Source of the DNA: an uncultured Dehalococcoidia bacterium
Lineage (GTDB): Bacteria > Chloroflexota > Dehalococcoidia > Tepidiformales > Tepidiformaceae
Length of the DNA stretch: 64,000 nt
Reading direction: 5' to 3'
Assembly: GCA_938015525.1 (NCBI GenBank)
Contig: CALLPC010000010.1
Span: forward strand, 1 to 64,000
Below the pieces are notes generated by a model, which was not told the DNA's origin, ran no database searches, and worked only from the letters and a program-made list of their open reading frames with translations. A program made the translations under genes and the position numbers. Within the stretch, counting starts at the first letter, position 1. Each line of letters begins with the position of its first letter. This document shows positions 1 through 64,000 of the stretch, in pieces.

Positions 1-1434
1 GTCCGCGTGCGGCGCCAGCGCCGAGCTGAACCACGTATCCAGCACGTCCTCGTCCTGCCGCAGCGAGCCCCCGCACTCCGGGCAGGCTGCCGGGTCCTCC
101 ACCTGGCAGACCGTGTGCCCGTTCGCGCAGTACCACACCGGGATCTGGTGGCCCCACCACAGCTGCCGGCTGATGCACCAGTCCCGGATGTTCTCCATCC
201 AGTTCAGGTACACCTTCTCGAACCGCTGCGGCACCATCCGGATCCGCCCGTCCCTCACCGCCGCAATCGCATCCCCCGCCAGCGAATGCCCCGGCTCGTA
301 CTCCTTCGTCACCGCCACGAACCACTGCTCGCTCGGCAGCGGCTGCACCGGCGTTTTGCAGCGGCTGCAGTGTCCCACGCTGTGCGTGTACTCCTCCACG
401 CGCTCCAGGAACCCCTCATCCTCCAGGTCCCGCAGAATCGCGGCCCGCGCCTCCTCCACCGTCATCCCCGCATACGGCCCCGCCTCCTCGTTCATCCGCC
501 CTTTCAGGTCGATCGCCACCACCACCGGCAGGTCGTGCCGCTGCCCGATCTCCCAGTCGTTCGGGTCGTGCCCGGGCGTCACCTTCACCGCACCCGTGCC
601 GAACTCCATCTTCACGTGCTCGTCCGCAACCACCGGGATCTCCCGCCCGATGAGCGGCAGCAGCAGCATCCGCCCGACCTGCTCCTCGTACCGCTCGTCC
701 CCGGGGTTCACCGCCACCCCCGTGTCGCCCACCATCGTCTCCGGCCGCGTCGTTGCGACCACGACATAATCCGGCAGCGGCATCCCGCCTTCACCCACCA
801 CCGGGTAGCGGATGTACCACAGCTTCGAGGCCACCTCCTGGTAATCCACCTCGAGGTCGCTCAGCGCCGTCTCACATCGCGGGCACCAGTTGATCATCCG
901 CAGCCCGCGGTAAATCAGCCCGTCCCGGTACAGGTTCACGAACGTCGTCCGCACCGCTTTCACGATCTGCGGGTCGAGCGTGAACACGTCCCGCGACCAG
1001 TCAGCACTCGCCCCCAGCTTCCGGTGCTGGTCCGCAATCCGGCTCCGGTACTTCCGCACCCACTCCCACGTCCGCTCGATGAACGCCTCCCGCCCCAGGT
1101 CGTGCCGCGTCAGCCCCTCCTTTGCCAGCTCCTTCTCGATGACGTTCTGTGTTGCGATGCCCGCGTGGTCCTCCCCGGGCAGCCAAAGCGTCGGGTCCCC
1201 CTGCATCCGGTGCCACCGCACCAGCGCGTCCGTAATCGCATCCTCCAGCCCGTGCCCCAGGTGCAGCTCCCCGGTCACGTTCGGCGGCGGCATGATGATG
1301 CAGTACGGCTCCCGGCCGGGGTCGATGCGCGGCTTGAAGTAGCCCGCCTCCTCCCACATCCCGTAAATCCGCTCCTCCACGTTCGCCGGCTCGTAGGCAG
1401 GCGGCAAAACGGGCCCCGGCGTCTCAGTCGTCAT
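1..1434 (-). CDS. valS: Valyl-tRNA synthetase, N-terminal part (cut by window edge)
   Basis: Class I aminoacyl-tRNA synthetase that charges tRNA-Val in the cytoplasm. The 478 visible codons begin at an ATG and run off the left edge. The HIGH-type ATP motif PPPNVTGELHLGHGL lies near residues 46-60, followed by the ValRS signature LWLPGEDHAGIATQNVIEK. A zinc-binding Cys cluster (CSRCKTP) and the DTWFSSALAP block come near the edge. The KMSKS loop and the anticodon-binding domain lie outside the window. A TACACT -10 element at 1493-1488 on the same strand implies a leader of about 47 nt, too short for a T-box. Codons end mainly in G, as in the other - strand genes. Confidence 0.95.
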   Translation of the reverse strand, partial: MTTETPGPVLPPAYEPANVEERIYGMWEEAGYFKPRIDPGREPYCIIMPPPNVTGELHLGHGLEDAITDALVRWHRMQGDPTLWLPGEDHAGIATQNVIEKELAKEGLTRHDLGREAFIERTWEWVRKYRSRIADQHRKLGASADWSRDVFTLDPQIVKAVRTTFVNLYRDGLIYRGLRMINWCPRCETALSDLEVDYQEVASKLWYIRYPVVGEGGMPLPDYVVVATTRPETMVGDTGVAVNPGDERYEEQVGRMLLLPLIGREIPVVADEHVKMEFGTGAVKVTPGHDPNDWEIGQRHDLPVVVAIDLKGRMNEEAGPYAGMTVEEARAAILRDLEDEGFLERVEEYTHSVGHCSRCKTPVQPLPSEQWFVAVTKEYEPGHSLAGDAIAAVRDGRIRMVPQRFEKVYLNWMENIRDWCISRQLWWGHQIPVWYCANGHTVCQVEDPAACPECGGSLRQDEDVLDTWFSSALAPHAD

Positions 1435-1487
1435 CGAACCAACCCTGGCAGCAAAATCTGGGACGGCGTGGCTGCGCCTGGCCTCCA

Positions 1488-1493
1488 AGTGTA
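1488..1493 (-). promoter_or_regulatory. -10 element of valS
   Basis: TACACT on the - strand, about 54 nt upstream of the valS ATG. No convincing -35 was found. Confidence 0.45.
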
Positions 1494-1573
1494 GCAGGGC
1501 ACCCCCTACCTGCCCCCGCTCCCCGCTCCCCGTTCATACTGACCGGCCAGCCGCCACCCGCTACGATCCCCGC

Positions 1574-4072
1574 ATGACCCCCCACCTCCCCTGGATTCGC
1601 GAGGCCGACCCCGCCAGCACCGCCCGCTACGGCGGCAAAGCCGCCTCCCTCGCCGCCCTCACCCGCGCCAGCTTCGACGTCCCCGAAGGCTTCATCATCC
1701 CCGTCGACGTCGCCGACCTCCTCCGCGGCGAGCCCGCTGCCTGGCCCCCCGACCTTCGACGCGCCCTCCTCGCCCGTCTCGCCGCCCTCGCACCAGCCTA
1801 CGAACCGGTCGCCGTCCGCTCCTCCGCCGTCGACGAAGACGGCGCCGCTGCCTCTTTCGCCGGGCAGCACGAGACCGTCCTCGGCGTCACCGGCGGCGAT
1901 GCCTTCCTCGAAGCCCTCGCCCGTTGCCTCGCCTCCGCCCACGCCGAATCCGCCCGCGCCTACCGCCAGTCCGTCGGCGCCGACCGGGAAGCCCGCATGG
2001 CGGTCGTCGTCCAGCGCATGGTCCCCGCCGTCGCCGCAGGGGTCGCCTTCTCCATCGACCCCGTCACCGGCAGCCCCGACCACCTCCTCGTCGAAGCCGT
2101 CGCCGGCCTCGGCGATGCCCTCGTCTCCGGCACGGCCGAAGGCCAGCGCTTCCTCGTCCACCGCCAGTCGCTCACCATCCTCGAACGCCCCCGCGAAGCC
2201 CCGGTCCTCTCCGACGACCTCGTCATCGCCATCGTCCGCGCCGCCCTCCGCGCCGAGGACCTCTTCGGGGGCCCGCAGGACATCGAATTCGCCGTCGACC
2301 AACGCGGCAAGCTCTGGCTCCTCCAGTCACGGCCCATCACCTCCGCAGCGGCGGCAGCCCCCCGCCCCGACGGCCTCGGCGGCTGGTACTCCGAGTTCGA
2401 TACCCCCACCTCCGACGCCGACCTCTGGACCTTCGCCAACGTCCAGGAAATCCTCCCCGGCCTCCTCACACCCCTTACCATCACGACCTTCAACCAGACC
2501 GTCCCCCGCGCTTACACCGAGGACTACCACGAGCTCGGGCTGCTCTCCGCCGACGAAAACCCCACCTTCATGGGCTGCTTCTACAACCGCGCCTTCCTCA
2601 ACATGGAGGCCGCACGACTCGTCGCCTCCCGCGTCCTCGGCTTCCGCGAAGGTGCGCTCGAACAGCAGTACCTCGGCGGCCCGGTCGAAGACGGCTGGCG
2701 CACCCACCTCCCGCGCTGCAAGACCTGGCGCCACCGCCTCCTCACCGCGCCCCGCATGCTCCGCCTCCTGGCTACCCTCGCGAAACACGCCGACCGGGCC
2801 GAGCGCGCCGTCCTCGACGCAGAAACGAAGGTCCGCGCCGTCGACCCCTTCTCCCTCTCCACCGCCGAACTCCAGCGCTACCGGGAGCGCATCCTCGACT
2901 TCGCCGCCCGCATCTCCCGCGTCCACCTCCGCGTCACCGGGGTCGCCGGCGCCGGCTACGATGCCGTCCTCGAACTCGTCCGCCCCGTCCTCGGCGACGA
3001 AACCGAAGGCCGCTTCCCCACCCTCTTCACCGGCCTCCCCGGCGTCGAAAGCGCGCGCATCAGCCTCGACATCTGGGAACTCTCCCGCACCGCCATCGAA
3101 ACCGGCATCGCCGAACGGCTCCGCGAACCCGGGTTCGACCCCCGCGACCCCGCCCTCCCCGCACCGTGGCGCGACCGGTTCGCCGCCTTCATCGAACGCC
3201 ACGGCCACCGCGGCCTGCACGAGATGGAGTTGGCCGCCAGGACCTGGCGCTGGGACCCCGCGCCCGTCGTCGCAATGGCCGCCGCCTACCTCGACCTCGA
3301 CCCCGAGCACGCCCCGCCGGCCGTCCTCGCCCGCCAGGAAGCCGAGCGCCTCGCCCTCACCCGCGACATCGACGGCCGCCTCAGCTGGGCACGGCGCCGC
3401 GCCTTCCGCTGGCTCCTCCCCCGCGCCCAGGGATGGGTCGCCCTCCGGGAACGTACCAAGTCCATCCTCGTCCGCGCCGCACGCCTCGGCGATTGGCACC
3501 TCCCCGCGGTCCAGGCCCGCCTGCTTGACCTCGGCGTCATCCGCGAACCCGACGACCTCTTCTTCCTCTCCCACGAAGAGGTGTCCAGGGTCCTCGGCAG
3601 CGGCCTCCGCCTCGACCTCTCGGCCAGCGTGGCGGCGCGCCGCCGCGAATACGAGCGCAACCGGCACGTCATCCTGCCCGAGCGCTTCCGCGGCCGGCCC
3701 GTACCACTGCAGCCCGCCGAAGCCGGCCACGCCGGCGACGTCCTGAAAGGCACGCCCGTCAGCCCCGGCCGCGTCACCGGCCGCGCCCGCGTCATCCTCG
3801 ACCCGAAGACGGACGGCCCCCTCCAGCCCGGCGAAATCCTCGTCGCTCCTGTGACCGATGCCGGCTGGACGCCGCTCTTCGCCCTCGCCGCCGGCCTCGT
3901 CGTCGATGTCGGCAGCGCCCTCAGCCACGGCAGCACCGTCGCCCGCGAATACGGCCTGCCGGCCGTCGTCAACGTCCGCCAGGGCACCTCACGCATCCGC
4001 ACCGGCGACCTCGTCGCCATCGACGGCCTCGCCGGGACGGTCACCATCCTCGAAGAGCCGCCCTCCGCCTGA
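1574..4072 (+). CDS. PEP-utilising/pyruvate-binding phosphotransferase, rifampin-phosphotransferase-like
   Basis: 832 aa. An N-terminal PPDK-type ATP-binding domain (about 1-265) shows GGKAASLAALTRA, VRSSAVDEDGAAASFAGQHE and the DIEFAVDQRGKLWLLQSRPI end block. A long helical middle region (about 270-720) follows. The swivelling phospho-histidine domain is at the extreme C-terminus (ALSHGSTVAREYGLPAVV, His785). There is no C-terminal TIM barrel, so this is not a canonical PEP synthase or PPDK. The order ATP domain, helical domain, His domain is that of rifampin phosphotransferases and related proteins of unknown substrate. The ATG lies 6 nt after TACGAT (1562-1567) with no Shine-Dalgarno. The substrate cannot be told from sequence. 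Confidence 0.85.
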   Translation: MTPHLPWIREADPASTARYGGKAASLAALTRASFDVPEGFIIPVDVADLLRGEPAAWPPDLRRALLARLAALAPAYEPVAVRSSAVDEDGAAASFAGQHETVLGVTGGDAFLEALARCLASAHAESARAYRQSVGADREARMAVVVQRMVPAVAAGVAFSIDPVTGSPDHLLVEAVAGLGDALVSGTAEGQRFLVHRQSLTILERPREAPVLSDDLVIAIVRAALRAEDLFGGPQDIEFAVDQRGKLWLLQSRPITSAAAAAPRPDGLGGWYSEFDTPTSDADLWTFANVQEILPGLLTPLTITTFNQTVPRAYTEDYHELGLLSADENPTFMGCFYNRAFLNMEAARLVASRVLGFREGALEQQYLGGPVEDGWRTHLPRCKTWRHRLLTAPRMLRLLATLAKHADRAERAVLDAETKVRAVDPFSLSTAELQRYRERILDFAARISRVHLRVTGVAGAGYDAVLELVRPVLGDETEGRFPTLFTGLPGVESARISLDIWELSRTAIETGIAERLREPGFDPRDPALPAPWRDRFAAFIERHGHRGLHEMELAARTWRWDPAPVVAMAAAYLDLDPEHAPPAVLARQEAERLALTRDIDGRLSWARRRAFRWLLPRAQGWVALRERTKSILVRAARLGDWHLPAVQARLLDLGVIREPDDLFFLSHEEVSRVLGSGLRLDLSASVAARRREYERNRHVILPERFRGRPVPLQPAEAGHAGDVLKGTPVSPGRVTGRARVILDPKTDGPLQPGEILVAPVTDAGWTPLFALAAGLVVDVGSALSHGSTVAREYGLPAVVNVRQGTSRIRTGDLVAIDGLAGTVTILEEPPSA

Positions 4073-4137
4073 CCCTATCCCGCCTCCCCCAGGCTCGCCC
4101 GCAACCAGCAGCCGCCCGGGACCCAACGGTCCGCGCC

Positions 4138-4350
4138 TCAGCGGAACAGCGGCCGCACCCCGCACCGCCCGGTCACCGTGTCGATGCACGGGTCAGGCCC
4201 GGCATACCTGCCGAGCAGCCGGCGCCCCGACGCTTCCCGCGCATCGAGCAGCATCCGGAAGGCCGCCAGCTCCGCATCGGTCAGCGGCTCGCCGCGCCAG
4301 ACCTTCCCGACGCACTCCGCCCCGAACCGTTCGAACAGCGCCCGGTACAC
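4138..4350 (-). CDS. Small hypothetical protein downstream of the DEAD-box helicase
   Basis: 70 aa from a GTG. Contains two helical-looking segments and a Cys-containing tail (CIDTVTGRCG). I do not recognise the family. It is in the same reading frame as the helicase, and the frame stays open from the helicase TAG stop (4405-4407) to this gene's TGA. Composition looks protein-like. It may be a separate small gene or a former C-terminal extension of the helicase. No strong Shine-Dalgarno is visible. Confidence 0.35.
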   Translation of the reverse strand: MYRALFERFGAECVGKVWRGEPLTDAELAAFRMLLDAREASGRRLLGRYAGPDPCIDTVTGRCGVRPLFR

Positions 4351-4404
4351 GCCCGCATCCTGCCCCGCCGCCGCCCGCCCGGCAAGGCCCGTGTCGCGTC
4401 CGCC

Positions 4405-5988
4405 CTACTGCGCCCCGCCGGCTGCCTCGCCCGCCCCCACCGGCTCCAGGTCCTCGATGTCCCAGCGCGCCGGCACCCGCAGGTACTTCACCGCCCCCGC
4501 ACCCACCTCGCGGACCACCGCATCCCAGGCCGGCACATCCCACTCGCTCACGAACGTGTACGAACAGCCGCGCCGCCCCGCCCGCGCCGTCCGCCCCACC
4601 CGGTGGATGTACTCCTCCGGGTTCTGCGGCACGTCGTAGTTCACCACATCCTCGATGTCCGGGATGTCGAGCCCCCGCGCCGCCACGTTCGTCGCCACCA
4701 GGAACTCCAGCCGGCCCGACCGAAAATCCGCCATCACCCGGTCCCGCTGCGATTGCCGCAGGTCCCCGTGGATGGCCTGTGCAGGCACCCCGGCGGCATT
4801 CAGCTCCGCCGTCAGCCGGTCCACCATCACCTTCGTATTGCAGAAGATGAGCGTCCGCCCCAGCCCCCGCATCTCGTACAGGTACTGCAGCGCCCGCAGC
4901 TTGTCCCGCTCCGCAACCTCGCAGTAGTACTGCTCAACGCCCTCAGCGGTCCGCTGCTCCGGGTCCACCTCCACGCGCTCCGCCCGCCGCATGTACCGCC
5001 ACACCAGCCGGCCGATACTCTCCGGCATCGTCGCGCTGAAGAGCGCCGTCTGCCGCTCCTTCGGCGCATGCCGGAGGATGTAGTCGATGTCCCGGGCGAA
5101 CCCGATATCCAGCATCTGGTCCGCCTCGTCGAGCACCACGAACCGGACCCCGCCGAGCGACAGCGTCCCTCGCTTGATGTGGTCGATCACCCGGCCCGGC
5201 GTCCCGACCACCACCTGCACCCCACGGCCCAGCCGGTCGATGTCCGTCTGCACCCGGCTCCCGCCCGTCAGCGCCCAGGCCGAGAAACCGTAAAACAGCG
5301 CGAGGTGGTCCATCACCTCGCGCACCTGTTTTGCCAGCTCCCGGGTCGGCACCAGCACGATCGCCTGCACCTCCCGCGAGCCCGGGTCGATGCTCCGTGC
5401 AAGCGGCAGCCCGAAGGCCAGCGTCTTCCCCGTCCCGGTCTGCGCCAGCCCGACGAGGTCCTCCCCCGCGAACAGCTTCGGCAGCGCCTCCCGCTGGATC
5501 GGCGTCGGCTCCGTAAACCCGAGGGCGGCGATCGCCTCGAGCCCCGTCTCGTCAACGCCCAGCTCCCGGAACGCCTCCGAAAGCGGTGCCTTCGCCGGCG
5601 GCCGCTTCGGCCCGGCCGGCACCCTGCTCGCGGGCGCTGTTGCCGCAGGCGCCTCGCTGCTCGCTCCAGCTCCCCGGCCGCCACGCCGGCGCCGCCGCCG
5701 GCGCGAAGGGGCCTCTGCCCCCGCCGGTTCGCCAGCCGTTGCCGGCAGTGCGGAATCCCCCGGCACCGTGCCGGCAGCACGCGCCGCCCCGAGCCGGCTC
5801 GGGCGGCGCATCCCCGCCCCGTTCGCGGGCGCTGCTGCCCGCGAGCGGCTCGCTCCCGGCTCCGCGGCCGGTGCACCCGGCGGGCTGATGGTCGTCGTTG
5901 ATGGGGTGGGGTTGGCGATGCCGGCCTCCGCGCCGGCCGTCCGCCGGAAAGGTCGCGCAATCGTCTCGAAAATGCTGGTCAGCTTCAC
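4405..5988 (-). CDS. DEAD-box ATP-dependent RNA helicase
   Basis: About 527 aa from a GTG at 5988. An in-frame GTG at 6099 would add 37 residues. A low-complexity Ala/Pro/Arg N-terminal tail with a run of about seven Arg (about residues 96-102) precedes the helicase core. Motifs in order: Q motif FTEPTPIQREALP, motif I AQTGTGKT (about 182-189), Ia PTRELAKQ, II DEAD, III SAT, IV LIFCNT, V ATNVAARGLDIPD, VI HRVGRTARAGRRG. The family unwinds short RNA duplexes in ribosome assembly, mRNA decay or cold adaptation. Promoter TACACT at 6135-6130 gives a leader of 24 nt or about 135 nt depending on the start. The leader carries a CCCCG/CGGGG hairpin. Confidence 0.93.
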   Translation of the reverse strand: MKLTSIFETIARPFRRTAGAEAGIANPTPSTTTISPPGAPAAEPGASRSRAAAPANGAGMRRPSRLGAARAAGTVPGDSALPATAGEPAGAEAPSRRRRRRRGGRGAGASSEAPAATAPASRVPAGPKRPPAKAPLSEAFRELGVDETGLEAIAALGFTEPTPIQREALPKLFAGEDLVGLAQTGTGKTLAFGLPLARSIDPGSREVQAIVLVPTRELAKQVREVMDHLALFYGFSAWALTGGSRVQTDIDRLGRGVQVVVGTPGRVIDHIKRGTLSLGGVRFVVLDEADQMLDIGFARDIDYILRHAPKERQTALFSATMPESIGRLVWRYMRRAERVEVDPEQRTAEGVEQYYCEVAERDKLRALQYLYEMRGLGRTLIFCNTKVMVDRLTAELNAAGVPAQAIHGDLRQSQRDRVMADFRSGRLEFLVATNVAARGLDIPDIEDVVNYDVPQNPEEYIHRVGRTARAGRRGCSYTFVSEWDVPAWDAVVREVGAGAVKYLRVPARWDIEDLEPVGAGEAAGGAQ

Positions 5989-6129
5989 GTCCTGTTCTTC
6001 ACCGCCGACCCAAACTTCCCCGTCGTCGGGGAGCCGGCGGCCTCGTCGCATCGAAATCGGGAAAAACTCCGCGGCCCTCGCTCGTCCCGGGACGTCCACG
6101 GCAGGCCGTCTTCAACATGACGTAAACCC

Positions 6130-6135
6130 AGTGTA
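6130..6135 (-). promoter_or_regulatory. -10 element of the DEAD-box helicase gene
   Basis: TACACT on the - strand in the divergent gap with the enoyl-CoA hydratase gene. Confidence 0.4.
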
Positions 6136-6184
6136 GCACGCATTGCCGTTCGACACCGCGCCCCGCCCGCCCCACAATCCCGCC

Positions 6185-7045
6185 ATGCCCTACGAACACA
6201 TCACCACCGAACTCTCCGACGGCATCCTCACCGTCACCCTCGACCGCCCCGAACAGCTCAACGCCTTCACCCCCACCATGCAGCGCGAGCTCGTCGCCGC
6301 TTTCGACGAGGCTGACGCCAACGATGCCGTCCGCGTCATCGTCGTCACCGGCCGCGGCCGCGCCTTCTGTGCCGGGGCCGACCTCTCCGCCGGCCCCTCC
6401 ACCTTCGACGCCAGTGCCCGCGGCCGCCCTACCGACATCCGCGAGTACCGCGACGGCGGCGGCCTCGTCACCCTCCGCATCTTCGACCTGAAAAAGCCGA
6501 TCATCGCCGCTATCAACGGCCCCGCCGTCGGTGTCGGCGTCACCATGACCCTCGCCATGGATGTCCGCCTCGCCAGCGAAACCGCCCGCTTCGGCTTCGT
6601 CTTCACCCGCCGCGGCATCGTCCCCGAGGCCGCCAGCTCCTGGTTCCTGCCCCGCGCCGTCGGCATCCAGCAGGCCATGGAGTGGGTCGCCACCGGCCGC
6701 GTCTTCGATGCCCAGGAGGCCCTCCGCGGCCGCCTCGTCCGCTCCATCCATCCCCCCGAGGAGCTCCTCCCGGCCGCCTACGCCCTCGCCCGCGAAATCG
6801 CCGACAACACCTCCGCCGTCTCCGTCGCCCTCAGCCGCCAGCTCATGTGGCGCGGCCTCGTCGCCGACCACCCGATGAAAGCCCACATGGCAGATTCCCG
6901 CGGCATCCTCATCATGGGTGCCAGCCCCGACGTCAAAGAGGGCGTCGCCTCCTTCCTCGAAAAACGCCGCCCGAACTTCACCATGTCGGTCTCGAAGGAC
7001 CTCCCCGACCTCTTCCCCTTCTACCGGCCCCCCGAGTTCGAATGA
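6185..7045 (+). CDS. Enoyl-CoA hydratase/isomerase family protein
   Basis: 286 aa crotonase-fold protein. LTVTLDRPEQLNAFTPTM is the usual N-terminal block. GRGRAFCAGADLS and AINGPAVGVGVTMTLAMDVR form the two CoA and oxyanion-hole regions, and RRGIVPEAASSWFLPRAVG is the region carrying the catalytic acid. Probably acts in fatty-acid or branched acyl-CoA catabolism. The exact substrate is unknown, and a hydratase cannot be separated from an isomerase here. The start is the ATG 6 nt after CACAAT (6173-6178), with no Shine-Dalgarno, consistent with a leaderless message. A second paralogue lies at 43416-44222. Confidence 0.9.
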   Translation: MPYEHITTELSDGILTVTLDRPEQLNAFTPTMQRELVAAFDEADANDAVRVIVVTGRGRAFCAGADLSAGPSTFDASARGRPTDIREYRDGGGLVTLRIFDLKKPIIAAINGPAVGVGVTMTLAMDVRLASETARFGFVFTRRGIVPEAASSWFLPRAVGIQQAMEWVATGRVFDAQEALRGRLVRSIHPPEELLPAAYALAREIADNTSAVSVALSRQLMWRGLVADHPMKAHMADSRGILIMGASPDVKEGVASFLEKRRPNFTMSVSKDLPDLFPFYRPPEFE

Positions 7046-7148
7046 CCCCTCCCGCCCGGAGCGGCGCCCCCCACGCGGGAACCGCGCCGCTCCCCATCCA
7101 CACACGCCAACCCCATTCCCCCGTCGCTTCTCCCCCCGGCATCTCCTC

Positions 7149-7154
7149 TACACT
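7149..7154 (+). promoter_or_regulatory. -10 element of leaderless xdhC-like gene
   Basis: TACACT exactly 6 nt before the ATG at 7161. No Shine-Dalgarno lies between. Confidence 0.55.
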
Positions 7155-7160
7155 CTCGGT

Positions 7161-7976
7161 ATGCTCCAGCTGACACGACGCCTCGCCGCTGCAGCCGAAG
7201 GCGGAGAGCCCGTCCTCCTCGCCGTCCTCGTCGACCCCGGCCCCCTCCCCCTCCAGCCCGGCGCCCGTCTCCTGGTCGAGCCCGATGGAGCGCTCCTCGG
7301 CACCCTCGGCGATGCCAGCCTCGATGCCGCCATTGCGCGCCTCGCCGGCGAGTTCTTCGCCCGCCGGCCAGCGCCCCACACCCGCTGCTTCATCGACGGC
7401 GCCCTCCGCGGACGCGCCGCCGAGGGCGCCCCCGCCATCTACCTCGAGGTCGTCGCCGCGCAGCCCACCTTCCTCGTCGTCGGCGCCGGTCACATCGGGC
7501 GCGCCCTCGCCCGCCTCGCCAGCTTCCTCGGCTACCGCGTCGTCGTGCTCGATGACCGCGCCGACTACGCCGACCCGCAGCTCATCCCCGAAGCCGACGA
7601 CGTCATCTGCGACGATTTCGAAACCGCCCTCGAACGCTTCCCCATCGGCCCCGACACCACCATCGTCCTCGTCACCCGCGGCCACAAACAGGACGAGCTC
7701 TCCCTCCGCAAATGCATCGGCCGCGGTGCCGCCTACCTCGGCATGATCGGCTCCCGCCGCCGCACCACCGCGGTCCTCGACCATCTCCGCGCCGAGGGAT
7801 TCCCCGAACCCGAGCTCGAAAAGGTCCGCACCCCCATCGGCCTCGACATCGGCGCCGAGACCCCCGAAGAGATCGCCGTCAGCATCATCGCCGAGGTCAT
7901 CCTCCTCCGCCGCGGCGGCACCGGCGCGCCGATGTACTACCGCGCCCGCCGCAGCCCTACTCCAGCGCGCTCCTGA
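7161..7976 (+). CDS. XdhC/CoxI family protein (molybdenum hydroxylase maturation)
   Basis: 271 aa. The C-terminal Rossmann-like XdhC domain begins FLVVGAGHIGRALARLASFLG and continues with VLDDRADYA, LVTRGHKQDE and YLGMIGSRRR. The N-terminal half is a weak match to the XdhC N-terminal region. XdhC/CoxI proteins help insert the sulfurated Mo cofactor into xanthine dehydrogenase or CO dehydrogenase-type enzymes. No such enzyme is encoded nearby, so the client is unknown. The gene converges with the Mur ligase gene and the two overlap by 20 bp at their 3' ends. Confidence 0.88.
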   Translation: MLQLTRRLAAAAEGGEPVLLAVLVDPGPLPLQPGARLLVEPDGALLGTLGDASLDAAIARLAGEFFARRPAPHTRCFIDGALRGRAAEGAPAIYLEVVAAQPTFLVVGAGHIGRALARLASFLGYRVVVLDDRADYADPQLIPEADDVICDDFETALERFPIGPDTTIVLVTRGHKQDELSLRKCIGRGAAYLGMIGSRRRTTAVLDHLRAEGFPEPELEKVRTPIGLDIGAETPEEIAVSIIAEVILLRRGGTGAPMYYRARRSPTPARS

Positions 7977-9336
7977 CCGCCCCCCGCCGCGCCAGCTCCG
8001 CCCGCAGCTCCAGCATCGCCGTGTACGTGGGGATGACGAAAACCCGCTCGCCCGGCGCCGTCCCGGCCAGCACGGCTTCCAGCACCGCCGCCGGGTCCCG
8101 CGCCACCGCCAGAGGCCTCGGCCAGCCCGCGTAGTCCAGCCGCAGCGCCAGGTCCTCTGCCCGGTCGCCCCCCGCCCAGCACCGTGCCACCCGCCCCGCC
8201 AGCAGCTCGTACTCCACATCCCAAATCCAGCTCACATCCTGCCCGTCGGCAAACCGGTCGTTCAGCAGCCCGGCGACGGCCATGCCCGGCCCGCCCGCTT
8301 GCTCGAGCAGCAGCAGCACCTGGTTCGCCCCCGCAGGGTTCTTCGCCAGCAGCAGCCACAGCTCGCGCCCCTCGAGCATCACCACCTCCTGCCGCCCGAA
8401 CGCTGCCGAGGCCCCTCGCAGCCCCTCCCGGACCGCCGCCTCCCCCAGCCCGAGCACCCGCGCCGCACCGACCGCTGCCAGCGCGTTCGCCACGTTGTAC
8501 AGCCCCGTCAGCCCCATCTCCACCTCCCCCAGCCCGTCCACCACCCACCGCGCTCCCCCGAGCTGCAGCTGGACCGCGCGGGCAGTCGTGTCGGTCGCCG
8601 GCCGCCCGCGCCCGCAACCAGCGCACCGCCACCACCCCACGTGGGCAAAATACCGCCGCTCGTACACATACTCCCCGCCGCAGGTGCACCAGCGCGCATC
8701 CGCCGCCCCCGCCGCCCCCCGCCCAACAGCCGGGTCATCGACCCCGAACCAGTGCACCCGTCCCGGCCAGCCCTCCGCCAGTGCCGCCACCGAAGGGTCA
8801 TCCGCGTTTAGCACCAGCACCGCGCCCCGCCGGGCAGCCGCCAGCCCCTCCCTCCACAGCCCCGCCACCGCGTCGACTTCTCCGTACCGGTCCAGCTGGT
8901 CCCGGAACAGGTTCGTCACCACCATCACGTCCGGGTCCAGCCCCCGCACCGCCGCCGGGAACGTCGCCTCGTCCGTCTCGAACACCCCCACCATCTCCGC
9001 CCCGCCCGGCACCCGGCCGCGCAAGTCTGCCCGCTGCACGAGCAGGCTGGCGAATCCCCGCACGAGGTTGCTCCCCTCCCGGTTGTGCAGGTACGGCCGC
9101 CCGGCCGCGCCGAGCATCCCCGCGAGCAGCCGGCTGGTCGTCGTCTTCCCGTTCGTGCCCGTCACCAGCACCCGGCCGCCGCCCAGCTGCCGGCCCAGCG
9201 CCGCCACCACCCCCGGGTCGATGCGCAGCGCCACGAGCCCCGGCAGCGCCGTCCCCCCGCCCCGCCGCAGTGCACGCGTCGCCGCCCCCGTCAGCTTCCC
9301 TGCCGCCACCGCTGCGGCCGTCCTCGCACGCCTCAC
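7957..9336 (-). CDS. murT: MurT-type Mur ligase (lipid II isoglutaminyl synthase ligase subunit)
   Basis: 459 aa. Mur-ligase central domain with P-loop GTNGKTTT (60-67) and the DQLDRYGEVD block. A Cys4 zinc-ribbon insert (CTC ... CAGC, about residues 220-255) typical of MurT follows, then a DUF1727-type C-terminal domain with FVIPTYTAMLELR. With GatD, MurT amidates the D-Glu of lipid II in peptidoglycan synthesis. The usual gatD partner is absent from both flanks. Start GTG at 9336, 6 nt after GATGAT, fits the leaderless pattern seen elsewhere in the window. Family assignment is good; the exact reaction depends on finding GatD. Confidence 0.85.
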   Translation of the reverse strand: MRRARTAAAVAAGKLTGAATRALRRGGGTALPGLVALRIDPGVVAALGRQLGGGRVLVTGTNGKTTTSRLLAGMLGAAGRPYLHNREGSNLVRGFASLLVQRADLRGRVPGGAEMVGVFETDEATFPAAVRGLDPDVMVVTNLFRDQLDRYGEVDAVAGLWREGLAAARRGAVLVLNADDPSVAALAEGWPGRVHWFGVDDPAVGRGAAGAADARWCTCGGEYVYERRYFAHVGWWRCAGCGRGRPATDTTARAVQLQLGGARWVVDGLGEVEMGLTGLYNVANALAAVGAARVLGLGEAAVREGLRGASAAFGRQEVVMLEGRELWLLLAKNPAGANQVLLLLEQAGGPGMAVAGLLNDRFADGQDVSWIWDVEYELLAGRVARCWAGGDRAEDLALRLDYAGWPRPLAVARDPAAVLEAVLAGTAPGERVFVIPTYTAMLELRAELARRGAVRSALE

Positions 9337-9378
9337 GCCCCCATCATCGGCCGTCGCTGCGCCCCGCGGAAGCGCCCC

Positions 9379-10530
9379 CTACGCCCGCGCCGGGCCGAGC
9401 AGCCCCGCCTGCCGCAGCAGCCCCACGATCCGGTCCCGGGCCACCACCCCGATGACCCGTCCATTCTCCACCACCGGCATGTGCAGCAGCTCCTCCGTCT
9501 CCATCTCCAGCAGCACGTCCGAGACCAGCCGGTCCCGCGCCGTCGCCCGGAGCGCCTCCCGCGGCACCATCACCGACCCCGCCGGCGTCACGTCCCACAG
9601 CCGCTCCGGCACGTCCAGCAGCTCGTACCCCGAGAGCACGCCCGCCAGCCGGTCCCCGTCGCTCACCAGGTACACCGCCCGCGGGTTCAGTTCCAGGACC
9701 CCCCGTGCCAGCGGGCCCACCGGCTGCCCCGCATCAACCACCGGCATGTCGGCGACCATCACGTCCTCCGCCCGGTAGCGCGAAAGCTCCCGCACGAGCC
9801 GGTTCTGCAGCAGCGACCGGCGCGCCGCGTGCTCCAGGAACAGCCCGATCAGCACCAGCCAGGCGCCGCTCGCCAGCGAATCCGCCAGCACGACATCCCG
9901 CCCCGCTATCGCCAGCACACCCGCCCCGGCAAGCCCCAACGCGAACACCCGTCCCGTCCACGCCGCCAGCGCCGTCGCGAGCCCGTGCCGTCCCGTCACC
10001 ATCCAGGCTAGTGCCCGGAACACCCGGCCGCCATCCATCGGGAAGGCCGGCAGCAGATTGAACACGCCCAGCGCAACATTCATGATCGCCAGCCACACCA
10101 GCACGTAATCCACCGGCCGGTCGGCCTGCGCGCCCAGCAGCCACCACACCCCGGCGAACGCTCCCCCCAGGACGAGGCTCGCCAGCGGCCCCGCCAGCGC
10201 CATCAAAAGCTCCTGGACCGGCCTCGCCGCCTCCCGCGTAATCTGGGCCACGCCCCCGAACACGAAGAGCGTGATGCTCTTCACCGGGATGCGAAACCAC
10301 CGCGCCACCACGCTGTGGGCCAGCTCGTGCAGCACGATCGACCCGAAGAACGCCGCCACGCTCACCGCTGCCATGCCCAGGTGCGTCCACCACCGCGCAC
10401 CCGCGAACGCCGCCGGGTAGAACTGCGTCGCCAGGAACCACGTCGTCAGCCCCGCGAGCACGAACCAGCTCGGGTTCACCATCAGCGGGATGCCCAGCAG
10501 CGTCCCGGCCCGGAACGGTCGCAGCCGCAT
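9379..10530 (-). CDS. Site-2 protease family zinc metalloprotease with CBS pair
   Basis: 383 aa, peptidase M50 family. Hydrophobic N-terminal half with the catalytic HELAH (68-72) and the third-ligand motif LLPAFPMDGGRVFRA in a later membrane helix. The C-terminal third (about 245-375) is a CBS-domain pair, which in this subfamily probably senses adenine nucleotides. Such enzymes cleave membrane-embedded substrates such as anti-sigma factors. An ECF/anti-sigma pair lies at 16510-17774, but a link is speculative. The ATG is 6 nt downstream of TAGGGT. Confidence 0.9.
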   Translation of the reverse strand: MRLRPFRAGTLLGIPLMVNPSWFVLAGLTTWFLATQFYPAAFAGARWWTHLGMAAVSVAAFFGSIVLHELAHSVVARWFRIPVKSITLFVFGGVAQITREAARPVQELLMALAGPLASLVLGGAFAGVWWLLGAQADRPVDYVLVWLAIMNVALGVFNLLPAFPMDGGRVFRALAWMVTGRHGLATALAAWTGRVFALGLAGAGVLAIAGRDVVLADSLASGAWLVLIGLFLEHAARRSLLQNRLVRELSRYRAEDVMVADMPVVDAGQPVGPLARGVLELNPRAVYLVSDGDRLAGVLSGYELLDVPERLWDVTPAGSVMVPREALRATARDRLVSDVLLEMETEELLHMPVVENGRVIGVVARDRIVGLLRQAGLLGPARA

Positions 10531-10536
10531 ATCCTT

Positions 10537-10542
10537 ACCCTA
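10537..10542 (-). promoter_or_regulatory. -10 element of the site-2 protease gene
   Basis: TAGGGT on the - strand, 6 nt before the ATG at 10530. Confidence 0.4.
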
Positions 10543-10573
10543 CGCGCTTCCCGGGAAACCGGCCGTCAGCCCG

Positions 10574-10795
10574 TCAGCCCCGGCTCTTCGAAGGCGGCGG
10601 AGGCGGCCCCTGTTCATCTTCCCCCTCCACCACCGCCTCCCAGCACAGGTAGAAATAGAACAGCCCCATCAAGACCGGGATGAGGAACGCCGGGTGCCGG
10701 CTCTCCACCAGCCCCCAGATGCCCCCCAGCGTCATGAACATCAGCGCGAAGACGTAGACGAGGAATGCTCCCCAGCTGAAACCCAACGGCAACAT
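10574..10795 (-). CDS. Small two-helix membrane protein
   Basis: 73 aa. Two hydrophobic helices (about 8-26 and 34-54) separated by a short polar loop, then an acidic and proline-rich cytoplasmic-looking tail ending PPPPPSKSRG. A Shine-Dalgarno GGAGG precedes the ATG by about 8 nt, and TAGGAT lies further upstream. I do not recognise the family. It may be cotranscribed with the site-2 protease gene 43 bp downstream. Confidence 0.65.
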   Translation of the reverse strand: MLPLGFSWGAFLVYVFALMFMTLGGIWGLVESRHPAFLIPVLMGLFYFYLCWEAVVEGEDEQGPPPPPSKSRG

Positions 10796-11052
10796 GTTTG
10801 ACGCCTCCGCCCCGCATCCTAGCAGCCCCCTTCGGCACTTCGCTCCCCGCCGACAGCAAGAAATCCGTATGAAAAAACCGCCTCTCCCGGGCCTCCCGGC
10901 CGCCCCTGCGCCCCGCCGCCCGGTTTTACGAACGTTTTACAGCCAGCCGGCAACCACCCGGCCTTTCTCCGCGTTTCATCCGGTGCGTGTACCTTCCCGG
11001 GTTGTTACGGTTACACGCAGGAGCGCGCCCCCGGGCGCACGCTGGAGGTCCC
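10796..11052 (+). other. 257-bp intergenic region
   Basis: Holds the divergent promoters of the small membrane protein and of the secreted protein at 11053. Besides the tandem TTTACA box there is a GC-rich hairpin-forming stretch just before the start. No gene is evident. Confidence 0.5.
10925..10941 (+). promoter_or_regulatory. Tandem PhoP/OmpR-type box
   Basis: TTTACG-N5-TTTACA, an 11-bp-period direct repeat (also readable as GTTTTAC-N4-GTTTTAC). It lies about 110 bp upstream of the secreted-protein start at 11053. The layout matches that known for PhoP-type sites. The regulator is not identified. Confidence 0.35.
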
Positions 11053-11496
11053 ATGAGCTGGATTCACCGGAAGATCATCGCGGTCGCTGTCATCAGCGCC
11101 GGTGTCGCCACCATCCTCGGCGCCACCCTCGGCATCGCTCTCGCCAGGCACACCAGCACGGTCGGCGGCGTCTGCAGCAACGGCAGCGCCGGCTGCAACA
11201 TCCACTACGTCGGCACCATCAAGCCCACCTCGGTCAGCCCCGCCACCTTCACCCAGTGCCTCCCGGTTGCCGACTGGATCGGCATCTACATCTGGGACGG
11301 CCCCAACCAGAAATGGCTCCACTACTTCAACACCGCCCCGGGCAACCCCGGCAACTACCCCGCCTACCTCAACAGCACCGCGGTCGGTGGCATCTCCACC
11401 ATCCCCGGCTTCTCCGGCGTCGTCCTCATCATGCGCCCCGGCGCACCGAATCAGCAGGTCACCCTCCTCGACGCCCCCGGCGAAACCTGCAACTGA
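11053..11496 (+). CDS. Secreted or membrane-anchored hypothetical protein
   Basis: 147 aa. An N-terminal hydrophobic helix (about 8-31, uncleaved anchor or signal peptide) is followed by an extracytoplasmic domain with three Cys (GGVCSNGSAGC and TQCLP) plus one at the C-terminus (GETCN), which could form disulfides. Aromatic/Gly/Asn-rich, with the block WIGIYIWDGPNQKWLHYFN. I do not recognise the family. Shine-Dalgarno GGAGG at 11044-11048 fixes the ATG. Followed by a strong terminator hairpin at 11520-11548. A PhoP-type tandem box lies upstream. Confidence 0.75.
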   Translation: MSWIHRKIIAVAVISAGVATILGATLGIALARHTSTVGGVCSNGSAGCNIHYVGTIKPTSVSPATFTQCLPVADWIGIYIWDGPNQKWLHYFNTAPGNPGNYPAYLNSTAVGGISTIPGFSGVVLIMRPGAPNQQVTLLDAPGETCN

Positions 11497-11519
11497 CCCC
11501 TCCCGGCGTCGTCCCCCTC

Positions 11520-11548
11520 CCGGGCCCCCGTAACCAGCGGGGGCCCGG
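11520..11548 (+). terminator. Hairpin terminator
   Basis: Perfect 11-bp GC stem (CCGGGCCCCCG and its complement) with a 7-nt loop, 24 bp after the secreted-protein stop. No U tract. Confidence 0.6.
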
Positions 11549-11595
11549 TCCGTACCGGCAGAACGTAATCCCCCGGCCCCGTACCATCCCGCCCC

Positions 11596-12525
11596 ATGGG
11601 TGAAGTCGCTGCCCTCCTCGCCGCCCTCACCTGGGCGGCCACCAGCGTCGCCCTCACCTCCCTCTCCGCTCGCACCCCGCCCATCGTCCTCAGCGGTCTC
11701 CGGCTCGGGTTCGGCGCCCTCGCCATGCCCATCGTCCTCCTCGCCAGCGGCGAAACCGGCACCATCGCGCACGCCCCCGCTGGCACCATCCTCCAGGTCG
11801 TCGCTTCCGGCGCCCTCGGCTACGGCCTCGGCGATACCCTCTACATCGCCGCCCTCAACCGCCTCGGCATGCAGCGCACCTTCCCCGTCTCCATGGCCCT
11901 CTATATCGGGCTTACCGTCATCTTCGGTGTCCTCCTCCTCGGCGAACCCTTCACCTGGGGCCTCCCCCTCGGCGCCCTCCTTATCGGCGCCGGGACCTGG
12001 CTCATCATCTCCCCATCGCCCCCCGGCGAACCCGTACCGCCGCCCTCCCCCGATGCCGGCCCGGTCACCCTCGCCCCGCCGGTCGCCCTCCCGCCGCCCG
12101 GCCTCGCCGGCTACGCCCTCCTCGCCAGCGTCGGCATCACCTGGGCCGCCGCCACCCTCTGGCTCGCCGCCGCCAGCGGCGGACTCGGCGCCATCGCCGC
12201 CGGTACCGTCCGAACCCCTGCCGGCGCCGTCGCCCTCCTCGGCTTCGCCCTCGCCTTCCAGCGCCCCGCCCTCCTCGCTCCCTTCCGCCGCCCCTCCCAC
12301 CTCGGCGCCATCGCCCTCGCCGGCCTCGTCGGCACCACCATCGGCAGCCTGCTCTACGTCTACGCCGTCGTTACCGCCGGCGCCGCCCGCACCGCCATCC
12401 TCTCCTCCACCTCCCCGCTCCTCGCCCTCCCCCTCTCCATCCTCTTCCTCCGCGAACGCCTCACCCGCCGCATCCTTACCGGAACCTTGCTCTGCGTCGC
12501 TGGTATCGTCCTCGTCGTCCTGTGA
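11596..12525 (+). CDS. EamA/DMT family transporter
   Basis: 309 aa integral membrane protein with two EamA repeats and about ten predicted helices. A Pro-rich loop near residues 140-165 separates the halves. Motifs of the drug/metabolite transporter superfamily include LGYGLGDTLYIAALNRLG in the first half and TSPLLALPLSILFLRERLTRR at the end. The substrate is unknown; relatives export amino acids, nucleosides or other metabolites. The ATG is 8 nt after TACCAT (11582-11587), with no Shine-Dalgarno. The stop overlaps the DUF192 start by 4 bp (GTGA), so the two are cotranscribed. Confidence 0.88.
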   Translation: MGEVAALLAALTWAATSVALTSLSARTPPIVLSGLRLGFGALAMPIVLLASGETGTIAHAPAGTILQVVASGALGYGLGDTLYIAALNRLGMQRTFPVSMALYIGLTVIFGVLLLGEPFTWGLPLGALLIGAGTWLIISPSPPGEPVPPPSPDAGPVTLAPPVALPPPGLAGYALLASVGITWAAATLWLAAASGGLGAIAAGTVRTPAGAVALLGFALAFQRPALLAPFRRPSHLGAIALAGLVGTTIGSLLYVYAVVTAGAARTAILSSTSPLLALPLSILFLRERLTRRILTGTLLCVAGIVLVVL

Positions 12526-13016
12526 ACACCGCCAGCCGCCCCGGAGCCGAACCCCTGCGCACCGTCGCCCTCCCGTTCGTCTTCGTCCTCTTCATCGTCG
12601 CCTGCGCCCGTGATGCCGAGGGCCCCGCCCGGCCCGTCATCACCATCGAACAGGGCGAAGCCCGCGCCGCCGTCACCGTCGAACTCGCCGCCACCCCCCT
12701 GCAGCGCGCCCAGGGCCTCATGTACCGCCGCGCCCTCGACCCCGACGCCGGCATGCTCTTCATCTTCCCCGCAGACAGCCGTTCCGGGTTCTGGATGCGC
12801 AACACCTACATCCCCCTCGACATCGCCTACATCTCCGCCGACCTCACCGTCACCGAAATCCGCCGCGGCACCCCGCTCGACGAGACCGTCCTCGTCCCCG
12901 CATCCCCCTACCGGTACGTCCTCGAAGTCAACGCCGGCTGGTTCGAAGCCAACGGTCTCGGCCCCGGTGCCCGCGTCATCCTCCCGCCGGGCCTCCTCGA
13001 ACAGCTCCAGCCCTGA
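12522..13016 (+). CDS. DUF192 family lipoprotein
   Basis: 164 aa. The N-terminus has a hydrophobic segment ending in lipobox FIVAC (Cys28), predicting a lipid-anchored exported protein. The DUF192 domain follows with LATPLQRAQGLMYRR-like sequence, GMLFIF, GFWMRNTYIPLDIAYIS and VLEVNAGWF. DUF192 proteins are small beta-rich extracytoplasmic proteins without an assigned biochemical role. Starts with GTG overlapping the upstream transporter stop. Followed by a strong bidirectional hairpin. Confidence 0.85.
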   Translation: MNTASRPGAEPLRTVALPFVFVLFIVACARDAEGPARPVITIEQGEARAAVTVELAATPLQRAQGLMYRRALDPDAGMLFIFPADSRSGFWMRNTYIPLDIAYISADLTVTEIRRGTPLDETVLVPASPYRYVLEVNAGWFEANGLGPGARVILPPGLLEQLQP

Positions 13017-13040
13017 CGAACCACCGGCCCTCCACCCCGA

Positions 13041-13065
13041 GCGGCCCGGGCACAGCCCGGGCCGC
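13041..13065. terminator. Bidirectional hairpin terminator
   Basis: Perfect 11-bp stem GCGGCCCGGGC with a 3-nt loop, between the convergent DUF192 and CitE-like genes. Confidence 0.65.
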
Positions 13066-13089
13066 CCAGGCTGTCCGCCAGCCGTCTGC

Positions 13090-14091
13090 TCAGGCCTTCA
13101 CCGCCTCCGGGAAAAACGCCTGCATCACCTCGGCGCTCAGCGGCACGTTCTGGATGCGCGCCCGCTGCAGCGTCTCCCAGTAGTACCGGTAGGTCGCCCG
13201 GTCGTGCAGGTTCCCCTCGTGCTGGATCGGGCCCCAGTCCGCCGCATACGCCTTCAGGAGAATCGCCTGCGCCTCCTCCACCTCGTCATGCGAGGGCGCC
13301 ATCGCCCGCGTGATCGGCTCAATCTGCGCCGGGTAGATGCTCCACTGGCGCAGGAACCCGAACTCCATCCGCGCCCGCCGCGCATCGTTGAAGATGAATT
13401 CCTGGTCCTTCAGCTCCAGCGTCACGTTGTGCGCCGGCACCACCCCGTTCGCCAGCGCCGCCGCCACCATCTCCGCCTTCGCCCGCCGGAGCAGCGCATG
13501 GTCGAACTGGTGCGGCGAACGCATCGCATACGACGGGATCGCCCCGTGGTGCGCGCTCACGAAATCCATCAGCCCGAAGTCCAGCACCTGCACGTTCGGC
13601 AGCGTCGCAATCTCCCACACCTCCCGCAGCGCACCGTGCGTCTCGATCAGCGCATGAATCGGGATCTCCCGCCGGATACCGGCTCGCGCCGCCGTATTCC
13701 GGATGTAGTCGATCATCTCCGCCAGCTCCCGCGCCCGCACCGTCTTCGGGATCGTGATGTACGCAAGTCGCTCGCCCGCCGCCGGCACGATGATGTCGAC
13801 GTCCGCCTTCCAGTGCTCATGCGTGTAATCGTGGATCCGCACGCCCGCCATGTTGTGCTGGTTCAGCGGGCTGTTCTGCATCCGGACCACCATCTCCGCG
13901 TGCTCCCGCTCGCGGCCGGTCGGTGCCCCGTCCTCGCAGTCCATCGTGATGTCGAAGACGCCGCCCATCGTGTTCTGCAGCTCCAGCGCCTTCGCTATCC
14001 GCTCCTCCGTCCCTGCGAAATGCTCACAGGTCGGGATGATGGGGAACGGCTTCTCCCCCTCGAAAAGGACCTCATTCGGGTGACGTGGCAT
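13090..14091 (-). CDS. HpcH/HpaI aldolase / CitE-like CoA-ester lyase
   Basis: 333 aa TIM-barrel protein. FDITMDCEDGAP provides the acidic Mg2+/CoA-ester-binding block of the CitE/malyl-CoA-lyase group. ITIPKTVRARELAEMIDYIR and HALIETHGALREVWEIA (catalytic Glu region) follow, and FGLMDFVSAHHGA carries the second metal-binding acid. Family members cleave citramalyl-, malyl- or methylmalyl-CoA, or act on citrate. The substrate cannot be assigned here. No CitD/CitF partners are nearby, arguing against a citrate lyase complex. Divergent from recF. Confidence 0.8.
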   Translation of the reverse strand: MPRHPNEVLFEGEKPFPIIPTCEHFAGTEERIAKALELQNTMGGVFDITMDCEDGAPTGREREHAEMVVRMQNSPLNQHNMAGVRIHDYTHEHWKADVDIIVPAAGERLAYITIPKTVRARELAEMIDYIRNTAARAGIRREIPIHALIETHGALREVWEIATLPNVQVLDFGLMDFVSAHHGAIPSYAMRSPHQFDHALLRRAKAEMVAAALANGVVPAHNVTLELKDQEFIFNDARRARMEFGFLRQWSIYPAQIEPITRAMAPSHDEVEEAQAILLKAYAADWGPIQHEGNLHDRATYRYYWETLQRARIQNVPLSAEVMQAFFPEAVKA

Positions 14092-14260
14092 CGGCTGTTC
14101 CGTTCGTACGTGGAGTATCGCCAGGGCCAGCGCAGCACAGGCGCCCGGCCTGGCACGTCCCCCAAGTATGCCCCCCGCCGCTCCCCCGGTGAAGCCGCAT
14201 ACCCACGCCGCACCCCCGTCAAAAACCGGGAAAATAAGCCCAAGGCTAACGGAATCACGC

Positions 14261-14266
14261 TATACT
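14261..14266 (+). promoter_or_regulatory. -10 element of recF
   Basis: TATACT, 11 nt before the GTG start at 14278, in a locally AT-richer stretch. A second overlapping TAACTAT is closer to the start. Confidence 0.5.
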
Positions 14267-14277
14267 AACTATCCGGC

Positions 14278-15447
14278 GTGTTTATCTTCGACCTCGAACT
14301 CGTCAACTTCCGGAACTACGTCCGCGCCCACATCCGCCTCGACCGCGGCCTCAACCTCTTCGTCGGAGATAACGCCCAGGGGAAGAGCAACCTCCTCGAG
14401 GCCATCTACCTCCTCTCCACCCTCCGCTCCAGCCGTGCCAGCCAGGAATCCGACCTCGTCCGCCGCGATATCCTCCCCTCCGACTTCCCCGTCGCCCGCC
14501 TCGCCTGCCAGGTCGAACGGTCCGCCGGCAACCTCGCCCTCGAACTCGCCATCGTCGGCCGAACCGTCGACCCGGTCCACCGCGCCGGCAAACGCGTCCG
14601 CATCAACGGCGTTCCCCGCAAGGCCTCCGACGCCGTCGGCCAGCTTTCCGCCGTCCTCTTCACCACCCTCGACATCGACATCGTCGCTGGCCCGCCCCTC
14701 ATGCGCCGCCGCTACCTCGACATGATGATCTCCCAGGTCGACCGCGGCTACCTGCGCGCCATGCAGAAGTACGCCCGCGTCCTCCAGCAGCGGAACAGCC
14801 TCCTCAAGCGCATCCAGGCCCGCGAAGCCCAGGTCCACGAACTCGCCTTCTGGGACCAGGAGCTCGCCCACGCCGGCGGCACCATCTACTGGGCCCGCGC
14901 CGATGCCCTCGGCCACCTCGCCGTCCAGGCCGAACAGCAAATGGAACGCCTCAGCGACGGCCTCGAATCCCTCACCCTCATCTACCGCCCCTCGCTCGGC
15001 GGCCTCGACCAGTACGACGCCCCCATCGACGACGCCGAGTGGACCGGCCGCATGCTCAAAGCCCTCCAGGCCGTCCGCCAGCGCGAAATCGCCGCCGGCG
15101 CCACCCTCGTCGGCCCCCACCGCGACGACGTCGAAATCCTCATCGACGGCATGCCCGCCGACGCCTTCGCCTCCCGCGCCCAGCAGCGCACCGCCGCCCT
15201 CGCCATGCGGCTCGCCGAGGCCAGCTACCTCCGCCGCGCACTCGGCGATGACCCCGTCGTCCTCCTTGACGACGTCCTCAGCGAGCTCGACGCCCGCCGC
15301 CGCCGCGCCCTCCTCGAGTACATCGATACCTTCCAGCAAACCCTCGTCACCACCGCCGACCCCGACCGCCTCCGCGACATCTACACCCGCGCTGCCGGCC
15401 GCTTCGTCGTCAGCGCCGGCACCATCACCCGCTTCGAGGGCGAGTAG
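14278..15447 (+). CDS. recF: DNA replication and repair protein RecF
   Basis: 389 aa SMC-like ATPase that loads RecA at gaps with RecO and RecR. N-terminal LVNFRNYVRAHIRLDRGLN, then Walker A GDNAQGKSNLLEAIYLL, the signature region near residues 300-320 and Walker B VVLLDDVLSELDARRRRALL, followed by TTADPDRL. Length fits the family. The start is GTG right after a TATACT -10. recF commonly sits beside dnaA, dnaN and gyrB; here none is nearby and strand composition does not switch, so this is not the origin region. Ends before a strong bidirectional hairpin. Confidence 0.94.
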   Translation: MFIFDLELVNFRNYVRAHIRLDRGLNLFVGDNAQGKSNLLEAIYLLSTLRSSRASQESDLVRRDILPSDFPVARLACQVERSAGNLALELAIVGRTVDPVHRAGKRVRINGVPRKASDAVGQLSAVLFTTLDIDIVAGPPLMRRRYLDMMISQVDRGYLRAMQKYARVLQQRNSLLKRIQAREAQVHELAFWDQELAHAGGTIYWARADALGHLAVQAEQQMERLSDGLESLTLIYRPSLGGLDQYDAPIDDAEWTGRMLKALQAVRQREIAAGATLVGPHRDDVEILIDGMPADAFASRAQQRTAALAMRLAEASYLRRALGDDPVVLLDDVLSELDARRRRALLEYIDTFQQTLVTTADPDRLRDIYTRAAGRFVVSAGTITRFEGE

Positions 15448-15479
15448 CCCCCCCGGCCCGGCCCCGGACGACAGCAGAA

Positions 15480-15502
15480 GGGCGGCCCCCCGGGGGCCGC
15501 CC
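15480..15502. terminator. Bidirectional hairpin terminator
   Basis: 11-bp inverted repeat GGGCGGCCCCC with a 1-nt centre, between the convergent recF and DUF4397 genes. Confidence 0.6.
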
Positions 15503-15528
15503 CTCACCCGCGATGCGCAGCCTGCGGG

Positions 15529-16389
15529 CTACCGGCTCCGCCGCGCCACCAGGGCGAGACCGCCCGACACCGTCAGCAGGGCCGCCCCCGCTGCCAGCGC
15601 CAGCCACGGCATCCCGCTCGTGCCCGCAGCCGTCACCGACTCACCCGTCCGCGGCGGAGCGGGCGTCGCAGCAGCCGGCGCCGGCGCATCGACCAGCGGC
15701 ACCACCCGCAGCGTCCCGTTCCCAGCCAGGCCCACCGCCACCGCCGTATACACGGTCCGCGCATCCAGCTTCAGCCCCGGCACGGTCAGCACCTTCGCGC
15801 CCGTCGCATTCACCAGCACGTCCAGGCTGTACGTCCCCGCCGGGACCGGCACGTACGGGCTCACGTTCCGGAAGGCCACGCCGCGGAACACCTTCGTGTC
15901 CGTCCCCGCCACCGCCACATCCACCGGCGGCGCATCCGGCGAAGCATGGATCAGCCGAACGTGCGCAGTGTTCCCGCTCGGCGTCCGGTTATCATCCTCG
16001 AAGACCGTCAGCGCCAGCGACCCATCGCCCACGCGCCCCGTCGCCAGCACCGTCACGTCCTTCCCCGCCACGACCTCCAGCGTCGCCTGCAGCGCCGGCG
16101 AGCCCGTGCCGTCCGACGGCGAGACGAACACCTTCACATTGTGCCCGCCAGCCGGCAGCGCCACGTACCCCGTCGTGTTCGGGAACGCCAGCGCCGTGAC
16201 AGCTTTCTGCCCATCGACAAAAATGTCCACCGGCGGCGTGTCGGGGCTCGCGTGCATGATGCGCACGCGCCCCGTCGCTTGCGCCTCGGCGCCCTGCGGC
16301 GCCAGCATCACCCCGCCGGCCAGCGCTGCAACCAGCGCCGCGGCCACGAGGAGCTTTGACCGGGTCATGACTGCCCGTGCCAGGTTCAT
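15529..16389 (-). CDS. DUF4397 double-repeat surface protein with C-terminal anchor
   Basis: 286 aa. Signal peptide (about 1-36, ending AEA). Two DUF4397 domains each open with the same block (VRIMHASPDTPPVDIFVDG and VRLIHASPDAPPVDVAVAG). A Pro/Ala-rich spacer leads to PPRTGES, then a hydrophobic segment and a basic tail (ARRSR). This resembles a degenerate sortase-type sorting signal, or simply a membrane anchor. Likely displayed on the outer face of the membrane; function unknown. Shine-Dalgarno AGGAGG precedes the ATG by 8 nt. Divergent from an ECF sigma/anti-sigma pair that may control it. Confidence 0.85.
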   Translation of the reverse strand: MNLARAVMTRSKLLVAAALVAALAGGVMLAPQGAEAQATGRVRIMHASPDTPPVDIFVDGQKAVTALAFPNTTGYVALPAGGHNVKVFVSPSDGTGSPALQATLEVVAGKDVTVLATGRVGDGSLALTVFEDDNRTPSGNTAHVRLIHASPDAPPVDVAVAGTDTKVFRGVAFRNVSPYVPVPAGTYSLDVLVNATGAKVLTVPGLKLDARTVYTAVAVGLAGNGTLRVVPLVDAPAPAAATPAPPRTGESVTAAGTSGMPWLALAAGAALLTVSGGLALVARRSR

Positions 16390-16509
16390 CCAACATTCCT
16401 CCTGGTTGAGTCCTGCGCGGCTGCCGGCCGGTCAACCGCGTCCACCCCATGTACGCACCCTCGGCAAAACTTCGATCACTCCGGCATCTCCCTCCGCCGG
16501 CCGAACCCC

Positions 16510-17064
16510 ATGACCACCCACTTCGAACGATTCCGCGCCGGCGATGCCGCCGCCTTCGACGCCCTCGTCGCCGAGTACACCGGCCCCGCCTTCGCCGCCG
16601 CCGTCCAGGTCCTGCACGACCCCGCCCTCGCCGAGGAAGCCGTCCAGGACGCCTTCGTCCGCCTCTGGCAGCGCGGCCGCCAGTTCGACCCCGCCCGCGG
16701 CAGCGAGCGCTCCTGGATCCTCACCATCGCCCGCAACGCCGCCATCGACCTCCGCCGTAAGCGCGCCCGTGCCTTTGAACGATCGATCGACGACGCTCCC
16801 GCCGTATATGCAATGCGAGACCCGGACGACACCTGGCAATCCGTCATCGCCAGCCTCACCGGGGAACGCCTGCGGCAGGCACTCGGGGAACTGCCAGCCG
16901 AACAGCGAGACGTCATCGTGCGCGCCTACTACCGCGGCCAGCGCCCCGCCGATATCGCCCGCGAGCTCGCCCTCCCCGAGGGCACCGTCCGCAGCCGGCT
17001 CCGGCTCGCCCTCACCAAACTGCGCGATACCCTCGCGCCAGTCCGCGAGGCCCTCGAACCATGA
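16510..17064 (+). CDS. ECF-type RNA polymerase sigma factor
   Basis: 184 aa. Region 2 (about 1-75) with DALVAEYTGPAFAAAVQVL, the DPALAEEAVQDAFVRLWQR block and SWILTIARNAAIDLRRKR. Region 4 (about 120-175) is a helix-turn-helix: ELPAEQRDVIVRAYYRG, PADIARELALPEGTVRSRLR. No accessory C-terminal domain. Its stop overlaps the start of an RskA-type anti-sigma factor (ATGA), so the pair is translationally coupled. It likely responds to an envelope signal and may drive its own operon and the divergent DUF4397 gene (inference). Confidence 0.93.
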   Translation: MTTHFERFRAGDAAAFDALVAEYTGPAFAAAVQVLHDPALAEEAVQDAFVRLWQRGRQFDPARGSERSWILTIARNAAIDLRRKRARAFERSIDDAPAVYAMRDPDDTWQSVIASLTGERLRQALGELPAEQRDVIVRAYYRGQRPADIARELALPEGTVRSRLRLALTKLRDTLAPVREALEP

Positions 17065-17774
17065 ACCGAGTCCAGGCCCTCGAACTCCTGCCCGAATACG
17101 CCCTCGGCCTCCTCGACCCCGCCGAGGCAGCTGAGCTCGAACGGCTCCTCGCCGCCGACCCGGCCCTCCGCGCCGAGCTCCAGCCCTTCCTCCAGGCTGC
17201 CGAAGCCCTCGCCCACGGCTACACCGAAGAACCCCTCCCCGCCGGGGCCGCCCAGCGCATCGCCGCCGGCGTCCGCACCCGGCTCCAGCCCCCCACCCCC
17301 ATCCCCTTCCCCCCACCCCCGCCCGCCGCACGGACCCCGTGGCGCGCCATCGCCCTCGCCTCCGCCGCGGCCGTCCTCCTCCTCACCGTCGGCCTCGCTG
17401 CCGCCCTCATCGCCTACCTCGACGCCCGCGACGACGCCGAAAACCTCCGCGCCCAGCTCGCGAGCCGCGCCATCGAACTCCCCCTCAGCGGCGACGGCGC
17501 CCGCGGTGCAGTGTATGTCTCCTCCGACTTCTCCTTCGCCATCCTCCGCATCGTCGGCCTCCCCGAAGCCCCGCAGGGCCACCACTACCAGGTCTGGAGC
17601 GAGGGCCCTTACGGCGCCCGCTCCGCCGCCGACTTCGAAGGCGCCAGCGGCGAACTCATCGTCCGCCTCCCCTCCCTCCCCCGCGACATGACCCGCATGT
17701 TCGTCACCCTCGAACCCGACGACGCCGCCGGCGACCGCCCCAGGGGCCCGGAAGTCATGTCCTCCCCCCGCTGA
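17061..17774 (+). CDS. RskA-type anti-sigma factor
   Basis: 237 aa single-pass membrane protein. An N-terminal anti-sigma domain (about 1-60; ALELLPEYALGLLDPAEAAELERLL) binds the sigma factor in the cytoplasm. A Pro-rich linker follows, then a transmembrane helix at about 95-120. The RskA C-terminal extracytoplasmic domain contains ILRIVGLPEAPQGHHYQVWSEGP and the closing FVTLEPDD. Overlaps the sigma gene by 4 bp. Family members are usually released by regulated proteolysis; a site-2 protease is encoded at 9379-10530, though any functional link is speculative. Confidence 0.9.
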   Translation: MNRVQALELLPEYALGLLDPAEAAELERLLAADPALRAELQPFLQAAEALAHGYTEEPLPAGAAQRIAAGVRTRLQPPTPIPFPPPPPAARTPWRAIALASAAAVLLLTVGLAAALIAYLDARDDAENLRAQLASRAIELPLSGDGARGAVYVSSDFSFAILRIVGLPEAPQGHHYQVWSEGPYGARSAADFEGASGELIVRLPSLPRDMTRMFVTLEPDDAAGDRPRGPEVMSSPR

Positions 17775-17817
17775 CCCGCTGGCGCCAGCCCCGCCCGGCC
17801 GTCATGATCGCCCCACC

Positions 17818-18603
17818 ATGACCACCGATGCCTTCTTCACCCCCGAGGGCGAGACGTTCCTCCCCCAGCCCGTCTGCCGCGGCCCCTGGAATCCCGACTC
17901 CCTCCACGGCCGCGTCGTCGCCGGCCTCCTCGGCGCAGAGGTCGAACGTCGCCACGCCGAACCCCGCCTTCGCGTCGCCCGCATGACCGTCGACCTCTGG
18001 CGGCTCCCCGGCTTCAGCCCCATCACCGTCGAGACCCGCGTCCAGCGCGAAGGAAGCCGTATCCGCATCGTCGATGCCGAAGCCTTCGCCGTCGGCCAGT
18101 CCATCGGCCGCGCCAGCGTCGTCCTCCTCCGCGAAGGCGAGCAGCCTGCCGGGGAGGTCTGGGCGCCGCCCGCGTGGGACTTCCCTCCCCCCGCGGCCCT
18201 CGCCCCTGACCCCCGCCCGCCGGTCACCAACGAAGGCTGGCAGCCCATGTGGGAGAGCCGCACCCAGGGCCGCACCTTCGGCACCGTCGCACAGAAGCGC
18301 ACCTGGATACGTGAAGTCCGCCCCATCATCGCCGGCCGGCCCCTCACCCCCTTCCAGCGCGCCGCCGTTTCCGCCGACTTCGCCAGCCCCCTGGCGAACT
18401 CCGGCAGCGCCGGCCTCGCCTACATCAACGTCGATATCACCCTCTACCTCCACCGCTACCCCGCCGGCGAATGGGTCGGCTTCGAAACGACCGACCACGG
18501 CGCCGCCGACGGCATCGCCATGGGCCAGTGCCGCCTCTACGACGAACACGGCCCCATCGGAGCCGCTACCGTCGCGGCAGTTGCCCAGCGCCGCCGCGCC
18601 TGA
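17818..18603 (+). CDS. Acyl-CoA thioesterase-like double-hotdog protein
   Basis: 261 aa, consistent with two fused hotdog domains as in the TesB/acyl-CoA thioesterase group. The N-terminal half carries WNPDSLHGRVVAGLLG, where a catalytic acid is expected. The C-terminal half carries RAAVSADFASPLANSG and YINVDITLYLHRYPAGEWVGFET. Probably hydrolyses or binds acyl-CoA esters; the substrate is unknown. The ATG lies 9 nt after CATGAT with no Shine-Dalgarno. It follows the anti-sigma gene by 43 bp but seems to have its own promoter. Confidence 0.82.
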   Translation: MTTDAFFTPEGETFLPQPVCRGPWNPDSLHGRVVAGLLGAEVERRHAEPRLRVARMTVDLWRLPGFSPITVETRVQREGSRIRIVDAEAFAVGQSIGRASVVLLREGEQPAGEVWAPPAWDFPPPAALAPDPRPPVTNEGWQPMWESRTQGRTFGTVAQKRTWIREVRPIIAGRPLTPFQRAAVSADFASPLANSGSAGLAYINVDITLYLHRYPAGEWVGFETTDHGAADGIAMGQCRLYDEHGPIGAATVAAVAQRRRA

Positions 18604-18663
18604 CGCACCCGCTCCCATCGCGCCCGGCCGCCAGCGTTCACCGCGCGGCCGAATGCGCCTGCG

Positions 18664-19611
18664 TCACACCCCGGCGTAGCTGTGCAGCCCGCTGACCCAG
18701 AGGTTCACCCCGAAATACGTGAACATCACCAGCCCCCACATCACCACCAGCCACCACATCGGGTCCGGCCGCCAGCCCCGCCGCAGCCGCGCCGGCACCA
18801 GCCGCCGGATTCCCGGTGCCCCCGCCACCGACCCGCTCCCCGCCCGCGCGTGGAAGTACGCCGCCAGGCTCAGCCATGTCACCAGCGCGCTCGTCTCCTT
18901 CGGGTCCCATCCCCAGTACCGTCCCCAGGCACTGTTCGCCCACCAAGCCCCCAGCGCGATCCCAAGCCCCAGCAGCGGAAACCCCACCATCACGGCACGG
19001 TGCGCCAGGTCCCCCGCCGCATCCGCTGAAGGCAGCGCCGCGAACCGCCGCCTCCCCTCGCCCCCCTGCACGAGGTACACCACCGCACCGCAGAACGCCA
19101 CCGTCAGCACCGCATACGACAGCATCATCACCGAGACGTGGACCGTCAGCAGCGGGCCGTTCTGCAGCGCCGGGATGAGCGGCACGATCTCCTTCGGAAA
19201 CGTGGCCGCTATCCCCAGCATCACCGCCACGATCGGCAGCAGCAGCGCCCCGTACCGCCGGTTGCGATACGCCGCCTCAAACGCGAGGTACGCCGCGCAC
19301 GTCCCGAACGCGAACGCTGTCGTGAACTCGTACAGGTTCGAAAGCGGCGCATACCCACGGGCCGCCCAGCGAGCCGCGAACCAGCCCGCAAGGAACACCG
19401 TCGTCAGCACGGTGAACGCCGTCGCCAGCCGCCCAAGGCCGGCGCTCGGCCCCGTCGCGGGCATGCTCACGCTCACCGTGCCCGCGCTCGTCTGCGCCGC
19501 CACCCGCCGCACCGCCAGTGACGCACTCGCCACGTAGGCCCAGTAGAGCAGCACCGCTATCGGTGCCGTCACTACTGAAGTCCAGTACAGGTACAGCGCC
19601 AGCTCAGCCAA
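18664..19611 (-). CDS. ccsB: Cytochrome c biogenesis protein CcsB/CcsA-type (CcmC family)
   Basis: 315 aa multi-pass protein with about eight hydrophobic helices. The heme-handling tryptophan-rich motif WGRYWGWDPKETSALVTWL lies in the C-terminal half. Conserved His residues flank it (LTVHVSVMMLSYA, AAYFHARAG). System II cytochrome c maturation delivers heme to apocytochromes on the outer face. The partner ResB/Ccs1 is not in the window. The start is TTG at 19611, preceded by a GGGGAACG-type ribosome site; the start codon is less certain than the gene. Confidence 0.9.
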   Translation of the reverse strand: MAELALYLYWTSVVTAPIAVLLYWAYVASASLAVRRVAAQTSAGTVSVSMPATGPSAGLGRLATAFTVLTTVFLAGWFAARWAARGYAPLSNLYEFTTAFAFGTCAAYLAFEAAYRNRRYGALLLPIVAVMLGIAATFPKEIVPLIPALQNGPLLTVHVSVMMLSYAVLTVAFCGAVVYLVQGGEGRRRFAALPSADAAGDLAHRAVMVGFPLLGLGIALGAWWANSAWGRYWGWDPKETSALVTWLSLAAYFHARAGSGSVAGAPGIRRLVPARLRRGWRPDPMWWLVVMWGLVMFTYFGVNLWVSGLHSYAGV

Positions 19612-19678
19612 CGTTCGTTCCCCGTTTCACGAATGATACCCTCGTTCGGCCCCGCGGTCAGGCAGGGTTCCCCCGGCT

Positions 19679-20644
19679 TTACCCCGCCGCATCCAGCTCT
19701 TCGACCGCCGCTTCGAGTGCCATAAGGCACTCCCGTTCCCACGCCGCCGCGCGCCGCAGCGCCATCGCCGCCGCCCGCCGCAGCCCCGGCACCTGGACGT
19801 TCCCGTGCCCGCCCGCAGGAAACGGGAAGAGCGTGATCAGCGGCGCGAGCGCCTTCACCTCCTCCTCCAGCGCCCGGGCCGCCCGCTCCACCGGCCCCGC
19901 CGCGCCCGGCAGCGCCGCCGCCACGTCCCGCAAGAAATGCGCACCATCCGCGCGGGCCGCCTGCAGCACCGCCAGCGTATACGCGTTCCCGGCACGGTCC
20001 ACCTCGGTATCACCCTCCAGGGCCGCGGCCCACGCCTCCAGGCCGGCAATGCCTCGAGGCTGGTCGTCGCCGCCGCCCTCCGCCCCCCGGAGGAGCGCCG
20101 TCGCCGTTCGCAGCGCCTCCGTCACCACCTCCGGCCCCACCTCCACCGCCTCGGTCGGCGCCCAGAGCTCGACCTCCCCCAGCGAGGCCCAGTTCTCCCA
20201 CGCCACGAACGGCCCCACCTGCGCCGTCAGCACGTCCTGCACCAGGAACCCGCCCCGCTCCCGGTCGTACCCGTCGATGATGCCGAACTCGTGCAGGTGC
20301 AGGTCCCAGCCGATGACCGGCACCCCCGCATCCAGCCGCTCCATCGCCCACGCTGCGCCCGCCGCCTTCCCCGCAGCGTCGGCCGGCCCGGCGAACCGCT
20401 CGAACCGCAGCCCAGTCCGCCCGTAACGCTCCACCATCGCCGCCCGGTCGAAGCTCGCCGGCCCGCTCGGCAGCGCCACCACACCACCCTTTCCCCCCAG
20501 GCAGAAATGGAACGCGTGCCCCGTCAGCCCCATGACCGCGTGCCGCGGCAGGTCGATCCCCGCATGCCTCAGGACGCCCTCCAGCGCCCCGGCCGCGCTC
20601 GTCCAGTTCGGCGCCAGCTCCAGCCCCTCGATTCGCCGGCCCAT
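19679..20644 (-). CDS. BtrH N-terminal domain-like protein
   Basis: 321 aa from the ATG at 20644. TGHAFHFCLGG near the N-terminus and GVPVIGWDLHLHEFGIIDGYD with FLVQDVL resemble the BtrH/C39-like papain-fold domain, with a Cys and a His that could be catalytic. The C-terminal half is helical. BtrH in butirosin synthesis is an acyltransferase, but no such cluster is seen here. The function may be an unrelated peptidase or acyl-transfer step. The ATG lies 7 nt downstream of TAGACT (20657-20652), which supports this start over an upstream in-frame codon at 20731. Confidence 0.7.
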   Translation of the reverse strand: MGRRIEGLELAPNWTSAAGALEGVLRHAGIDLPRHAVMGLTGHAFHFCLGGKGGVVALPSGPASFDRAAMVERYGRTGLRFERFAGPADAAGKAAGAAWAMERLDAGVPVIGWDLHLHEFGIIDGYDRERGGFLVQDVLTAQVGPFVAWENWASLGEVELWAPTEAVEVGPEVVTEALRTATALLRGAEGGGDDQPRGIAGLEAWAAALEGDTEVDRAGNAYTLAVLQAARADGAHFLRDVAAALPGAAGPVERAARALEEEVKALAPLITLFPFPAGGHGNVQVPGLRRAAAMALRRAAAWERECLMALEAAVEELDAAG

Positions 20645-20651
20645 CGCCCCC

Positions 20652-20657
20652 AGTCTA
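20652..20657 (-). promoter_or_regulatory. -10 element of the BtrH-like gene
   Basis: TAGACT on the - strand, 7 nt before the ATG at 20644. Back to back with the M16 promoter TACAAT at 20716-20721. Confidence 0.45.
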
Positions 20658-20748
20658 CCCCCGCCCGCCCGCCGCGGCCGTCCGCGCGCCCCCTTTTGCC
20701 TTCCGCGCCGGACCGTACAATGCGGCTTCACCCCAACGGAGGGCGGAA

Positions 20749-22017
20749 ATGTCCGAATACCAGGTCACCACGCTCCCGAACGGCCTCCGGGTCATCACCG
20801 CCTCCATGCCGTCCACCCAGGCCGTCTCGGTCAACATCTTCGTCGGCGTCGGCTCCCGCTCCGAACCCCAGCACCTCAACGGCATCACCCACTTCCTCGA
20901 GCACATGGTCTTCAAGGGCACCGAAAAACGCCCCGACGCCATCCTCATCGCCCAGGAGATCGAAGGCGCCGGCGGCACCCTCAACGCCTACACGAACAAA
21001 GAGTTCACCTGCTACTGGAACATCGTCCCCTTCGACCGGTTCCCCACCGCCATCGACGTCGCCGCCGACATGCTCCTCAACTCCAAACTCGAACAGGAGG
21101 AGATCGAACGCGAATGCCCCGTCGTCCAGCAGGAACTGAAACGCAACCACGATAACCCCGCTGCCTGGGCCGCCCGCCTCATCGGCCAGGCCGTCTACGG
21201 TCCCCAGCCCGCCGGCTGGGACGTCGGCGGCACCGTCGAGCTCGTCGCCACCTGGAAGCGCGACGACTTCGTCGGCCACATCCGCGAGTGGTACAAACCC
21301 GGCAACATCGTCCTCTCCGTCGCCGGCAACGTCACCCACGAGCGAGTCCTCGAATTCGCCGTCCCCCTCCTCGGCGGCATGGAGCCCGGTCCCATCCCTC
21401 CCGTCCAGCCCTACGACCCCGCCATCACCGGCCCCCGCGTCATCACCGATAGCCGCCCCATCGACCAGTGCACCCTCTACCTCGGCCTCCCCATCTTCGG
21501 CCGGGATGACCCCGACCGGTATATCCTCCGCATCCTCAACGACGTCCTCGGCGCCGGCATGTCCTCCCGCCTCTTCCGCGAAGTCCGCGAGCGACGCGGC
21601 CTCGCCTACTCCGTCTCCTCCGGCTACGGCTACCTCTCCGACGCCGGCGTCTTCACCATCTCCGCAGGCGTCAACCGCGACCGCCTCCGCGAAACCATCG
21701 AAGTCTGCCTCGCCGAGGCCGAAAAGCTCGTCACCGAGCCCGTTCCCCCCGACGAGCTGCGCAAAGCCAAAGACCACAACATCGGGCGCTTCCGCCTCTC
21801 CCTCGAAACCGCCTTCGCCATCGGCCAGCGCAACGGCGAACTCCTCCTCACGAAAGGCCGCGTCGAAACCATCGACGAAGTCGTCGCCGCCATCGAAGCC
21901 GTCACCGCCGACGACATCCAGCGCGTCGCCGCCCGCATCTTCGACCGCGCGCGGCTCCACGCCGCCGTCGTCGGTCCCGACCTCGACGCCGCCGAAATCG
22001 AAGCCGCCCTCGGCTAG
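20749..22017 (+). CDS. M16 family zinc peptidase (insulinase/processing-peptidase type)
   Basis: 422 aa. The inverted zinc motif HFLEH (48-52) in ITHFLEHMVFKGTEKR is followed about 75 residues later by the third ligand region with Glu (EEIERECPVVQQEL). The substrate-binding half includes RLFREVRERRGLAYSVSSGYGYLSD near residues 275-300. Cytoplasmic or secreted peptidase of the PqqL/YmxG type; substrates unknown. Unlike many neighbours it has a clear Shine-Dalgarno (GGAGGG, 20738-20743) and a leader after TACAAT at 20716-20721. Confidence 0.93.
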   Translation: MSEYQVTTLPNGLRVITASMPSTQAVSVNIFVGVGSRSEPQHLNGITHFLEHMVFKGTEKRPDAILIAQEIEGAGGTLNAYTNKEFTCYWNIVPFDRFPTAIDVAADMLLNSKLEQEEIERECPVVQQELKRNHDNPAAWAARLIGQAVYGPQPAGWDVGGTVELVATWKRDDFVGHIREWYKPGNIVLSVAGNVTHERVLEFAVPLLGGMEPGPIPPVQPYDPAITGPRVITDSRPIDQCTLYLGLPIFGRDDPDRYILRILNDVLGAGMSSRLFREVRERRGLAYSVSSGYGYLSDAGVFTISAGVNRDRLRETIEVCLAEAEKLVTEPVPPDELRKAKDHNIGRFRLSLETAFAIGQRNGELLLTKGRVETIDEVVAAIEAVTADDIQRVAARIFDRARLHAAVVGPDLDAAEIEAALG

Positions 22018-22023
22018 CCGGCG

Positions 22024-23247
22024 CTACCACACCTCCGGCGCCCACGGCTCCGGCCGCCAGCGGAACATCGCATCCGCCGCCCTCACCGCTCCCTCCCCTC
22101 CTTCGACCCTCCCGGCCCGCCAGAGCGCCAGGGCGCTCACCTGCCCGAAGAGCAAACTCCCCAGCTCCTCCGCACCGAGCGCAAGGTCCGCCGATTCCCC
22201 CGTTGGCCGGCAGCGCCCCCCGGCAGGCCCGGCCTCGAGGACGAACCGCCCCGCCGCGTAGCCGCCGAACTCGTCCGTCAGCTCCAGCACCATGCGCCCC
22301 TCGATGGCGTACCGCCGCCCCTCCAGCGCGGCCGCAGGGTCCAGCACGCGGCAGAACAGCGCGTCCGAGGGACGACGCAGCGCCCGCCGCGGGTCCTCCA
22401 GCAGGTGGAGCAGCGCATCATCCAGCGGTCGCCGGGAGGCGGTCACCCGCTCGACGAGGTCCACGCCCAGCACGTACTCCCACAGCGCCGCCTCGCTGCC
22501 GCCATCGATGCCCACCAGCTCGCTCACCGCAACCTCGCCGGCAGGCAGCCCGTTCGTCCACTCCGCCCGCACCCGGTAGCGCACATACCCGGTGGTCACC
22601 CCGCCATCCTCGAGGCTCACGAGGAAATCCCGGCTCCACCCCGGGTCCTCGCGCTCATCCGCGGGCACGACCCGCTCCTCCCACCACGCTGCCGACCGCG
22701 TGTGCAGCCCGGCCCGCTGTCCCCGCACCGTCGCCCAAACCGCCGGCCATGCAGCCAGCGCCTCGTCCCGGGTCACCAGCCGGGCCTTCCCCCGTGCCGC
22801 CGGGTGGCCCCGCAGCCGCCCGTGGACCCGCTCCAGCCGCACCTCATCGAAGTGCTCCGTCGCCAGCCCGTAGCCGAACCGCCCGTAGATGGGCGCCTCG
22901 GAAGCCCAGAGCGCCGCGATTGGCTCACCCCAGGCCCGCACCCGCCGCAGCTGCTCCGTCATCAGGGCCGTCAGCACGCCCCGGCGGCGGTCCGTCGGCA
23001 GCACCCCTACCCACGTCACCCCCGCGCACGGCAGCGAGCCGCCCGGCACCGAAAGCTCGAAACGGAACGCCCCCGCGGACCCAATGCACCGGCCGCCTTC
23101 GAAGGCCCCGAGGAGCCGCTCCCGCTCAGCGCACCGCATCCCGCCCTCCACCCGCTCGGGATTCAGCTGCCGCCCGAACGCGACCGAATTCACCGAAAAG
23201 AACGCCGCCAGCTCCTCCTCCCCCGGGGCCCGCACTTCGAACGTCAT
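22024..23247 (-). CDS. Eis-like GNAT N-acetyltransferase
   Basis: 407 aa. N-terminal GNAT domain with the acetyl-CoA loop LPTDRRRGVLTALM and the downstream block APIYGRFGYGLATEH typical of Eis proteins. A second GNAT-like domain follows, then a C-terminal SCP2-like domain starting near GRRYAIEGRMVLELTD. Eis enzymes acetylate aminoglycosides and protein or peptide amines; the native substrate is unknown. The ATG at 23247 has AAGGAG immediately upstream and a TAGGCT further out. Converges with the M16 gene with a 6-bp gap. Confidence 0.85.
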   Translation of the reverse strand: MTFEVRAPGEEELAAFFSVNSVAFGRQLNPERVEGGMRCAERERLLGAFEGGRCIGSAGAFRFELSVPGGSLPCAGVTWVGVLPTDRRRGVLTALMTEQLRRVRAWGEPIAALWASEAPIYGRFGYGLATEHFDEVRLERVHGRLRGHPAARGKARLVTRDEALAAWPAVWATVRGQRAGLHTRSAAWWEERVVPADEREDPGWSRDFLVSLEDGGVTTGYVRYRVRAEWTNGLPAGEVAVSELVGIDGGSEAALWEYVLGVDLVERVTASRRPLDDALLHLLEDPRRALRRPSDALFCRVLDPAAALEGRRYAIEGRMVLELTDEFGGYAAGRFVLEAGPAGGRCRPTGESADLALGAEELGSLLFGQVSALALWRAGRVEGGEGAVRAADAMFRWRPEPWAPEVW

Positions 23248-23574
23248 CTCCTTGCCTCCTTGCGCCGAAAACCCCAGCCTACCCCCTGCCACCTTCCCCG
23301 TCAGTGACGCGGACAGCTCCGCGCGCCAGGCCGCCGCCCGGGCCCGGGCGTCCGGGCTCGCGCGCCGGGTCCGCGGCCCCCCCAAGGTGTACGCCCCCTC
23401 GTCCCGCCGCGCGGCGCCGGGCGGGAACCCGCCGGCCCGGGCATCCCGAACCGCCCCCGGCCCGCACCGCCCGGGGTCGCCCTTGCGAACCTCCCGCCTG
23501 CACACCCCGCCGGCCGCGACGCCAGCGTCCGCCTCGCCCAGAGCCCGTAGCCGCCGGGCCGGTACAATGGCCCC
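23248..23574. other. 327-bp intergenic region
   Basis: Between the divergent acetyltransferase and PAC2 genes. Contains their promoters only; I see no supported gene in it. Confidence 0.5.
23563..23568 (+). promoter_or_regulatory. -10 element of leaderless PAC2 gene
   Basis: TACAAT, 6 nt before the GTG at 23575; no Shine-Dalgarno in between. Confidence 0.55.
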
Positions 23575-24462
23575 GTGGACGGTTTTTCCATCTCCCCCGT
23601 CGACCCTCCCCTCCGCTCCCCCATCGTCATCCTCACCTTCACCGGCTGGAGCGACACCGGCACGGTGACCACCGATGCCGCCAGCCACCTCATCGAGGCC
23701 TTCGGCGGCACCCGCTTCCTCGAGGTCGACCCCGAGGAGTACTACGTCTTCACCGACACCCGGCCCACCGTCTCCATCGACGAATCCGGCGTCCGCCGCC
23801 TCCGATGGCCCGAAAACCACGCCTACGCCCTCCGCACCGGCCTCGGCGAGCATGACCTCGTGGTCGTCCGCGGCGTCGAGCCCAACCTCCGCTGGCGGAC
23901 CTTCGCCGCCCGCCTCGCCGACGCGCTCGTCCCCCTCGCGCCTGCCCTCGTCTGCACCCTCGTTGCCCGGCCGGCGGCAACCCCGCACACCCGCCCCATC
24001 CCCGTCACCGGCTCAAGCGCCGACCCTCGCCTCGCCGCCCGCTACGGCCTCGGCCGCTCCCTCTACCAGGGTCCCACCGGCATCATCGGCGTCATCCACG
24101 ACGTCCTCCGCGCACGCGGCCTCGACCTCATCAGCCTCGCCGCCGGCGTGCCCCACTACCTCAGCATCGACGAAAACCCGCCCGCTACCCTCGCCCTCCT
24201 CCGCGCCCTCGAGCCCATCCTCGGCTACCCCGTCCCCGAAGAAGACCTCGAAGACCGCGCAGCCGCCTTCATCGACCGCGTCAACGAAGCCTCCCGCGGC
24301 GACGACCAGGTCGGCACCTACGTCCGCACCCTCGAAGACCAGTTCGAAGACGACGTCGACGCCCAGGCCGCCGACGACGAGACCGGCGACAGCGAACTCC
24401 CCTCCGCCGACGACATCCTCAAGGACGTGGAGGACTTCCTCCGCGGCACCGGAGACCGCTAA
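23575..24462 (+). CDS. PAC2 family protein
   Basis: 295 aa. N-terminal PVILTFTGWSDTG-like opening, then LVVVRGVEPNLRWRTFA and GPTGIIGVIHDVLRARGLDLISLAAGVPHYLSI, the conserved PAC2 blocks. A strongly acidic C-terminal tail follows (about 240-295; FEDDVDAQAADDETGD). PAC2 proteins are ATP-grasp-independent relatives of eukaryotic proteasome assembly chaperones. In Actinobacteria they often accompany proteasome genes, but none are here. GTG start immediately follows a -10 box. Confidence 0.88.
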   Translation: MDGFSISPVDPPLRSPIVILTFTGWSDTGTVTTDAASHLIEAFGGTRFLEVDPEEYYVFTDTRPTVSIDESGVRRLRWPENHAYALRTGLGEHDLVVVRGVEPNLRWRTFAARLADALVPLAPALVCTLVARPAATPHTRPIPVTGSSADPRLAARYGLGRSLYQGPTGIIGVIHDVLRARGLDLISLAAGVPHYLSIDENPPATLALLRALEPILGYPVPEEDLEDRAAAFIDRVNEASRGDDQVGTYVRTLEDQFEDDVDAQAADDETGDSELPSADDILKDVEDFLRGTGDR

Positions 24463-24761
24463 CCCCGCCCGCTCGGACCCCATTCCCCCGGCAGCCCCCA
24501 AACCCCGCCCCCCGGCACAGACCCCTTGCGCTGCATCAGGCCGCGAGCCGCACTGGCCTCCCGACCCCCGCCCGCGGACCGCGGCCGCCTTGCCCCCGCC
24601 GCAGCATGACTGGCAGCCGCCCGTTCGGGGTCCCGTCCCCCGCGCACAGGCCGTCGCTCAGCGCCGCTCCATCGCCAGGCCTCCCGTCGCTGGCCCGGCC
24701 GCCTCCCTGCACCGCGCGGCCGTGAGGGCGGAGCACCCCAGGCCCTGCCCGCCCCCGGCGG
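24463..24761. other. 299-bp convergent intergenic region
   Basis: Between the PAC2 and GntR stops. GC-rich with several imperfect inverted repeats; no supported gene. Confidence 0.4.
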
Positions 24762-25085
24762 CTAAGGGAAATCGCTCCCCGGGATGCTCTCCGGGTCCCG
24801 CACCAGCTCCTCCCACCGCCGCCGGATCACGTCGAGCGGCGCCGGCGGCGGCGTCCACGGCAACCCCCGCACGATGACCCCGCGGTTCGGCGCATGCTCC
24901 ACCAGCCCCTCGCTCTCCAGGCGCCGAAACGCCTCCCGGACCGGCGTCTGGCTCACCCCCCAGCGCGCCGCAATCTCCTCCTGCCGCAGGTGCTCCCCCT
25001 CCTTCAAATTCCCCGAGAGAATCGCCGCCTGCAGCGCCTCGTAGACCAGGTCCGCCTTCGTCTTGCGCGGGTTCCGCGTCCCCAT
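24762..25085 (-). CDS. Short GntR family winged-helix regulator
   Basis: 107 aa from the ATG at 25085. The winged helix-turn-helix (about 8-75) shows LVYEALQAAILSGNLKEGE, LRQEEIAARWGVSQTPVREAFRRLESEGLV and APNRGVIVRG, typical of the FadR/FCD subgroup. The effector-binding FCD domain (usually about 150 residues) is missing. Only about 30 residues follow, ending before a stop at 24762. It may act as a ligand-independent repressor or be a truncated remnant. It is divergent from the flagellar cluster, so it could bind the shared promoter region. Confidence 0.85.
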   Translation of the reverse strand: MGTRNPRKTKADLVYEALQAAILSGNLKEGEHLRQEEIAARWGVSQTPVREAFRRLESEGLVEHAPNRGVIVRGLPWTPPPAPLDVIRRRWEELVRDPESIPGSDFP

Positions 25086-25153
25086 ATGCCAAGCATACCC
25101 CACCTCCCCCCTCACCCCTCCCCGTTCCCCGCTCCCTCTCCAACCTCCGACCT

Positions 25154-25213
25154 CATCAGGGATTCCCCCGCCCAACCTCAGCACCCCCCGCCCCGCCCTC
25201 AGGGAGTTCCCCA
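25154..25213 (+). repeat. Two copies of ATCAGGGnTTCYCC element upstream of flbD
   Basis: ATCAGGGATTCCCCC at 25155-25169 and CTCAGGGAGTTCCCC at 25198-25212, 43 bp apart (about four helical turns). The nearer copy starts 39 bp before the TACGCT -10. Similar elements occur upstream of fliP, around pilZ and before the 62532 gene. Confidence 0.5.
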
Positions 25214-25237
25214 CGTCCCTCGCTCCACACCCGCCCC

Positions 25238-25243
25238 TACGCT
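25238..25243 (+). promoter_or_regulatory. Putative flagellar -10 element (flbD operon)
   Basis: TACGCT followed by GGAGG. The same TACGCTGG string precedes fliP at 29361. No -35 box; activator elements lie upstream. Confidence 0.45.
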
Positions 25244-25271
25244 GGAGGCACCCGCCTCTCGGGGCATCGCC

Positions 25272-25472
25272 ATGATCAAGCTCACCCGCATCGACGGCAC
25301 CGAGTTCTACCTCAACCCGGACCTCTTCGAGGTCATGGAAGCCAGCCACGACACCCACATCACCCTCACCAACGGCCACCGCTACGTCTGCCAGGAATCC
25401 CCCGACACCATCGTCGAGCGCATCGCCGAGTTCCGTCGCCGGGCAATTGGCGCCATCAGGAGGTCCGCCTGA
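25272..25472 (+). CDS. flbD: FlbD/SwrD family flagellar protein
   Basis: 66 aa. MIKLTRIDGTEFYLNPDLFEVMEA then DTHITLTNGHRYVCQES is the complete conserved FlbD family pattern. In Bacillus the homologue SwrD raises motor power through the stator. It is first in the flagellar cluster. Its stop overlaps the motA start (TGATG), placing stator genes directly under the same translation unit. Downstream of a TACGCT promoter with two repeated activator-like elements. Confidence 0.9.
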   Translation: MIKLTRIDGTEFYLNPDLFEVMEASHDTHITLTNGHRYVCQESPDTIVERIAEFRRRAIGAIRRSA

Positions 25473-26269
25473 TGGACCTCGCCACCACCATCGGCCTCGG
25501 CATCGCCATCATCGGCATCATCGGTGGCAACATCCTCGAGGGCGGCGACCCGATGAAGCTCATCAACCTCCCGGGCTTCTTCATCGTCGTCCTCGGCTCC
25601 TTCGGCGCCGTCATGATCTCCCAGCCCCTCTCCGTCATGATCGGCCTCCCCAAGTTCATCCTCAAAGCCTTCCTCGGCGGCGGAAAACACGACTCCTCCG
25701 AAACCGTCGAACTCTTCGTCCAGATGGCCGACAAGGCCCGTCGCGAAGGCCTCCTCGCCCTCGAAGCGGACATCGAGAAAATCCATGACCCCTTCACCCG
25801 CAAAGGCGTGCAGCTCATGATCGACGGCACCGACCCCGAGCTCCTCCGCGAAATCATGGAAATCGAGCGGGAATCCATGAAACACCGCCACGAAGGCAAC
25901 TTCGCCGCCCTCGAATTCATGGGCGGCATCGCTCCCACCATCGGCGTCCTCGGTGCCGTCATGGGCCTCATGAGCGTCATGTCCCACCTCGACGAACCCG
26001 ACCACATCGGCCCCGGCATCGCCACCGCCTTCGTCGCCACCTTCTACGGGGTCTTCACCGCCAACGTCCTCTGGCTCCCCCTCGCCAACAAACTCAAGAA
26101 CAACTCCAAACACGAACTCCACGCCCTCGACGTCGTCATCGAAGGCCTCATGTCCATCCAGGCCGGCGATAACCCCCGCATCGTCCGCGAAAAGCTCGAA
26201 GGCTTCCTCCAGCCCTCCGCCCGCGGTAAGAAGGACGACCACGCCGAGGCCCGCCGGGAGGCCGCATGA
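25472..26269 (+). CDS. motA: Flagellar motor stator protein MotA
   Basis: 265 aa, four transmembrane helices. N-terminal GLGIAIIGIIGGNILEGGD and INLPGFFIVVLGSFGAVMIS. The cytoplasmic loop carries charged torque residues (RREGLLALEADIE). The C-terminal helices include PTIGVLGAVMGLMSVM and GIATAFVATFYGVFTAN. With MotB it forms the H+ or Na+ channel that drives rotation. Start ATG overlaps the flbD stop; GGAGG lies in the flbD coding end. Ends in an ATGA overlap with motB. Confidence 0.95.
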   Translation: MDLATTIGLGIAIIGIIGGNILEGGDPMKLINLPGFFIVVLGSFGAVMISQPLSVMIGLPKFILKAFLGGGKHDSSETVELFVQMADKARREGLLALEADIEKIHDPFTRKGVQLMIDGTDPELLREIMEIERESMKHRHEGNFAALEFMGGIAPTIGVLGAVMGLMSVMSHLDEPDHIGPGIATAFVATFYGVFTANVLWLPLANKLKNNSKHELHALDVVIEGLMSIQAGDNPRIVREKLEGFLQPSARGKKDDHAEARREAA

Positions 26270-27021
26270 GCCGCAAAGCCCCCGAAGCCGAAAAACCCGA
26301 AAACCACGAACGATGGATCGTCTCCTACGCCGACATGGTGACGCTCCTCTTCGCCCTCTTCGTCGTCCTCTACGCCACCAGCGACGCCAATCCCCAGAAG
26401 CTCCAGTCTGTCCGCGTCTCCATCGAGCAGGCCTTCTCCATCGGCGTCCTCCAGGGCTCCAACGGCTCCTCACCCGTCCTCAACCAGGGCGGCGGCCTCA
26501 CCCCCTCCCTCAACGAAATCCGCTCCAACACCTTCGAAGGCCTCAACAAAACCCTCACCGAATTCGCCGCCGCCAACGGCCTCGAAGGCAAAATCCAGCT
26601 CCGCTCCGACGCCACCTCCATCACCATCTCCCTCGCCGATAACCTCCTCTTCGACCCCGGCTCCGCCGACCTCCGCCCTGGCAGCAGCGATGTCCTCCTC
26701 CAGGTCGCCGATGCCCTCCGCGGCCTCCCCAACCAGCTCCGCATCGAAGGCCACACCGACGACATCCCCCCCAACAGCCGCGACTACCCCACCAACTGGG
26801 AGCTCTCCACCGCCCGCGCCACCCGCGTCCTCCGCGTCCTCGTCGAACAGGGCGGCCTCGACCCCGCGAAACTCTACGCCGCCGGCTACGCCGATACCCG
26901 GCCCCTCGCCGATAACGCCACCCCCGAAGGCCGCGCCCTCAACCGCCGCGCCGACATCGTCATCCTCTACCCCACCATCGAAGACCTGCAGAAAGCCCTC
27001 TCCGGGGCCCAGCGGAGGTAG
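26266..27021 (+). CDS. motB: Flagellar motor stator protein MotB
   Basis: 251 aa. Single N-terminal helix WIVSYADMVTLLFALFVVLYA with the ion-conducting Asp23. The C-terminal OmpA-like peptidoglycan-binding domain (about 120-250) contains LRIEGHTDDIPPNSRDYPTN-type sequence, WELSTARATRVLR and NRRADIVIL. Anchors the stator to the wall. Overlaps motA by 4 bp and is followed after 5 bp by fliL. Confidence 0.95.
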   Translation: MSRKAPEAEKPENHERWIVSYADMVTLLFALFVVLYATSDANPQKLQSVRVSIEQAFSIGVLQGSNGSSPVLNQGGGLTPSLNEIRSNTFEGLNKTLTEFAAANGLEGKIQLRSDATSITISLADNLLFDPGSADLRPGSSDVLLQVADALRGLPNQLRIEGHTDDIPPNSRDYPTNWELSTARATRVLRVLVEQGGLDPAKLYAAGYADTRPLADNATPEGRALNRRADIVILYPTIEDLQKALSGAQRR

Positions 27022-27026
27022 CACGC

Positions 27027-27560
27027 GTGTTCAAGGACAAAAAAATCCTCGCCGGCGGCGCCGTCCTCTTCGCCGCAGCCTTCTGGTTCTACATCAAACC
27101 GAACTACATGGACCCCAAGCCCCCGCCCATCTACACCGCTGAGCAAATCGCCAGCGCGCCCCGACCCACCCTGTTCATCGGCAAGGCCGCCGGCGGCCAC
27201 GGCGGCAAGGCCAGCAACGCCCCCGACGGCATCGTCCTCAACCTCAAACCCTCCGGCACCACCCAGCGCTACGTCAAAGTCATCATGGCGCTCGAGTTCG
27301 GCCCCGCCACCCCCCCGTGGGTCGGCCTCTCCACCGACCAGGTCGCCGCCAAGAACGCCGAGTTCGCCCACCACCTCGAACCCGAAATGCACAAGATCCT
27401 CGACGCCATCGCCAACGTCATCGGCTCCCACACCGCCGAAGAAGTCTCAACCGTCGAAGGCAAAGAGAAACTCAAAGAAGAACTCATCGAAGCCATCAAT
27501 CACCACCTCCACGGCGAAAAAGTTCAAAAAATCTACTTCGAAACCTTCATCGTCCAGTAG
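27027..27560 (+). CDS. fliL: Flagellar basal body-associated protein FliL
   Basis: 177 aa from a GTG with GGAGG upstream. An N-terminal hydrophobic helix (about 6-23, [19 protein letters not shown]) is followed by an extracytoplasmic FliL domain: [20 protein letters not shown] and the closing [14 protein letters not shown]. FliL rings the stator and supports torque. A Gly/His/Lys-rich insert near residue 55 is unusual. Positioned between motB and fliY as in many Gram-positive clusters. Confidence 0.88.
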
Positions 27561-27571
27561 GAGCGCGCCCC

Positions 27572-28657
27572 ATGGCCGACCCCGTCGAGATCCTCGCCCA
27601 GCTCCTCTCCCCCCAGCAGGCCGCTACCCTCGATACCGTCGGCCGCCGCGCCTGGGAAGCCGCCGCCCGCGCCCTCCAGCACATCCAGGGCTCCGCCCCG
27701 GTCGTCACCCTCGGCCAGGCCCGCCTCGTCATGCCCGAGGAAATCCAGGGCGAGTTCGCCGAACCCCACCTCGCCATCCCCATCGAACTCTCCACCGACA
27801 ACGACCAGTCCGCGGTAGCCTACCTCGTTCTCCCCACCGCCCCCGCCGCCGCCTGCCTCCAGACGGAGGCCGATAACCCCGAGGACCAGGAGCAGCAGAC
27901 CCTCGTCGTCGCCTCCACCATCCTCGGCCAGGTCATCCAGGCCCTCAACCAGGACGTCTTCGCCAGCTCCTCCAACGGCCTCATCCTCTCCTTCGACGAC
28001 GTCACCGCCAACACCATGCCCGCCACCCTTGGCGGCCTCGATGACGCCTGCCTCTACCTCACTGCCAGCATCGCCGCGGCTCAAAGCCTCCCCATCGCCC
28101 TCGTCCTGCCCGGCACGTTCCTCGACATCGTCGCCGGCTCCATGGCCAGCACCCTCGCCGAGCCCCCATCGGCTGAAACCCCCCTGATCACTCAGGAAGA
28201 CCTCGAAGCTGCCGAACTCCTCGATGTCGAACTCCAGCGCATCGAGGACCCCATGCCCAGCCACCAGCAGCCCGAACCCCCGCGCACCGAACCTCGCCGC
28301 GCCGCACCTCCGCCGAAGGAGCAGCCGCCGGTCACCGCCCAGCGCGCCCGCTTCACCCCCCTTCCCGACCCCGCTCCCCCCGAGCACATCTCCGGCATCG
28401 AACTCCTCGCCGGCCTCGAAATGAACGTCACCGTCGAGCTCGGCCGCACCCGCCTCACCGTCGCTGAAGTCCTCAGCCTCGGCCCCGGCTCCGTCATCGA
28501 ACTTGACCGCATCGCCGGCGAACCCGTCGACATCCTCGTCAACGACCGCCTCGTCGCCCGCGGTGAAGTCGTCGTCGTCGACGAAAACTTCGGCGTCCGC
28601 GTCGTCGAAGTCGTTCGCCGCAGCCACGAAATCGAAGAACCCGAGCCCGTCGCATGA
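27572..28657 (+). CDS. fliY: Flagellar C-ring protein FliY/FliN (CheC-like plus SpoA domain)
   Basis: 361 aa. The N-terminal two thirds resemble the CheC-like region of FliY (repeat-like helices with [18 protein letters not shown] and [20 protein letters not shown]). A Pro/Arg-rich linker (about 235-270) precedes the C-terminal SpoA/FliN domain, with [23 protein letters not shown] and [26 protein letters not shown]. Part of the switch complex that sets rotation direction. fliM and fliG are not in the window. The phosphatase function of the CheC-like part is not proven by sequence. Stop overlaps the fliO start. Confidence 0.85.
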
Positions 28658-29256
28658 GCGACCCGGCGGCCCGGAAGCGCCTCATTTGGCTCGTCGCCAT
28701 CTGCGGCGCACTCCTCGTCGCTATCCTCTTCGTCTCCCTCGCGGCTCCCTCCCCCCGGCCAGCTTCCCCAACCCTCGTCCCCGCCGACCCCTCGCCGCTC
28801 GCCGAGACCCCCCTCACCGACCCCGGCGCCGAAACCGGCTTCTCCCTCGGCCCCGGCGCCCTCCTCTCCCTCGGCTGGCGGCTCGGCCTCGTCGCCCTGG
28901 TCATCGGCAGCTCCATCCTCGGCCTCCGCTGGTGGGCCCGGCGCATGGCCACCCCCGCCAGCACCACCGGCTTCCTCCGCGTCGTCGATACCCTCCCCAT
29001 CAGCAGCGGCCGCACCATCCACCTCCTCGCCCTCGGCGACCGCGTCATCGCCATCGGCGCCACCCCGCAGCAGATCACCATGCTCGAAGCCCTCACCCCC
29101 GAAGAGGCCCGGCGCGTCCTCGCCGCCGCCGAGGCCAAAAAAGACCCGCTCCCCCTCGGCGATTTCGCGGCCCACCTGCTCGACTCCCTCCGCCGCACCG
29201 AACAGCGCACTCCCCCCGAGCCCGTCATCGGCGCCGGGCCCAGGCCCCAGTCCTAG
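28654..29256 (+). CDS. fliO: Flagellar biosynthesis protein FliO
   Basis: 200 aa. N-terminal hydrophobic helix, a Pro-rich extracytoplasmic spacer, a second membrane helix (about 70-92), then the FliO domain: [38 protein letters not shown]. FliO is an assembly chaperone for the FliP export-gate complex. The larger-than-minimal length comes from the N-terminal helix and a 60-residue C-terminal tail. 141 bp separate it from fliP, a gap that holds a second promoter with repeated elements. Confidence 0.85.
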
Positions 29257-29274
29257 GCGCTTCCCCCGCCCCGG

Positions 29275-29333
29275 ATCAGGGTTCTCCGCCGCCCGCCCGT
29301 GAGGGAAACGCCCCCGCTCCGCTGGGGTTCTCC
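29275..29333 (+). repeat. Three tandem ATCAGGGnTTCYCC-like elements upstream of fliP
   Basis: ATCAGGGTTCTCC (29275-29287), TGAGGGAAACGCCCC (29300-29314) and TGGGGTTCTCC (29323-29333). Starts are spaced 24 and 23 bp apart, about two helical turns. The last copy starts 38 bp before TACGCT. Confidence 0.5.
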
Positions 29334-29360
29334 GGATTCAGACCCGCCCCCTCCCGCCCG

Positions 29361-29366
29361 TACGCT
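29361..29366 (+). promoter_or_regulatory. Putative flagellar -10 element (fliP operon)
   Basis: TACGCT, sharing TACGCTGG with the flbD promoter; 37 bp upstream of the fliP GTG. Confidence 0.45.
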
Positions 29367-29397
29367 GGCCTCACCCTTCCTCCCACCGGGGGCCACC

Positions 29398-30186
29398 GTG
29401 GCGCACCGCCAGAAACCCCGCCGCCGTCGGCGCATCCTCCTCACCCTCGCCCTCCTCGGCCTCGCCCTCCTCGCCCTCACCAGCTGCGTTCAGCAGACGG
29501 CCGCCCCCGCGCAGCCCTCCCCGCCCCAGGACCCTGCCGCCCTCGCCCAGGACCCCCGCAACGTCTCCGCCGCCATCCAGCTGCTCGTCCTCATCACCGT
29601 CCTCTCCCTCGCCCCCGCCATCCTCGTCATGGTCACCTCGTTCACCCGCATCATCGTCGTCCTCTCCCTCGTCCGGAATGCGATCGGCATCCCCCAGCTC
29701 CCGCCCAACCAGGTCCTCATCGGCATGGCCCTCTTCCTCACGGCCTTCGTCATGGCCCCACAGGTCAAGACCATCAACGACGAAGCCGTCCAGCCCTACC
29801 TCGCAGGCACCATCTCCCAGCAAGAAGCCTTCGAGCGCGGTGAAGCCCCCCTCCGCCAGTTCATGCTCCGCCAAACCCGCGAACAGGACCTCGCCCTCTT
29901 CCTCAAGCTCTCCGGCAGCCCCAAACCGAACACCCCCGACGATGTCCCCACCTACGTCCTCATCCCCGCCTTCACCATCAGCGAACTCAAGACGGCCTTC
30001 CAGATGGGCTTCGTCATGTTCGTCCCCTTCCTCATCATCGACCTCGTCATCTCCTCCGCCCTCCTCAGCATGGGCATGATGATGCTGCCCCCCGTCATCG
30101 TCTCCCTCCCCTTCAAAATCCTCCTCTTCGTCCTCGTCGATGGCTGGTACCTCATCGTCGGCTCCCTCGTCGGGAGCTTCGCCTAG
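29398..30186 (+). CDS. fliP: Flagellar export gate protein FliP
   Basis: 262 aa from a GTG. The family core is clear: [55 protein letters not shown] and the C-terminal [18 protein letters not shown] with the [11 protein letters not shown] end. The N-terminus is a basic signal sequence [23 protein letters not shown], whose end matches a lipobox (LTSC), unusual for FliP. An upstream in-frame start would precede the promoter, so the GTG at 29398 is preferred. Forms the P5QR export pore with FliQ and FliR encoded next. Confidence 0.95.
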
Positions 30187-30195
30187 GAGCATCCC

Positions 30196-30465
30196 GTGAA
30201 CGAAGGCGTCATCCTCGGCCTCATGCGCGAAGCCCTCACCGTCGGCATGCTCGTCGGCGCACCTGTCCTCGCCACCACCCTCGTCGTCGGCATGGTCGTC
30301 TCCATCATCCAGGCCGCCACCCAGGTCAACGAAGCCACCCTCACCTTCGTGCCCAAGCTCATCGCCGTCTTCGTCGCCCTGCTCCTCTTCGGCCCCTGGA
30401 TGATGACCACCCTCCTCGATTTCACCGCAGGCATCTTCGCCAACATGGGCGCATACGGGCGCTGA
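30196..30465 (+). CDS. fliQ: Flagellar export gate protein FliQ
   Basis: 89 aa, two hydrophobic helices. Conserved MREALTVGMLVGAPVLATTLVVGMVVSIIQAATQVNEATLTFVPKL region. Starts with GTG, GGAGC 6-8 nt upstream. Part of the type III export gate; 9 bp after fliP and 2 bp before fliR. Confidence 0.95.
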   Translation: MNEGVILGLMREALTVGMLVGAPVLATTLVVGMVVSIIQAATQVNEATLTFVPKLIAVFVALLLFGPWMMTTLLDFTAGIFANMGAYGR

Positions 30466-30467
30466 CC

Positions 30468-31250
30468 ATGGCCCTCGACCTCTCCCCCCTCGCGACCTAC
30501 ACCTTCCTGCTCATCCTCATCCGCACCTCCGCCATGCTCGTCTCCTCCCCGCTCCTCTCCCACCGCGGCATCCCGGCCCAGGCCAAGGTCGGCTTCGCCG
30601 TCTTCACCGCCCTCGTGCTCACCCCGATTACGAAGCTCCCCGGCGGCCAGCCGCCCGAGACTCTCAGCCGCCTCGTCGACGACGTCCTCCGCGAAGCCCT
30701 CTTCGGCCTCGGGCTCGGCCTCACCATGAACATCGTTTTCATCGGCCTCCAGATGGCCTCCCGCATCATCGGCCTCCAGGTCGGCTTCGGCCTCGGCGCC
30801 GTCTTCGACCCCATCACCGGCACCGAATTCGGCGTCTTCGACCAGTTCTATGCCCTCCTCGTCACCCTCGTCTTCTTCGCCATCAGCGGCCATCACCTCG
30901 TCATCCAGTCCCTCGCCGAGACGCTCCAGGCCGTACCGCCCGGCACCTTCGACCCCTTCGCGCTCACCCCCTCCGGCATCACCTCCCTCGTCGCCGGCCT
31001 CACCGTCACCGCCGTCCGCATCGCCATGCCCATCATGGCCGCCCTCCTCCTCACCGACGTCGGCATGGGCATCGTCGCCCGCACCGTCCCCCAGGTGCAG
31101 ATCCTCATCGTCGGCGCCCCCGTCAAAATCGGCGTCGGCGTCCTCGTCCTCGCCGCCGCCCTCCCCGTCACCATGCAGCTCATGAACGGCGTCATCGGCA
31201 CCGCCCTCGCCGGCTCCAGCCGCACACTCCTCGGCGGAGGTGCCCCCTAG
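30468..31250 (+). CDS. fliR: Flagellar export gate protein FliR
   Basis: 260 aa polytopic protein. Family blocks: ILIRTSAMLVSSPLLSHRGIPAQAKVG, MNIVFIGLQMASRIIGLQVGFGLGAVFDP, the FDQFYALLVTLVFFAISGHH helix and ALLLTDVGMGIVARTVPQVQILIVGAPVKI. Completes the FliPQR pore. Abuts flhB directly (stop at 31250, ATG at 31251). Confidence 0.95.
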   Translation: MALDLSPLATYTFLLILIRTSAMLVSSPLLSHRGIPAQAKVGFAVFTALVLTPITKLPGGQPPETLSRLVDDVLREALFGLGLGLTMNIVFIGLQMASRIIGLQVGFGLGAVFDPITGTEFGVFDQFYALLVTLVFFAISGHHLVIQSLAETLQAVPPGTFDPFALTPSGITSLVAGLTVTAVRIAMPIMAALLLTDVGMGIVARTVPQVQILIVGAPVKIGVGVLVLAAALPVTMQLMNGVIGTALAGSSRTLLGGGAP

Positions 31251-32324
31251 ATGGCCGGCGAACGCACCGAAGCCCCAACCCCAAAACGCCTCCGCGACGC
31301 CCGCCAGAAGGGCGACGTCGCCCGCAGCGATGAAGTCGTCTCCATCGGCGTCCTCCTCCTCGCTGTCCTCGCCCTCAAACTGCTCGGCCCCGCCCTCTGG
31401 AACAGCCTCGCCGCCATCCTCGCCCAGGGCCTCGGCCAGCCCGTCCCCGAACTCACCCCCGAATCGGCCCAGCAGCTCGCCCGCGACACCGCCTGGCAGA
31501 CCGTCCGCGCCCTCCTACCTCTCCTCGGCCTCGTCGCCGTCTCAGCCGTCGCCCTCAACGTCGCCCAGGTCGGCCCCCTGCTCTCCGGCCAGCGGCTAAA
31601 ACCCCAGCTCTCCCGGGTCAACCCGGGCGCCGGCCTCAAGCGCATCGTCTCCCTCGATGGCCTCTTCCGCCTCGCCAAATCGCTCCTCAAATTCATCATC
31701 GTCGCCGTCGTCGTCGGCCTCACCCTCCGTGCCCAGTTCGACGACCTCGCCCGCCTCGGCGCCCTCAGCATCGCCGGCGCCACCGCCCGTCTCGCCTCCC
31801 TCGGCTTCGACATCGCCATCCGCGCCGCCGGCGTCCTCTTCCTCCTCGCCCTCGCCGACTACGCCTGGCAGCGCCGCCAGCACCTCAAGCGCCTCCGCAT
31901 GACGAAGCACGAGGTCAAACAGGAACTCAAAGAAACCGATGGAGACCCCCAGGTCAAGGCTGCCATCCGCCGTCGCCGCCAGCAGCTCCTCAACCGCATG
32001 ATCGCCGCCGTCAAAACGGCCGACGTCGTCGTCACCAACCCCACCCACTACGCCGTCGCCCTCAAATACGACGCCGTCTCCATGCCGGCACCCATGGTCG
32101 TCGCCAAGGGGCAGGACTACCTCGCCCTCCGCATCCGCGAAGTCGCCCGCGAAGCCGGCGTCCCCGTGCTCGAAGAACCGCCCCTCGCCCGCGCCCTCCA
32201 TGCCAGCGTGCAGGTCGGCCACTACATCCCCGCCAGCCTCTTCCACGCCGTCGCCGAAGTCCTCGCGTGGGTCTACGCCCTCCGCGCCCGCCGCCGCACC
32301 ACCGCCCCAGGAGCCGCCAGGTGA
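31251..32324 (+). CDS. flhB: Flagellar export switch protein FlhB
   Basis: 357 aa. The N-terminal signature ERTEAPTPKRLRDARQKGDV precedes four membrane helices. The cytoplasmic domain carries the autocleavage site NPTH (263-266) in VVTNPTHYAVALKYD. Cleavage switches export from rod/hook to filament substrates. Stop overlaps the flhA GTG start (GTGA). Confidence 0.96.
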   Translation: MAGERTEAPTPKRLRDARQKGDVARSDEVVSIGVLLLAVLALKLLGPALWNSLAAILAQGLGQPVPELTPESAQQLARDTAWQTVRALLPLLGLVAVSAVALNVAQVGPLLSGQRLKPQLSRVNPGAGLKRIVSLDGLFRLAKSLLKFIIVAVVVGLTLRAQFDDLARLGALSIAGATARLASLGFDIAIRAAGVLFLLALADYAWQRRQHLKRLRMTKHEVKQELKETDGDPQVKAAIRRRRQQLLNRMIAAVKTADVVVTNPTHYAVALKYDAVSMPAPMVVAKGQDYLALRIREVAREAGVPVLEEPPLARALHASVQVGHYIPASLFHAVAEVLAWVYALRARRRTTAPGAAR

Positions 32325-34435
32325 CTCTCCAGGCCCAGCCGCGCCCCGCATCCGCCTCCCTCGGCCGCCTCCTCGGCCAGACCGACATCCTCCTCGCCGC
32401 CGGCATCATCACCATCGTCGGGATGATGATCATCCCCCTGCCGGCGCCCCTCCTCGATGTCCTCCTCACCGTCAACCTCGCCCTCTCCGTCGTCATCCTC
32501 CTCGTCGCCATCTACACCGAAGAGCCCCTCAAATTCTCCGTCTTCCCCTCCCTCCTCCTCATCACTACCCTCTACCGCCTCGCCCTCAACGTCTCCACCT
32601 CCCGCCTCATCCTCCTGCAGGGCGATGCCGGCCAGGTCGTCCACTCCTTCGGCAGCTTCGTCGTCGGCGGCAACCTCATCGTCGGCCTCGTCGTCTTCCT
32701 CATCCTCGTCGTCATCCAGTTCGTCGTCATCACGAACGGTGCCGGCCGCGTCGCCGAAGTCGCCGCCCGCTTCACCCTCGACGCCATGCCCGGCAAGCAG
32801 ATGGCCATCGATGCCGACCTCAATGCCGGCCTCATCAACGAAGCTCAGGCCCGAGAACGCCGCAAAGCCATCGGCCAGGAAGCCGACTTCTACGGCGCCA
32901 TGGATGGTGCCTCCAAGTTCGTCAAGGGCGATGCCATCGCCGGCATCGTCATCATCCTCGTCAACATCATCGGCGGCCTCTCCATCGGCATCCTCCAGCA
33001 GGGCGTCGGCCCCGCCGAGGCCCTCGACCTCTACGCAAAGCTCACCGTCGGCGACGGCCTCGTCTCCCAGCTGCCCGCCCTCCTCATCTCCACCGCCACC
33101 GGCATCATCGTCACCCGCGCCGCTGGCGAAACCAACCTCGGCTCCCAGGTCTTCTCCCAGGTCACCATGCAGGCGCGGCCGATGTACGTCGCCGCCGCCA
33201 TGCTCGCGCTCTTCGCCGCCCTCCCCGGCCTCCCGCGCCTCCCCTTCCTCCTCGTCGCCGCATCAATCGGCGCCGGCGGCTACCTCATCGACCGCTCCAG
33301 GCGCCAGGCCGAGCTCGCCGCCATCGCCGCACGCCCCGAACCGGCTCCCGAGCCCGAACAGCTCGGCCCCCAGCAGGTCATCCAGATGATGACCGTCGAC
33401 CCCCTCGAAATCGAAGTCGGCTACGGCCTCATCCCCATCGTCGATGAACAGGCCGGCGGTACCCTCCTCCGCCGCATCACCCAGATCCGCCGCCAGCTCG
33501 CCCTCGAGCTCGGCATCGTCCTCCCCACGGTCCGCGTCCGCGACAACCTCGGCCTCGCCCCCAACGCCTACGTCGTCAAGCTCCGCGGCGTCGAAGTCGC
33601 CCGCGGCACCCTCCAGCCCGGCCACTACCTCGCCATGGACCCCGGCACCGCCGAGGGCGATATCCCCGGCATCGAAACCGTCGAGCCCGCCTTCGGTCTC
33701 CCTGCCCGCTGGATCACCCCCGCCTACCGCGAGCGCGCCGAACTCCTCGGCTACACCGTCGTCGATGCCGAATCCGTCCTCGCCACCCACCTCACCGAGC
33801 TCGTCCGCCGCTTCGCCCCCGACCTCCTCTCCCGCCAGGACACCCAGGACCTCCTCGAAAACCTCCGCAAGGAGTACCCCGCCCTCGTCGACGACCTCAT
33901 CCCCTCCACCCTCACCGTCGGCGAAGTCCAGGAAGTCCTCCAGAACCTCCTCGCCGAGCGCGTCTCTATCCGAGACCTCGTCACCATCTGCGAAACCCTC
34001 GCCACCCAGGCCCGCCTCACCCGCGATATCGACCTCCTCACCGAGTACGCCCGCGCCGCCCTCGCCCGCCAGATCAGCCGCCAGTACGCCGACGAATCCG
34101 GCACCATCCGCGTCATCACCGTCGGCCCCCGCACCGAAGAAGAAATCGCCGCCAGCATCCAGCAGACCGACCGCGGCAGCCAGGTCGCCATGGCCCCCTG
34201 GCAGGTCCAGCGCCTCCTCGGCGTCGTCGCCGCCGAGGTCGAGCGCGTCGCCGCCTCAGGCCGCGACCCCATCATCCTCTGCTCCTCCCGCATCCGCCTC
34301 GCCCTCCGCCGCCTCCTCGAACGGCGCCTCCCGAACGTCGTCGTCCTCTCCTTCGCCGAGATCACCCCCCAAACCCACGTCGAAGCCATCGGCAACATCG
34401 AGGTGAACGTTGGAAACGAAACGCTTCATCGGTAA
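32321..34435 (+). CDS. flhA: Flagellar export gate protein FlhA
   Basis: 704 aa from a GTG overlapping the flhB stop. N-terminal membrane half (about 1-310) with FSVFPSLLLITTLYRLALNV and the FHIPEP-type loop region (GRVAEVAARFTLDAMPGKQMAIDADLNAGL). C-terminal cytoplasmic domain (about 345-704) with EIEVGYGLIPIVD and TVGEVQEVLQNLLAERVSIRDL. Forms the nonameric ring that receives substrates and couples export to proton flow. Its end overlaps flhF by 26 bp. Confidence 0.96.
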   Translation: MTLQAQPRPASASLGRLLGQTDILLAAGIITIVGMMIIPLPAPLLDVLLTVNLALSVVILLVAIYTEEPLKFSVFPSLLLITTLYRLALNVSTSRLILLQGDAGQVVHSFGSFVVGGNLIVGLVVFLILVVIQFVVITNGAGRVAEVAARFTLDAMPGKQMAIDADLNAGLINEAQARERRKAIGQEADFYGAMDGASKFVKGDAIAGIVIILVNIIGGLSIGILQQGVGPAEALDLYAKLTVGDGLVSQLPALLISTATGIIVTRAAGETNLGSQVFSQVTMQARPMYVAAAMLALFAALPGLPRLPFLLVAASIGAGGYLIDRSRRQAELAAIAARPEPAPEPEQLGPQQVIQMMTVDPLEIEVGYGLIPIVDEQAGGTLLRRITQIRRQLALELGIVLPTVRVRDNLGLAPNAYVVKLRGVEVARGTLQPGHYLAMDPGTAEGDIPGIETVEPAFGLPARWITPAYRERAELLGYTVVDAESVLATHLTELVRRFAPDLLSRQDTQDLLENLRKEYPALVDDLIPSTLTVGEVQEVLQNLLAERVSIRDLVTICETLATQARLTRDIDLLTEYARAALARQISRQYADESGTIRVITVGPRTEEEIAASIQQTDRGSQVAMAPWQVQRLLGVVAAEVERVAASGRDPIILCSSRIRLALRRLLERRLPNVVVLSFAEITPQTHVEAIGNIEVNVGNETLHR

Positions 34436-35471
34436 CGACACCACGCGCCTCTTCGCCCGCATCCGCCGCGAACTCGGCCCCGATGCCGTCATCCTCTCCA
34501 CCCGCTCGCTCCACCGCGACGGCGCCCCGCCGCTCGTCGAAATCATCGCCGCACCCGCCGCTGAACCCGCCGAACCCCTCCCCCTCCACCTCCAGCAGGC
34601 CGTCCTCGAAGGAGCCCTCCGCCGCGTCGAAACCGCCCCCGGCATCACCGTCGCCGACCTCGAAGAGCTCGCCGCCGCCGAGCCCCGGCCGCCCGTCCGC
34701 GAGCCCCGCTTCCGCCCCGCCGACCCCGGTCCCCTCCCCAGCCCCGAAGAGGCCATCCTCCAGGCCTTCCTCGCCCTCGGGTGGGACGAAGCCCCCGCCC
34801 GCACCGTGCTCGAGGCCGCTCCCGCCGCCCGGACCCCCGCCGCTGCCCTCGAACGCTGGCTCCTGGCCTCCCCCGCCGCCTATCCCCCGGAAGGCCAGGC
34901 CGCCATCGTCACCATCCAGGGCCCCGAAGGCTCCGGCCGCACCACCGCCCTCCTCAAGATGGCGCTCGATTGCGCCGATGCCGGCCGCGCCGCCATCCTC
35001 ATCGCCGCCGACTCCGCCCGCGCAGGCGCCCACGACGCCATCCGCGCCTGCGCCGACGCCCTCGGCCTCCCCGCGCACGACGCCTACGCACCGGGCGACC
35101 TGGTCCGGGCTGCATCCCGCGCACCCCGCGGCGCCTGCCTCTTCGTCGATACCCCCGCCGGTCCCTGGGCACCGCCCCCCATCCCGGGCGTCGCCCACTT
35201 CCCCTACCTCGCCATCCCCGCCCACTGGCACCCGGCCGCAGCCCGCGCCGCCCTGCAGGAGCTCCCCCTCGCCCGCTTCGCCGGTGCCATCATCACCGCC
35301 GCCGACCTCGCCCCCTCCCTCGCCGCCGCCCTCCAAATCCTCTCCGAATCCGCCCTCGGCCTCGCATTCCTCTCCGACGGCCGCGACATCGCCGCCGGCA
35401 TCACCGTCGCCGACCCCGCCGCCATCGCCGCCAGCCTCTTCCCCGCCCCACGCCTCGCGGCCACCGCCTGA
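34410..35471 (+). CDS. flhF: FlhF-like protein with degenerate GTPase motifs
   Basis: 353 aa. Opening METKRFIGNDTTRLFARIRRELGPDAVILSTRS is the FlhF N-terminal block. An SRP-type G domain follows but is eroded: P-loop GPEGSGRTT (171-179) has Arg177 in place of the Lys, DSAR (201-204) stands for DxxR, and DTPAG (247-251) for DTAG. The TKLD guanine-specificity motif is not recognisable. FlhF normally sets flagellar number and position with FlhG, which is not found here. Starts with TTG at 34410, overlapping flhA, with GAGGTG upstream. Assignment rests on N-terminus and position. Confidence 0.78.
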   Translation: METKRFIGNDTTRLFARIRRELGPDAVILSTRSLHRDGAPPLVEIIAAPAAEPAEPLPLHLQQAVLEGALRRVETAPGITVADLEELAAAEPRPPVREPRFRPADPGPLPSPEEAILQAFLALGWDEAPARTVLEAAPAARTPAAALERWLLASPAAYPPEGQAAIVTIQGPEGSGRTTALLKMALDCADAGRAAILIAADSARAGAHDAIRACADALGLPAHDAYAPGDLVRAASRAPRGACLFVDTPAGPWAPPPIPGVAHFPYLAIPAHWHPAAARAALQELPLARFAGAIITAADLAPSLAAALQILSESALGLAFLSDGRDIAAGITVADPAAIAASLFPAPRLAATA

Positions 35472-35639
35472 ACCCGCGTCGGCACTTCCCACCGCCCCGA
35501 TGAGGGGAATCCCCGGCCCCCGGCAGGGAGCCCGCCGATGGGTGCCGCGCCCCCGCCCGGCAACCATAAAACCATCCCGCCCGCAGCCTGTCACCGGCTC
35601 GCCACCCGGGACCGGCCCCCGCGGGCCTACCTTCGAACC
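35472..35639 (+). promoter_or_regulatory. Intergenic region with activator-like elements and -10 TACCTT
   Basis: Contains GATGAGGGGAATCCCC (35499-35514), a weaker copy near 35523, and TACCTT at 35628-35633 placed 6 nt before an ATG. Probably drives the pilZ-fliA-flg part of the cluster. Confidence 0.45.
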
Positions 35640-35747
35640 ATGAGGAGAGCAATGAGCGCCGCACGCCCCGCCTTCACGCGCCCATCAGGGCTCTCCATGA
35701 CCCCATCACGGGAGATGTCGAATGGGCGCCCCGGCCCCGCGACCTGA
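35640..35747 (+). CDS. Possible 35-aa leaderless leader peptide
   Basis: ATG at 35640 lies exactly 6 nt after TACCTT, the leaderless layout seen at other genes here. An alternative in-frame ATG at 35652 has GAGGAG just upstream. The product is basic and Ser/Thr/Pro-rich with no recognised motif, and ends 26 bp inside the first possible pilZ codons. Its coding region contains two ATCAGGG-like elements (35683-35717). It could be a regulatory leader or simply untranslated. Confidence 0.3.
   Translation: MRRAMSAARPAFTRPSGLSMTPSREMSNGRPGPAT
35683..35717 (+). repeat. ATCAGGG-like element pair before pilZ
   Basis: CATCAGGGCTCTCC at 35683-35696 and a weaker CATCACGGGAGATG at 35704-35717, starts 21 bp apart. 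Confidence 0.35.
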
Positions 35748-36411
35748 GAATCCGTTCATGGCCCAGGGACTCCTCCCCGGCACCGCACTCCGCATCGAAG
35801 TCTCCAATCACGAGGGCAGCGAATCCTACGCTACCCGCATCGAGGACGTCGATGCCGAGAAGGTCGCCGTGCTCGTCCCCATGCGCGGCCTCAACCCCCG
35901 CCCGCTCCCCTCCGGCACCCTCGTCCGCTCCGTCTACATCTACCGCCAAAAGCGCTGGCGCTTCGTCACCGAAGTCATCGGCCACAGCCCCGACGGCACC
36001 ATCGAATACCTCCGCCTTCCCCCGTTCATCGATTGCCACGAACGCCGCCGCAACTACCGCCTCCAGGTCGCAATCAAGCCCGACCGCATCTACCGCCTCC
36101 TCGTCCAGGACGGAGAGACCGCCGAACAGGAGCTCGACGGCACCATCGTCGACCTCTCCGAAAGCGGCTGCTGCATCGCCTCCAAAGCCTTCGCCCTCGC
36201 CGGCGAGCGCATCGGCCTCGAAGCCACCCTGCCCGAGGCCGGCCCTATCGCGGTCCGCGCTCGCGTCATCACCGTCCGCGAACCCGAGCCCGGCTACCGC
36301 ATGCGCCGCCTCCATTGCGAATTCCTCGAGATGTCCCGCGCCCAGCGCGACCTCATCGCCCGCTACCTCATGCGCCGCCAGCTCGAAATGCGCCGGAGAG
36401 GCCAGCTGTGA
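35722..36411 (+). CDS. PilZ domain c-di-GMP receptor, YcgR-like
   Basis: 229 aa from ATG 35722 (GGGAG about 8 nt upstream); ATG 35758 is an alternative giving 217 aa. An N-terminal YcgR-type flagellar brake domain (about 13-105) is followed by a PilZ domain. Its c-di-GMP signature is complete: RRRNYR (RxxxR) around residues 108-113 and DLSESGCC (D/NxSxxG) downstream. Binding of c-di-GMP would let it act on the motor or switch to slow swimming. Position between flhF and fliA supports a flagellar role. Stop overlaps the next gene (GTGA). Confidence 0.88.
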   Translation: MGAPAPRPENPFMAQGLLPGTALRIEVSNHEGSESYATRIEDVDAEKVAVLVPMRGLNPRPLPSGTLVRSVYIYRQKRWRFVTEVIGHSPDGTIEYLRLPPFIDCHERRRNYRLQVAIKPDRIYRLLVQDGETAEQELDGTIVDLSESGCCIASKAFALAGERIGLEATLPEAGPIAVRARVITVREPEPGYRMRRLHCEFLEMSRAQRDLIARYLMRRQLEMRRRGQL

Positions 36412-36665
36412 ACGCCCTCCCCCCCTTCACCATCGCCCGCTACGGCGTCTATGCCGCACTCGCCATAGCCGTCGCCGCCGCCTGGCTCGGCACCCGCGCC
36501 GGCTACCCCTTCGACCAGGCCCTCATGCGCGCCATCTTCACATTCGTCCTCGTCACCGCCGTCGCATTCGGCGCCGAGGCCATCATCCTGACCAGTCCCC
36601 CGCGGCCCCAGCCGCCGCCCCCCAGCGACCACCCCTCCGACGACACCCGCCAGCCCGACGAATAA
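36408..36665 (+). CDS. Small two-helix membrane protein in the flagellar cluster
   Basis: 85 aa from a GTG that overlaps the pilZ stop. Two hydrophobic helices (about 12-27 and 40-60) and a Pro/Asp-rich tail PPRPQPPPPSDHPSDD. No recognised family. Translational coupling to pilZ and 18 bp to fliA make a flagellar function likely, but unproven. Confidence 0.7.
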   Translation: MNALPPFTIARYGVYAALAIAVAAAWLGTRAGYPFDQALMRAIFTFVLVTAVAFGAEAIILTSPPRPQPPPPSDHPSDDTRQPDE

Positions 36666-36683
36666 CCCTGAGGAGCCGCACCC

Positions 36684-37427
36684 ATGGCCACCGCACGCGC
36701 CGCCAGCGCACCCCCCTTCCAGGACCGCGAAGCCGCCATCCGCCAGTACGCGCCCCTCGTCAAATACGTCGTCGGCCGACTCGCCATCGGCCTCCCCGCC
36801 ATCCTCGATTACGAAGACATCCTCTCCTACGGCACCATCGGCCTCATCGAAGCCCTCGACCGCTTCGACGGCTCCAAGGGCGTCAAATTCGAAACCTACG
36901 CCATCTCCCGCATCCGCGGCGCCATCATCGATGCCCTCCGCTCCCTCGACCGCCTCCCCCGCTCCGTCCGCCAGAAGGCCCGCCGCCTCGAACAGGTCCA
37001 CGTCGAATTCGAACGCGAGCACGGCCGCGAACCCACCGACGAAGAAGCCGCCCGGCTCATGGGCCTCACCCTCGACCAGTACAACCAGGCCCTCATCGAT
37101 GCCAGCTGGGTCACCGTCTCCCTCGATGGCCTCCTCGACCGCGACAACAACGAAGACGGCACCGCCCCCACCGAGCTGCCCGCCGACCCCAACGAAGAAG
37201 ACTTCACCGAACGCCTCGAAAAGCGCCAGCTCCTCGAAGCCCTCACCGCCGCCATCAAGACCCTCCCCGAGCGCGAGTGGCTCATCATCAGCCTCTATTA
37301 CCGCGACGAAATGACCATGAAAGAAATCGCCCAGGTCCTCGACATCTCCGAATCCCGCGTCTGCCAGCTCCACGGCCGCGCTCTCGGCCGCCTCCGCGCC
37401 CGCCTCGCCCGCGAACGCAACCCCTGA
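36684..37427 (+). CDS. fliA: Flagellar RNA polymerase sigma factor FliA (sigma-28)
   Basis: 247 aa. Region 2: REAAIRQYAPLVKYVVGRLAIGLP, DILSYGTIGLIEALDRFD and FETYAISRIRGAIIDALRSLDRLPRSVR. Region 3: EREHGREPTDEEAARLMGL. Region 4: LPEREWLIISLYYRDEMTMKEIAQVLDISESRVCQLHGRAL. Length and order fit the sigma-28 family. Drives late flagellar genes and is held by FlgM, encoded at 39974-40291. GAGGAGC precedes the ATG. Confidence 0.95.
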   Translation: MATARAASAPPFQDREAAIRQYAPLVKYVVGRLAIGLPAILDYEDILSYGTIGLIEALDRFDGSKGVKFETYAISRIRGAIIDALRSLDRLPRSVRQKARRLEQVHVEFEREHGREPTDEEAARLMGLTLDQYNQALIDASWVTVSLDGLLDRDNNEDGTAPTELPADPNEEDFTERLEKRQLLEALTAAIKTLPEREWLIISLYYRDEMTMKEIAQVLDISESRVCQLHGRALGRLRARLARERNP

Positions 37428-37444
37428 AACGGAGCCAAGCCCAA

Positions 37445-37768
37445 ATGACCGACGTCATCGCCCTGCTCGCCATCTCCCAGCTCGTCACCCTCGGCGCACT
37501 CTTCTACCTCTACCTCCAGCTGCAGCAGCTCCGCGCCGGCGCCCGCCCGGTCCGCCGTCGCGAACCGGCCGACGGCGCCCCGCCCGGCATCCCCGTTCGC
37601 GGCGCCGCCGCCCGGCGGGCCGCTGGCTCCCCCCGCGCAGCTGCCCCGCAGATCCCCGCCGACGCCCTCCGCCGGGGCCGCGTCGATGTCGCCGAGCTCG
37701 CCCGCCGCATGCACCGCAGCGAAGAAGAGGTCCGCCTCCTGCTTCGCCGCCAGGGAATCCCCTCATGA
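37445..37768 (+). CDS. Membrane-anchored small protein with HTH-like tail
   Basis: 107 aa. N-terminal transmembrane helix (IALLAISQLVTLGALFYLYLQL), an Arg/Pro/Ala linker, and a C-terminal helix-turn-helix-like stretch RVDVAELARRMHRSEEEVRLLLRRQGIPS. This arrangement is like small DUF2802/DUF6115-type proteins found in flagellar operons, but I am not certain of the family. The stop overlaps the next gene (ATGA). Confidence 0.7.
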   Translation: MTDVIALLAISQLVTLGALFYLYLQLQQLRAGARPVRRREPADGAPPGIPVRGAAARRAAGSPRAAAPQIPADALRRGRVDVAELARRMHRSEEEVRLLLRRQGIPS

Positions 37769-38394
37769 CCGGGGCCCGCGCAGCCCTTGCCGGCCTCATC
37801 CTCGCGGGCGCGGCCATCCTCGCCCCGCTCGCCCTCGGCCATCCCGCCCGCGCCAACGGCGTCCCCCAGCTCGTCAAGCTCACCTATCTCGAAGGCATCT
37901 CCAACTTCGGCCCCCGCGACGCCGAGGGCGTCCTCGAATTCTCCTTCTCCGAAGCCTACGCCCGCGTCGACGTCAAACGCCTCCCGCCCGTCGAGGGCTA
38001 CGTCTACGAAGGCTGGCTCACCGGCGGCCCGGCCCGTCCCTTCCGCGTCGGCGCCATCCCCACCCGCCCTGACGGCATCGGCGTGCTCGATACCCGGCTC
38101 CAGGGCCTCACCTCCTACGACTACCGCCTCTTCGTCGTCGCCGCCCGCCCCGTCTCCGCCCCCGAAGGCGACCTCCCGTCCACCATCTCCATCGCCGGCC
38201 GCTTCGAAGTCATCGCCGATGACGGCACCAGCCCCCGCGGCGACACCCGCCCGGGCACCCTCCCCGACACCGGCGAGCGCCCGGCCCAATCCCCCGCCAG
38301 CCGCATCGCCCGGACCGCCTTCACTATGCTCGCCGTCGGCGGCCTCGCCGTCATCGCGCTCCGCTTCACGTTCACCCGGAGGAACTCCGCATGA
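37765..38394 (+). CDS. LPXTG-type cell-surface protein inside the flagellar cluster
   Basis: 209 aa. Signal peptide (about 1-30, ending ARA). An extracellular domain contains VEGYVYEGWLTGGPARPFRVG, reminiscent of the RskA C-terminal fold, and a closing FEVIADDG. A textbook sorting signal follows: LPDTG at 166-170, a hydrophobic helix (about 183-203) and a basic tail TRRNSA. A sortase would cleave after the Thr and link the protein to peptidoglycan; no sortase is in the window. ATGA overlaps on both sides tie it to the flagellar operon. The function is unknown. Confidence 0.75.
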   Translation: MTGARAALAGLILAGAAILAPLALGHPARANGVPQLVKLTYLEGISNFGPRDAEGVLEFSFSEAYARVDVKRLPPVEGYVYEGWLTGGPARPFRVGAIPTRPDGIGVLDTRLQGLTSYDYRLFVVAARPVSAPEGDLPSTISIAGRFEVIADDGTSPRGDTRPGTLPDTGERPAQSPASRIARTAFTMLAVGGLAVIALRFTFTRRNSA

Positions 38395-39176
38395 TCAAAG
38401 GCCTCTACTCCGCCTTCACCGGCATGGAAGCCGCCTGGCGCTACCAGGACGTCCTCGCCAACAACATCGCCAACGCCAACACCATCGGCTTCAAGCGCGA
38501 AATCGCATCCCTCAGCCCCCTCCCCGAGGTCCTCCTCTCCCAGCAGGCCCCGGTCCCGGCCCCCCTCCCCGCCCGCATCCAGGCCGTCATCGGCCAAATC
38601 GGCACAGGCAAATTCGTCGCCGAATTCGTCACCGACTTCCAGCAGGGCATCCTCCGCCAAACCGGCCTCGAACTCGACCTCGCCCTCCAGGCCGGCTTCT
38701 TCACCATCCAGGACGCAGAAGGCAACGTCTTCTACACCCGCGATGGCCGCTTCCAGCGCGACGCCGCCGGCAACCTCGTAACCTCCGCCGGCTACTTCGT
38801 CCTCGGCGATGATGGTCAGCCCATCACCCTCCCCCTCGACCCCGTCACCATCACCCCCGAAGGCCTCATCCTCGACCCCCAGGGCAATGAGGTCGCCACC
38901 CTCCGCATCCGCGACTTCGCCCCCCTCCAGCTCGAACGCGCCGGCGAAGCCTACTTCCGTGCCCTCCCCGGCGACCAGGGCCAGCCCCTCGAGGGCGAGC
39001 CCCCCGCGGGCGGCCCCGGCCTCCGCCAGGGCTTCCTCGAATCCTCCAACGCCAACCTCGTCGAAGAGCTCACCTCCCTCCTCGCCGTCCAGCGCGTCTA
39101 CCAGGCCAGCCAGGCCGTCCTCGCCCGTCTCGATACCACCCTCGACCAGGCCGCCGGCGAACTCGGCCGCCTCTAG
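38391..39176 (+). CDS. Flagellar hook-basal body rod protein, FlgF/FlgG family
   Basis: 261 aa. N-terminal rod motif MIKGLYSAFTGMEAAWRYQDVLANNIANANTIGFKRE. The central D1-type region holds FTIQDAEGNVFYTRDGRFQRDAAGNLVTSAGYFVLG. C-terminal FLESSNANLVEELTSLLAVQRVYQASQAVL. These helices pack into the distal or proximal rod. FlgF and FlgG are hard to tell apart; the paralogue at 39198 is next door. Overlaps the LPXTG gene by 4 bp. Confidence 0.9.
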   Translation: MIKGLYSAFTGMEAAWRYQDVLANNIANANTIGFKREIASLSPLPEVLLSQQAPVPAPLPARIQAVIGQIGTGKFVAEFVTDFQQGILRQTGLELDLALQAGFFTIQDAEGNVFYTRDGRFQRDAAGNLVTSAGYFVLGDDGQPITLPLDPVTITPEGLILDPQGNEVATLRIRDFAPLQLERAGEAYFRALPGDQGQPLEGEPPAGGPGLRQGFLESSNANLVEELTSLLAVQRVYQASQAVLARLDTTLDQAAGELGRL

Positions 39177-39197
39177 CACATCCGGAGGTCCCGCCCC

Positions 39198-39953
39198 ATG
39201 CCCACCATCCTCGGCGCCGCCGCCAGCGGCCTCATCCACAACCAGAACGTCCTCGATACCGTCGCCCACAACCTCGCCAACGCCAACACCGCCGCCTTCA
39301 AAACCTTCCGCGCCCTCCACCAGGGCCTCCCCAACCCCGAGCCGACCCCCGAAACCTCCCGCCTCGGCGTCGCCACCACCACCCGCGACCTCCTCCTCCA
39401 CCCCGGCGCACTCCTCGCCAGCGAATCCCCCCTCCACGCCGCACTCCAGGACGACGCCTTCTTCATCGTCACCCTCGCATCCGGCGAAGCCGTCTTCACC
39501 CGCTACGGCGGCTTCCAGCTCGACCGCGACGGCACCCTCGTCGACGGCGCAGGCCGCATCGTCCCCGACGTCAACGGCGACCCCATCCGCCTCCCGGCCG
39601 GGCTCGTCAGCCCATACCTCGATGCCGGCGGCGCCCTCATCGCCCTCGACGCGGACGGCCGGCCGCAGGAGGTGGCCCGCCTCCCCCTCGCCCGCTTCCC
39701 CAACCCGCAGGGCCTCGAACTCCTCGGCGGCGGCCTCTACCGCCCCACCCCCAACAGCGGCGACCCCGAGTTCGGCACACCCGGTGATCAGGGATTCGCC
39801 CCATTGCGGCCCGGCGCCCTCGAAAGCTCCAATGTCGATGTGGCGGAGGAATTCGTCAGCATGATCGTCGCCCAGCGCGCCTACAGCGCCTGCGCGAAGA
39901 CCTTCGCCGTCGGCGACGCCATGCTCGAAATCGCCACCCGCATCACCCGCTAG
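39198..39953 (+). CDS. Second flagellar rod protein, FlgG/FlgF family
   Basis: 251 aa. ILGAAASGLIHNQNVLDTVAHNLANANTAAFKTF at the N-terminus, FFIVTLASGEAVFTRYGGFQLDRDGTLVDGAG in the middle and LESSNVDVAEEFVSMIVAQRAYSACAKTF at the C-terminus. It is clearly a diverged duplicate type of the preceding gene, with GGAGG upstream of its ATG. Together they probably build the two rod segments. The gene also contains a chance GATCAGGGATTCGCCCC string inside coding sequence. Confidence 0.9.
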   Translation: MPTILGAAASGLIHNQNVLDTVAHNLANANTAAFKTFRALHQGLPNPEPTPETSRLGVATTTRDLLLHPGALLASESPLHAALQDDAFFIVTLASGEAVFTRYGGFQLDRDGTLVDGAGRIVPDVNGDPIRLPAGLVSPYLDAGGALIALDADGRPQEVARLPLARFPNPQGLELLGGGLYRPTPNSGDPEFGTPGDQGFAPLRPGALESSNVDVAEEFVSMIVAQRAYSACAKTFAVGDAMLEIATRITR

Positions 39954-39973
39954 CACCCGCCAGGAGGCACCCC

Positions 39974-40291
39974 ATGGCACGCATCGACGGTCTCAACCTC
40001 GGCGGACCCCACCTCGACCCTGCCGGCGGCACCACCAGTACCGCCCAGCCCGGCAGCGCCGGCTCCAGCGGCCAGGCAGCGGGCGCCCGCAGCAGCCACG
40101 ACGTCCTCAGCCTCTCCCCGCGCGTCCGCGTCATCGCCGAGGCCGCCCGCGCCGTCGCCGACGCCCGCGACGTCCGCGCCGAAAAGGTCGCCGCCCTCAA
40201 AGCCGCCATCGCCAGCGGCACCTACACCTCCAACGCCCGCGAAATCGCCGCCCGCCTCCTCGCCGACGGCATCGCCGGGGACCTCGCATGA
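39974..40291 (+). CDS. flgM: Anti-sigma-28 factor FlgM
   Basis: 105 aa. An N-terminal disordered Gly/Ser/Thr-rich half is followed by the FlgM sigma-binding segment: DVLSLSPRVRVIAEAARAVADARDVRAEKVAALKAAIASGTYTSN with AREIAARLLAD. It holds FliA inactive until it is exported through the finished hook. GGAGG precedes the ATG. Overlaps flgN by 4 bp. Confidence 0.88.
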   Translation: MARIDGLNLGGPHLDPAGGTTSTAQPGSAGSSGQAAGARSSHDVLSLSPRVRVIAEAARAVADARDVRAEKVAALKAAIASGTYTSNAREIAARLLADGIAGDLA

Positions 40292-40764
40292 GCGCCGCCC
40301 TCTTCCGCGAGGTGCTCGCCGTCCTCCGCGACGAAGAGCAGCTCCTCGTAGCGCTCGTCGGCCTCGCCCGCGACGAGCAGCGCGCCCTCATCGCCGCGGA
40401 TTACCCCCGCGTCGAAGCCGTCAGCCAGCAGATGCTCGAGACCGTCCGCCGCATCGAAGCCCGCGAAGCCGACCGTTTGGACCTGCTCAGGACTGCCGGC
40501 CTCGCATTCCACTCCCTCGATGAACTCGCCGCGCGTGCCGAAAACCTCGGTGTGCACGGCTTCACCGATATCCGCGAACGCCTCGCCGCCCGGGCGCTCG
40601 AACTGCGCGAACTGCAGGAAGCCAACGCCCGCCTCGTCCTCAACGCCATCCGCATCCGCGACCGGTGGGCCGCCATCCTCGCCGGCCACCGCTCCCCCAC
40701 CTACAGCCCAAGCGGCCAGGCCGCCCCGCAGGAAGGCTCCGGCTTCGTCTCCAAGACCGCCTGA
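40288..40764 (+). CDS. flgN: Flagellar export chaperone FlgN
   Basis: 158 aa, almost wholly helical with coiled-coil character (AALFREVLAVLRDEEQLLVALVGLARDEQRALIAADYPRVE ... ELQEANARLVLNAIRIRDRWAAIL). This matches the FlgN pattern in composition, length and position. FlgN escorts the hook-filament junction proteins FlgK and FlgL, encoded directly downstream. Sequence identity in the family is low, so position is an important part of the assignment. Confidence 0.85.
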   Translation: MSAALFREVLAVLRDEEQLLVALVGLARDEQRALIAADYPRVEAVSQQMLETVRRIEAREADRLDLLRTAGLAFHSLDELAARAENLGVHGFTDIRERLAARALELRELQEANARLVLNAIRIRDRWAAILAGHRSPTYSPSGQAAPQEGSGFVSKTA

Positions 40765-40773
40765 GGTACCCCC

Positions 40774-42498
40774 ATGGCCCTCTCCATCGGCCTCGACACC
40801 GCCGTCAAAGCCCTCCGGGCCCACCAGCTCGCCGTCGACGTCGCCGCCCACAACATCGCCAACGCCCAGACCCCCGGCTTCTCCCGCCAGCGCGTCCTCC
40901 TCCGCCCCATCGGCCTCGAAAGCTCCGCCTGGTCCGCCCGCGACAGCCTCCTCGGTAAACCCGGCTTCGGCGTCGATGCCCGCGACGTCCACCGCATCCG
41001 CGACGCCTTCATGGACTTCCAGGCACGCCAGGCACTCTCCGACCGCGGCCGACACGCTGCCTTCGCGACTCCCCTCCGCAACGCCGAAACCGTCTTCAAC
41101 GACCCCTCCGATGACGGCCTCTCCGCCCTCCTCGCCCGCTTCTGGGCCGCCTGGCACGACGTCGCCAACGAGCCCGAATCCTCCGCCGCCCGCACCGCAC
41201 TCGTCCACGCCGCCCAGACCTTCACCATCCGCGTCCAGGCCGCCTACGCCGACCTCGACCTCCAGCGCCGCAACCTCAACCAGCAGGTCCGCGCCCTCGC
41301 CGACGAAATCAACGCCCACGCCCGCGAAATCGCCAGCCTCAACCTCCAGATCAAACAGGTCGAGCTCAACGGTGACCGCGCCAACGACCTCCGCGACCGC
41401 CGCGACCTCCTCCTCGATAAGCTCGCCGAGCTCGCCAGCATCCAGTACGCCGAGTCCGAAACCGGTGAAGTTTCCATCTACCTCGGCTCCCACGAACTCG
41501 TCGTCGGCACCACCGCCCGCACCATCATCGCCGGCCCCGATACCGCTGACCCCACCATGACGAAGCTCACCTGGCAGGTCGATGGCTTCGACGTCGTCGC
41601 CAGCGGCGGCAGGCTCAAGGGCGTCCTCGATGCCCGCGACCAGGCCCTGCCCGACCTCATGCGCAAGCTCGACTTCTTCGCCATCGGCATCATCAACGGC
41701 GTCAACACCATCCACCGCCAGGGCTACGGCCTCGATAACACCACCGGCCTCGATTTCCTCCTCGGCACCGGCGCCGCCGACCTCCGCCTCAATCCCGTCC
41801 TCGCCGCAAACCCCCACCAGATCGCAACCTCCGCAACTGCCAGCGCTCCCGGCGATGCCAGCATCGCCCTCCGCATCGCCGGCCTCGAACTCCAGCCCAA
41901 CATGGTCGCCGGCATCCCCGCCACCAGCCTCGTCACGGGCGAAACCCTCTCCCCCGGCGTCACCCTTACCGGCCTCTCCGTTGCCGGCTCCCTCCAGCCC
42001 GGCAACTACACCATCGTCGAAAACCCGCCCGCCTCCGGCACGCTCGAACTCCAGTACGACGGCAGCCCCATCGGCACCTACAACGCTGCCGCCATCTCCG
42101 CCCCGGGCGGCACCATCACCTTCACCAACGGGTCGACCGTCGTCGCTACCCTCCACGTCGCTGTCAGCGGCCCCTACTCCGCCGCCCAGCAGGTCGCCGA
42201 CCTGACCTCGCCCGGCAACGACACCATCCGCATCGAAGTCGCCCCCGGCGACTACTACGGCAACCTCGTCGCCGTCCTCGGTGCCGACGTCAACCGCGCC
42301 CTCGGCATGGAACAATCCTCCGGCCTCCTCGTCGACCACCTCGACACCATGCGGCAGGCAGCCCACGGCGTGAACATCGATGAAGAAGTGACCAGCCTCC
42401 AGGCCGCCCAGCACGCCTACAACGCCGCCGCCCGCGTCATCACCGTCATCGACGACATGCTCGACACCCTCATCAACCGCACCGGCGTCACGAGGTAG
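40774..42498 (+). CDS. flgK: Flagellar hook-filament junction protein FlgK (HAP1)
   Basis: 574 aa. The N-terminal rod motif IGLDTAVKALRAHQLAVDVAAHNIANAQTPGFSRQRVLL and C-terminal GVNIDEEVTSLQAAQHAYNAAARVITVIDDMLDTLINRTG are diagnostic. Long D0/D1 coiled-coil segments (LDLQRRNLNQQVRALADEINAHAREIASLNLQIKQVE) are present, with a large variable surface domain (about 310-500). Caps the hook and joins it to flagellin. Followed 3 bp later by flgL. Confidence 0.95.
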   Translation: MALSIGLDTAVKALRAHQLAVDVAAHNIANAQTPGFSRQRVLLRPIGLESSAWSARDSLLGKPGFGVDARDVHRIRDAFMDFQARQALSDRGRHAAFATPLRNAETVFNDPSDDGLSALLARFWAAWHDVANEPESSAARTALVHAAQTFTIRVQAAYADLDLQRRNLNQQVRALADEINAHAREIASLNLQIKQVELNGDRANDLRDRRDLLLDKLAELASIQYAESETGEVSIYLGSHELVVGTTARTIIAGPDTADPTMTKLTWQVDGFDVVASGGRLKGVLDARDQALPDLMRKLDFFAIGIINGVNTIHRQGYGLDNTTGLDFLLGTGAADLRLNPVLAANPHQIATSATASAPGDASIALRIAGLELQPNMVAGIPATSLVTGETLSPGVTLTGLSVAGSLQPGNYTIVENPPASGTLELQYDGSPIGTYNAAAISAPGGTITFTNGSTVVATLHVAVSGPYSAAQQVADLTSPGNDTIRIEVAPGDYYGNLVAVLGADVNRALGMEQSSGLLVDHLDTMRQAAHGVNIDEEVTSLQAAQHAYNAAARVITVIDDMLDTLINRTGVTR

Positions 42499-42501
42499 CC
42501 C

Positions 42502-43389
42502 ATGCGACTCAGCGACCAGGCCCGCGTTCACCGGCAGGTCTCCTACCTCGGCGCCGCCGCCGAGCGCATGGACCGCGTCCAGCGCCAGCTCGCCACCAAC
42601 CGCCGCATCGACCGCGCCAGCGACGACCCCTCCGGCGCCGCCCTCTCCCTCCAGTACCGCAAATCCATCGCCTTCGAAGCCCAGATGCGGCGCAACCTCG
42701 AAAACGGCACCGCCTTCCTCAACGTCACCGAAGCCGCCCTCAGCGGCGCCACCGACCTCCTCCAGCGCGCCCGCGAACTCACCGTCCAGGCCGCCAACGA
42801 TACCCTCGGCCCCGCCGAGCGCCAGGGCGTCGCCGCCGAGGTCAACCAGCTCCTCGAACAGCTCGTCCAGGTCGCCAACACCAGCTTCGGCGGCGTCTAC
42901 ATCTTCAGCGGCCACCAGACGAGCACCCCCGCCTACGCCGTGGGCAGCTCACCGCCGGCCGCCGTCACCTGGCAGGGCGACTACGGCGAGCGCCTCCGCC
43001 GCGTCTCCGCACGTGACGTCGTCCCCGTCAACATCATCGGCGACCGCGTCTTCGACAACCTCTTCGACCGCCTCATCCAGCTCCGCGACGCCCTCCAGTC
43101 CGGCGCCCCCGGGGCCCAGGTCCGCCCCTTCATCGCCGACATCGATGCCGCCCTCGAGCGCGTCCTCAACGCCCGCGCCGAAGTCGGCGCCCGCCTCAAC
43201 CGCTTCGAAGCAACCACCTTCCGGTCGCAGGAAACCGACACCAACCTCCAGGAGCTCCGCGCCAGCGTCGAAGACATCGACATCGCTGAGACCATCGTCC
43301 GCTTCACCGCCGCCCAGAACGCCCTCGAAGCCGCGCTCGGCGCCATCGGCCGCACCGCAAACCTCTCCCTCCTCAACTACCTCCGCTGA
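42502..43389 (+). CDS. flgL: Flagellar hook-filament junction protein FlgL (HAP3)
   Basis: 295 aa, flagellin-like. MRLSDQARVHRQVSYLGAAAERMDRVQRQLATNRRIDRASDDPSGAALSLQYRKSI at the N-terminus, LLQRARELTVQAANDTLGPAERQGVAAEVNQLLEQLVQVANTSFGGVYIFSG in the middle. The C-terminal helix DIDIAETIVRFTAAQNALEAALGAIGRTANLSLLNYL closes it. The FSG and the short length separate it from flagellin itself. Last gene of the cluster. Confidence 0.93.
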   Translation: MRLSDQARVHRQVSYLGAAAERMDRVQRQLATNRRIDRASDDPSGAALSLQYRKSIAFEAQMRRNLENGTAFLNVTEAALSGATDLLQRARELTVQAANDTLGPAERQGVAAEVNQLLEQLVQVANTSFGGVYIFSGHQTSTPAYAVGSSPPAAVTWQGDYGERLRRVSARDVVPVNIIGDRVFDNLFDRLIQLRDALQSGAPGAQVRPFIADIDAALERVLNARAEVGARLNRFEATTFRSQETDTNLQELRASVEDIDIAETIVRFTAAQNALEAALGAIGRTANLSLLNYLR

Positions 43390-43415
43390 GCAGCCCGGCC
43401 CCTCCCAGCTCGCCC

Positions 43416-44222
43416 TCAATAGCCCTTGAACTGCGGCTCCCGCTTCTCCACGAACGCCCGCGGGCCCTCCCGGGCGTCCTCCGTCGATTGCGCGATGAAC
43501 ATCGCCATCTGCGCCATGTCCAGGTGCTCATCGAACGAAATGTTCGCCGAGCGGTACACCAGCTTCTTCGAAAGCTGCACCGCCACCCCCGGCCCCTTCG
43601 CAATCTGCCGCGCATACTCCTTCACCCGCGGCAAAAGCTCCTCCGGCTCGTACACCGCCAGCACGTACCCCATCTCCAGCGCCTCCTGCGCCGTGATCAT
43701 CCGCCCCGTCCAGATGAGGTCGAGCGCCCGCTGCACCCCGATGATGCGGGGAAGCGTGTACGCCCCCCCATCGCCGGGAATCAGCCCCATCCGCACGTAC
43801 GTCATCCCCATCCGCGCCGTCGAGGCCGCGAACCGGATATCGGCCATCGTCGCCATGTCCATCCCCGCGCCCGCCGCCGCACCATTGATCGCCGCAATAT
43901 ACGGCTTCTCCAGCTGAATCAGCGCCCGCGGAATGGGGTGGACCCGGTCGCGCAGGCTGTGCCGCCGGTCCGCCACCGTCGATTGCGTCCGCAGCACGCC
44001 CTGCCCCCCGGCCTCCGCCGCCACGTTCATCCCGCTGCAGAACCCGCGCCCCGCCCCGGTGATGATGATCGCGCCCACCCCCCGGTCCTGGTCCGCCCGC
44101 CGGATCGCATCCGCCCACTCCGCCAGCATCTCATCGTCGAAAGCGTTCAGCCGCTCGGGCTTGTTCAGCGTAATGGTCGCGACCCGGTCTTCGACCTCAT
44201 ACAGGATCGAGGTGTACTCCAT
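43416..44222 (-). CDS. Enoyl-CoA hydratase/isomerase family protein
   Basis: 268 aa crotonase-fold protein. ATITLNKPERLNAFDDEML, IITGAGRGFCSGMNVAAEAGGQG and AAINGAAAGAGMDMATMADIRFA are the CoA-binding and oxyanion-hole regions. MGLIPGDGGAYTLPRIIG is the catalytic region with an Asp where many homologues have Glu. Probably acyl-CoA catabolism. It lies head to head with the acyl-CoA dehydrogenase gene across the HAD gene and converges with flgL. Confidence 0.9.
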   Translation of the reverse strand: MEYTSILYEVEDRVATITLNKPERLNAFDDEMLAEWADAIRRADQDRGVGAIIITGAGRGFCSGMNVAAEAGGQGVLRTQSTVADRRHSLRDRVHPIPRALIQLEKPYIAAINGAAAGAGMDMATMADIRFAASTARMGMTYVRMGLIPGDGGAYTLPRIIGVQRALDLIWTGRMITAQEALEMGYVLAVYEPEELLPRVKEYARQIAKGPGVAVQLSKKLVYRSANISFDEHLDMAQMAMFIAQSTEDAREGPRAFVEKREPQFKGY

Positions 44223-44255
44223 CGGTCAGCTCCGGCACAGGGTGTGCCCCGCATT

Positions 44256-44696
44256 CTACGGGTGCCCGCCCCTCCGGTCCCCGCCTCCGCCCCCGGCCGC
44301 GAACGCCCGCACCGCCTCCAGCACCCGCCACATCTCCCGGTCCCGCTCCAGCGGCAAAACCGGCTCCGGCACCTGCACCCCCGCAAACGCGTCCACTACC
44401 TCCCGGTGGTCATCGATGACGAAATCCGGCCAGACCGGGATGCCCAGCTCCCGAAGCCGGTTGTGGTGGTCCGTCAGCGGCTTCCAGAAACAGTCCGCGA
44501 TGTGCTCCTGCAGCGAAAACCGCCGCACCACCTCCCACCGCGGCCCCATCCCGCTCCACAGGTACACCGTGTGCCCCTCCTCCCGCAGCGCCCCGAACAC
44601 CTCCCGGACGCCCGGCCGCAGCTTCACATCCCAGGTGATGATCGTGTTGTCCACATCGAAAAAGACATTCAGGCGCCGCTGCGCCTCCCTGCTCAC
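44256..44696 (-). CDS. HAD superfamily hydrolase-like protein
   Basis: 146 aa from the GTG at 44696, which has GGAGG 10 nt upstream; a TTG at 44717 is an alternative. Motif I DVDNTIITW (DxDxT type), motif II region VYLWSGMGPRWEV (S) and motif III/IV FVIDDHREVVDAF (DD). Compact, with no cap domain. Small HAD phosphatases of this kind have diverse phosphorylated substrates; none can be assigned here. Confidence 0.75.
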   Translation of the reverse strand: MSREAQRRLNVFFDVDNTIITWDVKLRPGVREVFGALREEGHTVYLWSGMGPRWEVVRRFSLQEHIADCFWKPLTDHHNRLRELGIPVWPDFVIDDHREVVDAFAGVQVPEPVLPLERDREMWRVLEAVRAFAAGGGGGDRRGGHP

Positions 44697-44812
44697 TCGC
44701 CAGTGCCCTCCGCGCAATACGCCCCCGCATCCTACGGCATTCGCTCACCTGCGCCACTCCCTACCCTGCGGTAATCTGCACCCTGCAACCCTTTGCCTGC
44801 GAGGAGCCCGCC

Positions 44813-45982
44813 ATGGAATTCAAATTCACCGCCGAGCACGAAGCCCTTCGGAAAGAGGTCCGCGACTTCCTCGCCGAAGCCCTCCCCAGCCGCGGCGTCG
44901 GCCCCGTCCGTCCCACCTCGCAGGAGAACTGGGAAGAACAGCTCGCCTTCAACAAAAAGCTCGCCCAAAAAGGCTGGATCGCCCCCGCCTGGCCGAAAGA
45001 GTACGGCGGCCTCGGGTGGAGCCACATCAACCAGATGATCTTCAGCGAGGAGCTCTCCTATGCCGGCGCTCCCGATGGCGGCCGCGTCTTCAACGTCGGC
45101 ATGATCGGCCCCACCCTCATCGTCCACGGCACCCCCGAGCAGAAAGCCGAGCACCTTCCCCGCATCACCAACGCCGAAGTCACCTGGTGCCAGGGCTACT
45201 CCGAGCCCGGCGCCGGCTCCGACCTCGCCTCCCTCCAGACCCGCGCCGTCCGCGATGGCGATGATTACGTCGTCAACGGCCAGAAAATCTGGACCACCGG
45301 CGCCCACCATGCCGACTGGTGCTTCCTCCTCGTCCGCACCGACCCGGATGCCCCCAAGCACAAGGGCATCTCCTTCCTCCTCGTCGACATGAAAACCCCC
45401 GGCATCACCGTCCGCCCCCTCGTCAACATGGCCGGCTACCACGAATTCAACGAAGTCTTCTTCGAAGACGTCCGCGTCCCCGTCCGCAACCGTGTCGGCG
45501 AAGAAAACCGCGGCTGGTACGTCGCCATGACCCTCCTCGACTTCGAGCGCTCCAACGTCGCCTCCATCGCCGCCAACCAGCGCCAGCTCGAACTCCTCAT
45601 CCAGCTCTGGCGCGAACGCCGCACCGGCGAAGCCTACCGCGACGTCCTCCGCCACCGCCTCGCCGACCTCTGGGTCGCCAACGAAACCGGCCGCCTCCTC
45701 GCCTACCGCATCGCCTGGATGCAGGAAGCCGGTCGCATCCCCAACTACGAAGCCTCCGTCATCAAAGTCTTCGCCACCGAGCTCGCCCAGCGCATCACCA
45801 ACTTCGGCGTCAACATCTTCGGCCCCGCCGGCGCCCTCGAGCCCGAGTCGAAATACGCCGTCGCGAACGGCGTCTTCGAAAAAGGCCACCTCGTCAACGT
45901 CGCACCCACCATCTACAGCGGCTCCAGCGAAATCCAGCGCAACATCATCGCCCAGCGCGGCCTCGGCCTCCCGCGCGACTGA
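44813..45982 (+). CDS. Acyl-CoA dehydrogenase
   Basis: 389 aa FAD-dependent enzyme of beta-oxidation or related pathways. GWIAPAWPKEYGGLGWSHINQMIFSEELSYAGAP at the N-terminus, then WCQGYSEPGAGSDLASLQTRAV and YVVNGQKIWTTGAHHADW as the FAD/substrate block. The C-terminal IYSGSSEIQRNIIAQRGLGLPRD carries the family end signature. A GAGGAG ribosome site precedes the ATG. Followed by a perfect hairpin terminator at 46010-46033. Confidence 0.94.
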   Translation: MEFKFTAEHEALRKEVRDFLAEALPSRGVGPVRPTSQENWEEQLAFNKKLAQKGWIAPAWPKEYGGLGWSHINQMIFSEELSYAGAPDGGRVFNVGMIGPTLIVHGTPEQKAEHLPRITNAEVTWCQGYSEPGAGSDLASLQTRAVRDGDDYVVNGQKIWTTGAHHADWCFLLVRTDPDAPKHKGISFLLVDMKTPGITVRPLVNMAGYHEFNEVFFEDVRVPVRNRVGEENRGWYVAMTLLDFERSNVASIAANQRQLELLIQLWRERRTGEAYRDVLRHRLADLWVANETGRLLAYRIAWMQEAGRIPNYEASVIKVFATELAQRITNFGVNIFGPAGALEPESKYAVANGVFEKGHLVNVAPTIYSGSSEIQRNIIAQRGLGLPRD

Positions 45983-46009
45983 CCCCCGCGCACCCGCGAC
46001 GAGCGAACC

Positions 46010-46033
46010 GGGCGCCGTCAACCGACGGCGCCC
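46010..46033. terminator. Bidirectional hairpin terminator
   Basis: Perfect 10-bp stem GGGCGCCGTC with a 4-nt loop AACC, between the convergent acyl-CoA dehydrogenase and flavin reductase genes. Confidence 0.65.
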
Positions 46034-46058
46034 CGCCGCGTCACGCCCCGTTTGCAGC

Positions 46059-46619
46059 CTAGCCCGCGTACTCCCAGCCCAGGTCCCGCTCGATTAGCAT
46101 CTCCCCCGGTCGCAGCCGCTCCCCATCCACGCACTCCCCAATGACCAGCGTGTGGTCACCCACCGGGAAGAACTCGACCGCGTTACACGCGATCCACCCC
46201 AGCGCCTGGTCCAGCACAGGGCAGCCGTTCTCATGGAGCCCGTACGGGATGCCCGCGAGCTTGTTGATCACCTGCTTCGCCATCTCCTCGGGCCGCCCCC
46301 GCACCTTCTTTGCCTCCGACGGCATCACCACCTTCCGCGCAATCGTGATCCCGTCTTTCTCATGCAGGAGATTCACCGTAAACGCCCCCGTCTCCCGGAT
46401 GAAGCGCAGCGTCCGCGCGTCGTTCTCGATCGAAACCGCCAGCAGCCGCGGCCGAAACGAGACCTGCATCACCCAGTCCGCCAGCATCGCATTCAGCGTC
46501 CCGTCCCCTGACCTCGACCCGATGACATGGACCCCGTACGAGAGCGCCAGCAGCGCCTTCTCGACGCCCTCGAGCTCCTTCGGCGAACCCGGCAACGATG
46601 GCAACGGTGGATGCGACAC
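46059..46619 (-). CDS. Flavin reductase family (DIM6/NTAB) protein
   Basis: 186 aa FMN-binding split-barrel protein. ALLALSYGVHVIGSRSGDGTLNAMLADWVMQVSFRPRLLAVSIEND and FVNLL-like TGAFTVNLLHEKDGITIARKV form the flavin pocket. GCPVLDQALGWIACNAVEFFPVGDHTLVIGEC gives the C-terminal dimer strands. Such proteins reduce flavin for monooxygenases or hold it themselves. Start is GTG with AAGGAG upstream. Confidence 0.88.
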   Translation of the reverse strand: MSHPPLPSLPGSPKELEGVEKALLALSYGVHVIGSRSGDGTLNAMLADWVMQVSFRPRLLAVSIENDARTLRFIRETGAFTVNLLHEKDGITIARKVVMPSEAKKVRGRPEEMAKQVINKLAGIPYGLHENGCPVLDQALGWIACNAVEFFPVGDHTLVIGECVDGERLRPGEMLIERDLGWEYAG

Positions 46620-46701
46620 GCGAGCGGCTCCTTAGCGAACTCCCCCCATCGTCGCATACCGCCCTCCCTCGCGCAGTGAGCCGGCTGCGGGTCCTTGCCC
46701 C

Positions 46702-46729
46702 GTGACACAATCCCAACTCCCGGTATACT
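46702..46729 (+). promoter_or_regulatory. Promoter of the ABC importer operon
   Basis: -35 GTGACA (46702-46707), 16-bp spacer, -10 TATACT (46724-46729). One of the few clear -35/-10 pairs in the window. Confidence 0.6.
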
Positions 46730-46737
46730 ATTCCAAA

Positions 46738-46751
46738 GTTCTTCCAAGAAC
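46738..46751 (+). promoter_or_regulatory. Palindromic operator candidate at the importer transcription start
   Basis: GTTCTT-CC-AAGAAC, a perfect 6-bp inverted repeat just downstream of the predicted transcription start and upstream of the ribosome site. Position suits a repressor, possibly metal-responsive. Confidence 0.45.
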
Positions 46752-46776
46752 ATCGAATGAGGAAGGTCTTGAAGAT

Positions 46777-47790
46777 ATGAAAGGTTTCCTCCGGCGCGCC
46801 TTCCTGCTCGGCGCCGCCCTCTCCCTCCCCGCCATCGCCCTCCTCGCCGCAGCCTGCGGCGGCGATGACGACGACACCGCTGCCTCGCCCTCCCCCGCAG
46901 CCGGGGAGACCGCCACTCCCGCACCCTCCTCACCCTCCCCCGCCGCTGCCTACCCCGTCACCGTGACCGACATGCTCGGCCGCAAAGTCGAAATCAAAGC
47001 CGAACCCCGGACCATCGTCGCCGTCAGCCCCACAGCCGTCGAACTCGTCTACGCCGCCGGCAAAACCGTCGCCGGTCGCCCCTCCACCGCCAACTACCCG
47101 CCCGAGGCCCGGTCTGCCCAGGCCGTCGGCACCGCCTACCAGCCCAACCTCGAAGCCATCCTCGCCCTCAAGCCCGACCTCGTCATCGCCGACTCCGTCA
47201 TCCACGCCCAGCCGGCCCTCCGCCAGCCGCTCGAAGGCCTTCCCGTCCCCGTCATCTTCGCCGGGGCGAACGGCTACAGGCAGGTCCTCGATGCCCTCCG
47301 CCTCGTCGGCACGGCCCTCAACGCCACCCAAACCACCGACAGGGTCATCGCCGATATCGAAAAATCCCTCGCCGATGCCCGCAAGGCCCTCGAAGGGAAG
47401 AACGTCACCGCCATCGCCGTCCTCTCCGACCGCGACCAGACCCTCTACGCCGCCAAGAGCACCAGCTACACCGGCGACATCCTCAAAGAACTCGGCATCA
47501 AGAACCCCGCCGATGTCCTCCCGGACGCCGGCCCCTTCCCCGGCTACGCCACCATCGCCCCCGAAAAGCTCGTCGAGTTCAACCCCGACTACATCTTCGC
47601 CATCACCCCCGCCCCGCCTCCCGCCCCCCGCCTCGCCACCATCATCCCCACCATCCCGCCCTTCCGCGGCCTCAAAGCCGTCACCAGCAACCACGTCATC
47701 GACACCGATGTCGAGCTCTTCGTCCAGGCCCCAGGCCCGCGCGTGAAGCTCGCCTTCGAGGCCGTCGCAAAAGCCGTCGCCGCCCAGTAG
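46777..47790 (+). CDS. ABC importer substrate-binding lipoprotein (cobalamin/siderophore type)
   Basis: 337 aa from the ATG at 46777 (GGAAGG about 10 nt upstream). Signal peptide with lipobox AAAC (Cys27), an acidic/Thr/Pro linker, then the periplasmic-binding fold of the BtuF/FecB class III group: YPVTVTDMLGRKVEIKAEPRTIVAVSPTAVELVYA, LEAILALKPDLVIADS and EKLVEFNPDYIFAI. Followed by FecCD permease and ATPase genes. Substrate is probably a chelated metal or corrinoid. Upstream palindrome suggests metal-type repression, which is inference. Confidence 0.88.
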   Translation: MKGFLRRAFLLGAALSLPAIALLAAACGGDDDDTAASPSPAAGETATPAPSSPSPAAAYPVTVTDMLGRKVEIKAEPRTIVAVSPTAVELVYAAGKTVAGRPSTANYPPEARSAQAVGTAYQPNLEAILALKPDLVIADSVIHAQPALRQPLEGLPVPVIFAGANGYRQVLDALRLVGTALNATQTTDRVIADIEKSLADARKALEGKNVTAIAVLSDRDQTLYAAKSTSYTGDILKELGIKNPADVLPDAGPFPGYATIAPEKLVEFNPDYIFAITPAPPPAPRLATIIPTIPPFRGLKAVTSNHVIDTDVELFVQAPGPRVKLAFEAVAKAVAAQ

Positions 47791-47844
47791 CCGGTCCGCC
47801 CGCCGCCCGGGCGCCTTCTCCGCCGCCTCCGTACCATGGCAAAC

Positions 47845-48876
47845 ATGGCCGCACCAGCCGCAGAGCCCGCCGGGAGCGCCCCCACCAGGGCGCTCCCGCG
47901 GACTCCGTGGCGCCCGCTCGCCGTCCTGTTCATCGGTCTCGCCCTCCTCGCCCTTGCCGGCTACACCAGCCTCATGTTCGGCGCCGTCCGCCTCAGCCCC
48001 GGCGAAGTCTGGTCCGGCCTCACCTCCCCCGACGACGTCTTCGCCCGCAACGTCGTCTGGCAAATTCGCTATCCCCGCCTCCTCGACGCCATGATCGTCG
48101 GCGCCGGCCTCGCCGCCGCCGGCGCGCTTCTCCAGGGCGTCACCCGCAACCCCCTCGCCGACCCCACCATCCTCGGCGTCACCGCCGCCTGCGGCCTCGC
48201 CAGCGCCAGCCTCATCGTCTACGACCCCCAGTCCCCCCAGTGGGCCATCGCCGCCGCCTGTGTGCTCGGCGGTCTCCTCGGCGCCGCCATCCTCTACGTC
48301 ATCGCCTGGCGTGGTGCCGTCTCCCCCCTCCGCCTCACCCTCGCCGGCGTCGCCCTGTCAGCCTTCTTCGGTGCAGCCATCGTCGGCCTCCTCGCCAGCT
48401 CCCGCACCTTCCTCCAGACGAGCCTCGGATTCCTCGCCGGCGGCCTTTACGGCTCCGACTGGCGCGACCTCTGGGCCGCCCTCCCCTGGTTTACCCTCGG
48501 CATCCTCGGCGCTATCGCGCTTGCCGGCCGCCTCAACATCCTCGCCCTCGGCGATGACGTCGCCGCCGGCCTCGGCCTCCTCACCGACCGCACCCGTCTC
48601 CTCGTCCTCGCCACCGTCGGCATCCTTACTGCCGCAGCCGTCTCCGTGGCGGGCCTCGTCAGCTTCGTCGGCCTCGTCTGCCCCCACATCGCCCGCTACA
48701 CCATCGGCCACGACAACCGCCTCGTCATCCCCTTCAGCGCCCTCTACGGCGCCATCCTCGTCGTCCTCGCCGACCTCGGCGCCCGTCTCATCATCCGGCC
48801 GGCCGAGCTCCCCATGGGCATCATCACCGCCGCCATCGGCGCACCCTTCCTCCTCTACCTGGTCCGCTTCCGATGA
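47845..48876 (+). CDS. ABC importer permease, FecCD/BtuC family
   Basis: 343 aa, about ten transmembrane helices. LSPGEVWSGL, IRYPRLLDAMIVGAGLAAAGALLQGVTRNPLADPTILGVTAACGLA, LGDDVAAGLGL and the closing PAELPMGIITAAIGAPFLLYLVR are diagnostic. The start at 47845 is preferred over the ATG at 47836, because TACCAT (47832-47837) would then be a -10 box 7 nt before it. A 54-bp gap from the binding-protein gene suggests both read-through and its own promoter. Overlaps the ATPase gene. Confidence 0.93.
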   Translation: MAAPAAEPAGSAPTRALPRTPWRPLAVLFIGLALLALAGYTSLMFGAVRLSPGEVWSGLTSPDDVFARNVVWQIRYPRLLDAMIVGAGLAAAGALLQGVTRNPLADPTILGVTAACGLASASLIVYDPQSPQWAIAAACVLGGLLGAAILYVIAWRGAVSPLRLTLAGVALSAFFGAAIVGLLASSRTFLQTSLGFLAGGLYGSDWRDLWAALPWFTLGILGAIALAGRLNILALGDDVAAGLGLLTDRTRLLVLATVGILTAAAVSVAGLVSFVGLVCPHIARYTIGHDNRLVIPFSALYGAILVVLADLGARLIIRPAELPMGIITAAIGAPFLLYLVRFR

Positions 48877-49703
48877 ACCTCGCCGTCGACCATCTCACCC
48901 TCGCCCACGGCGGCCGCGACGTCGTCCGCGACGTCTCCTTCGAAATCGCTGCCGGCGAAATGGTCGCCATCCTCGGCCCCAACGGAAGCGGAAAATCCAC
49001 ACTCCTCCGCGGCATGGCCCGCCTCCACCCGCCCCGGAGCGGCCGCGTCCTCCTCGACGGCCGCGATATCCGCACGATGAACTCCCGCCACGTCGCCCGC
49101 ATCATGGCCATCCTCCCCCAGGCCCCCGCCAGCGGCCTCGACCTCACCGTCCGCGAACTCGCCTTCCGCGGCCGCTACCCCCACCAGGGTCTCCTCCAGC
49201 GCGTCACCCGCCGCGATATCGACGCCGTCGAATGGGCCCTCGAAGCGACCGACGCCCTCGCCCTCGCCGAGAGACCCCTCTCCCACCTCTCCGGCGGCGA
49301 GCGCCAGCGCGCCTGGATCGCCATGGCCCTCGCTCAGGAACCCCGCATCCTCCTCCTCGATGAACCCACCACCTTCCTCGATGTCGCGCACCAGGTCGAG
49401 GTCATGCACCTCCTCCGCCGCCTCAACGCCCGCGGCATCACCATCGTCGCCGTCCTCCACGACCTCGCCCTCGCCGGCCGCTTCACCACCCGCATCATCG
49501 CCATCCGCGATGGCCGCGTCGCCTTCGATGGACCCCCGGCCGCCGTCCTCGACCCGCAGGCCCTCGAGCGCGTCTTCGGCGTCCCCATGCTCGTCCTGCC
49601 CGACCCCGATACCGGCCTCCCCATCCCCATCCCCCGGCCGGACCCTGCCCTCTGCCCCGCCGCTACCCCTGCGCCCGCGCCAGCCCCCCGCGGAGCCGGC
49701 TGA
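48873..49703 (+). CDS. ABC importer ATP-binding protein (FecE/BtuD type)
   Basis: 276 aa. Walker A GPNGSGKST (35-43), Q-loop region ILPQAPASG, signature LSGGERQRAWIAMALAQEP, Walker B ILLLDEPTTFLD and switch His in VAVLHDLALAGRF. Energises the FecCD permease encoded upstream with a 4-bp overlap. The C-terminal Pro/Ala tail runs into the oppositely oriented flippase gene, overlapping its 3' end by 41 bp. Confidence 0.95.
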   Translation: MNLAVDHLTLAHGGRDVVRDVSFEIAAGEMVAILGPNGSGKSTLLRGMARLHPPRSGRVLLDGRDIRTMNSRHVARIMAILPQAPASGLDLTVRELAFRGRYPHQGLLQRVTRRDIDAVEWALEATDALALAERPLSHLSGGERQRAWIAMALAQEPRILLLDEPTTFLDVAHQVEVMHLLRRLNARGITIVAVLHDLALAGRFTTRIIAIRDGRVAFDGPPAAVLDPQALERVFGVPMLVLPDPDTGLPIPIPRPDPALCPAATPAPAPAPRGAG

Positions 49704-50964
49704 ACAGCGCCCGGTAATCCTCCAGCTCCGCCCTCCCGAACCCGAATACCCCCGCCGGCCCGATCCGCTCCTGCCGCATGAACACCGCCAGCCCCCCGAG
49801 GATGGCCAGGCTGTACGCCAGCGCGCTCGCCAGCGCCGCCCCGTCGACCCCCATCCGCGGCACCAGCGCGAACGCGAACACCATGTCCAGCGCCAGCCCT
49901 GCCCCAGCAACCACGGCCGACACCCACGGCAGCCCCCGCTGATACGTGTAGAACCCCGAGAACGACTGCGCCAGCCCGTACAGCAGCACCCCCGGCAGGA
50001 TGAAACGCAGCGCCGAGGCCATCCCGTCGTACTTCGGGAACACCACCGCCTCGACCGTCCACGACGCCGCAAACAGCCCCCCGCAGACCACCCCCAACAG
50101 TACCACCGTGTGCCGCATCACCCGCGCCGTCAGCGCCGCTGCCTCCGGCCGCGACAGCGCCCCAACCCGGGCGTACGTCGCCAGCGCCAGTGAGCCGCTC
50201 ACCTGCCACACCGATTCCGCGAGGTACACCGCCAGCGAGTACACCGCCACCCCCTCCTCCCCCTCGAAATGCCGCACCACGAACAGATCCGCACGGTAGT
50301 TCAGGTACGAAATCCCGCTCGCTACCCCAGCCAGCAGCGCGAACCGCCCGACCGCCGCCACCATCGATGCCTCCAGCCGCGCCCCCCGAAGCCCTCCCGC
50401 CCCGCCTGAGAGCAGGAGCACCGCGACCGCCGCCCACCAGCCCACCGCGTACGCCCAGAGCGCCGCCGACGGTGTCCGCTGCCCCAGGACGAAGAGCACC
50501 GCCCCAATCGCCGCCAGCGCGAACAGCGGCGGGAAGACCAGCGCGAGGTTGTACCGGATGAACGCTTCCCGCCCGAGGAACACCCCCGCCACCACGCTGT
50601 TCACCACCACCGCCGCGCATGCCGTGCCGACCGCCAGCGCCTCATGCCGCGCCTCACCCGCCAACCAGCCCCCCGCGACGAGGCCCCCGCCGATGGCGAG
50701 CAGCCCCAGCCCCCCGCCCAGCAGCCCCCCGTTGGCCAGCGCCTCGGCGGGCCGCCGCCGCCGGTTCGCGACCTGGTACGCCGTCGCCGCCGTCAATCCC
50801 CCGGTCATCGCGTTCACGATGCCGACGAACGTCAGCCCCAGCACGAACCGCCCGTAATCGCCCTTCTCCAGCCCGTAGGAGCACAGCCCCACCAGCCCGA
50901 GGGCAACGACGAGGTTCAGCCCCCGGAACAGGAGCGCCACCATCCCGCCGAGCGCAATCGACAC
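49663..50964 (-). CDS. Polysaccharide/lipid-linked flippase (Wzx/MATE-like)
   Basis: 433 aa from the GTG at 50964. Twelve to fourteen hydrophobic segments with RYNLALVFPPLFALAAIGAVLF, LEASMVAAVGRFALLAGVASGISYLNYRADLFVVRHF (the Wzx/MviN-type block) and AVYSLAVYLAESVWQVSGSLALATYARVG. Probably translocates lipid-linked sugars. The frame is open further upstream, but a 30-bp palindrome occupies 51023-51052. TACCAT (50978-50973) sits 8 nt before the GTG, so this start is preferred. No glycan-synthesis genes are adjacent. Confidence 0.83.
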   Translation of the reverse strand: MSIALGGMVALLFRGLNLVVALGLVGLCSYGLEKGDYGRFVLGLTFVGIVNAMTGGLTAATAYQVANRRRRPAEALANGGLLGGGLGLLAIGGGLVAGGWLAGEARHEALAVGTACAAVVVNSVVAGVFLGREAFIRYNLALVFPPLFALAAIGAVLFVLGQRTPSAALWAYAVGWWAAVAVLLLSGGAGGLRGARLEASMVAAVGRFALLAGVASGISYLNYRADLFVVRHFEGEEGVAVYSLAVYLAESVWQVSGSLALATYARVGALSRPEAAALTARVMRHTVVLLGVVCGGLFAASWTVEAVVFPKYDGMASALRFILPGVLLYGLAQSFSGFYTYQRGLPWVSAVVAGAGLALDMVFAFALVPRMGVDGAALASALAYSLAILGGLAVFMRQERIGPAGVFGFGRAELEDYRALFSRLRGGLARAQG

Positions 50965-50972
50965 CGCCCCCC

Positions 50973-50978
50973 ATGGTA
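50973..50978 (-). promoter_or_regulatory. -10 element of the leaderless flippase gene
   Basis: TACCAT on the - strand, 8 nt before GTG 50964. No Shine-Dalgarno. Confidence 0.4.
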
Positions 50979-51022
50979 CGGCCGCCCCGTCCTCCGGCGA
51001 ACCCGCACGCCCCCGGGACGAA

Positions 51023-51052
51023 ACCGGCGCCCGCAACGTTGCGGGCGCCGGT
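51023..51052. terminator. 30-bp perfect palindrome, terminator of the secreted protein gene
   Basis: 15-bp self-complementary arms, opening ACCGGCGCCCGCAA and closing with the complement, centred on CG. It starts 25 bp past the stop of the 51077-52663 gene. Probably terminates transcription from the repeat-protein gene. Confidence 0.7.
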
Positions 51053-51076
51053 CCTCATCTCCTGCCGTCGCGGCGG

Positions 51077-52663
51077 CTAATTGCTGAACGCGTTGTACAG
51101 GCCGTCGTTATCGCCCAGGTTCAAATCGTTCGTCGCGTTCGCGATGACCACGATCGGCCGGTCCGACGTAATCGTCATGCCGCCCCAGAAGCAGGCCGGC
51201 GGCGAGGCGCCGAGCCCCGAATCCGTATCAGCGTTCTGGTAGAAGATGAACGACCCGTTGATCGTCTTCGTCGTCGTGTACGTCCCCGGCGCATTGCAGC
51301 CCGGCGCCGTGTTCGAGGTGTCGTTAATGGCCGTGATCGTCACCGTCGCCGTGCCCCCGTCGGCCACACTCACACTGACCCACGTGTTGTAGCCGCTGAA
51401 GCTCCCGGTCTTGTACGCCCGGCGGAAGATGAGCGGCAGTTTCGCCGTCGTCGTCGCCTTGTTCACCGGGATGCCGTTCACCGCCGTGTACAGGTCCTCA
51501 TCAACGAAGCTGCCCGGCGCCGTCATCTTCGACCGGAACAGCACCGCCGCGATCGGCTGGCTCGACGTAATCGTCGCCGCCCCCACGAACCCTTCCGGGA
51601 TGCCTCCCACCGCCTCGTACACGCTGTGGCTGGCCGTCCCGTTCGCCGGGATATTCAGATTCACCGTGTACGTACCCGTGTTGCCAACGTACGTGATGGT
51701 CGCCGTCGCCGCCGAGGGATTCGGGTTCGAAAGCAGATACTGCGTGTAGAACCCGTCCAGCTTGATCGCCAGCGGCATCGAAATCTGCGTGCCCAGGTCG
51801 CTCGCGCTCGCCGGCTCCACGATGAAGCCGTCATACGAGGCCAGCTTCCTCAGCCCGCCGCTCAGGTACGCATCGACCGCCACCGTAATCGTCGAGCTCG
51901 AGGTCTGCAGGGTCGCCGCCATCAGCCGGTTCTGCGTCGAAGCCGGCATCGGAATGGCGCCGTCGACCGTGTTCGGCGCGAACGCAATCTGCCCGCCGAC
52001 CGGGATCCGGTACCCGCCCCCCGAGCACGCCAGCGAGCCCGAGCCCGCATCCACCACCGGCGGCTGCGCCGTCCCCGGGAACGAGTACGTAATCGTCACG
52101 CACGCTTCCGCATTCCCCGTGTTGGCGATCGCAAACCGCGTGTTGTACAGCCCGTTCAGCGCGTTCGCCACGTACGGCAGCGTCACCTTCGTCCCGCCCG
52201 TCGCATACGCGTTGTGAATCGAATACGACTTCGCGTAATTGACGTTCGATTCGATATCCCGCACCAGCAGCGCGTTGATCGGCTGGTCGCTCGAGATCAC
52301 GCCCACGCCCCGGAAGCCCGGCGTCAGCCCCGTGTTGATCGCCTGGGCGAACACCCGCGTGCCCCCCGGCGGTACGTTGCTGTACGCCACCGTCGCCGAG
52401 GGAATCAGCACCCCGCCCGGCGTGTAGATGTCCATCACGATCGTCGCCGGCGCATTCCCGTTGTTCTGCGCAATCGTGCTCGTGTTCTCCTTGCTGTTCG
52501 GCAGCAGCGCCGGCAACACCGCCACGTGGTCGAACCCGCGGCCCGTCACTGCCTCCTGCCCCTGTCCCGGCACGCTCCCGGCCGAAGCCGAGGCCGCCGG
52601 GATGATCGTCAGCGCCCCGAGCACCAGCCCGAGCACCATGCGTCGAAGGGATTTACGCTCCAT
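51077..52663 (-). CDS. Large secreted protein with three repeated modules
   Basis: 528 aa from the ATG at 52663 (GAGGAG 7 nt upstream). Signal peptide ending near SASA. The mature protein is Asn/Thr/Gly-rich, beta-type, and contains a recurring strand block: VGVISSDQPINALLVRD, AATITSSQPIAAVLFRS and MTITSDRPIVVIANAT, spaced by about 240 and 130 residues. No anchor helix or lipobox. It has one of the few complete promoters in the window and a PhoP-type box. Likely an abundant extracellular or wall-associated structural protein; I do not know the family. Confidence 0.8.
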   Translation of the reverse strand: MERKSLRRMVLGLVLGALTIIPAASASAGSVPGQGQEAVTGRGFDHVAVLPALLPNSKENTSTIAQNNGNAPATIVMDIYTPGGVLIPSATVAYSNVPPGGTRVFAQAINTGLTPGFRGVGVISSDQPINALLVRDIESNVNYAKSYSIHNAYATGGTKVTLPYVANALNGLYNTRFAIANTGNAEACVTITYSFPGTAQPPVVDAGSGSLACSGGGYRIPVGGQIAFAPNTVDGAIPMPASTQNRLMAATLQTSSSTITVAVDAYLSGGLRKLASYDGFIVEPASASDLGTQISMPLAIKLDGFYTQYLLSNPNPSAATATITYVGNTGTYTVNLNIPANGTASHSVYEAVGGIPEGFVGAATITSSQPIAAVLFRSKMTAPGSFVDEDLYTAVNGIPVNKATTTAKLPLIFRRAYKTGSFSGYNTWVSVSVADGGTATVTITAINDTSNTAPGCNAPGTYTTTKTINGSFIFYQNADTDSGLGASPPACFWGGMTITSDRPIVVIANATNDLNLGDNDGLYNAFSN

Positions 52664-52686
52664 ATAGCATCTCCTCATCTCCCGGC

Positions 52687-52716
52687 AGTGTAGGAATCGC
52701 GCAGAAATAGGGTCAA
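52687..52716 (-). promoter_or_regulatory. Promoter of the secreted repeat protein
   Basis: -35 TTGACC (52716-52711), 18-bp spacer, -10 TACACT (52692-52687), on the - strand. Predicted leader of about 17-20 nt with a GAGGAG ribosome site. Confidence 0.65.
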
Positions 52717-52746
52717 CGAATTCTCTGGCCCTTCGACCGGGCCCCG

Positions 52747-52763
52747 TGTAAACGGTCTGTAAC
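52747..52763 (-). promoter_or_regulatory. Tandem PhoP/OmpR-type box upstream of the secreted repeat protein
   Basis: GTTACA-N5-TTTACA on the - strand, 11-bp period. The same TTHACA-N5-TTHACA layout occurs at 10925-10941. Confidence 0.4.
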
Positions 52764-52787
52764 TTTTGCCGGGCCCTTCCCGGCGCC

Positions 52788-52874
52788 TCACCCCCACTGG
52801 TTCAGCGCCTGGAAAACCAGCACGATGGCCGCTGCGCCGCCGACCATCACCAGCACGAGCTTCGTCCCATTCAC
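52788..52874 (-). CDS. Possible 28-aa single-helix membrane peptide
   Basis: GTG at 52874, TGA at 52788-52790. Sequence is a single strong hydrophobic helix (LVLVMVGGAAAIVLVF) with a charged N-terminus and a polar, Trp-containing end. An in-frame GTG at 52880 would add two residues. Too short for usual gene finding, with no clear Shine-Dalgarno. The composition is unlike the rest of this noncoding gap. Confidence 0.35.
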   Translation of the reverse strand: MNGTKLVLVMVGGAAAIVLVFQALNQWG

Positions 52875-53067
52875 GCGCACAGTCTCGCACGAAACCGGCT
52901 AACGCGGAGAACAATCGGTTAAGCACCTCAACAATTCTTCCTCACCCCGAGCAGCCGGCAGCCCGGCCCCGGCGGAACCTGCCGCAGTCTCCAACCCCCA
53001 GGCGTCATCTGCTGTCGCGCCGCCCGCCGGTGCCCCGAACCTCGCCGTGTCCTCGCCCCGGCGCCCC
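52875..53067. other. 193-bp intergenic remainder
   Basis: Locally AT-richer than the surroundings around 52880-52940. No gene or repeat recognised. Confidence 0.4.
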
Positions 53068-54054
53068 TCAGCGCTCGTTGCCCATCCCCTGCAGCTTCCG
53101 CCAGTGGTGCTCCGCCCGGATCCGCCGCACCGTCCCGGAACGCGACCGCATCACCAGCGACTCGCTCACCGCGCCGCGCGGCGTGAACTCCACACCCGCC
53201 AGCAGCTCCCCGCCCGTCACGCCTGTCGCCGCAAAGAACACGTCGTCGCTCTGGACCAGGTCGTCGATCGTCAGGACCCGGTCCAGGTCCAGCCCCATCT
53301 CCTTCGCCAGTCGCCGGTCATCATCGTCCTTCGCCCAGAGCCTGCCCTGGAAGTCCCCCTCCAGGCACTTCAGCGCCGCCGCCGCGATAACGCCCTCCGG
53401 CGAACCGCCGATCCCGATCATCACGTCGACCCCGGAGCCCGCGATGCCGGTCGAAATCGCCGCCGGCGCATCCCCGTCCGTGATGAACTTGATCCGCGCC
53501 CCGGCGGCGCGCACCTGGTCCGCAATCGCCGTATTGCGGTCCCGGTCGAGGATGATCACCGTCAGCTCCTCCACCGGCATCCCCTTCGCCTTCGCAACCT
53601 GCTCCAGGTTCCACTGCACCGGCGCCGAGAGGTCGATGCACCCCTTCGCTGCCGGCCCGACCGCAATCTTCTCCATATAAAAGATGTCTTTCGGGCTGTA
53701 GAGCGTCCCCCGCGGCGCGCACGCTATCACGCTGACCGCCCCCGGCCGCCCCATCGCGGTCAGCCGCGTCCCCTCCAGCGGGTCCACCGCCACGTCCATC
53801 TGCGGCCCCTTCCCGTTCCCCACCCGCTCGCCGTTGTACAGCATCGGCGCATGGTCCTTCTCCCCCTCACCGATCACGATCACCCCGTCCATCGCCACCG
53901 TGTCCAGCATCAGCCGCATCGCGTCCACCGCCGCCTTGTCCGCCCCGTTCTTGTCGCCGCGCCCCATCCAGCGCGCGGCCGCCAGCGCCGCCGCCTCCGT
54001 CACCCGCACCATCTCCATCCCGATGTTCCGGTCCGGAATCTGTTCAGCCCTCAT
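53068..54054 (-). CDS. glpX: Fructose-1,6-bisphosphatase class II (GlpX)
   Basis: 328 aa. VAMDGVIVIGEGEKDHAPMLY carries the metal-binding acidic block; VDPLEGTRLTAMGRPGAVSVIA is the DPxxGT Li-sensitive phosphatase motif. DRDRNTAIADQVRAAGARI and GIGGSPEGVIAAAALKCLEG follow. Catalyses the gluconeogenic release of phosphate from fructose-1,6-bisphosphate. Starts 4 bp inside the end of the HD-domain gene (ATGA), so the two are cotranscribed. Confidence 0.95.
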   Translation of the reverse strand: MRAEQIPDRNIGMEMVRVTEAAALAAARWMGRGDKNGADKAAVDAMRLMLDTVAMDGVIVIGEGEKDHAPMLYNGERVGNGKGPQMDVAVDPLEGTRLTAMGRPGAVSVIACAPRGTLYSPKDIFYMEKIAVGPAAKGCIDLSAPVQWNLEQVAKAKGMPVEELTVIILDRDRNTAIADQVRAAGARIKFITDGDAPAAISTGIAGSGVDVMIGIGGSPEGVIAAAALKCLEGDFQGRLWAKDDDDRRLAKEMGLDLDRVLTIDDLVQSDDVFFAATGVTGGELLAGVEFTPRGAVSESLVMRSRSGTVRRIRAEHHWRKLQGMGNER

Positions 54055-54608
54055 GGATTCACCCCCAGCTTGTGTGCCACCGGTTTCAATGCCTCCGTCA
54101 CGAACCGGATATGCTCGTCCAGCTCCACGCCCAGGTCACGCGCCCCGTTCACCAGGTCCTCCCGCCGCACGCTCCGCGCAAACGCCCTGTCCTTCATCTT
54201 TTTCCGCACCGATGCCGGGTCCACCTCCGAAAACGACTTTCCCGGCTTCACCAGCGCACACGCGATGACGAACCCGCTCAGCTCGTCGCACGCGTAAATC
54301 GCCCGGTCCATCGTCGAACGGTACTCCAGCCCCAGAAACGGCGCATGACACAAGATCGCGTACCGTATCTCCTCCGGCACGCCCCGCGCCGCCAGCAGCT
54401 TCGACCCCTCCATCGGGTGCAGCTCCTCCGTCGGGTGAATCTCCCAGTCGAAGTCGTGCAGCAGCCCGACGATGCCCCACGTCTCCTCGTCTTCGTGCAG
54501 CAGGCGCGCGTACGCCTGCATCACCGCCTCGACCGCGATGCCGTGCTTCCGTGTGCGCTCCTCCTGCGCGTACTCCGTCAAAATCTGCCAGGCCTCTTCC
54601 CGGTGCAT
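54051..54608 (-). CDS. HD-domain phosphohydrolase-like protein
   Basis: 185 aa from the ATG at 54608 (GGGGGG-type site upstream); longer in-frame starts exist up to 54692. HD residues can be followed: H in RTRKHGIAVEAVM, HD in VGLLHDFDWEIHP, the later H in ILCHAPFLG and D in YACDELSGF. Metal-dependent hydrolase of nucleotides or phosphate esters; substrate unknown. Coupled to glpX by a 4-bp overlap. Confidence 0.85.
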   Translation of the reverse strand: MHREEAWQILTEYAQEERTRKHGIAVEAVMQAYARLLHEDEETWGIVGLLHDFDWEIHPTEELHPMEGSKLLAARGVPEEIRYAILCHAPFLGLEYRSTMDRAIYACDELSGFVIACALVKPGKSFSEVDPASVRKKMKDRAFARSVRREDLVNGARDLGVELDEHIRFVTEALKPVAHKLGVNP

Positions 54609-54688
54609 CCGGCCCCCCGGCGTGAACTTCGCCGGAATTATCGCCATCCCCGCGTCAACGGACCAAATGGCTCCTCGCCTGCTCCCCT

Positions 54689-55114
54689 TCACCGCCCCCC
54701 GTTCCCCGCTTCCACGACCGCGAACCCGCGCACACTCGGCTGGCCTTCCTCATTGATCACCGCCAGCTCGAGGTCCGCCCGCTGCCTCCCGCCCTCCTCA
54801 TAGACCCGGACCACCCGGCCCGCGATGACCACCGGCCGCCCCACCAGGTCCGGCCGCCGGTGCGTCGCCCGCACCTGCCGCACCCAGCCGCGCCCCCCGA
54901 GCCACGCCTCCACCGCCCGGTACAGCAGCCCGACCTTCAGCGGCCCCGGCACGAGCGTCCCCGGCATCCCCTGCGCCCGCGCTGCCGCCTCATCGTAAAA
55001 GAACGCGGGGAACGCCCATTGCAGCGCGCAGTACCGGATCACCTGCCCCTGGTCAGGCCGCAGCTCCACCGGCCCCAGCTCCTCCCCCTCCCGGAACAGG
55101 GCCTCCCCGCTCAC
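54689..55114 (-). CDS. MaoC-like hydratase subunit (hotdog fold)
   Basis: 141 aa from a GTG that overlaps the stop of the upstream gene (GTGA). Contains QVIRYCALQWAFPAFFYDEAAA and GTLVPGPLKVGLLYRAVEAWLG, the hydratase-2/MaoC-type core, and RPVVIAGRVVRVYEEGGRQRADLELAVINEEG. Together with the 55111-55575 product it forms a split two-subunit R-specific enoyl-CoA hydratase or dehydratase, similar in layout to HadAB-type pairs. Substrate unknown. Confidence 0.75.
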   Translation of the reverse strand: MSGEALFREGEELGPVELRPDQGQVIRYCALQWAFPAFFYDEAAARAQGMPGTLVPGPLKVGLLYRAVEAWLGGRGWVRQVRATHRRPDLVGRPVVIAGRVVRVYEEGGRQRADLELAVINEEGQPSVRGFAVVEAGNGGR

Positions 55115-55575
55115 TCCTCGCCTCCCCCAGCGGCGTCGGCAGCCGAGTACTGCGTCATCGTCCGCCCGCTCCGCGCTACCAGCCTTCCCTCCGCATCGAA
55201 GAACGCCGTCTCCGACAGCACATCGATGCTGTAGCCGAATCGCCCGCCGAATCGCTCCCGCACGTCCGTCACCCGGTGCACCATCTCCAGCCACTCCCCC
55301 ATCCGCAGCGGCCGTTCGAAGCTCCACTCATTGGCGATGAGGAGCGAGTTCGGGAGCAGGTCCGGGAACACCGGCGCCTCCGATTCCGATTCCAGCCCGG
55401 TAATCACGTAGCCCGGTACAGGCTCACCCTCCGCCGGCACCTCCGCCGGCGGGCCCCCGGCATACACCTCCCACGCCCGCCGAAACGCGCGCGCCGTCAC
55501 CTGCACCCGGCCGAGCCGCGTCTCCCGGCCCACGAGCGCCCGCACCTCATCGGTCAGCAGCGATTCCTCCGGCAT
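55111..55575 (-). CDS. FAS1-like/MaoC N-terminal dehydratase subunit
   Basis: 154 aa from the ATG at 55575; a start at 55611 would add 12 residues. FAS1-like dehydratase pattern: VRALVGRETRLGRVQVTARAFRRAWEVYAG, LLPNSLLIANEWSFERPLRMGEWLEMVHRVTDVRERFG and FFDAEGRLVARSGRTMTQYSA. Its stop overlaps the MaoC-like gene. It is usually the structural partner of the catalytic hotdog subunit. Confidence 0.75.
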   Translation of the reverse strand: MPEESLLTDEVRALVGRETRLGRVQVTARAFRRAWEVYAGGPPAEVPAEGEPVPGYVITGLESESEAPVFPDLLPNSLLIANEWSFERPLRMGEWLEMVHRVTDVRERFGGRFGYSIDVLSETAFFDAEGRLVARSGRTMTQYSAADAAGGGEE

Positions 55576-55645
55576 CACCGAAAGCCTGCACGCCCCCTCC
55601 CGGCCCGTCAATCCGCGCCGCCCTCTGCTACCCTGAACTTCGCCG

Positions 55646-56824
55646 ATGATCTACCTCGACTACGCCGCCACCAGCCCGCTGCGGCCCGCTGCCCGCGAGG
55701 CCATGGCGCCCTTCCTCGACGTCCGGTTCGGCAACCCCAGCGGCCTCTACGCTGTCGGCCGCGACGCCCAGCAGGCCCTCGATGAGGCCCGCGCCGCCGT
55801 CGCCGCCTGCCTCGGTGCCCGCCCGTCGGAGGTCATCTTCACCAGCGGCGCCACCGAGAGCATCAACACTGCCCTGTTCGGCATCAGCTACGCACTCCGC
55901 CGCGCCGGGGCCGGGAACCACATCATTACCAGCGCTATCGAACACCACGCCGCCCTCCACGCCGCCGCCTTCCTCGAAGAGCTCGGCTTCGATGTCACCA
56001 CCATCGGCTGCGATGCCTCCGGGCGCGTCTCCCTCGACGAACTCGAACGCGCCATCCGGCCCGGCACCATCCTCGTCAGCGTCATGCTCGCCAACAACGA
56101 AGTCGGCACCATCCAGCCCGTCGCCGAGGTCGCTGCCCTGCTCCGCCGCCGCACCGCCCCGGGCGGCCACCGGGTCGTCCTCCACACCGACGCCGTCCAG
56201 GCCCCCGCCTGGCTGTCGATCGACGTCGAAACCCTCGGCGTCGATGCCCTCTCCCTCTCCGCCCACAAGTTCGGCGGGCCCAAGGGCGTCGGCATCCTGT
56301 ACCTGCGGCGCGCAACCCCCTTCCACCCCCTCCTCCTCGGGGGCGGCCAGGAGATGCACAAGCGCGCTGGCACCGAAAACGTCGCCGGCATCGCCGGTGC
56401 CGCCGCCGCCCTCCGTGCCGCCTCCACCGGCACCCGCGAGCGCTCGTCCCGGGTCCTCCAGCTCCGCAACCGCCTCCGCGACGGCATCCTCGCCGCCATC
56501 CCCGACGTCCAGGTCAACGGCTGCCAGGTCGATTGCCTTCCCAACATCCTCAACATCGCCTTCGGCGGCCTCGAAAGCGACGCCCTCGTCGCCGCCCTCG
56601 ATGAGCGCGGAATCGCCGTCAGCTCCGGCAGCGCCTGCAGCAGCTCCACGTGGGAGCCTTCCCACGTCCTCATGGCCATGGGTGTCCCCATCCGCCGCGC
56701 CGTCGGCAGCATCCGCTTCTCCCTCGGCGAAGCCACCACCGAGGCCGAAATCGACGCCGTCCTCCACCTCCTTCCCGGCGCCGTCGAAGTCGCCCGCCGC
56801 CGGTTCGCCAGCGCCCGTACCTGA
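55646..56824 (+). CDS. Cysteine desulfurase (NifS/IscS family)
   Basis: 392 aa PLP enzyme. MIYLDYAATSPLRPAAREAM opening, GAT/HH block IITSAIEHHAALHAA, Schiff-base Lys208 in SAHKFGGPKGVGIL and catalytic loop SSGSACSSSTWEPSHVL with Cys331. Releases sulfur from cysteine for Fe-S clusters or tRNA thiolation. Serine-rich catalytic loop (ACSSS rather than ACTSG) is a small variation. No iscU or mnmA gene follows, so the acceptor is unknown. ATG lies 11 nt after TACCCT. Confidence 0.93.
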   Translation: MIYLDYAATSPLRPAAREAMAPFLDVRFGNPSGLYAVGRDAQQALDEARAAVAACLGARPSEVIFTSGATESINTALFGISYALRRAGAGNHIITSAIEHHAALHAAAFLEELGFDVTTIGCDASGRVSLDELERAIRPGTILVSVMLANNEVGTIQPVAEVAALLRRRTAPGGHRVVLHTDAVQAPAWLSIDVETLGVDALSLSAHKFGGPKGVGILYLRRATPFHPLLLGGGQEMHKRAGTENVAGIAGAAAALRAASTGTRERSSRVLQLRNRLRDGILAAIPDVQVNGCQVDCLPNILNIAFGGLESDALVAALDERGIAVSSGSACSSSTWEPSHVLMAMGVPIRRAVGSIRFSLGEATTEAEIDAVLHLLPGAVEVARRRFASART

Positions 56825-56843
56825 CCCTTGGCAGGCCGCACCC

Positions 56844-56849
56844 TACACT
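56844..56849 (+). promoter_or_regulatory. -10 element of the leaderless membrane protein gene
   Basis: TACACT, 7 nt before GTG 56857. Confidence 0.5.
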
Positions 56850-56856
56850 CGAACCG

Positions 56857-57690
56857 GTGAACGTCGAGGCCCTGCCCTACACCCTCCTCATCATCCTCAC
56901 CGAGCTCACGATCGGCAGCCTCTGGGTCACCCTCGCCAGCGACCTCCGCGGCGGCGTCACCCGCGGTTTCGTCCTCACCATGGCGCTCTGCATCGCCGTC
57001 GCCGGGGGCCTCGCCCTGTGGACCGCCTCCTCCCTCGCCCTCGGCAGCGACGTCGATGGCTACCCCATCGACCCGGGCCCCTTCCCCCGCTTCCGCACCG
57101 CCCTCCTGGTCGTCACCATCGCCGCCGCCATCTACATGCTCGCCGTCTTCATGGGCTGGGACCCCATCGGCCGCATCGCCGGCATCGCCGGCTCCGTCAC
57201 CGGCCTCGCCGCGGTCGTCCTCCTCTCCATCATGTTCGCGCCGCCGACCTGGGGCTATCCCGCCATCTTCCTCGGCCTCACTGCCGGTACCCTGGCCCTC
57301 GGCGCCGTCTCCGTCGCCATGACCTGGGGCCACTGGTACCTCACCGAAGGCGCCCTGCCCGCCTGGCCCCTCCGCGACCTCTGCCTGCTCCTCCTCGGCG
57401 CCCACGCACTCCAGGCGCTCGTCCTCGCGGTCAACCTCGCCGTCCCCGTCCGCGAAGTCCCCCTCCCCGCCAACCCCGTCCAGGTCGGCCTCTTCCAGAA
57501 CCCCGTCCTCTACCTCCGCATCGGTGTCGGGCTTCTCTTCCCCGCCATCCTCGCCTACCTCGCCTACCGGACCACCCGCATCCGCGCCATGCAGAGCGCC
57601 ACCGGCCTCCTCTACATCGCCATGGGCGCCGTCTTCGTCGGCGAAGTCCTCGCCAAAGGGCTCATGTTCCTCACCGCTCGCCCCACCTGA
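56857..57690 (+). CDS. Polytopic membrane protein of unknown function
   Basis: 277 aa, seven to eight hydrophobic helices. Blocks such as TELTIGSLWVTLASDLRGG, MTWGHWYLTEGALPAWPLRDL and LLLGAHALQALVLAVNLAVPVREV contain conserved-looking His and Trp residues at membrane edges, loosely recalling NrfD/DmsC-type quinol-binding subunits. No redox partner is adjacent, so that is only a suggestion. GTG start 7 nt after TACACT, without a Shine-Dalgarno. Confidence 0.75.
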   Translation: MNVEALPYTLLIILTELTIGSLWVTLASDLRGGVTRGFVLTMALCIAVAGGLALWTASSLALGSDVDGYPIDPGPFPRFRTALLVVTIAAAIYMLAVFMGWDPIGRIAGIAGSVTGLAAVVLLSIMFAPPTWGYPAIFLGLTAGTLALGAVSVAMTWGHWYLTEGALPAWPLRDLCLLLLGAHALQALVLAVNLAVPVREVPLPANPVQVGLFQNPVLYLRIGVGLLFPAILAYLAYRTTRIRAMQSATGLLYIAMGAVFVGEVLAKGLMFLTARPT

Positions 57691-57781
57691 CACCCACCTC
57701 CCGCCTCCAACCTCCCTTGCCGCCTCCCCCGCGTCCCCGTAGAGTCCCCCCGTCAGCTCTCCCCGAGGAGGACCCTCCCCG

Positions 57782-58717
57782 ATGGACCCCCAGGTCGAAG
57801 CTCTCCTCCAGATGATGGCCGCCCAGGCCCAGGCCACTGGCGCACCGCAGCTCTGGGAACTCGACCCGCCCGCAGCGCGCGCCACCGCCGAGGTCTCTTT
57901 CCAGGCCTTCAACCAGCCCCTCCCCCCGACCGTCGCCATCACCGACCGCACCATCCCCGGCCCCGCCGGCGAGATCCCCGTCAAAATCTTCACCCCCGCC
58001 GGGACGGGCCCCTTCCCCCTCGTCGTCTACTTCCACGGCGGGGGCTGGGTCATCGGCTCGCCCGCCACCCACACCAGGCTCTGCGCCGAACTCGCGGAAG
58101 GCGCCGGCGCCGTCGTCGTCAGCGTCCACTACCGTCTCGCTCCCGAGCACACCCCGCCCGCCCAGCTCGACGACTGCGTCGCCGCCGTCCGCTGGGCCGT
58201 CGACCACGCCGCCGAACTGAACGCCGACGGCTCCCGCTTCGCCCTCGCCGGCGACAGCGCCGGCGGCAACCTCGCCGCCTGTGCAGCCCTCCGCCTCCGC
58301 GACGAAGGCGGCCCCCAGGCCCGGCTCCAGCTCCTCCTCTACGGCGCTTTCACCGGCAATAACGACCTCCCCTCAGTCCACGAAAACGGCGAAGGCAAAA
58401 TCCTCACCCGCCAGGCCATGGACTGGTTCTATCGCCACTACCTCTCCGGCGGCGCCGACCCCAACGACCCGTACATCTTCCCCATCCACGGGAACCTCAC
58501 CGGCCTCCCCCCTGCCCACCTCATCGTCGGCACCCTCGACCCCCTCCTCGATGACTCCCGGCTCTACGCTGAAGCCCTCCAGAAAGCCGGCGTCCCGGTC
58601 AAACTCAGCATCTACCAGGACCAGCCCCACATCTTCCTCCAGCTCACCGCCATGCTCGATGGCGGAAAGAAGGGCATGGCCGAGGCCTGCCAGGTGCTCC
58701 GCGAAGCCCTCTCCTGA
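57782..58717 (+). CDS. Alpha/beta hydrolase, hormone-sensitive-lipase-type esterase
   Basis: 311 aa. Oxyanion-hole motif HGGGW, nucleophile elbow GDSAGG, Asp in GTLDPLLDDSRLYAEAL and His in QPHIFLQLTAML complete the catalytic triad pattern of the HSL family (family IV). The N-terminal PEMQ-like cap region is present. Hydrolyses short- to medium-chain esters. GAGGAGG ribosome site before the ATG. Confidence 0.92.
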   Translation: MDPQVEALLQMMAAQAQATGAPQLWELDPPAARATAEVSFQAFNQPLPPTVAITDRTIPGPAGEIPVKIFTPAGTGPFPLVVYFHGGGWVIGSPATHTRLCAELAEGAGAVVVSVHYRLAPEHTPPAQLDDCVAAVRWAVDHAAELNADGSRFALAGDSAGGNLAACAALRLRDEGGPQARLQLLLYGAFTGNNDLPSVHENGEGKILTRQAMDWFYRHYLSGGADPNDPYIFPIHGNLTGLPPAHLIVGTLDPLLDDSRLYAEALQKAGVPVKLSIYQDQPHIFLQLTAMLDGGKKGMAEACQVLREALS

Positions 58718-58732
58718 GCCCTCCCGTCCCGC

Positions 58733-59953
58733 TCAGCCCGCAGCGGCCGGCGCGGCACCGCCGGCCGCCTTCGCCTGCCGGTACGCCCGCCGCCACGGCA
58801 CGTACACCGCCGGCAGCAGCACCGCGAACACCGCCGCCGTAAACCCGAACGCCGCCCGGATGCCCACGTCGTCCGTAATGAAGCCGAGCGTCGCCTCCAG
58901 GAACCCGACCTGCAGGCTGAACGCTAGCGATACCACGCTCAATACCGTCGCCCGGCGGTCGCTTGGCGTCTGCTCGTTGATGAACGAATCCAGCACCGGG
59001 CGAACGAGCCCCTGCACCACCGCCGGCACCGCAAACAGCGAAAACGCCGCAACCGAATCCCAGAGCGCGAGCCCGGCGAAGGCCGCCACCACGCTCGCCG
59101 AGGCCGCCAGCAGGACCCGCTCATGCCCCGCCCGCGCAGCCACGCGCCATGCCAGCAGCGCCGCCATCACCCCCGCCAGCCGCACGGGTGCCTGGAACAC
59201 CCCAAACCACCCCGTCGGCACCTCGTGCACGATCAGGAACGGCTGCATCAGCACGACCGGCGCAAACGTCACCATCATCAGCCCCGTCAGCAGCAGCATC
59301 GAAGCCCGCACCGGCCGGTGCGACCACGCATACGAGAATCCGCTCCGCACCTGCTCCACGTAGCTTCGCCGCTCATGCGCAAGGCGCGGCTCCACCATCA
59401 GCAGCGCCATCGCCATCGCGCCCAGCGGCATCACCGCGCTCACCTGCACCGTGAACGCCATCCCGGCCCACGCTGCGACGAAGCCGCCCAGCACGATGCC
59501 AGCCAGCCCCGCCGACATCGTCAGCGCGAAGCCGCGCCCCGCCACCCGCGAAAACTCCCCCTCCCGCCCCGCCGCCTTCAGCGAATCGAACACGATCGCC
59601 TGGTCTGCACCGCTCCGGCTCGCCTGCGCCACCGCCCACAGCATGTAGTCCGCGAACAGCATCCAGTAATTCGTCGTCAGCCCGAACCCGAGGATCGTCA
59701 GCGCATAGACCGCCGCCCCGATTGCCAGTACCCGGCTGTGGCCTATCCGGTCCGCAAGCGCGCCGAATGGCGCCTCCAGCCCCGCCACCGCCAGCCAGAA
59801 CGGGACATCCATCAGCAGGATGTACTTCAGCTCCAGCCCCCGCTCCACCACCAGGTACTTGATCCAGATGCCGAACCAGAGCCCGAAATCGTTGAAGAAA
59901 ACGAACCCGTAGTACAGCCGCGTGTTCCGCCGTGCCGCCTGTTCCGGGGTCAT
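58733..59953 (-). CDS. MFS transporter
   Basis: 406 aa, twelve predicted helices. Motif A-like GALADRIGHSRVLAIGAAVYALTILGFG after helix 2. YMLWAVAQASRSGADQAIVFDSLKAAG and SFINEQTPSDRRATVLSVVSLAFSLQVGFLEATLG resemble the group of MFS proteins that carry a conserved DxxSD-type block. Substrate unknown. ATG is 8 nt after GATGAT. Confidence 0.9.
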   Translation of the reverse strand: MTPEQAARRNTRLYYGFVFFNDFGLWFGIWIKYLVVERGLELKYILLMDVPFWLAVAGLEAPFGALADRIGHSRVLAIGAAVYALTILGFGLTTNYWMLFADYMLWAVAQASRSGADQAIVFDSLKAAGREGEFSRVAGRGFALTMSAGLAGIVLGGFVAAWAGMAFTVQVSAVMPLGAMAMALLMVEPRLAHERRSYVEQVRSGFSYAWSHRPVRASMLLLTGLMMVTFAPVVLMQPFLIVHEVPTGWFGVFQAPVRLAGVMAALLAWRVAARAGHERVLLAASASVVAAFAGLALWDSVAAFSLFAVPAVVQGLVRPVLDSFINEQTPSDRRATVLSVVSLAFSLQVGFLEATLGFITDDVGIRAAFGFTAAVFAVLLPAVYVPWRRAYRQAKAAGGAAPAAAG

Positions 59954-60066
59954 AGCCCCCTATCATCCAGCCTCCGCCGCCTCCCGTCCCCCGAGGACGC
60001 CGACGAGCGCGGCAAGGACCCCCGCGGGAGCCCGCCGCGCCGTCGGCCCCTGTCCGCCGGGTGAAC

Positions 60067-60657
60067 CTACGGAATCTCCGCCAGGATCGCGAAAATCCCC
60101 GCCCCGATGATCGTCTTGTCGCTGGAAAACGCGATGATGCTCAGCACCAGCACGAACACCGCCAGGCCCGCCAGGTTCGCCATCACCACCTGCGTCGAAT
60201 CCGCGTTCGTGACCGATTGCGCTGCGTAAATCGCCATCACGAACAGCAGCACAATCGATCCGATGGCGAACACCGGGTACAGCACCGGGATGAACATCAG
60301 CAGGCTCAGCGCCAGCGGCCACGCCGCGTACCCCATCGTCCGGAACAGCGATTGCACGTCCGCCGATGCCTTGTACACCTGCGCAAGCATCACGTACACG
60401 ATGAGCACCCACACCGCGTACAGGGCCGCCATGAACACCCCGCCCAGGATGAACGTGTTCAGCCACGGGTTGTCCGGCCCGAAATCGAAGTTGAACTCCC
60501 AAAAGAGCGTCGCGCCCAGCCCCGCCAGTAGCGACGCAATCGCTGCCACCACGAGCGCCGGGACCAGCTCGTTGACGTTGTCCCGCACCTCATCGAAAAC
60601 GCCGGTGTCGAACCGCACCAGCCGCAGGACGTGATTCACCATAACATTTGGGTCCAT
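60067..60657 (-). CDS. Yip1-like membrane protein
   Basis: 196 aa, five predicted helices. LVPALVVAAIASLLAGLGATLFWE, YKASADVQSLFRTMGYAAWPLALSLLMFIPVLYPVF and NLAGLAVFVLVLSIIAFS match the Yip1-domain pattern common in bacterial proteins of unknown role. GGGAGG is 6-7 nt before the ATG. The leader contains an extended inverted repeat (60683-60712). Confidence 0.78.
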   Translation of the reverse strand: MDPNVMVNHVLRLVRFDTGVFDEVRDNVNELVPALVVAAIASLLAGLGATLFWEFNFDFGPDNPWLNTFILGGVFMAALYAVWVLIVYVMLAQVYKASADVQSLFRTMGYAAWPLALSLLMFIPVLYPVFAIGSIVLLFVMAIYAAQSVTNADSTQVVMANLAGLAVFVLVLSIIAFSSDKTIIGAGIFAILAEIP

Positions 60658-60682
60658 GCTGCCTCCCGCATGTCTGCCGTTC

Positions 60683-60712
60683 TGCCGAAGGTAAGGAAGA
60701 TTACCCCCGGCA
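60683..60712. promoter_or_regulatory. Extended inverted repeat in the leader of the Yip1-like gene
   Basis: TGCCG-aa-GGTAA-ggaaga-TTACC-cc-CGGCA, 10 of 12 positions paired, between the predicted transcription start and the ribosome site of the - strand gene. Operator or RNA hairpin. Confidence 0.45.
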
Positions 60713-60722
60713 GTTGGCGCGC

Positions 60723-60751
60723 ACTATAGCACGCACAGGACAACATGCGAA
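60723..60751 (-). promoter_or_regulatory. Promoter of the Yip1-like gene
   Basis: -10 TATAGT (60728-60723), 17-bp spacer, -35 TTCGCA (60751-60746), on the - strand. Confidence 0.5.
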
Positions 60752-60795
60752 TGAAATGATCATCCATCTTCGCCGATGTCGCGGCGATTTTGCAG

Positions 60796-61545
60796 TCACC
60801 CGCCCAGCGGCCGCCGCTCCGGCACCCCCGGCCGCCGCGGGTAGCCCGCCGGGCACGGCGCCACCTTCCGGCAGACCGCCACCCGGACCGTCTCGCTCAC
60901 CTCCGGCCGCATCGGCACCACCCCTGCGAGCTCACACCCCAGCGCTCCCGCCGCCGACCCCGCCGCCGCCAGCTCCTCCTCCAGGCGGCTCCCCTTCGGC
61001 AGCGCGATGATCCCCCCAACCGCCGCCAGCGGCGCAGCGTACTCCAGCACCACCCGGAGCTCCGCCACCGCCCGCGCCGTCACCAGCCCGCATGCCTCCC
61101 GCAGCGGCCCCCGGCCCGCCTCCTCCGCCCGCATCGCGTGCACCCGCACGTTCCCGCAGCCCAGCTCCCGCGCCGCTGCCGCCAGGAACCGCGCGCGCTT
61201 CTGCAGCGGTTCCACCAGGTGCACCTCCCAGCCTGGCCGCGCGCACGCGACCACCAGCCCCGGCCAGCCCCCTCCGCTCCCGATATCCGCATACCGTACC
61301 TCCCCCTCCCCCGCCGCCAGGAACCCCTCCGCCAGCCGCAAAAGCTCCAGCGACTCCGCATACTGCCGCCGCACCGCCGCAGACCCTTCCACCGCCGTCA
61401 GCCGGCCTGCCTCCGGGCTCCCCCGCACCAGCTCCCAGTGGCGCGCCAGCCGCGGGACCGCCCGCAGCACCTCCGCATCGCCCGCGAACAGCTGCGCCAG
61501 CTCATCCCATTCACGCATCTCCGCAACCCCGGGCGACAAGAACAC
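60796..61545 (-). CDS. rsmG: 16S rRNA (guanine-N7)-methyltransferase RsmG
   Basis: 249 aa from GTG 61545; ATG 61518 is an alternative. AdoMet-binding block YADIGSGGGWPGLVVACARPGWEVHLVEPLQKRARFLAAAARELG and the RsmG signature LVTARAVAELRVVLEYAAPLAAVGG, PKGSRLEEELA. Methylates G527 of 16S rRNA. It is divergent from greA across a 23-bp gap in which the two -10 candidates overlap (TATCAC on this strand, TACACT on the other). Confidence 0.93.
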   Translation of the reverse strand: MFLSPGVAEMREWDELAQLFAGDAEVLRAVPRLARHWELVRGSPEAGRLTAVEGSAAVRRQYAESLELLRLAEGFLAAGEGEVRYADIGSGGGWPGLVVACARPGWEVHLVEPLQKRARFLAAAARELGCGNVRVHAMRAEEAGRGPLREACGLVTARAVAELRVVLEYAAPLAAVGGIIALPKGSRLEEELAAAGSAAGALGCELAGVVPMRPEVSETVRVAVCRKVAPCPAGYPRRPGVPERRPLGG

Positions 61546-61556
61546 GAGCCGGGTGA

Positions 61557-61562
61557 TACACT
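61557..61562 (+). promoter_or_regulatory. -10 element of the leaderless greA gene
   Basis: TACACT, 6 nt before ATG 61569, overlapping the divergent TATCAC element of rsmG. Confidence 0.5.
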
Positions 61563-61568
61563 CCAGTC

Positions 61569-62396
61569 ATGACGCAAACGCCTGCGGGCGCCCCTGCCAG
61601 GTCGGTCCCCCTCCGCGAAGCCCTCCGCGAATTCTCCGCCACCCTCAAGCCTCTCACCAACGACTACGCCAACTACGTCGAAAAATTCTGCATCGACGTC
61701 GGCCCCGAGCGGCTCACGTCAGAGCTCACCCCGGCCATCGTCGAACAGTACGGCGAACGCAACCTCCGCGCTACCGACCCCAACGGGCAGCGGCGCCTCG
61801 AGGCCCTCAAGGCCTGGTTCAAATTCCTCAAGGCCCGCACCTACACCGAAAAGAACCTCGGCACCGGTCTCCGCCTTCCCAGGCCCAACGGCCGCACCGC
61901 AGGTTCAGCTACCCGCGTCGTCGAGAGCCCCGTCGAAATGACCGCCGAAGGTATCGAAGCCCTCAAGCGGGAGATCGCCGACCTCGAGCGCCGCATCCCC
62001 GAGCTCGTCCGCGCCGTCGAGACCGCACGCTCCGACGGCGACCTCCGCGAAAACGCCCCCTACCACGCCGCCCGCGAGGCCCTCGCCTTCGCCGAAAACC
62101 GGCGCCGCCAGCTCGAAGAATCCCTCAAGCGCGCTGTCGTCGCCAACCGCTCCGACCTGGACGAAGACGTCGCCGCTATCGGCTCCGGCGTCACCGTCAC
62201 CCTCATCGAGCGGAACGTCCAGGTCACCTACCAGCTCGTCGGCCCGCGCGAAGCCAACCCCGCCGAGAAGAAAATCAGCGTCGAATCCCCCGTCGGCCGC
62301 GTCCTCCTCGGGCGCCGCGTCGGCGAAGAGGTCGAAGTCGAAGCCCCCCAGGGGCTCATCCGCTACCGCATCGACGCCATCATCCACGACCTCTAG
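61569..62396 (+). CDS. greA: Transcription elongation factor GreA with an extra N-terminal helical domain
   Basis: 275 aa, about 115 longer than ordinary GreA (about 158 aa). The C-terminal part (about 120-275) is complete: coiled-coil MTAEGIEALKREIADLERRI, tip ARSDGDLRENAPYHAARE with the acidic residues that act at the polymerase active site, and the FKBP-like domain VTVTLIERNVQVTYQLVG, SPVGRVLLGRRVGEEVEVEAP. The N-terminal extension (about 15-105) is helical, with LREFSATLKPLTNDYANYVEKF and RLEALKAWFKFLKAR, resembling the SAM-like core-binding domain of tyrosine recombinases. Leaderless start. Confidence 0.9.
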   Translation: MTQTPAGAPARSVPLREALREFSATLKPLTNDYANYVEKFCIDVGPERLTSELTPAIVEQYGERNLRATDPNGQRRLEALKAWFKFLKARTYTEKNLGTGLRLPRPNGRTAGSATRVVESPVEMTAEGIEALKREIADLERRIPELVRAVETARSDGDLRENAPYHAAREALAFAENRRRQLEESLKRAVVANRSDLDEDVAAIGSGVTVTLIERNVQVTYQLVGPREANPAEKKISVESPVGRVLLGRRVGEEVEVEAPQGLIRYRIDAIIHDL

Positions 62397-62417
62397 GCCC
62401 GCGCTCCCTCAACCCGC

Positions 62418-62509
62418 AGGCTTCCCCACCCGCCAATCCGGGTTTCCCCGCCCCTCCTTCGCGGGGGTTCCCCAATCTCCCGCCCGCATCCCCCGCCGAA
62501 TACTTCCCC
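62418..62509 (+). repeat. Tandem GGGnTTCCCC-like elements before a zinc-ribbon gene
   Basis: TTCCCC cores at 62422, 62444, 62468 and 62504, spaced 22, 24 and 36 bp. The second is AATCCGGGTTTCCCCGCC, close to the flagellar-promoter element. Confidence 0.4.
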
Positions 62510-62531
62510 CACCACACGGGGGTGATGCCAC

Positions 62532-62810
62532 ATGCTCGTCATCGGCGACCTCAAGTGCCTCCACTGCGGCCACAGCAACGGCCGCTGGGTCGGCCCCAAG
62601 GGGGCGCCCCTCTCCGCCGCCGGCCTCCGTCCGCTCCCGCCCGGCTGCGACCCCGCCGGGCACGTCCGCTGCAGGCGCTGCCAGGGGCCCGTCTACCTCG
62701 ATGACGCCATGCCCGTCGCCAGCTCCTACCGCCTCCGCCGCATCCAGCGCATGCGCCGGCAGCTCGCCGCCTTCGATGCCCCGCGCCCGCGGCGCCGCCG
62801 CGCTGCCTGA
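62532..62810 (+). CDS. Small zinc-ribbon protein
   Basis: 92 aa. CLHCGHSNGRW and later CRRCQGPVYLDD give a Cys4 zinc ribbon separated by about 35 residues; a basic helical C-terminal tail follows (RLRRIQRMRRQLAAF ... RPRRRRAA). Probably nucleic-acid or protein binding. Preceded by GGGGGTGATG and by repeats related to the flagellar-promoter element. No known family recognised. Confidence 0.65.
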   Translation: MLVIGDLKCLHCGHSNGRWVGPKGAPLSAAGLRPLPPGCDPAGHVRCRRCQGPVYLDDAMPVASSYRLRRIQRMRRQLAAFDAPRPRRRRAA

Positions 62811-62822
62811 ACGACCGGGCCG

Positions 62823-63023
62823 CTAGCAGCAGTCGTCTTTGTACCCGCACCGCCGGCAGACCGCCAGCCGCGACCCCTTGATGTCCAGCATCGCCGAGCC
62901 GCACCGCGGGCACACCTGCACCGGGAGCCCCTCAATCGCCATCTCCCAGATTTCACCACCGCCCTCCCCAACGCGGAAGGTTCTGCGAAACCGCTTGACT
63001 CCTTCAACATTTCGCCGCACCAT
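62823..63023 (-). CDS. Small zinc-ribbon protein
   Basis: 66 aa from ATG 63023; a shorter form from ATG 62942 (39 aa) holds the whole ribbon. CPRCGSAMLDIKGSRLAVCRRCGYKDDCC is a two-CxxC zinc ribbon ending in a Cys pair. Convergent with the preceding zinc-ribbon gene. The start is uncertain because the upstream region overlaps a promoter-like element on the other strand. Confidence 0.6.
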   Translation of the reverse strand: MVRRNVEGVKRFRRTFRVGEGGGEIWEMAIEGLPVQVCPRCGSAMLDIKGSRLAVCRRCGYKDDCC

Positions 63024-63110
63024 CGGACCCGGACCGTGCGAATCGCCGGCTCGCACACCCCGCCTCCCGCGCCCCGGGGCCCCGCCGTGAACGGGGCCCC
63101 ATCCTTTTCC
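62995..63110 (+). ncRNA. Candidate small RNA with own promoter and terminator
   Basis: -35 TTGACT (62995-63000), 17-bp spacer, -10 CACCAT (63018-63023). The predicted RNA of about 80 nt forms two hairpins: GTGCGA/TCGCAC (63036-63056) and GGGGCCCC/GGGGCCCC (63076-63100). It ends in ATCCTTTTCC, the only U-rich terminator tail in the window. It carries no supported protein gene. Confidence 0.4.
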
Positions 63111-63314
63111 GCTCCCTTTCCCCTCGGCCCGTCATGGCCGTTCGACCACCCGCAGCAGACCCGCACGGCCCCGCCCATAAGCGCCGTCGATGGCACCATC
63201 GAACCTGTCGACCGAACCGCGTCCCCAACCGGCGGTCCTCGCCCGCCTGCGGCACACTGAGAACGACAGGGCCCGGGCCCGCACCGAACCACCCCGGGAA
63301 GGAGGAACCCCCAA
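63111..63314 (+). promoter_or_regulatory. Upstream region of the cupredoxin gene
   Basis: 204 bp. Contains the inverted repeat CGATGG-CA-CCATCG (63188-63201), a possible operator, a CACACT -10 candidate near 63255 and the GGAGGA ribosome site of the next gene. Confidence 0.35.
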
Positions 63315-63704
63315 ATGCACCGCTTCCTGCGCCTCGCGCTCCTCGCCGTCGCCGTCGCCATCGCCGCCCTGGCCGTCACGGCCTGCGGAGGCTCCTCATC
63401 GAGCAGCGGCACCGCCGGCGTCGCCGATGGCACCGACGACCGCATCCCCGCGGGCGCACCGTTCATCGACCAGGACAAACTCCAGTTCGTCCCCCAGGCG
63501 CTCCGCGTCAAGGTCGGCGAAACCGTCTACTTCAAAAACAGCGAGACCGCCCTCCACACCGTCAACGTCGACGGCAAAAACGTCTCCGGCAACATGAAGA
63601 AGAACGACGTCTTCACCTGGGTCTTCCAGCAGCCCGGCAGCTACAAGATCACCTGCGACTACCACCCCCAGATGAAGGCCACCATCACCGTCGACCCGGC
63701 CTGA
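63315..63704 (+). CDS. Cupredoxin (plastocyanin-like) lipoprotein
   Basis: 129 aa. Signal peptide with lipobox VTAC (Cys24), a Ser/Gly linker, then a single blue-copper domain. All four type 1 copper ligands are visible: His81 in ALHTVNVDG and Cys114, His117, Met120 in CDYHPQM. A membrane-tethered electron carrier on the outer face of the cell. GGAGGA ribosome site 9-10 nt before the ATG. The redox partner is not in the window. Confidence 0.9.
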   Translation: MHRFLRLALLAVAVAIAALAVTACGGSSSSSGTAGVADGTDDRIPAGAPFIDQDKLQFVPQALRVKVGETVYFKNSETALHTVNVDGKNVSGNMKKNDVFTWVFQQPGSYKITCDYHPQMKATITVDPA

Positions 63705-63708
63705 TCCT

Positions 63709-64000
63709 TCAGCCCGGCACTTTTAGCGCCGTCCCCTCCCCCAGCCGAATCACCACGTCGAACCCGGGCGGCTCGCTCCCGTCCGGGTTCTGCAGCCTCA
63801 GGTCCAGCAGCCCCGCCAGCTTCGTCGCCGTGTACGGCTTCCCCGTCACGTCGTAAATCCCGGGCATCCCCGTCCCGTCCCCGGTCACCACCGTCACCCA
63901 TCCCGGCGGAATCCCGTACGCCTCCAGGTGCGCCACCGCTGCCTTCCCCGCCGCCTGCCCCCCGGGCATCACCACTACCGCAAGCCGCGGCGCCTCGTCC
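63709..64000 (-). CDS. C-terminal fragment, possibly LytR_C domain protein (cut by window edge)
   Basis: 97 codons visible, open to the right edge. PRLAVVVMPGGQAAGKAAVAHLEAYGIPPGWV, YTATKLAGLLDLRL and FDVVIRLGEGTALKVPG loosely resemble the LytR_C domain found at the end of LCP-type cell-wall ligases. The evidence is weak and the catalytic part lies outside. It converges with the cupredoxin gene with a 4-bp gap. Confidence 0.5.
   Translation of the reverse strand, partial: DEAPRLAVVVMPGGQAAGKAAVAHLEAYGIPPGWVTVVTGDGTGMPGIYDVTGKPYTATKLAGLLDLRLQNPDGSEPPGFDVVIRLGEGTALKVPG

Follow-up and report, generated by a model that had tools for sequence, protein, structure and literature searches.

A GreA fused to a tyrosine-recombinase core-binding domain across the Dehalococcoidia

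We describe a new, class-wide variant of GreA in which a core-binding (CB) domain of the tyrosine-recombinase type is joined through a linker to the N terminus of a complete GreA. We refer to this protein as CB-GreA. It is encoded in the window, the 64,000-nucleotide stretch of Dehalococcoidia DNA analyzed here. In fusion-bearing genomes, CB-GreA is the only Gre copy with an intact catalytic signature. That the free paralogue has passed the tip on to the fusion is the most surprising feature of the system. It was absent from the earlier note on this DNA, as was the class-wide spread; the note had the structure right and was careful about function. That note knew of no described example, and our search of the open-access literature likewise found no published description of a fusion of the CB-GreA type.

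Architecture and ancestry of the fusion

The fusion open reading frame is confirmed as encoding a real two-part protein (Table 1). A chance fusion or an assembly artefact was ruled out by 132 non-redundant orthologues from independent assemblies. The N-terminal extension had initially been placed at 61569–61920, which corresponds to residues 1–117; better limits for the CB domain are residues 13–105. The linker that follows is 15–41 residues long across the fusion family (median 19, measured from position 105 to position 125). In the window protein, residues 107–118 have low AlphaFold confidence and are predicted to be disordered, and the mutual orientation of the CB and Gre domains is undefined in the full model (pTM 0.45).

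Table 1. Features of the CB-GreA gene and its divergent neighbour in the window.
Feature	Position	Strand	Basis
CB-GreA fusion gene, 275 aa + stop, ATG start	61569..62396	+	ORF; orthologues
Tyrosine-recombinase core-binding (CB, SAM-like) domain, residues 13–105, four-helix bundle	61605..61883	+	profiles, AlphaFold, Foldseek
Flexible linker, about residues 106–121	61884..61931	+	pLDDT <50 at 107–118
GreA N-terminal coiled coil, Pfam GreA_GreB_N, residues 122–191	61932..62141	+	Pfam; 1grj alignment
Catalytic tip D158-L-R-E161 = E. coli D41, E44	62040..62051	+	132/132 fusions
GreA C-terminal RNAP-binding domain, residues 199–271	62163..62381	+	Pfam
rsmG (GidB, PF02527), divergent neighbour of the fusion gene	60796..61545	-	ORF, Pfam

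The significant match of the N-terminal region to CB domains came from the family profile and not from the window sequence alone. In Pfam, residues 1–119 of the window protein gave nothing significant and did not reach the Phage_int_SAM gathering cut-offs; NCBIfam returned weak XerC/XerD matches to the N-terminal part (0.1), and a single-sequence PDB search with residues 1–110 returned chance matches to Argonaute and to designed repeat proteins and none to a CB domain. Across the family, TIGR02224 (XerC) was matched at E≤1 by 30 of 50 members, the best at 7.7e-6, and PF13495 at E≤1 by 6 of 50 homologues. A profile built from 50 N-domains matched PDB 3nrw, a phage-integrase/recombinase core-binding domain, at 1.6e-5, and profile–profile comparison of the N-domain with Xer core-binding domains gave a probability of 98% (P about 1e-12). 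When the N-domain profile was searched against all six frames of 13 whole genomes, the strong matches were fusions; the remainder were mostly frames of 300–385 aa, several of which coincided with Xer places found independently by PF02899. When Xer ORFs were searched among 3,988 other ORFs, each of the 31 best matches fell in a Xer locus, and the first decoy came after them at E=0.15.

Structure prediction pointed to the same family. AlphaFold produced a separate four-helix domain (helices at residues 15–25, 28–44, 55–65 and 73–89; pLDDT about 85–93), and the leading Foldseek matches of this CB model were all integrase core-binding domains (3lys, lambda Int and Tn1549 Int; TM about 0.6), with a prob of 0.99 and weak E-values, the best being 0.16. 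With the full model, Gre/Gfh1 and HelD entries came first and integrase domains after them. Pfam found no recombinase catalytic domain (R/H/R/Y) in the window protein, where GreA comes after the CB domain. Descent of residues 13–105 from a tyrosine-recombinase core-binding domain is thus supported. Both sequence profile and fold bear out the earlier proposal that the ~115 N-terminal residues are the SAM-like core-binding domain of such enzymes, and the profile and structure searches suggested with that proposal matched a DNA-binding fold.

Gre factors are textbook two-domain proteins, and Pfam recognized both domains in the window protein, GreA_GreB_N at residues 123–191 (8e-21) and the GreA_GreB C-terminal domain at residues 199–271 (2e-23). 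The NCBIfam model TIGR01462 (GreA) scored 141.8 bits against a cut-off of 139, and the protein was nearer to GreA than to Gfh1 (84 bits for 1grj vs 51 bits for Gfh1). Aligned against 1grj, D158 and E161 fall on D41 and E44 of E. coli GreA; together with N162 they are invariant in 50 aligned sequences and likewise in the 132 non-redundant fusions. The GreA part is therefore complete from about residue 120, tip included, as had been claimed. In E. coli GreA, D41 and E44 make contact with the catalytic Mg2+, and a D41A/E44Y variant does not rescue arrested complexes while retaining another activity (PMC7527559).

Alternatively, translation might begin internally, near residue 124, leaving the upstream frame untranslated and yielding a standard GreA as the mature protein. 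Of 50 homologues, 33 have ATG at codon 124. SD-like sequences occur at 26% of these codons, more often than at randomly chosen codons within genes (15%) and less often than at the proposed starts (41%). Against this, substitution patterns indicate that the N-domain is translated and under purifying selection. For residues 13–105, dN/dS was 0.14–0.16 against the two nearest relatives and about 0.37 against two further ones; within close pairs elsewhere it was 0.07–0.12, and over all close pairs the N-domain ranged from about 0.01 to 0.4. In one close pair of presumed Dehalococcoides orthologues, the CB domain had accumulated 27 synonymous changes vs 1 non-synonymous change. The upstream frame is open in 132 homologues, and 17 of the 50 that were aligned have Leu or Val in place of the internal Met. 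E. coli GreA also has a Met at the counterpart position (M6), so a Met at codon 124 is no sign of a start. The selection on the N-domain and the absence of the Met in 17 of 50 homologues lead us to reject the internal start as the source of the sole product, leaving it next to no probability, and contradict the idea, raised as a possible objection, that the extension is missing from the mature protein.

One published observation does fit an internal start. In the acetylome of D. mccartyi CBDB1, 'K17' of GreA (cbdbA743) was strongly acetylated, with the modification more pronounced in stationary phase (PMC7918482). In the presumed Dehalococcoides orthologues, residue 17 is Asn when counted from the upstream start and Lys when counted from the internal Met of 'PMTASGYKKLEDELSTLK'. 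Because K17 fits only the numbering from the internal Met, the D. mccartyi greA gene model has probably been annotated short, without its CB domain. Gene models begun at the internal Met, maybe including that of D. mccartyi, would conceal the CB domain.

Spread of the fusion and its catalytic tip

The closest records belong to Tepidiforma, the T. flava orthologue being 93% identical over its full length. With the protein as query, full-length fusions were recovered from 50 of 61 related genomes, mostly of the same family and class. A survey of Chloroflexota, which the earlier note had proposed, found the fusion in 57 of 60 genomes from this class with completeness of at least 85% (tallied by hand; missing in G224, G253 and G427) and in 33 of about 340 genomes of other classes, spanning about 15 families. 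In 31 of the 57 fusion-bearing genomes of the class, no Gre other than the fusion was matched at 1e-10. A quick Gre-domain tree placed the fused copies in two groups, with two changes of the fused/short label needed; the E. coli GreA sequence included in it sits on a long branch, and none of our conclusions depends on that sequence. The tree leaves room for a single origin of the fusion.

In phage and plasmid collections Gre genes were present, but none was a fusion with 80% coverage of the query, and a phage or mobile-element origin was rejected on this basis. PADLOC gave no match for the fusion, its neighbourhood is not conserved and it has no PIN or effector domains, and we therefore rejected membership of a defence system. 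The gene neighbourhood (rsmG, Yip1 upstream) is kept among close relatives only; read by eye, an rsmG-like ORF adjoins the fusion in some relatives too, and conservation stops further out. Downstream of the fusion, the window carries a small zinc-ribbon-like ORF at 62532–62810 (CLHCGHSN...CRRCQGP), with no Pfam match, and a cupredoxin-like secreted protein at 63315–63704 (PF13473), to which an ORF lying 3' of the fusion in relative L062 is similar.

The fusions and the short GreA copies found beside them differ sharply at the tip: the D41/E44 pair is kept in 132 of 132 fusions and in 0 of 68 short copies. Within the class, the short paralogues of all 43 genomes examined have lost the pair, D41 being kept in one and an acid at position 44 in three. 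In other classes none of the 25 short copies beside a fusion has it, and 18 of them read D/D, a conservative change. The short copy of the window genome has G-S-S-Q-A-D where an intact tip reads G-D-L-K-E-N. Among Chloroflexota without the fusion, D/E is kept in 13 of 18 Gre copies and four have E/E; the tip samples are best-scoring copies, which biases both sets towards intact tips. Since the D41/E44 tip is present in every fusion and in none of the short paralogues, the fusion looks like the cell's transcript-cleavage factor.

Gre domains are still recognisable in all short copies; L165 (G000:C6:192696-193172, minus strand) and 67 others each have both Gre domains and no D41/E44 pair. The short copies form a large uncharacterised group, distinct from Gfh1 and possibly cleavage-inactive. 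The inhibitory Gre paralogues Gfh1 and Rv3788, in which a non-cleaving Gre exists beside an active one, are a possible parallel (PMC4598747). Gfh1 retains the tip acids, however, whereas the short paralogues here are without the D/E pair and the fusion retains the GreA tip. Separately, one genome of the same class with no fusion detected (G042) carries a tandem pair of short Gre genes with D/D tips (L219, G042:C8:6900-8200) and a third short Gre gene elsewhere, with a G/E tip.

Possible roles of the CB domain

Our preferred reading, built on sequence and predicted structure, is that the CB domain would keep hold of DNA close to the elongation complex. The GreA part would bind the secondary-channel rim of RNA polymerase, and the D158/E161 tip would enter the active centre and stimulate cleavage of backtracked RNA; we propose a GreA-like cleavage action because the GreA domains and tip are fully conserved. 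A linker of ~19 residues would attach the CB domain, of the Xer/integrase type and cut from its catalytic domain, to the base of the Gre coiled coil on the outer side. There the CB domain would still hold nucleic acid, most likely duplex DNA beside the elongation complex, without strong sequence specificity. This hold would keep the cleavage factor on or near the transcribing polymerase, and such tethering would favour CB-GreA over the short GreA paralogue, with its altered tip, in competition for their shared binding site. We infer cleavage activity, its sole provision by the fusion, DNA binding, tethering and competition alike, and consider the explanation as a whole, CB-GreA as a DNA-tethered transcript-cleavage factor, to have an even chance of being right.

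In support of DNA binding, position 76 in helix 4 of the CB domain is Lys or Arg in 87% of fusions and 97% of Xer proteins, and position 81 in 100% and 94%, respectively; additional basic residues are conserved in the fusion CB domains at 39, 102, 104 and 105 (132 sequences). Averaged over the family, the CB domain has a charge of +3.9 and the Gre part of -3.7. XerH and Tn1549 Int contact DNA by placing their CB domains in the major groove (PMC5241119, PMC5871717), and plant ALOG proteins offer a precedent for a detached CB domain serving as a DNA-binding domain (PMC3537659).

Relative to Xer, the fusion CB domains have 7 residues deleted between helices 1 and 2, and position 75, an invariant Arg in Xer, is Lys or Arg in just 34% of fusions. 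Contacts with DNA may therefore be weakened or altered, and these same losses make a protein-docking role a serious rival. The CB fold would then have lost DNA binding and would recruit the cleavage factor through contacts with a protein partner: the jaw or clamp of RNA polymerase, another elongation factor or a repair factor. In eukaryotic TFIIS, the helical domain at the N terminus is generally regarded as a protein-docking module. The net charge of the window CB domain, just +4, and the weak Foldseek E-values are also in keeping with docking, but the strong conservation of Lys or Arg at all six basic positions, two of them common to Xer, and the opposite mean charges of the CB and Gre parts argue against it. 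On balance we regard docking as unlikely, though well worth taking seriously.

A direct role in sensing backtracking, with the CB domain gripping the RNA 3' end that is extruded through the secondary channel, or single-stranded nucleic acid, is improbable in our estimate. In Gre structures the N terminus sits outside that channel, at the coiled-coil base, and this is where backtracked transcript would be expected to emerge; the conserved basic tail at 102–105 and the basic linker would suit such a ligand. Recombinase CB domains, however, bind duplex DNA, and we know of no RNA-binding CB domain. Homology to XerC/D could also mean that the CB domain guides GreA to dif-like or attachment sites, tying cleavage to chromosome-dimer resolution or to a mobile element. 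This seems very improbable to us: no recombinase or mobile-element gene adjoins the fusion in the loci read, phage and plasmid collections yielded no fusion, and the sequence-reading loop is partly lost.

With the DNA-tethering reading in mind, we tentatively propose, at slightly less than even confidence, that GreA acquired the DNA-binding domain of a recombinase in an ancestor shared by the Dehalococcoidia and some of their sister lineages, and that it became the only cleavage-competent Gre. Free GreA would have become tip-altered, possibly inhibitory or regulatory, or been lost, with cleavage left to a DNA-tethered factor.

Relation to known systems and significance

CB-GreA has the same two Gre domains, D41/E44 tip and C-terminal RNAP-binding motif as bacterial GreA (E. 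coli 1grj; TIGR01462), but carries an extra N-terminal CB domain and linker of about 120 residues. With the CB domains of XerC/XerD, lambda Int, 3nrw and 3lys it shares the four-helix SAM-like fold and the helix-4 basic residues 76 and 81; unlike those proteins, it has no catalytic domain, shows the 7-residue helix 1–2 deletion and has mostly lost Arg75. A C-terminal Gre part within a longer protein is also found in NF011309/PRK14720 (906 positions) and NF004969/PRK06330 (718 positions, 'transcript cleavage factor/unknown domain fusion'), against which the fusion scored 90 and 58 bits (cut-offs 714 and 697), matching their Gre ends only. In the GreA/B-C conflict systems (TPR-GreA/B-C-PIN; PMC8195603) a Gre part is likewise joined to other domains, but these have the Gre C-terminal domain only, with effector domains and a defence context, whereas PADLOC did not match the fusion. 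Plant ALOG proteins similarly reuse an XerC/D-type N-terminal DNA-binding domain detached from its recombinase (PMC3537659), but they are eukaryotic developmental regulators and the fusion is an RNA-polymerase factor.

Nearly an entire bacterial class, hot-spring Chloroflexota included, thus appears to carry a rebuilt version of a basic transcription factor. In this class, which holds SAR202-type MAGs and apparently organohalide-respiring Dehalococcoides, the standard Gre seems to have been replaced and the old GreA freed of its tip. The system allows a direct test of whether DNA tethering of a cleavage factor alters the rescue of backtracked polymerase.
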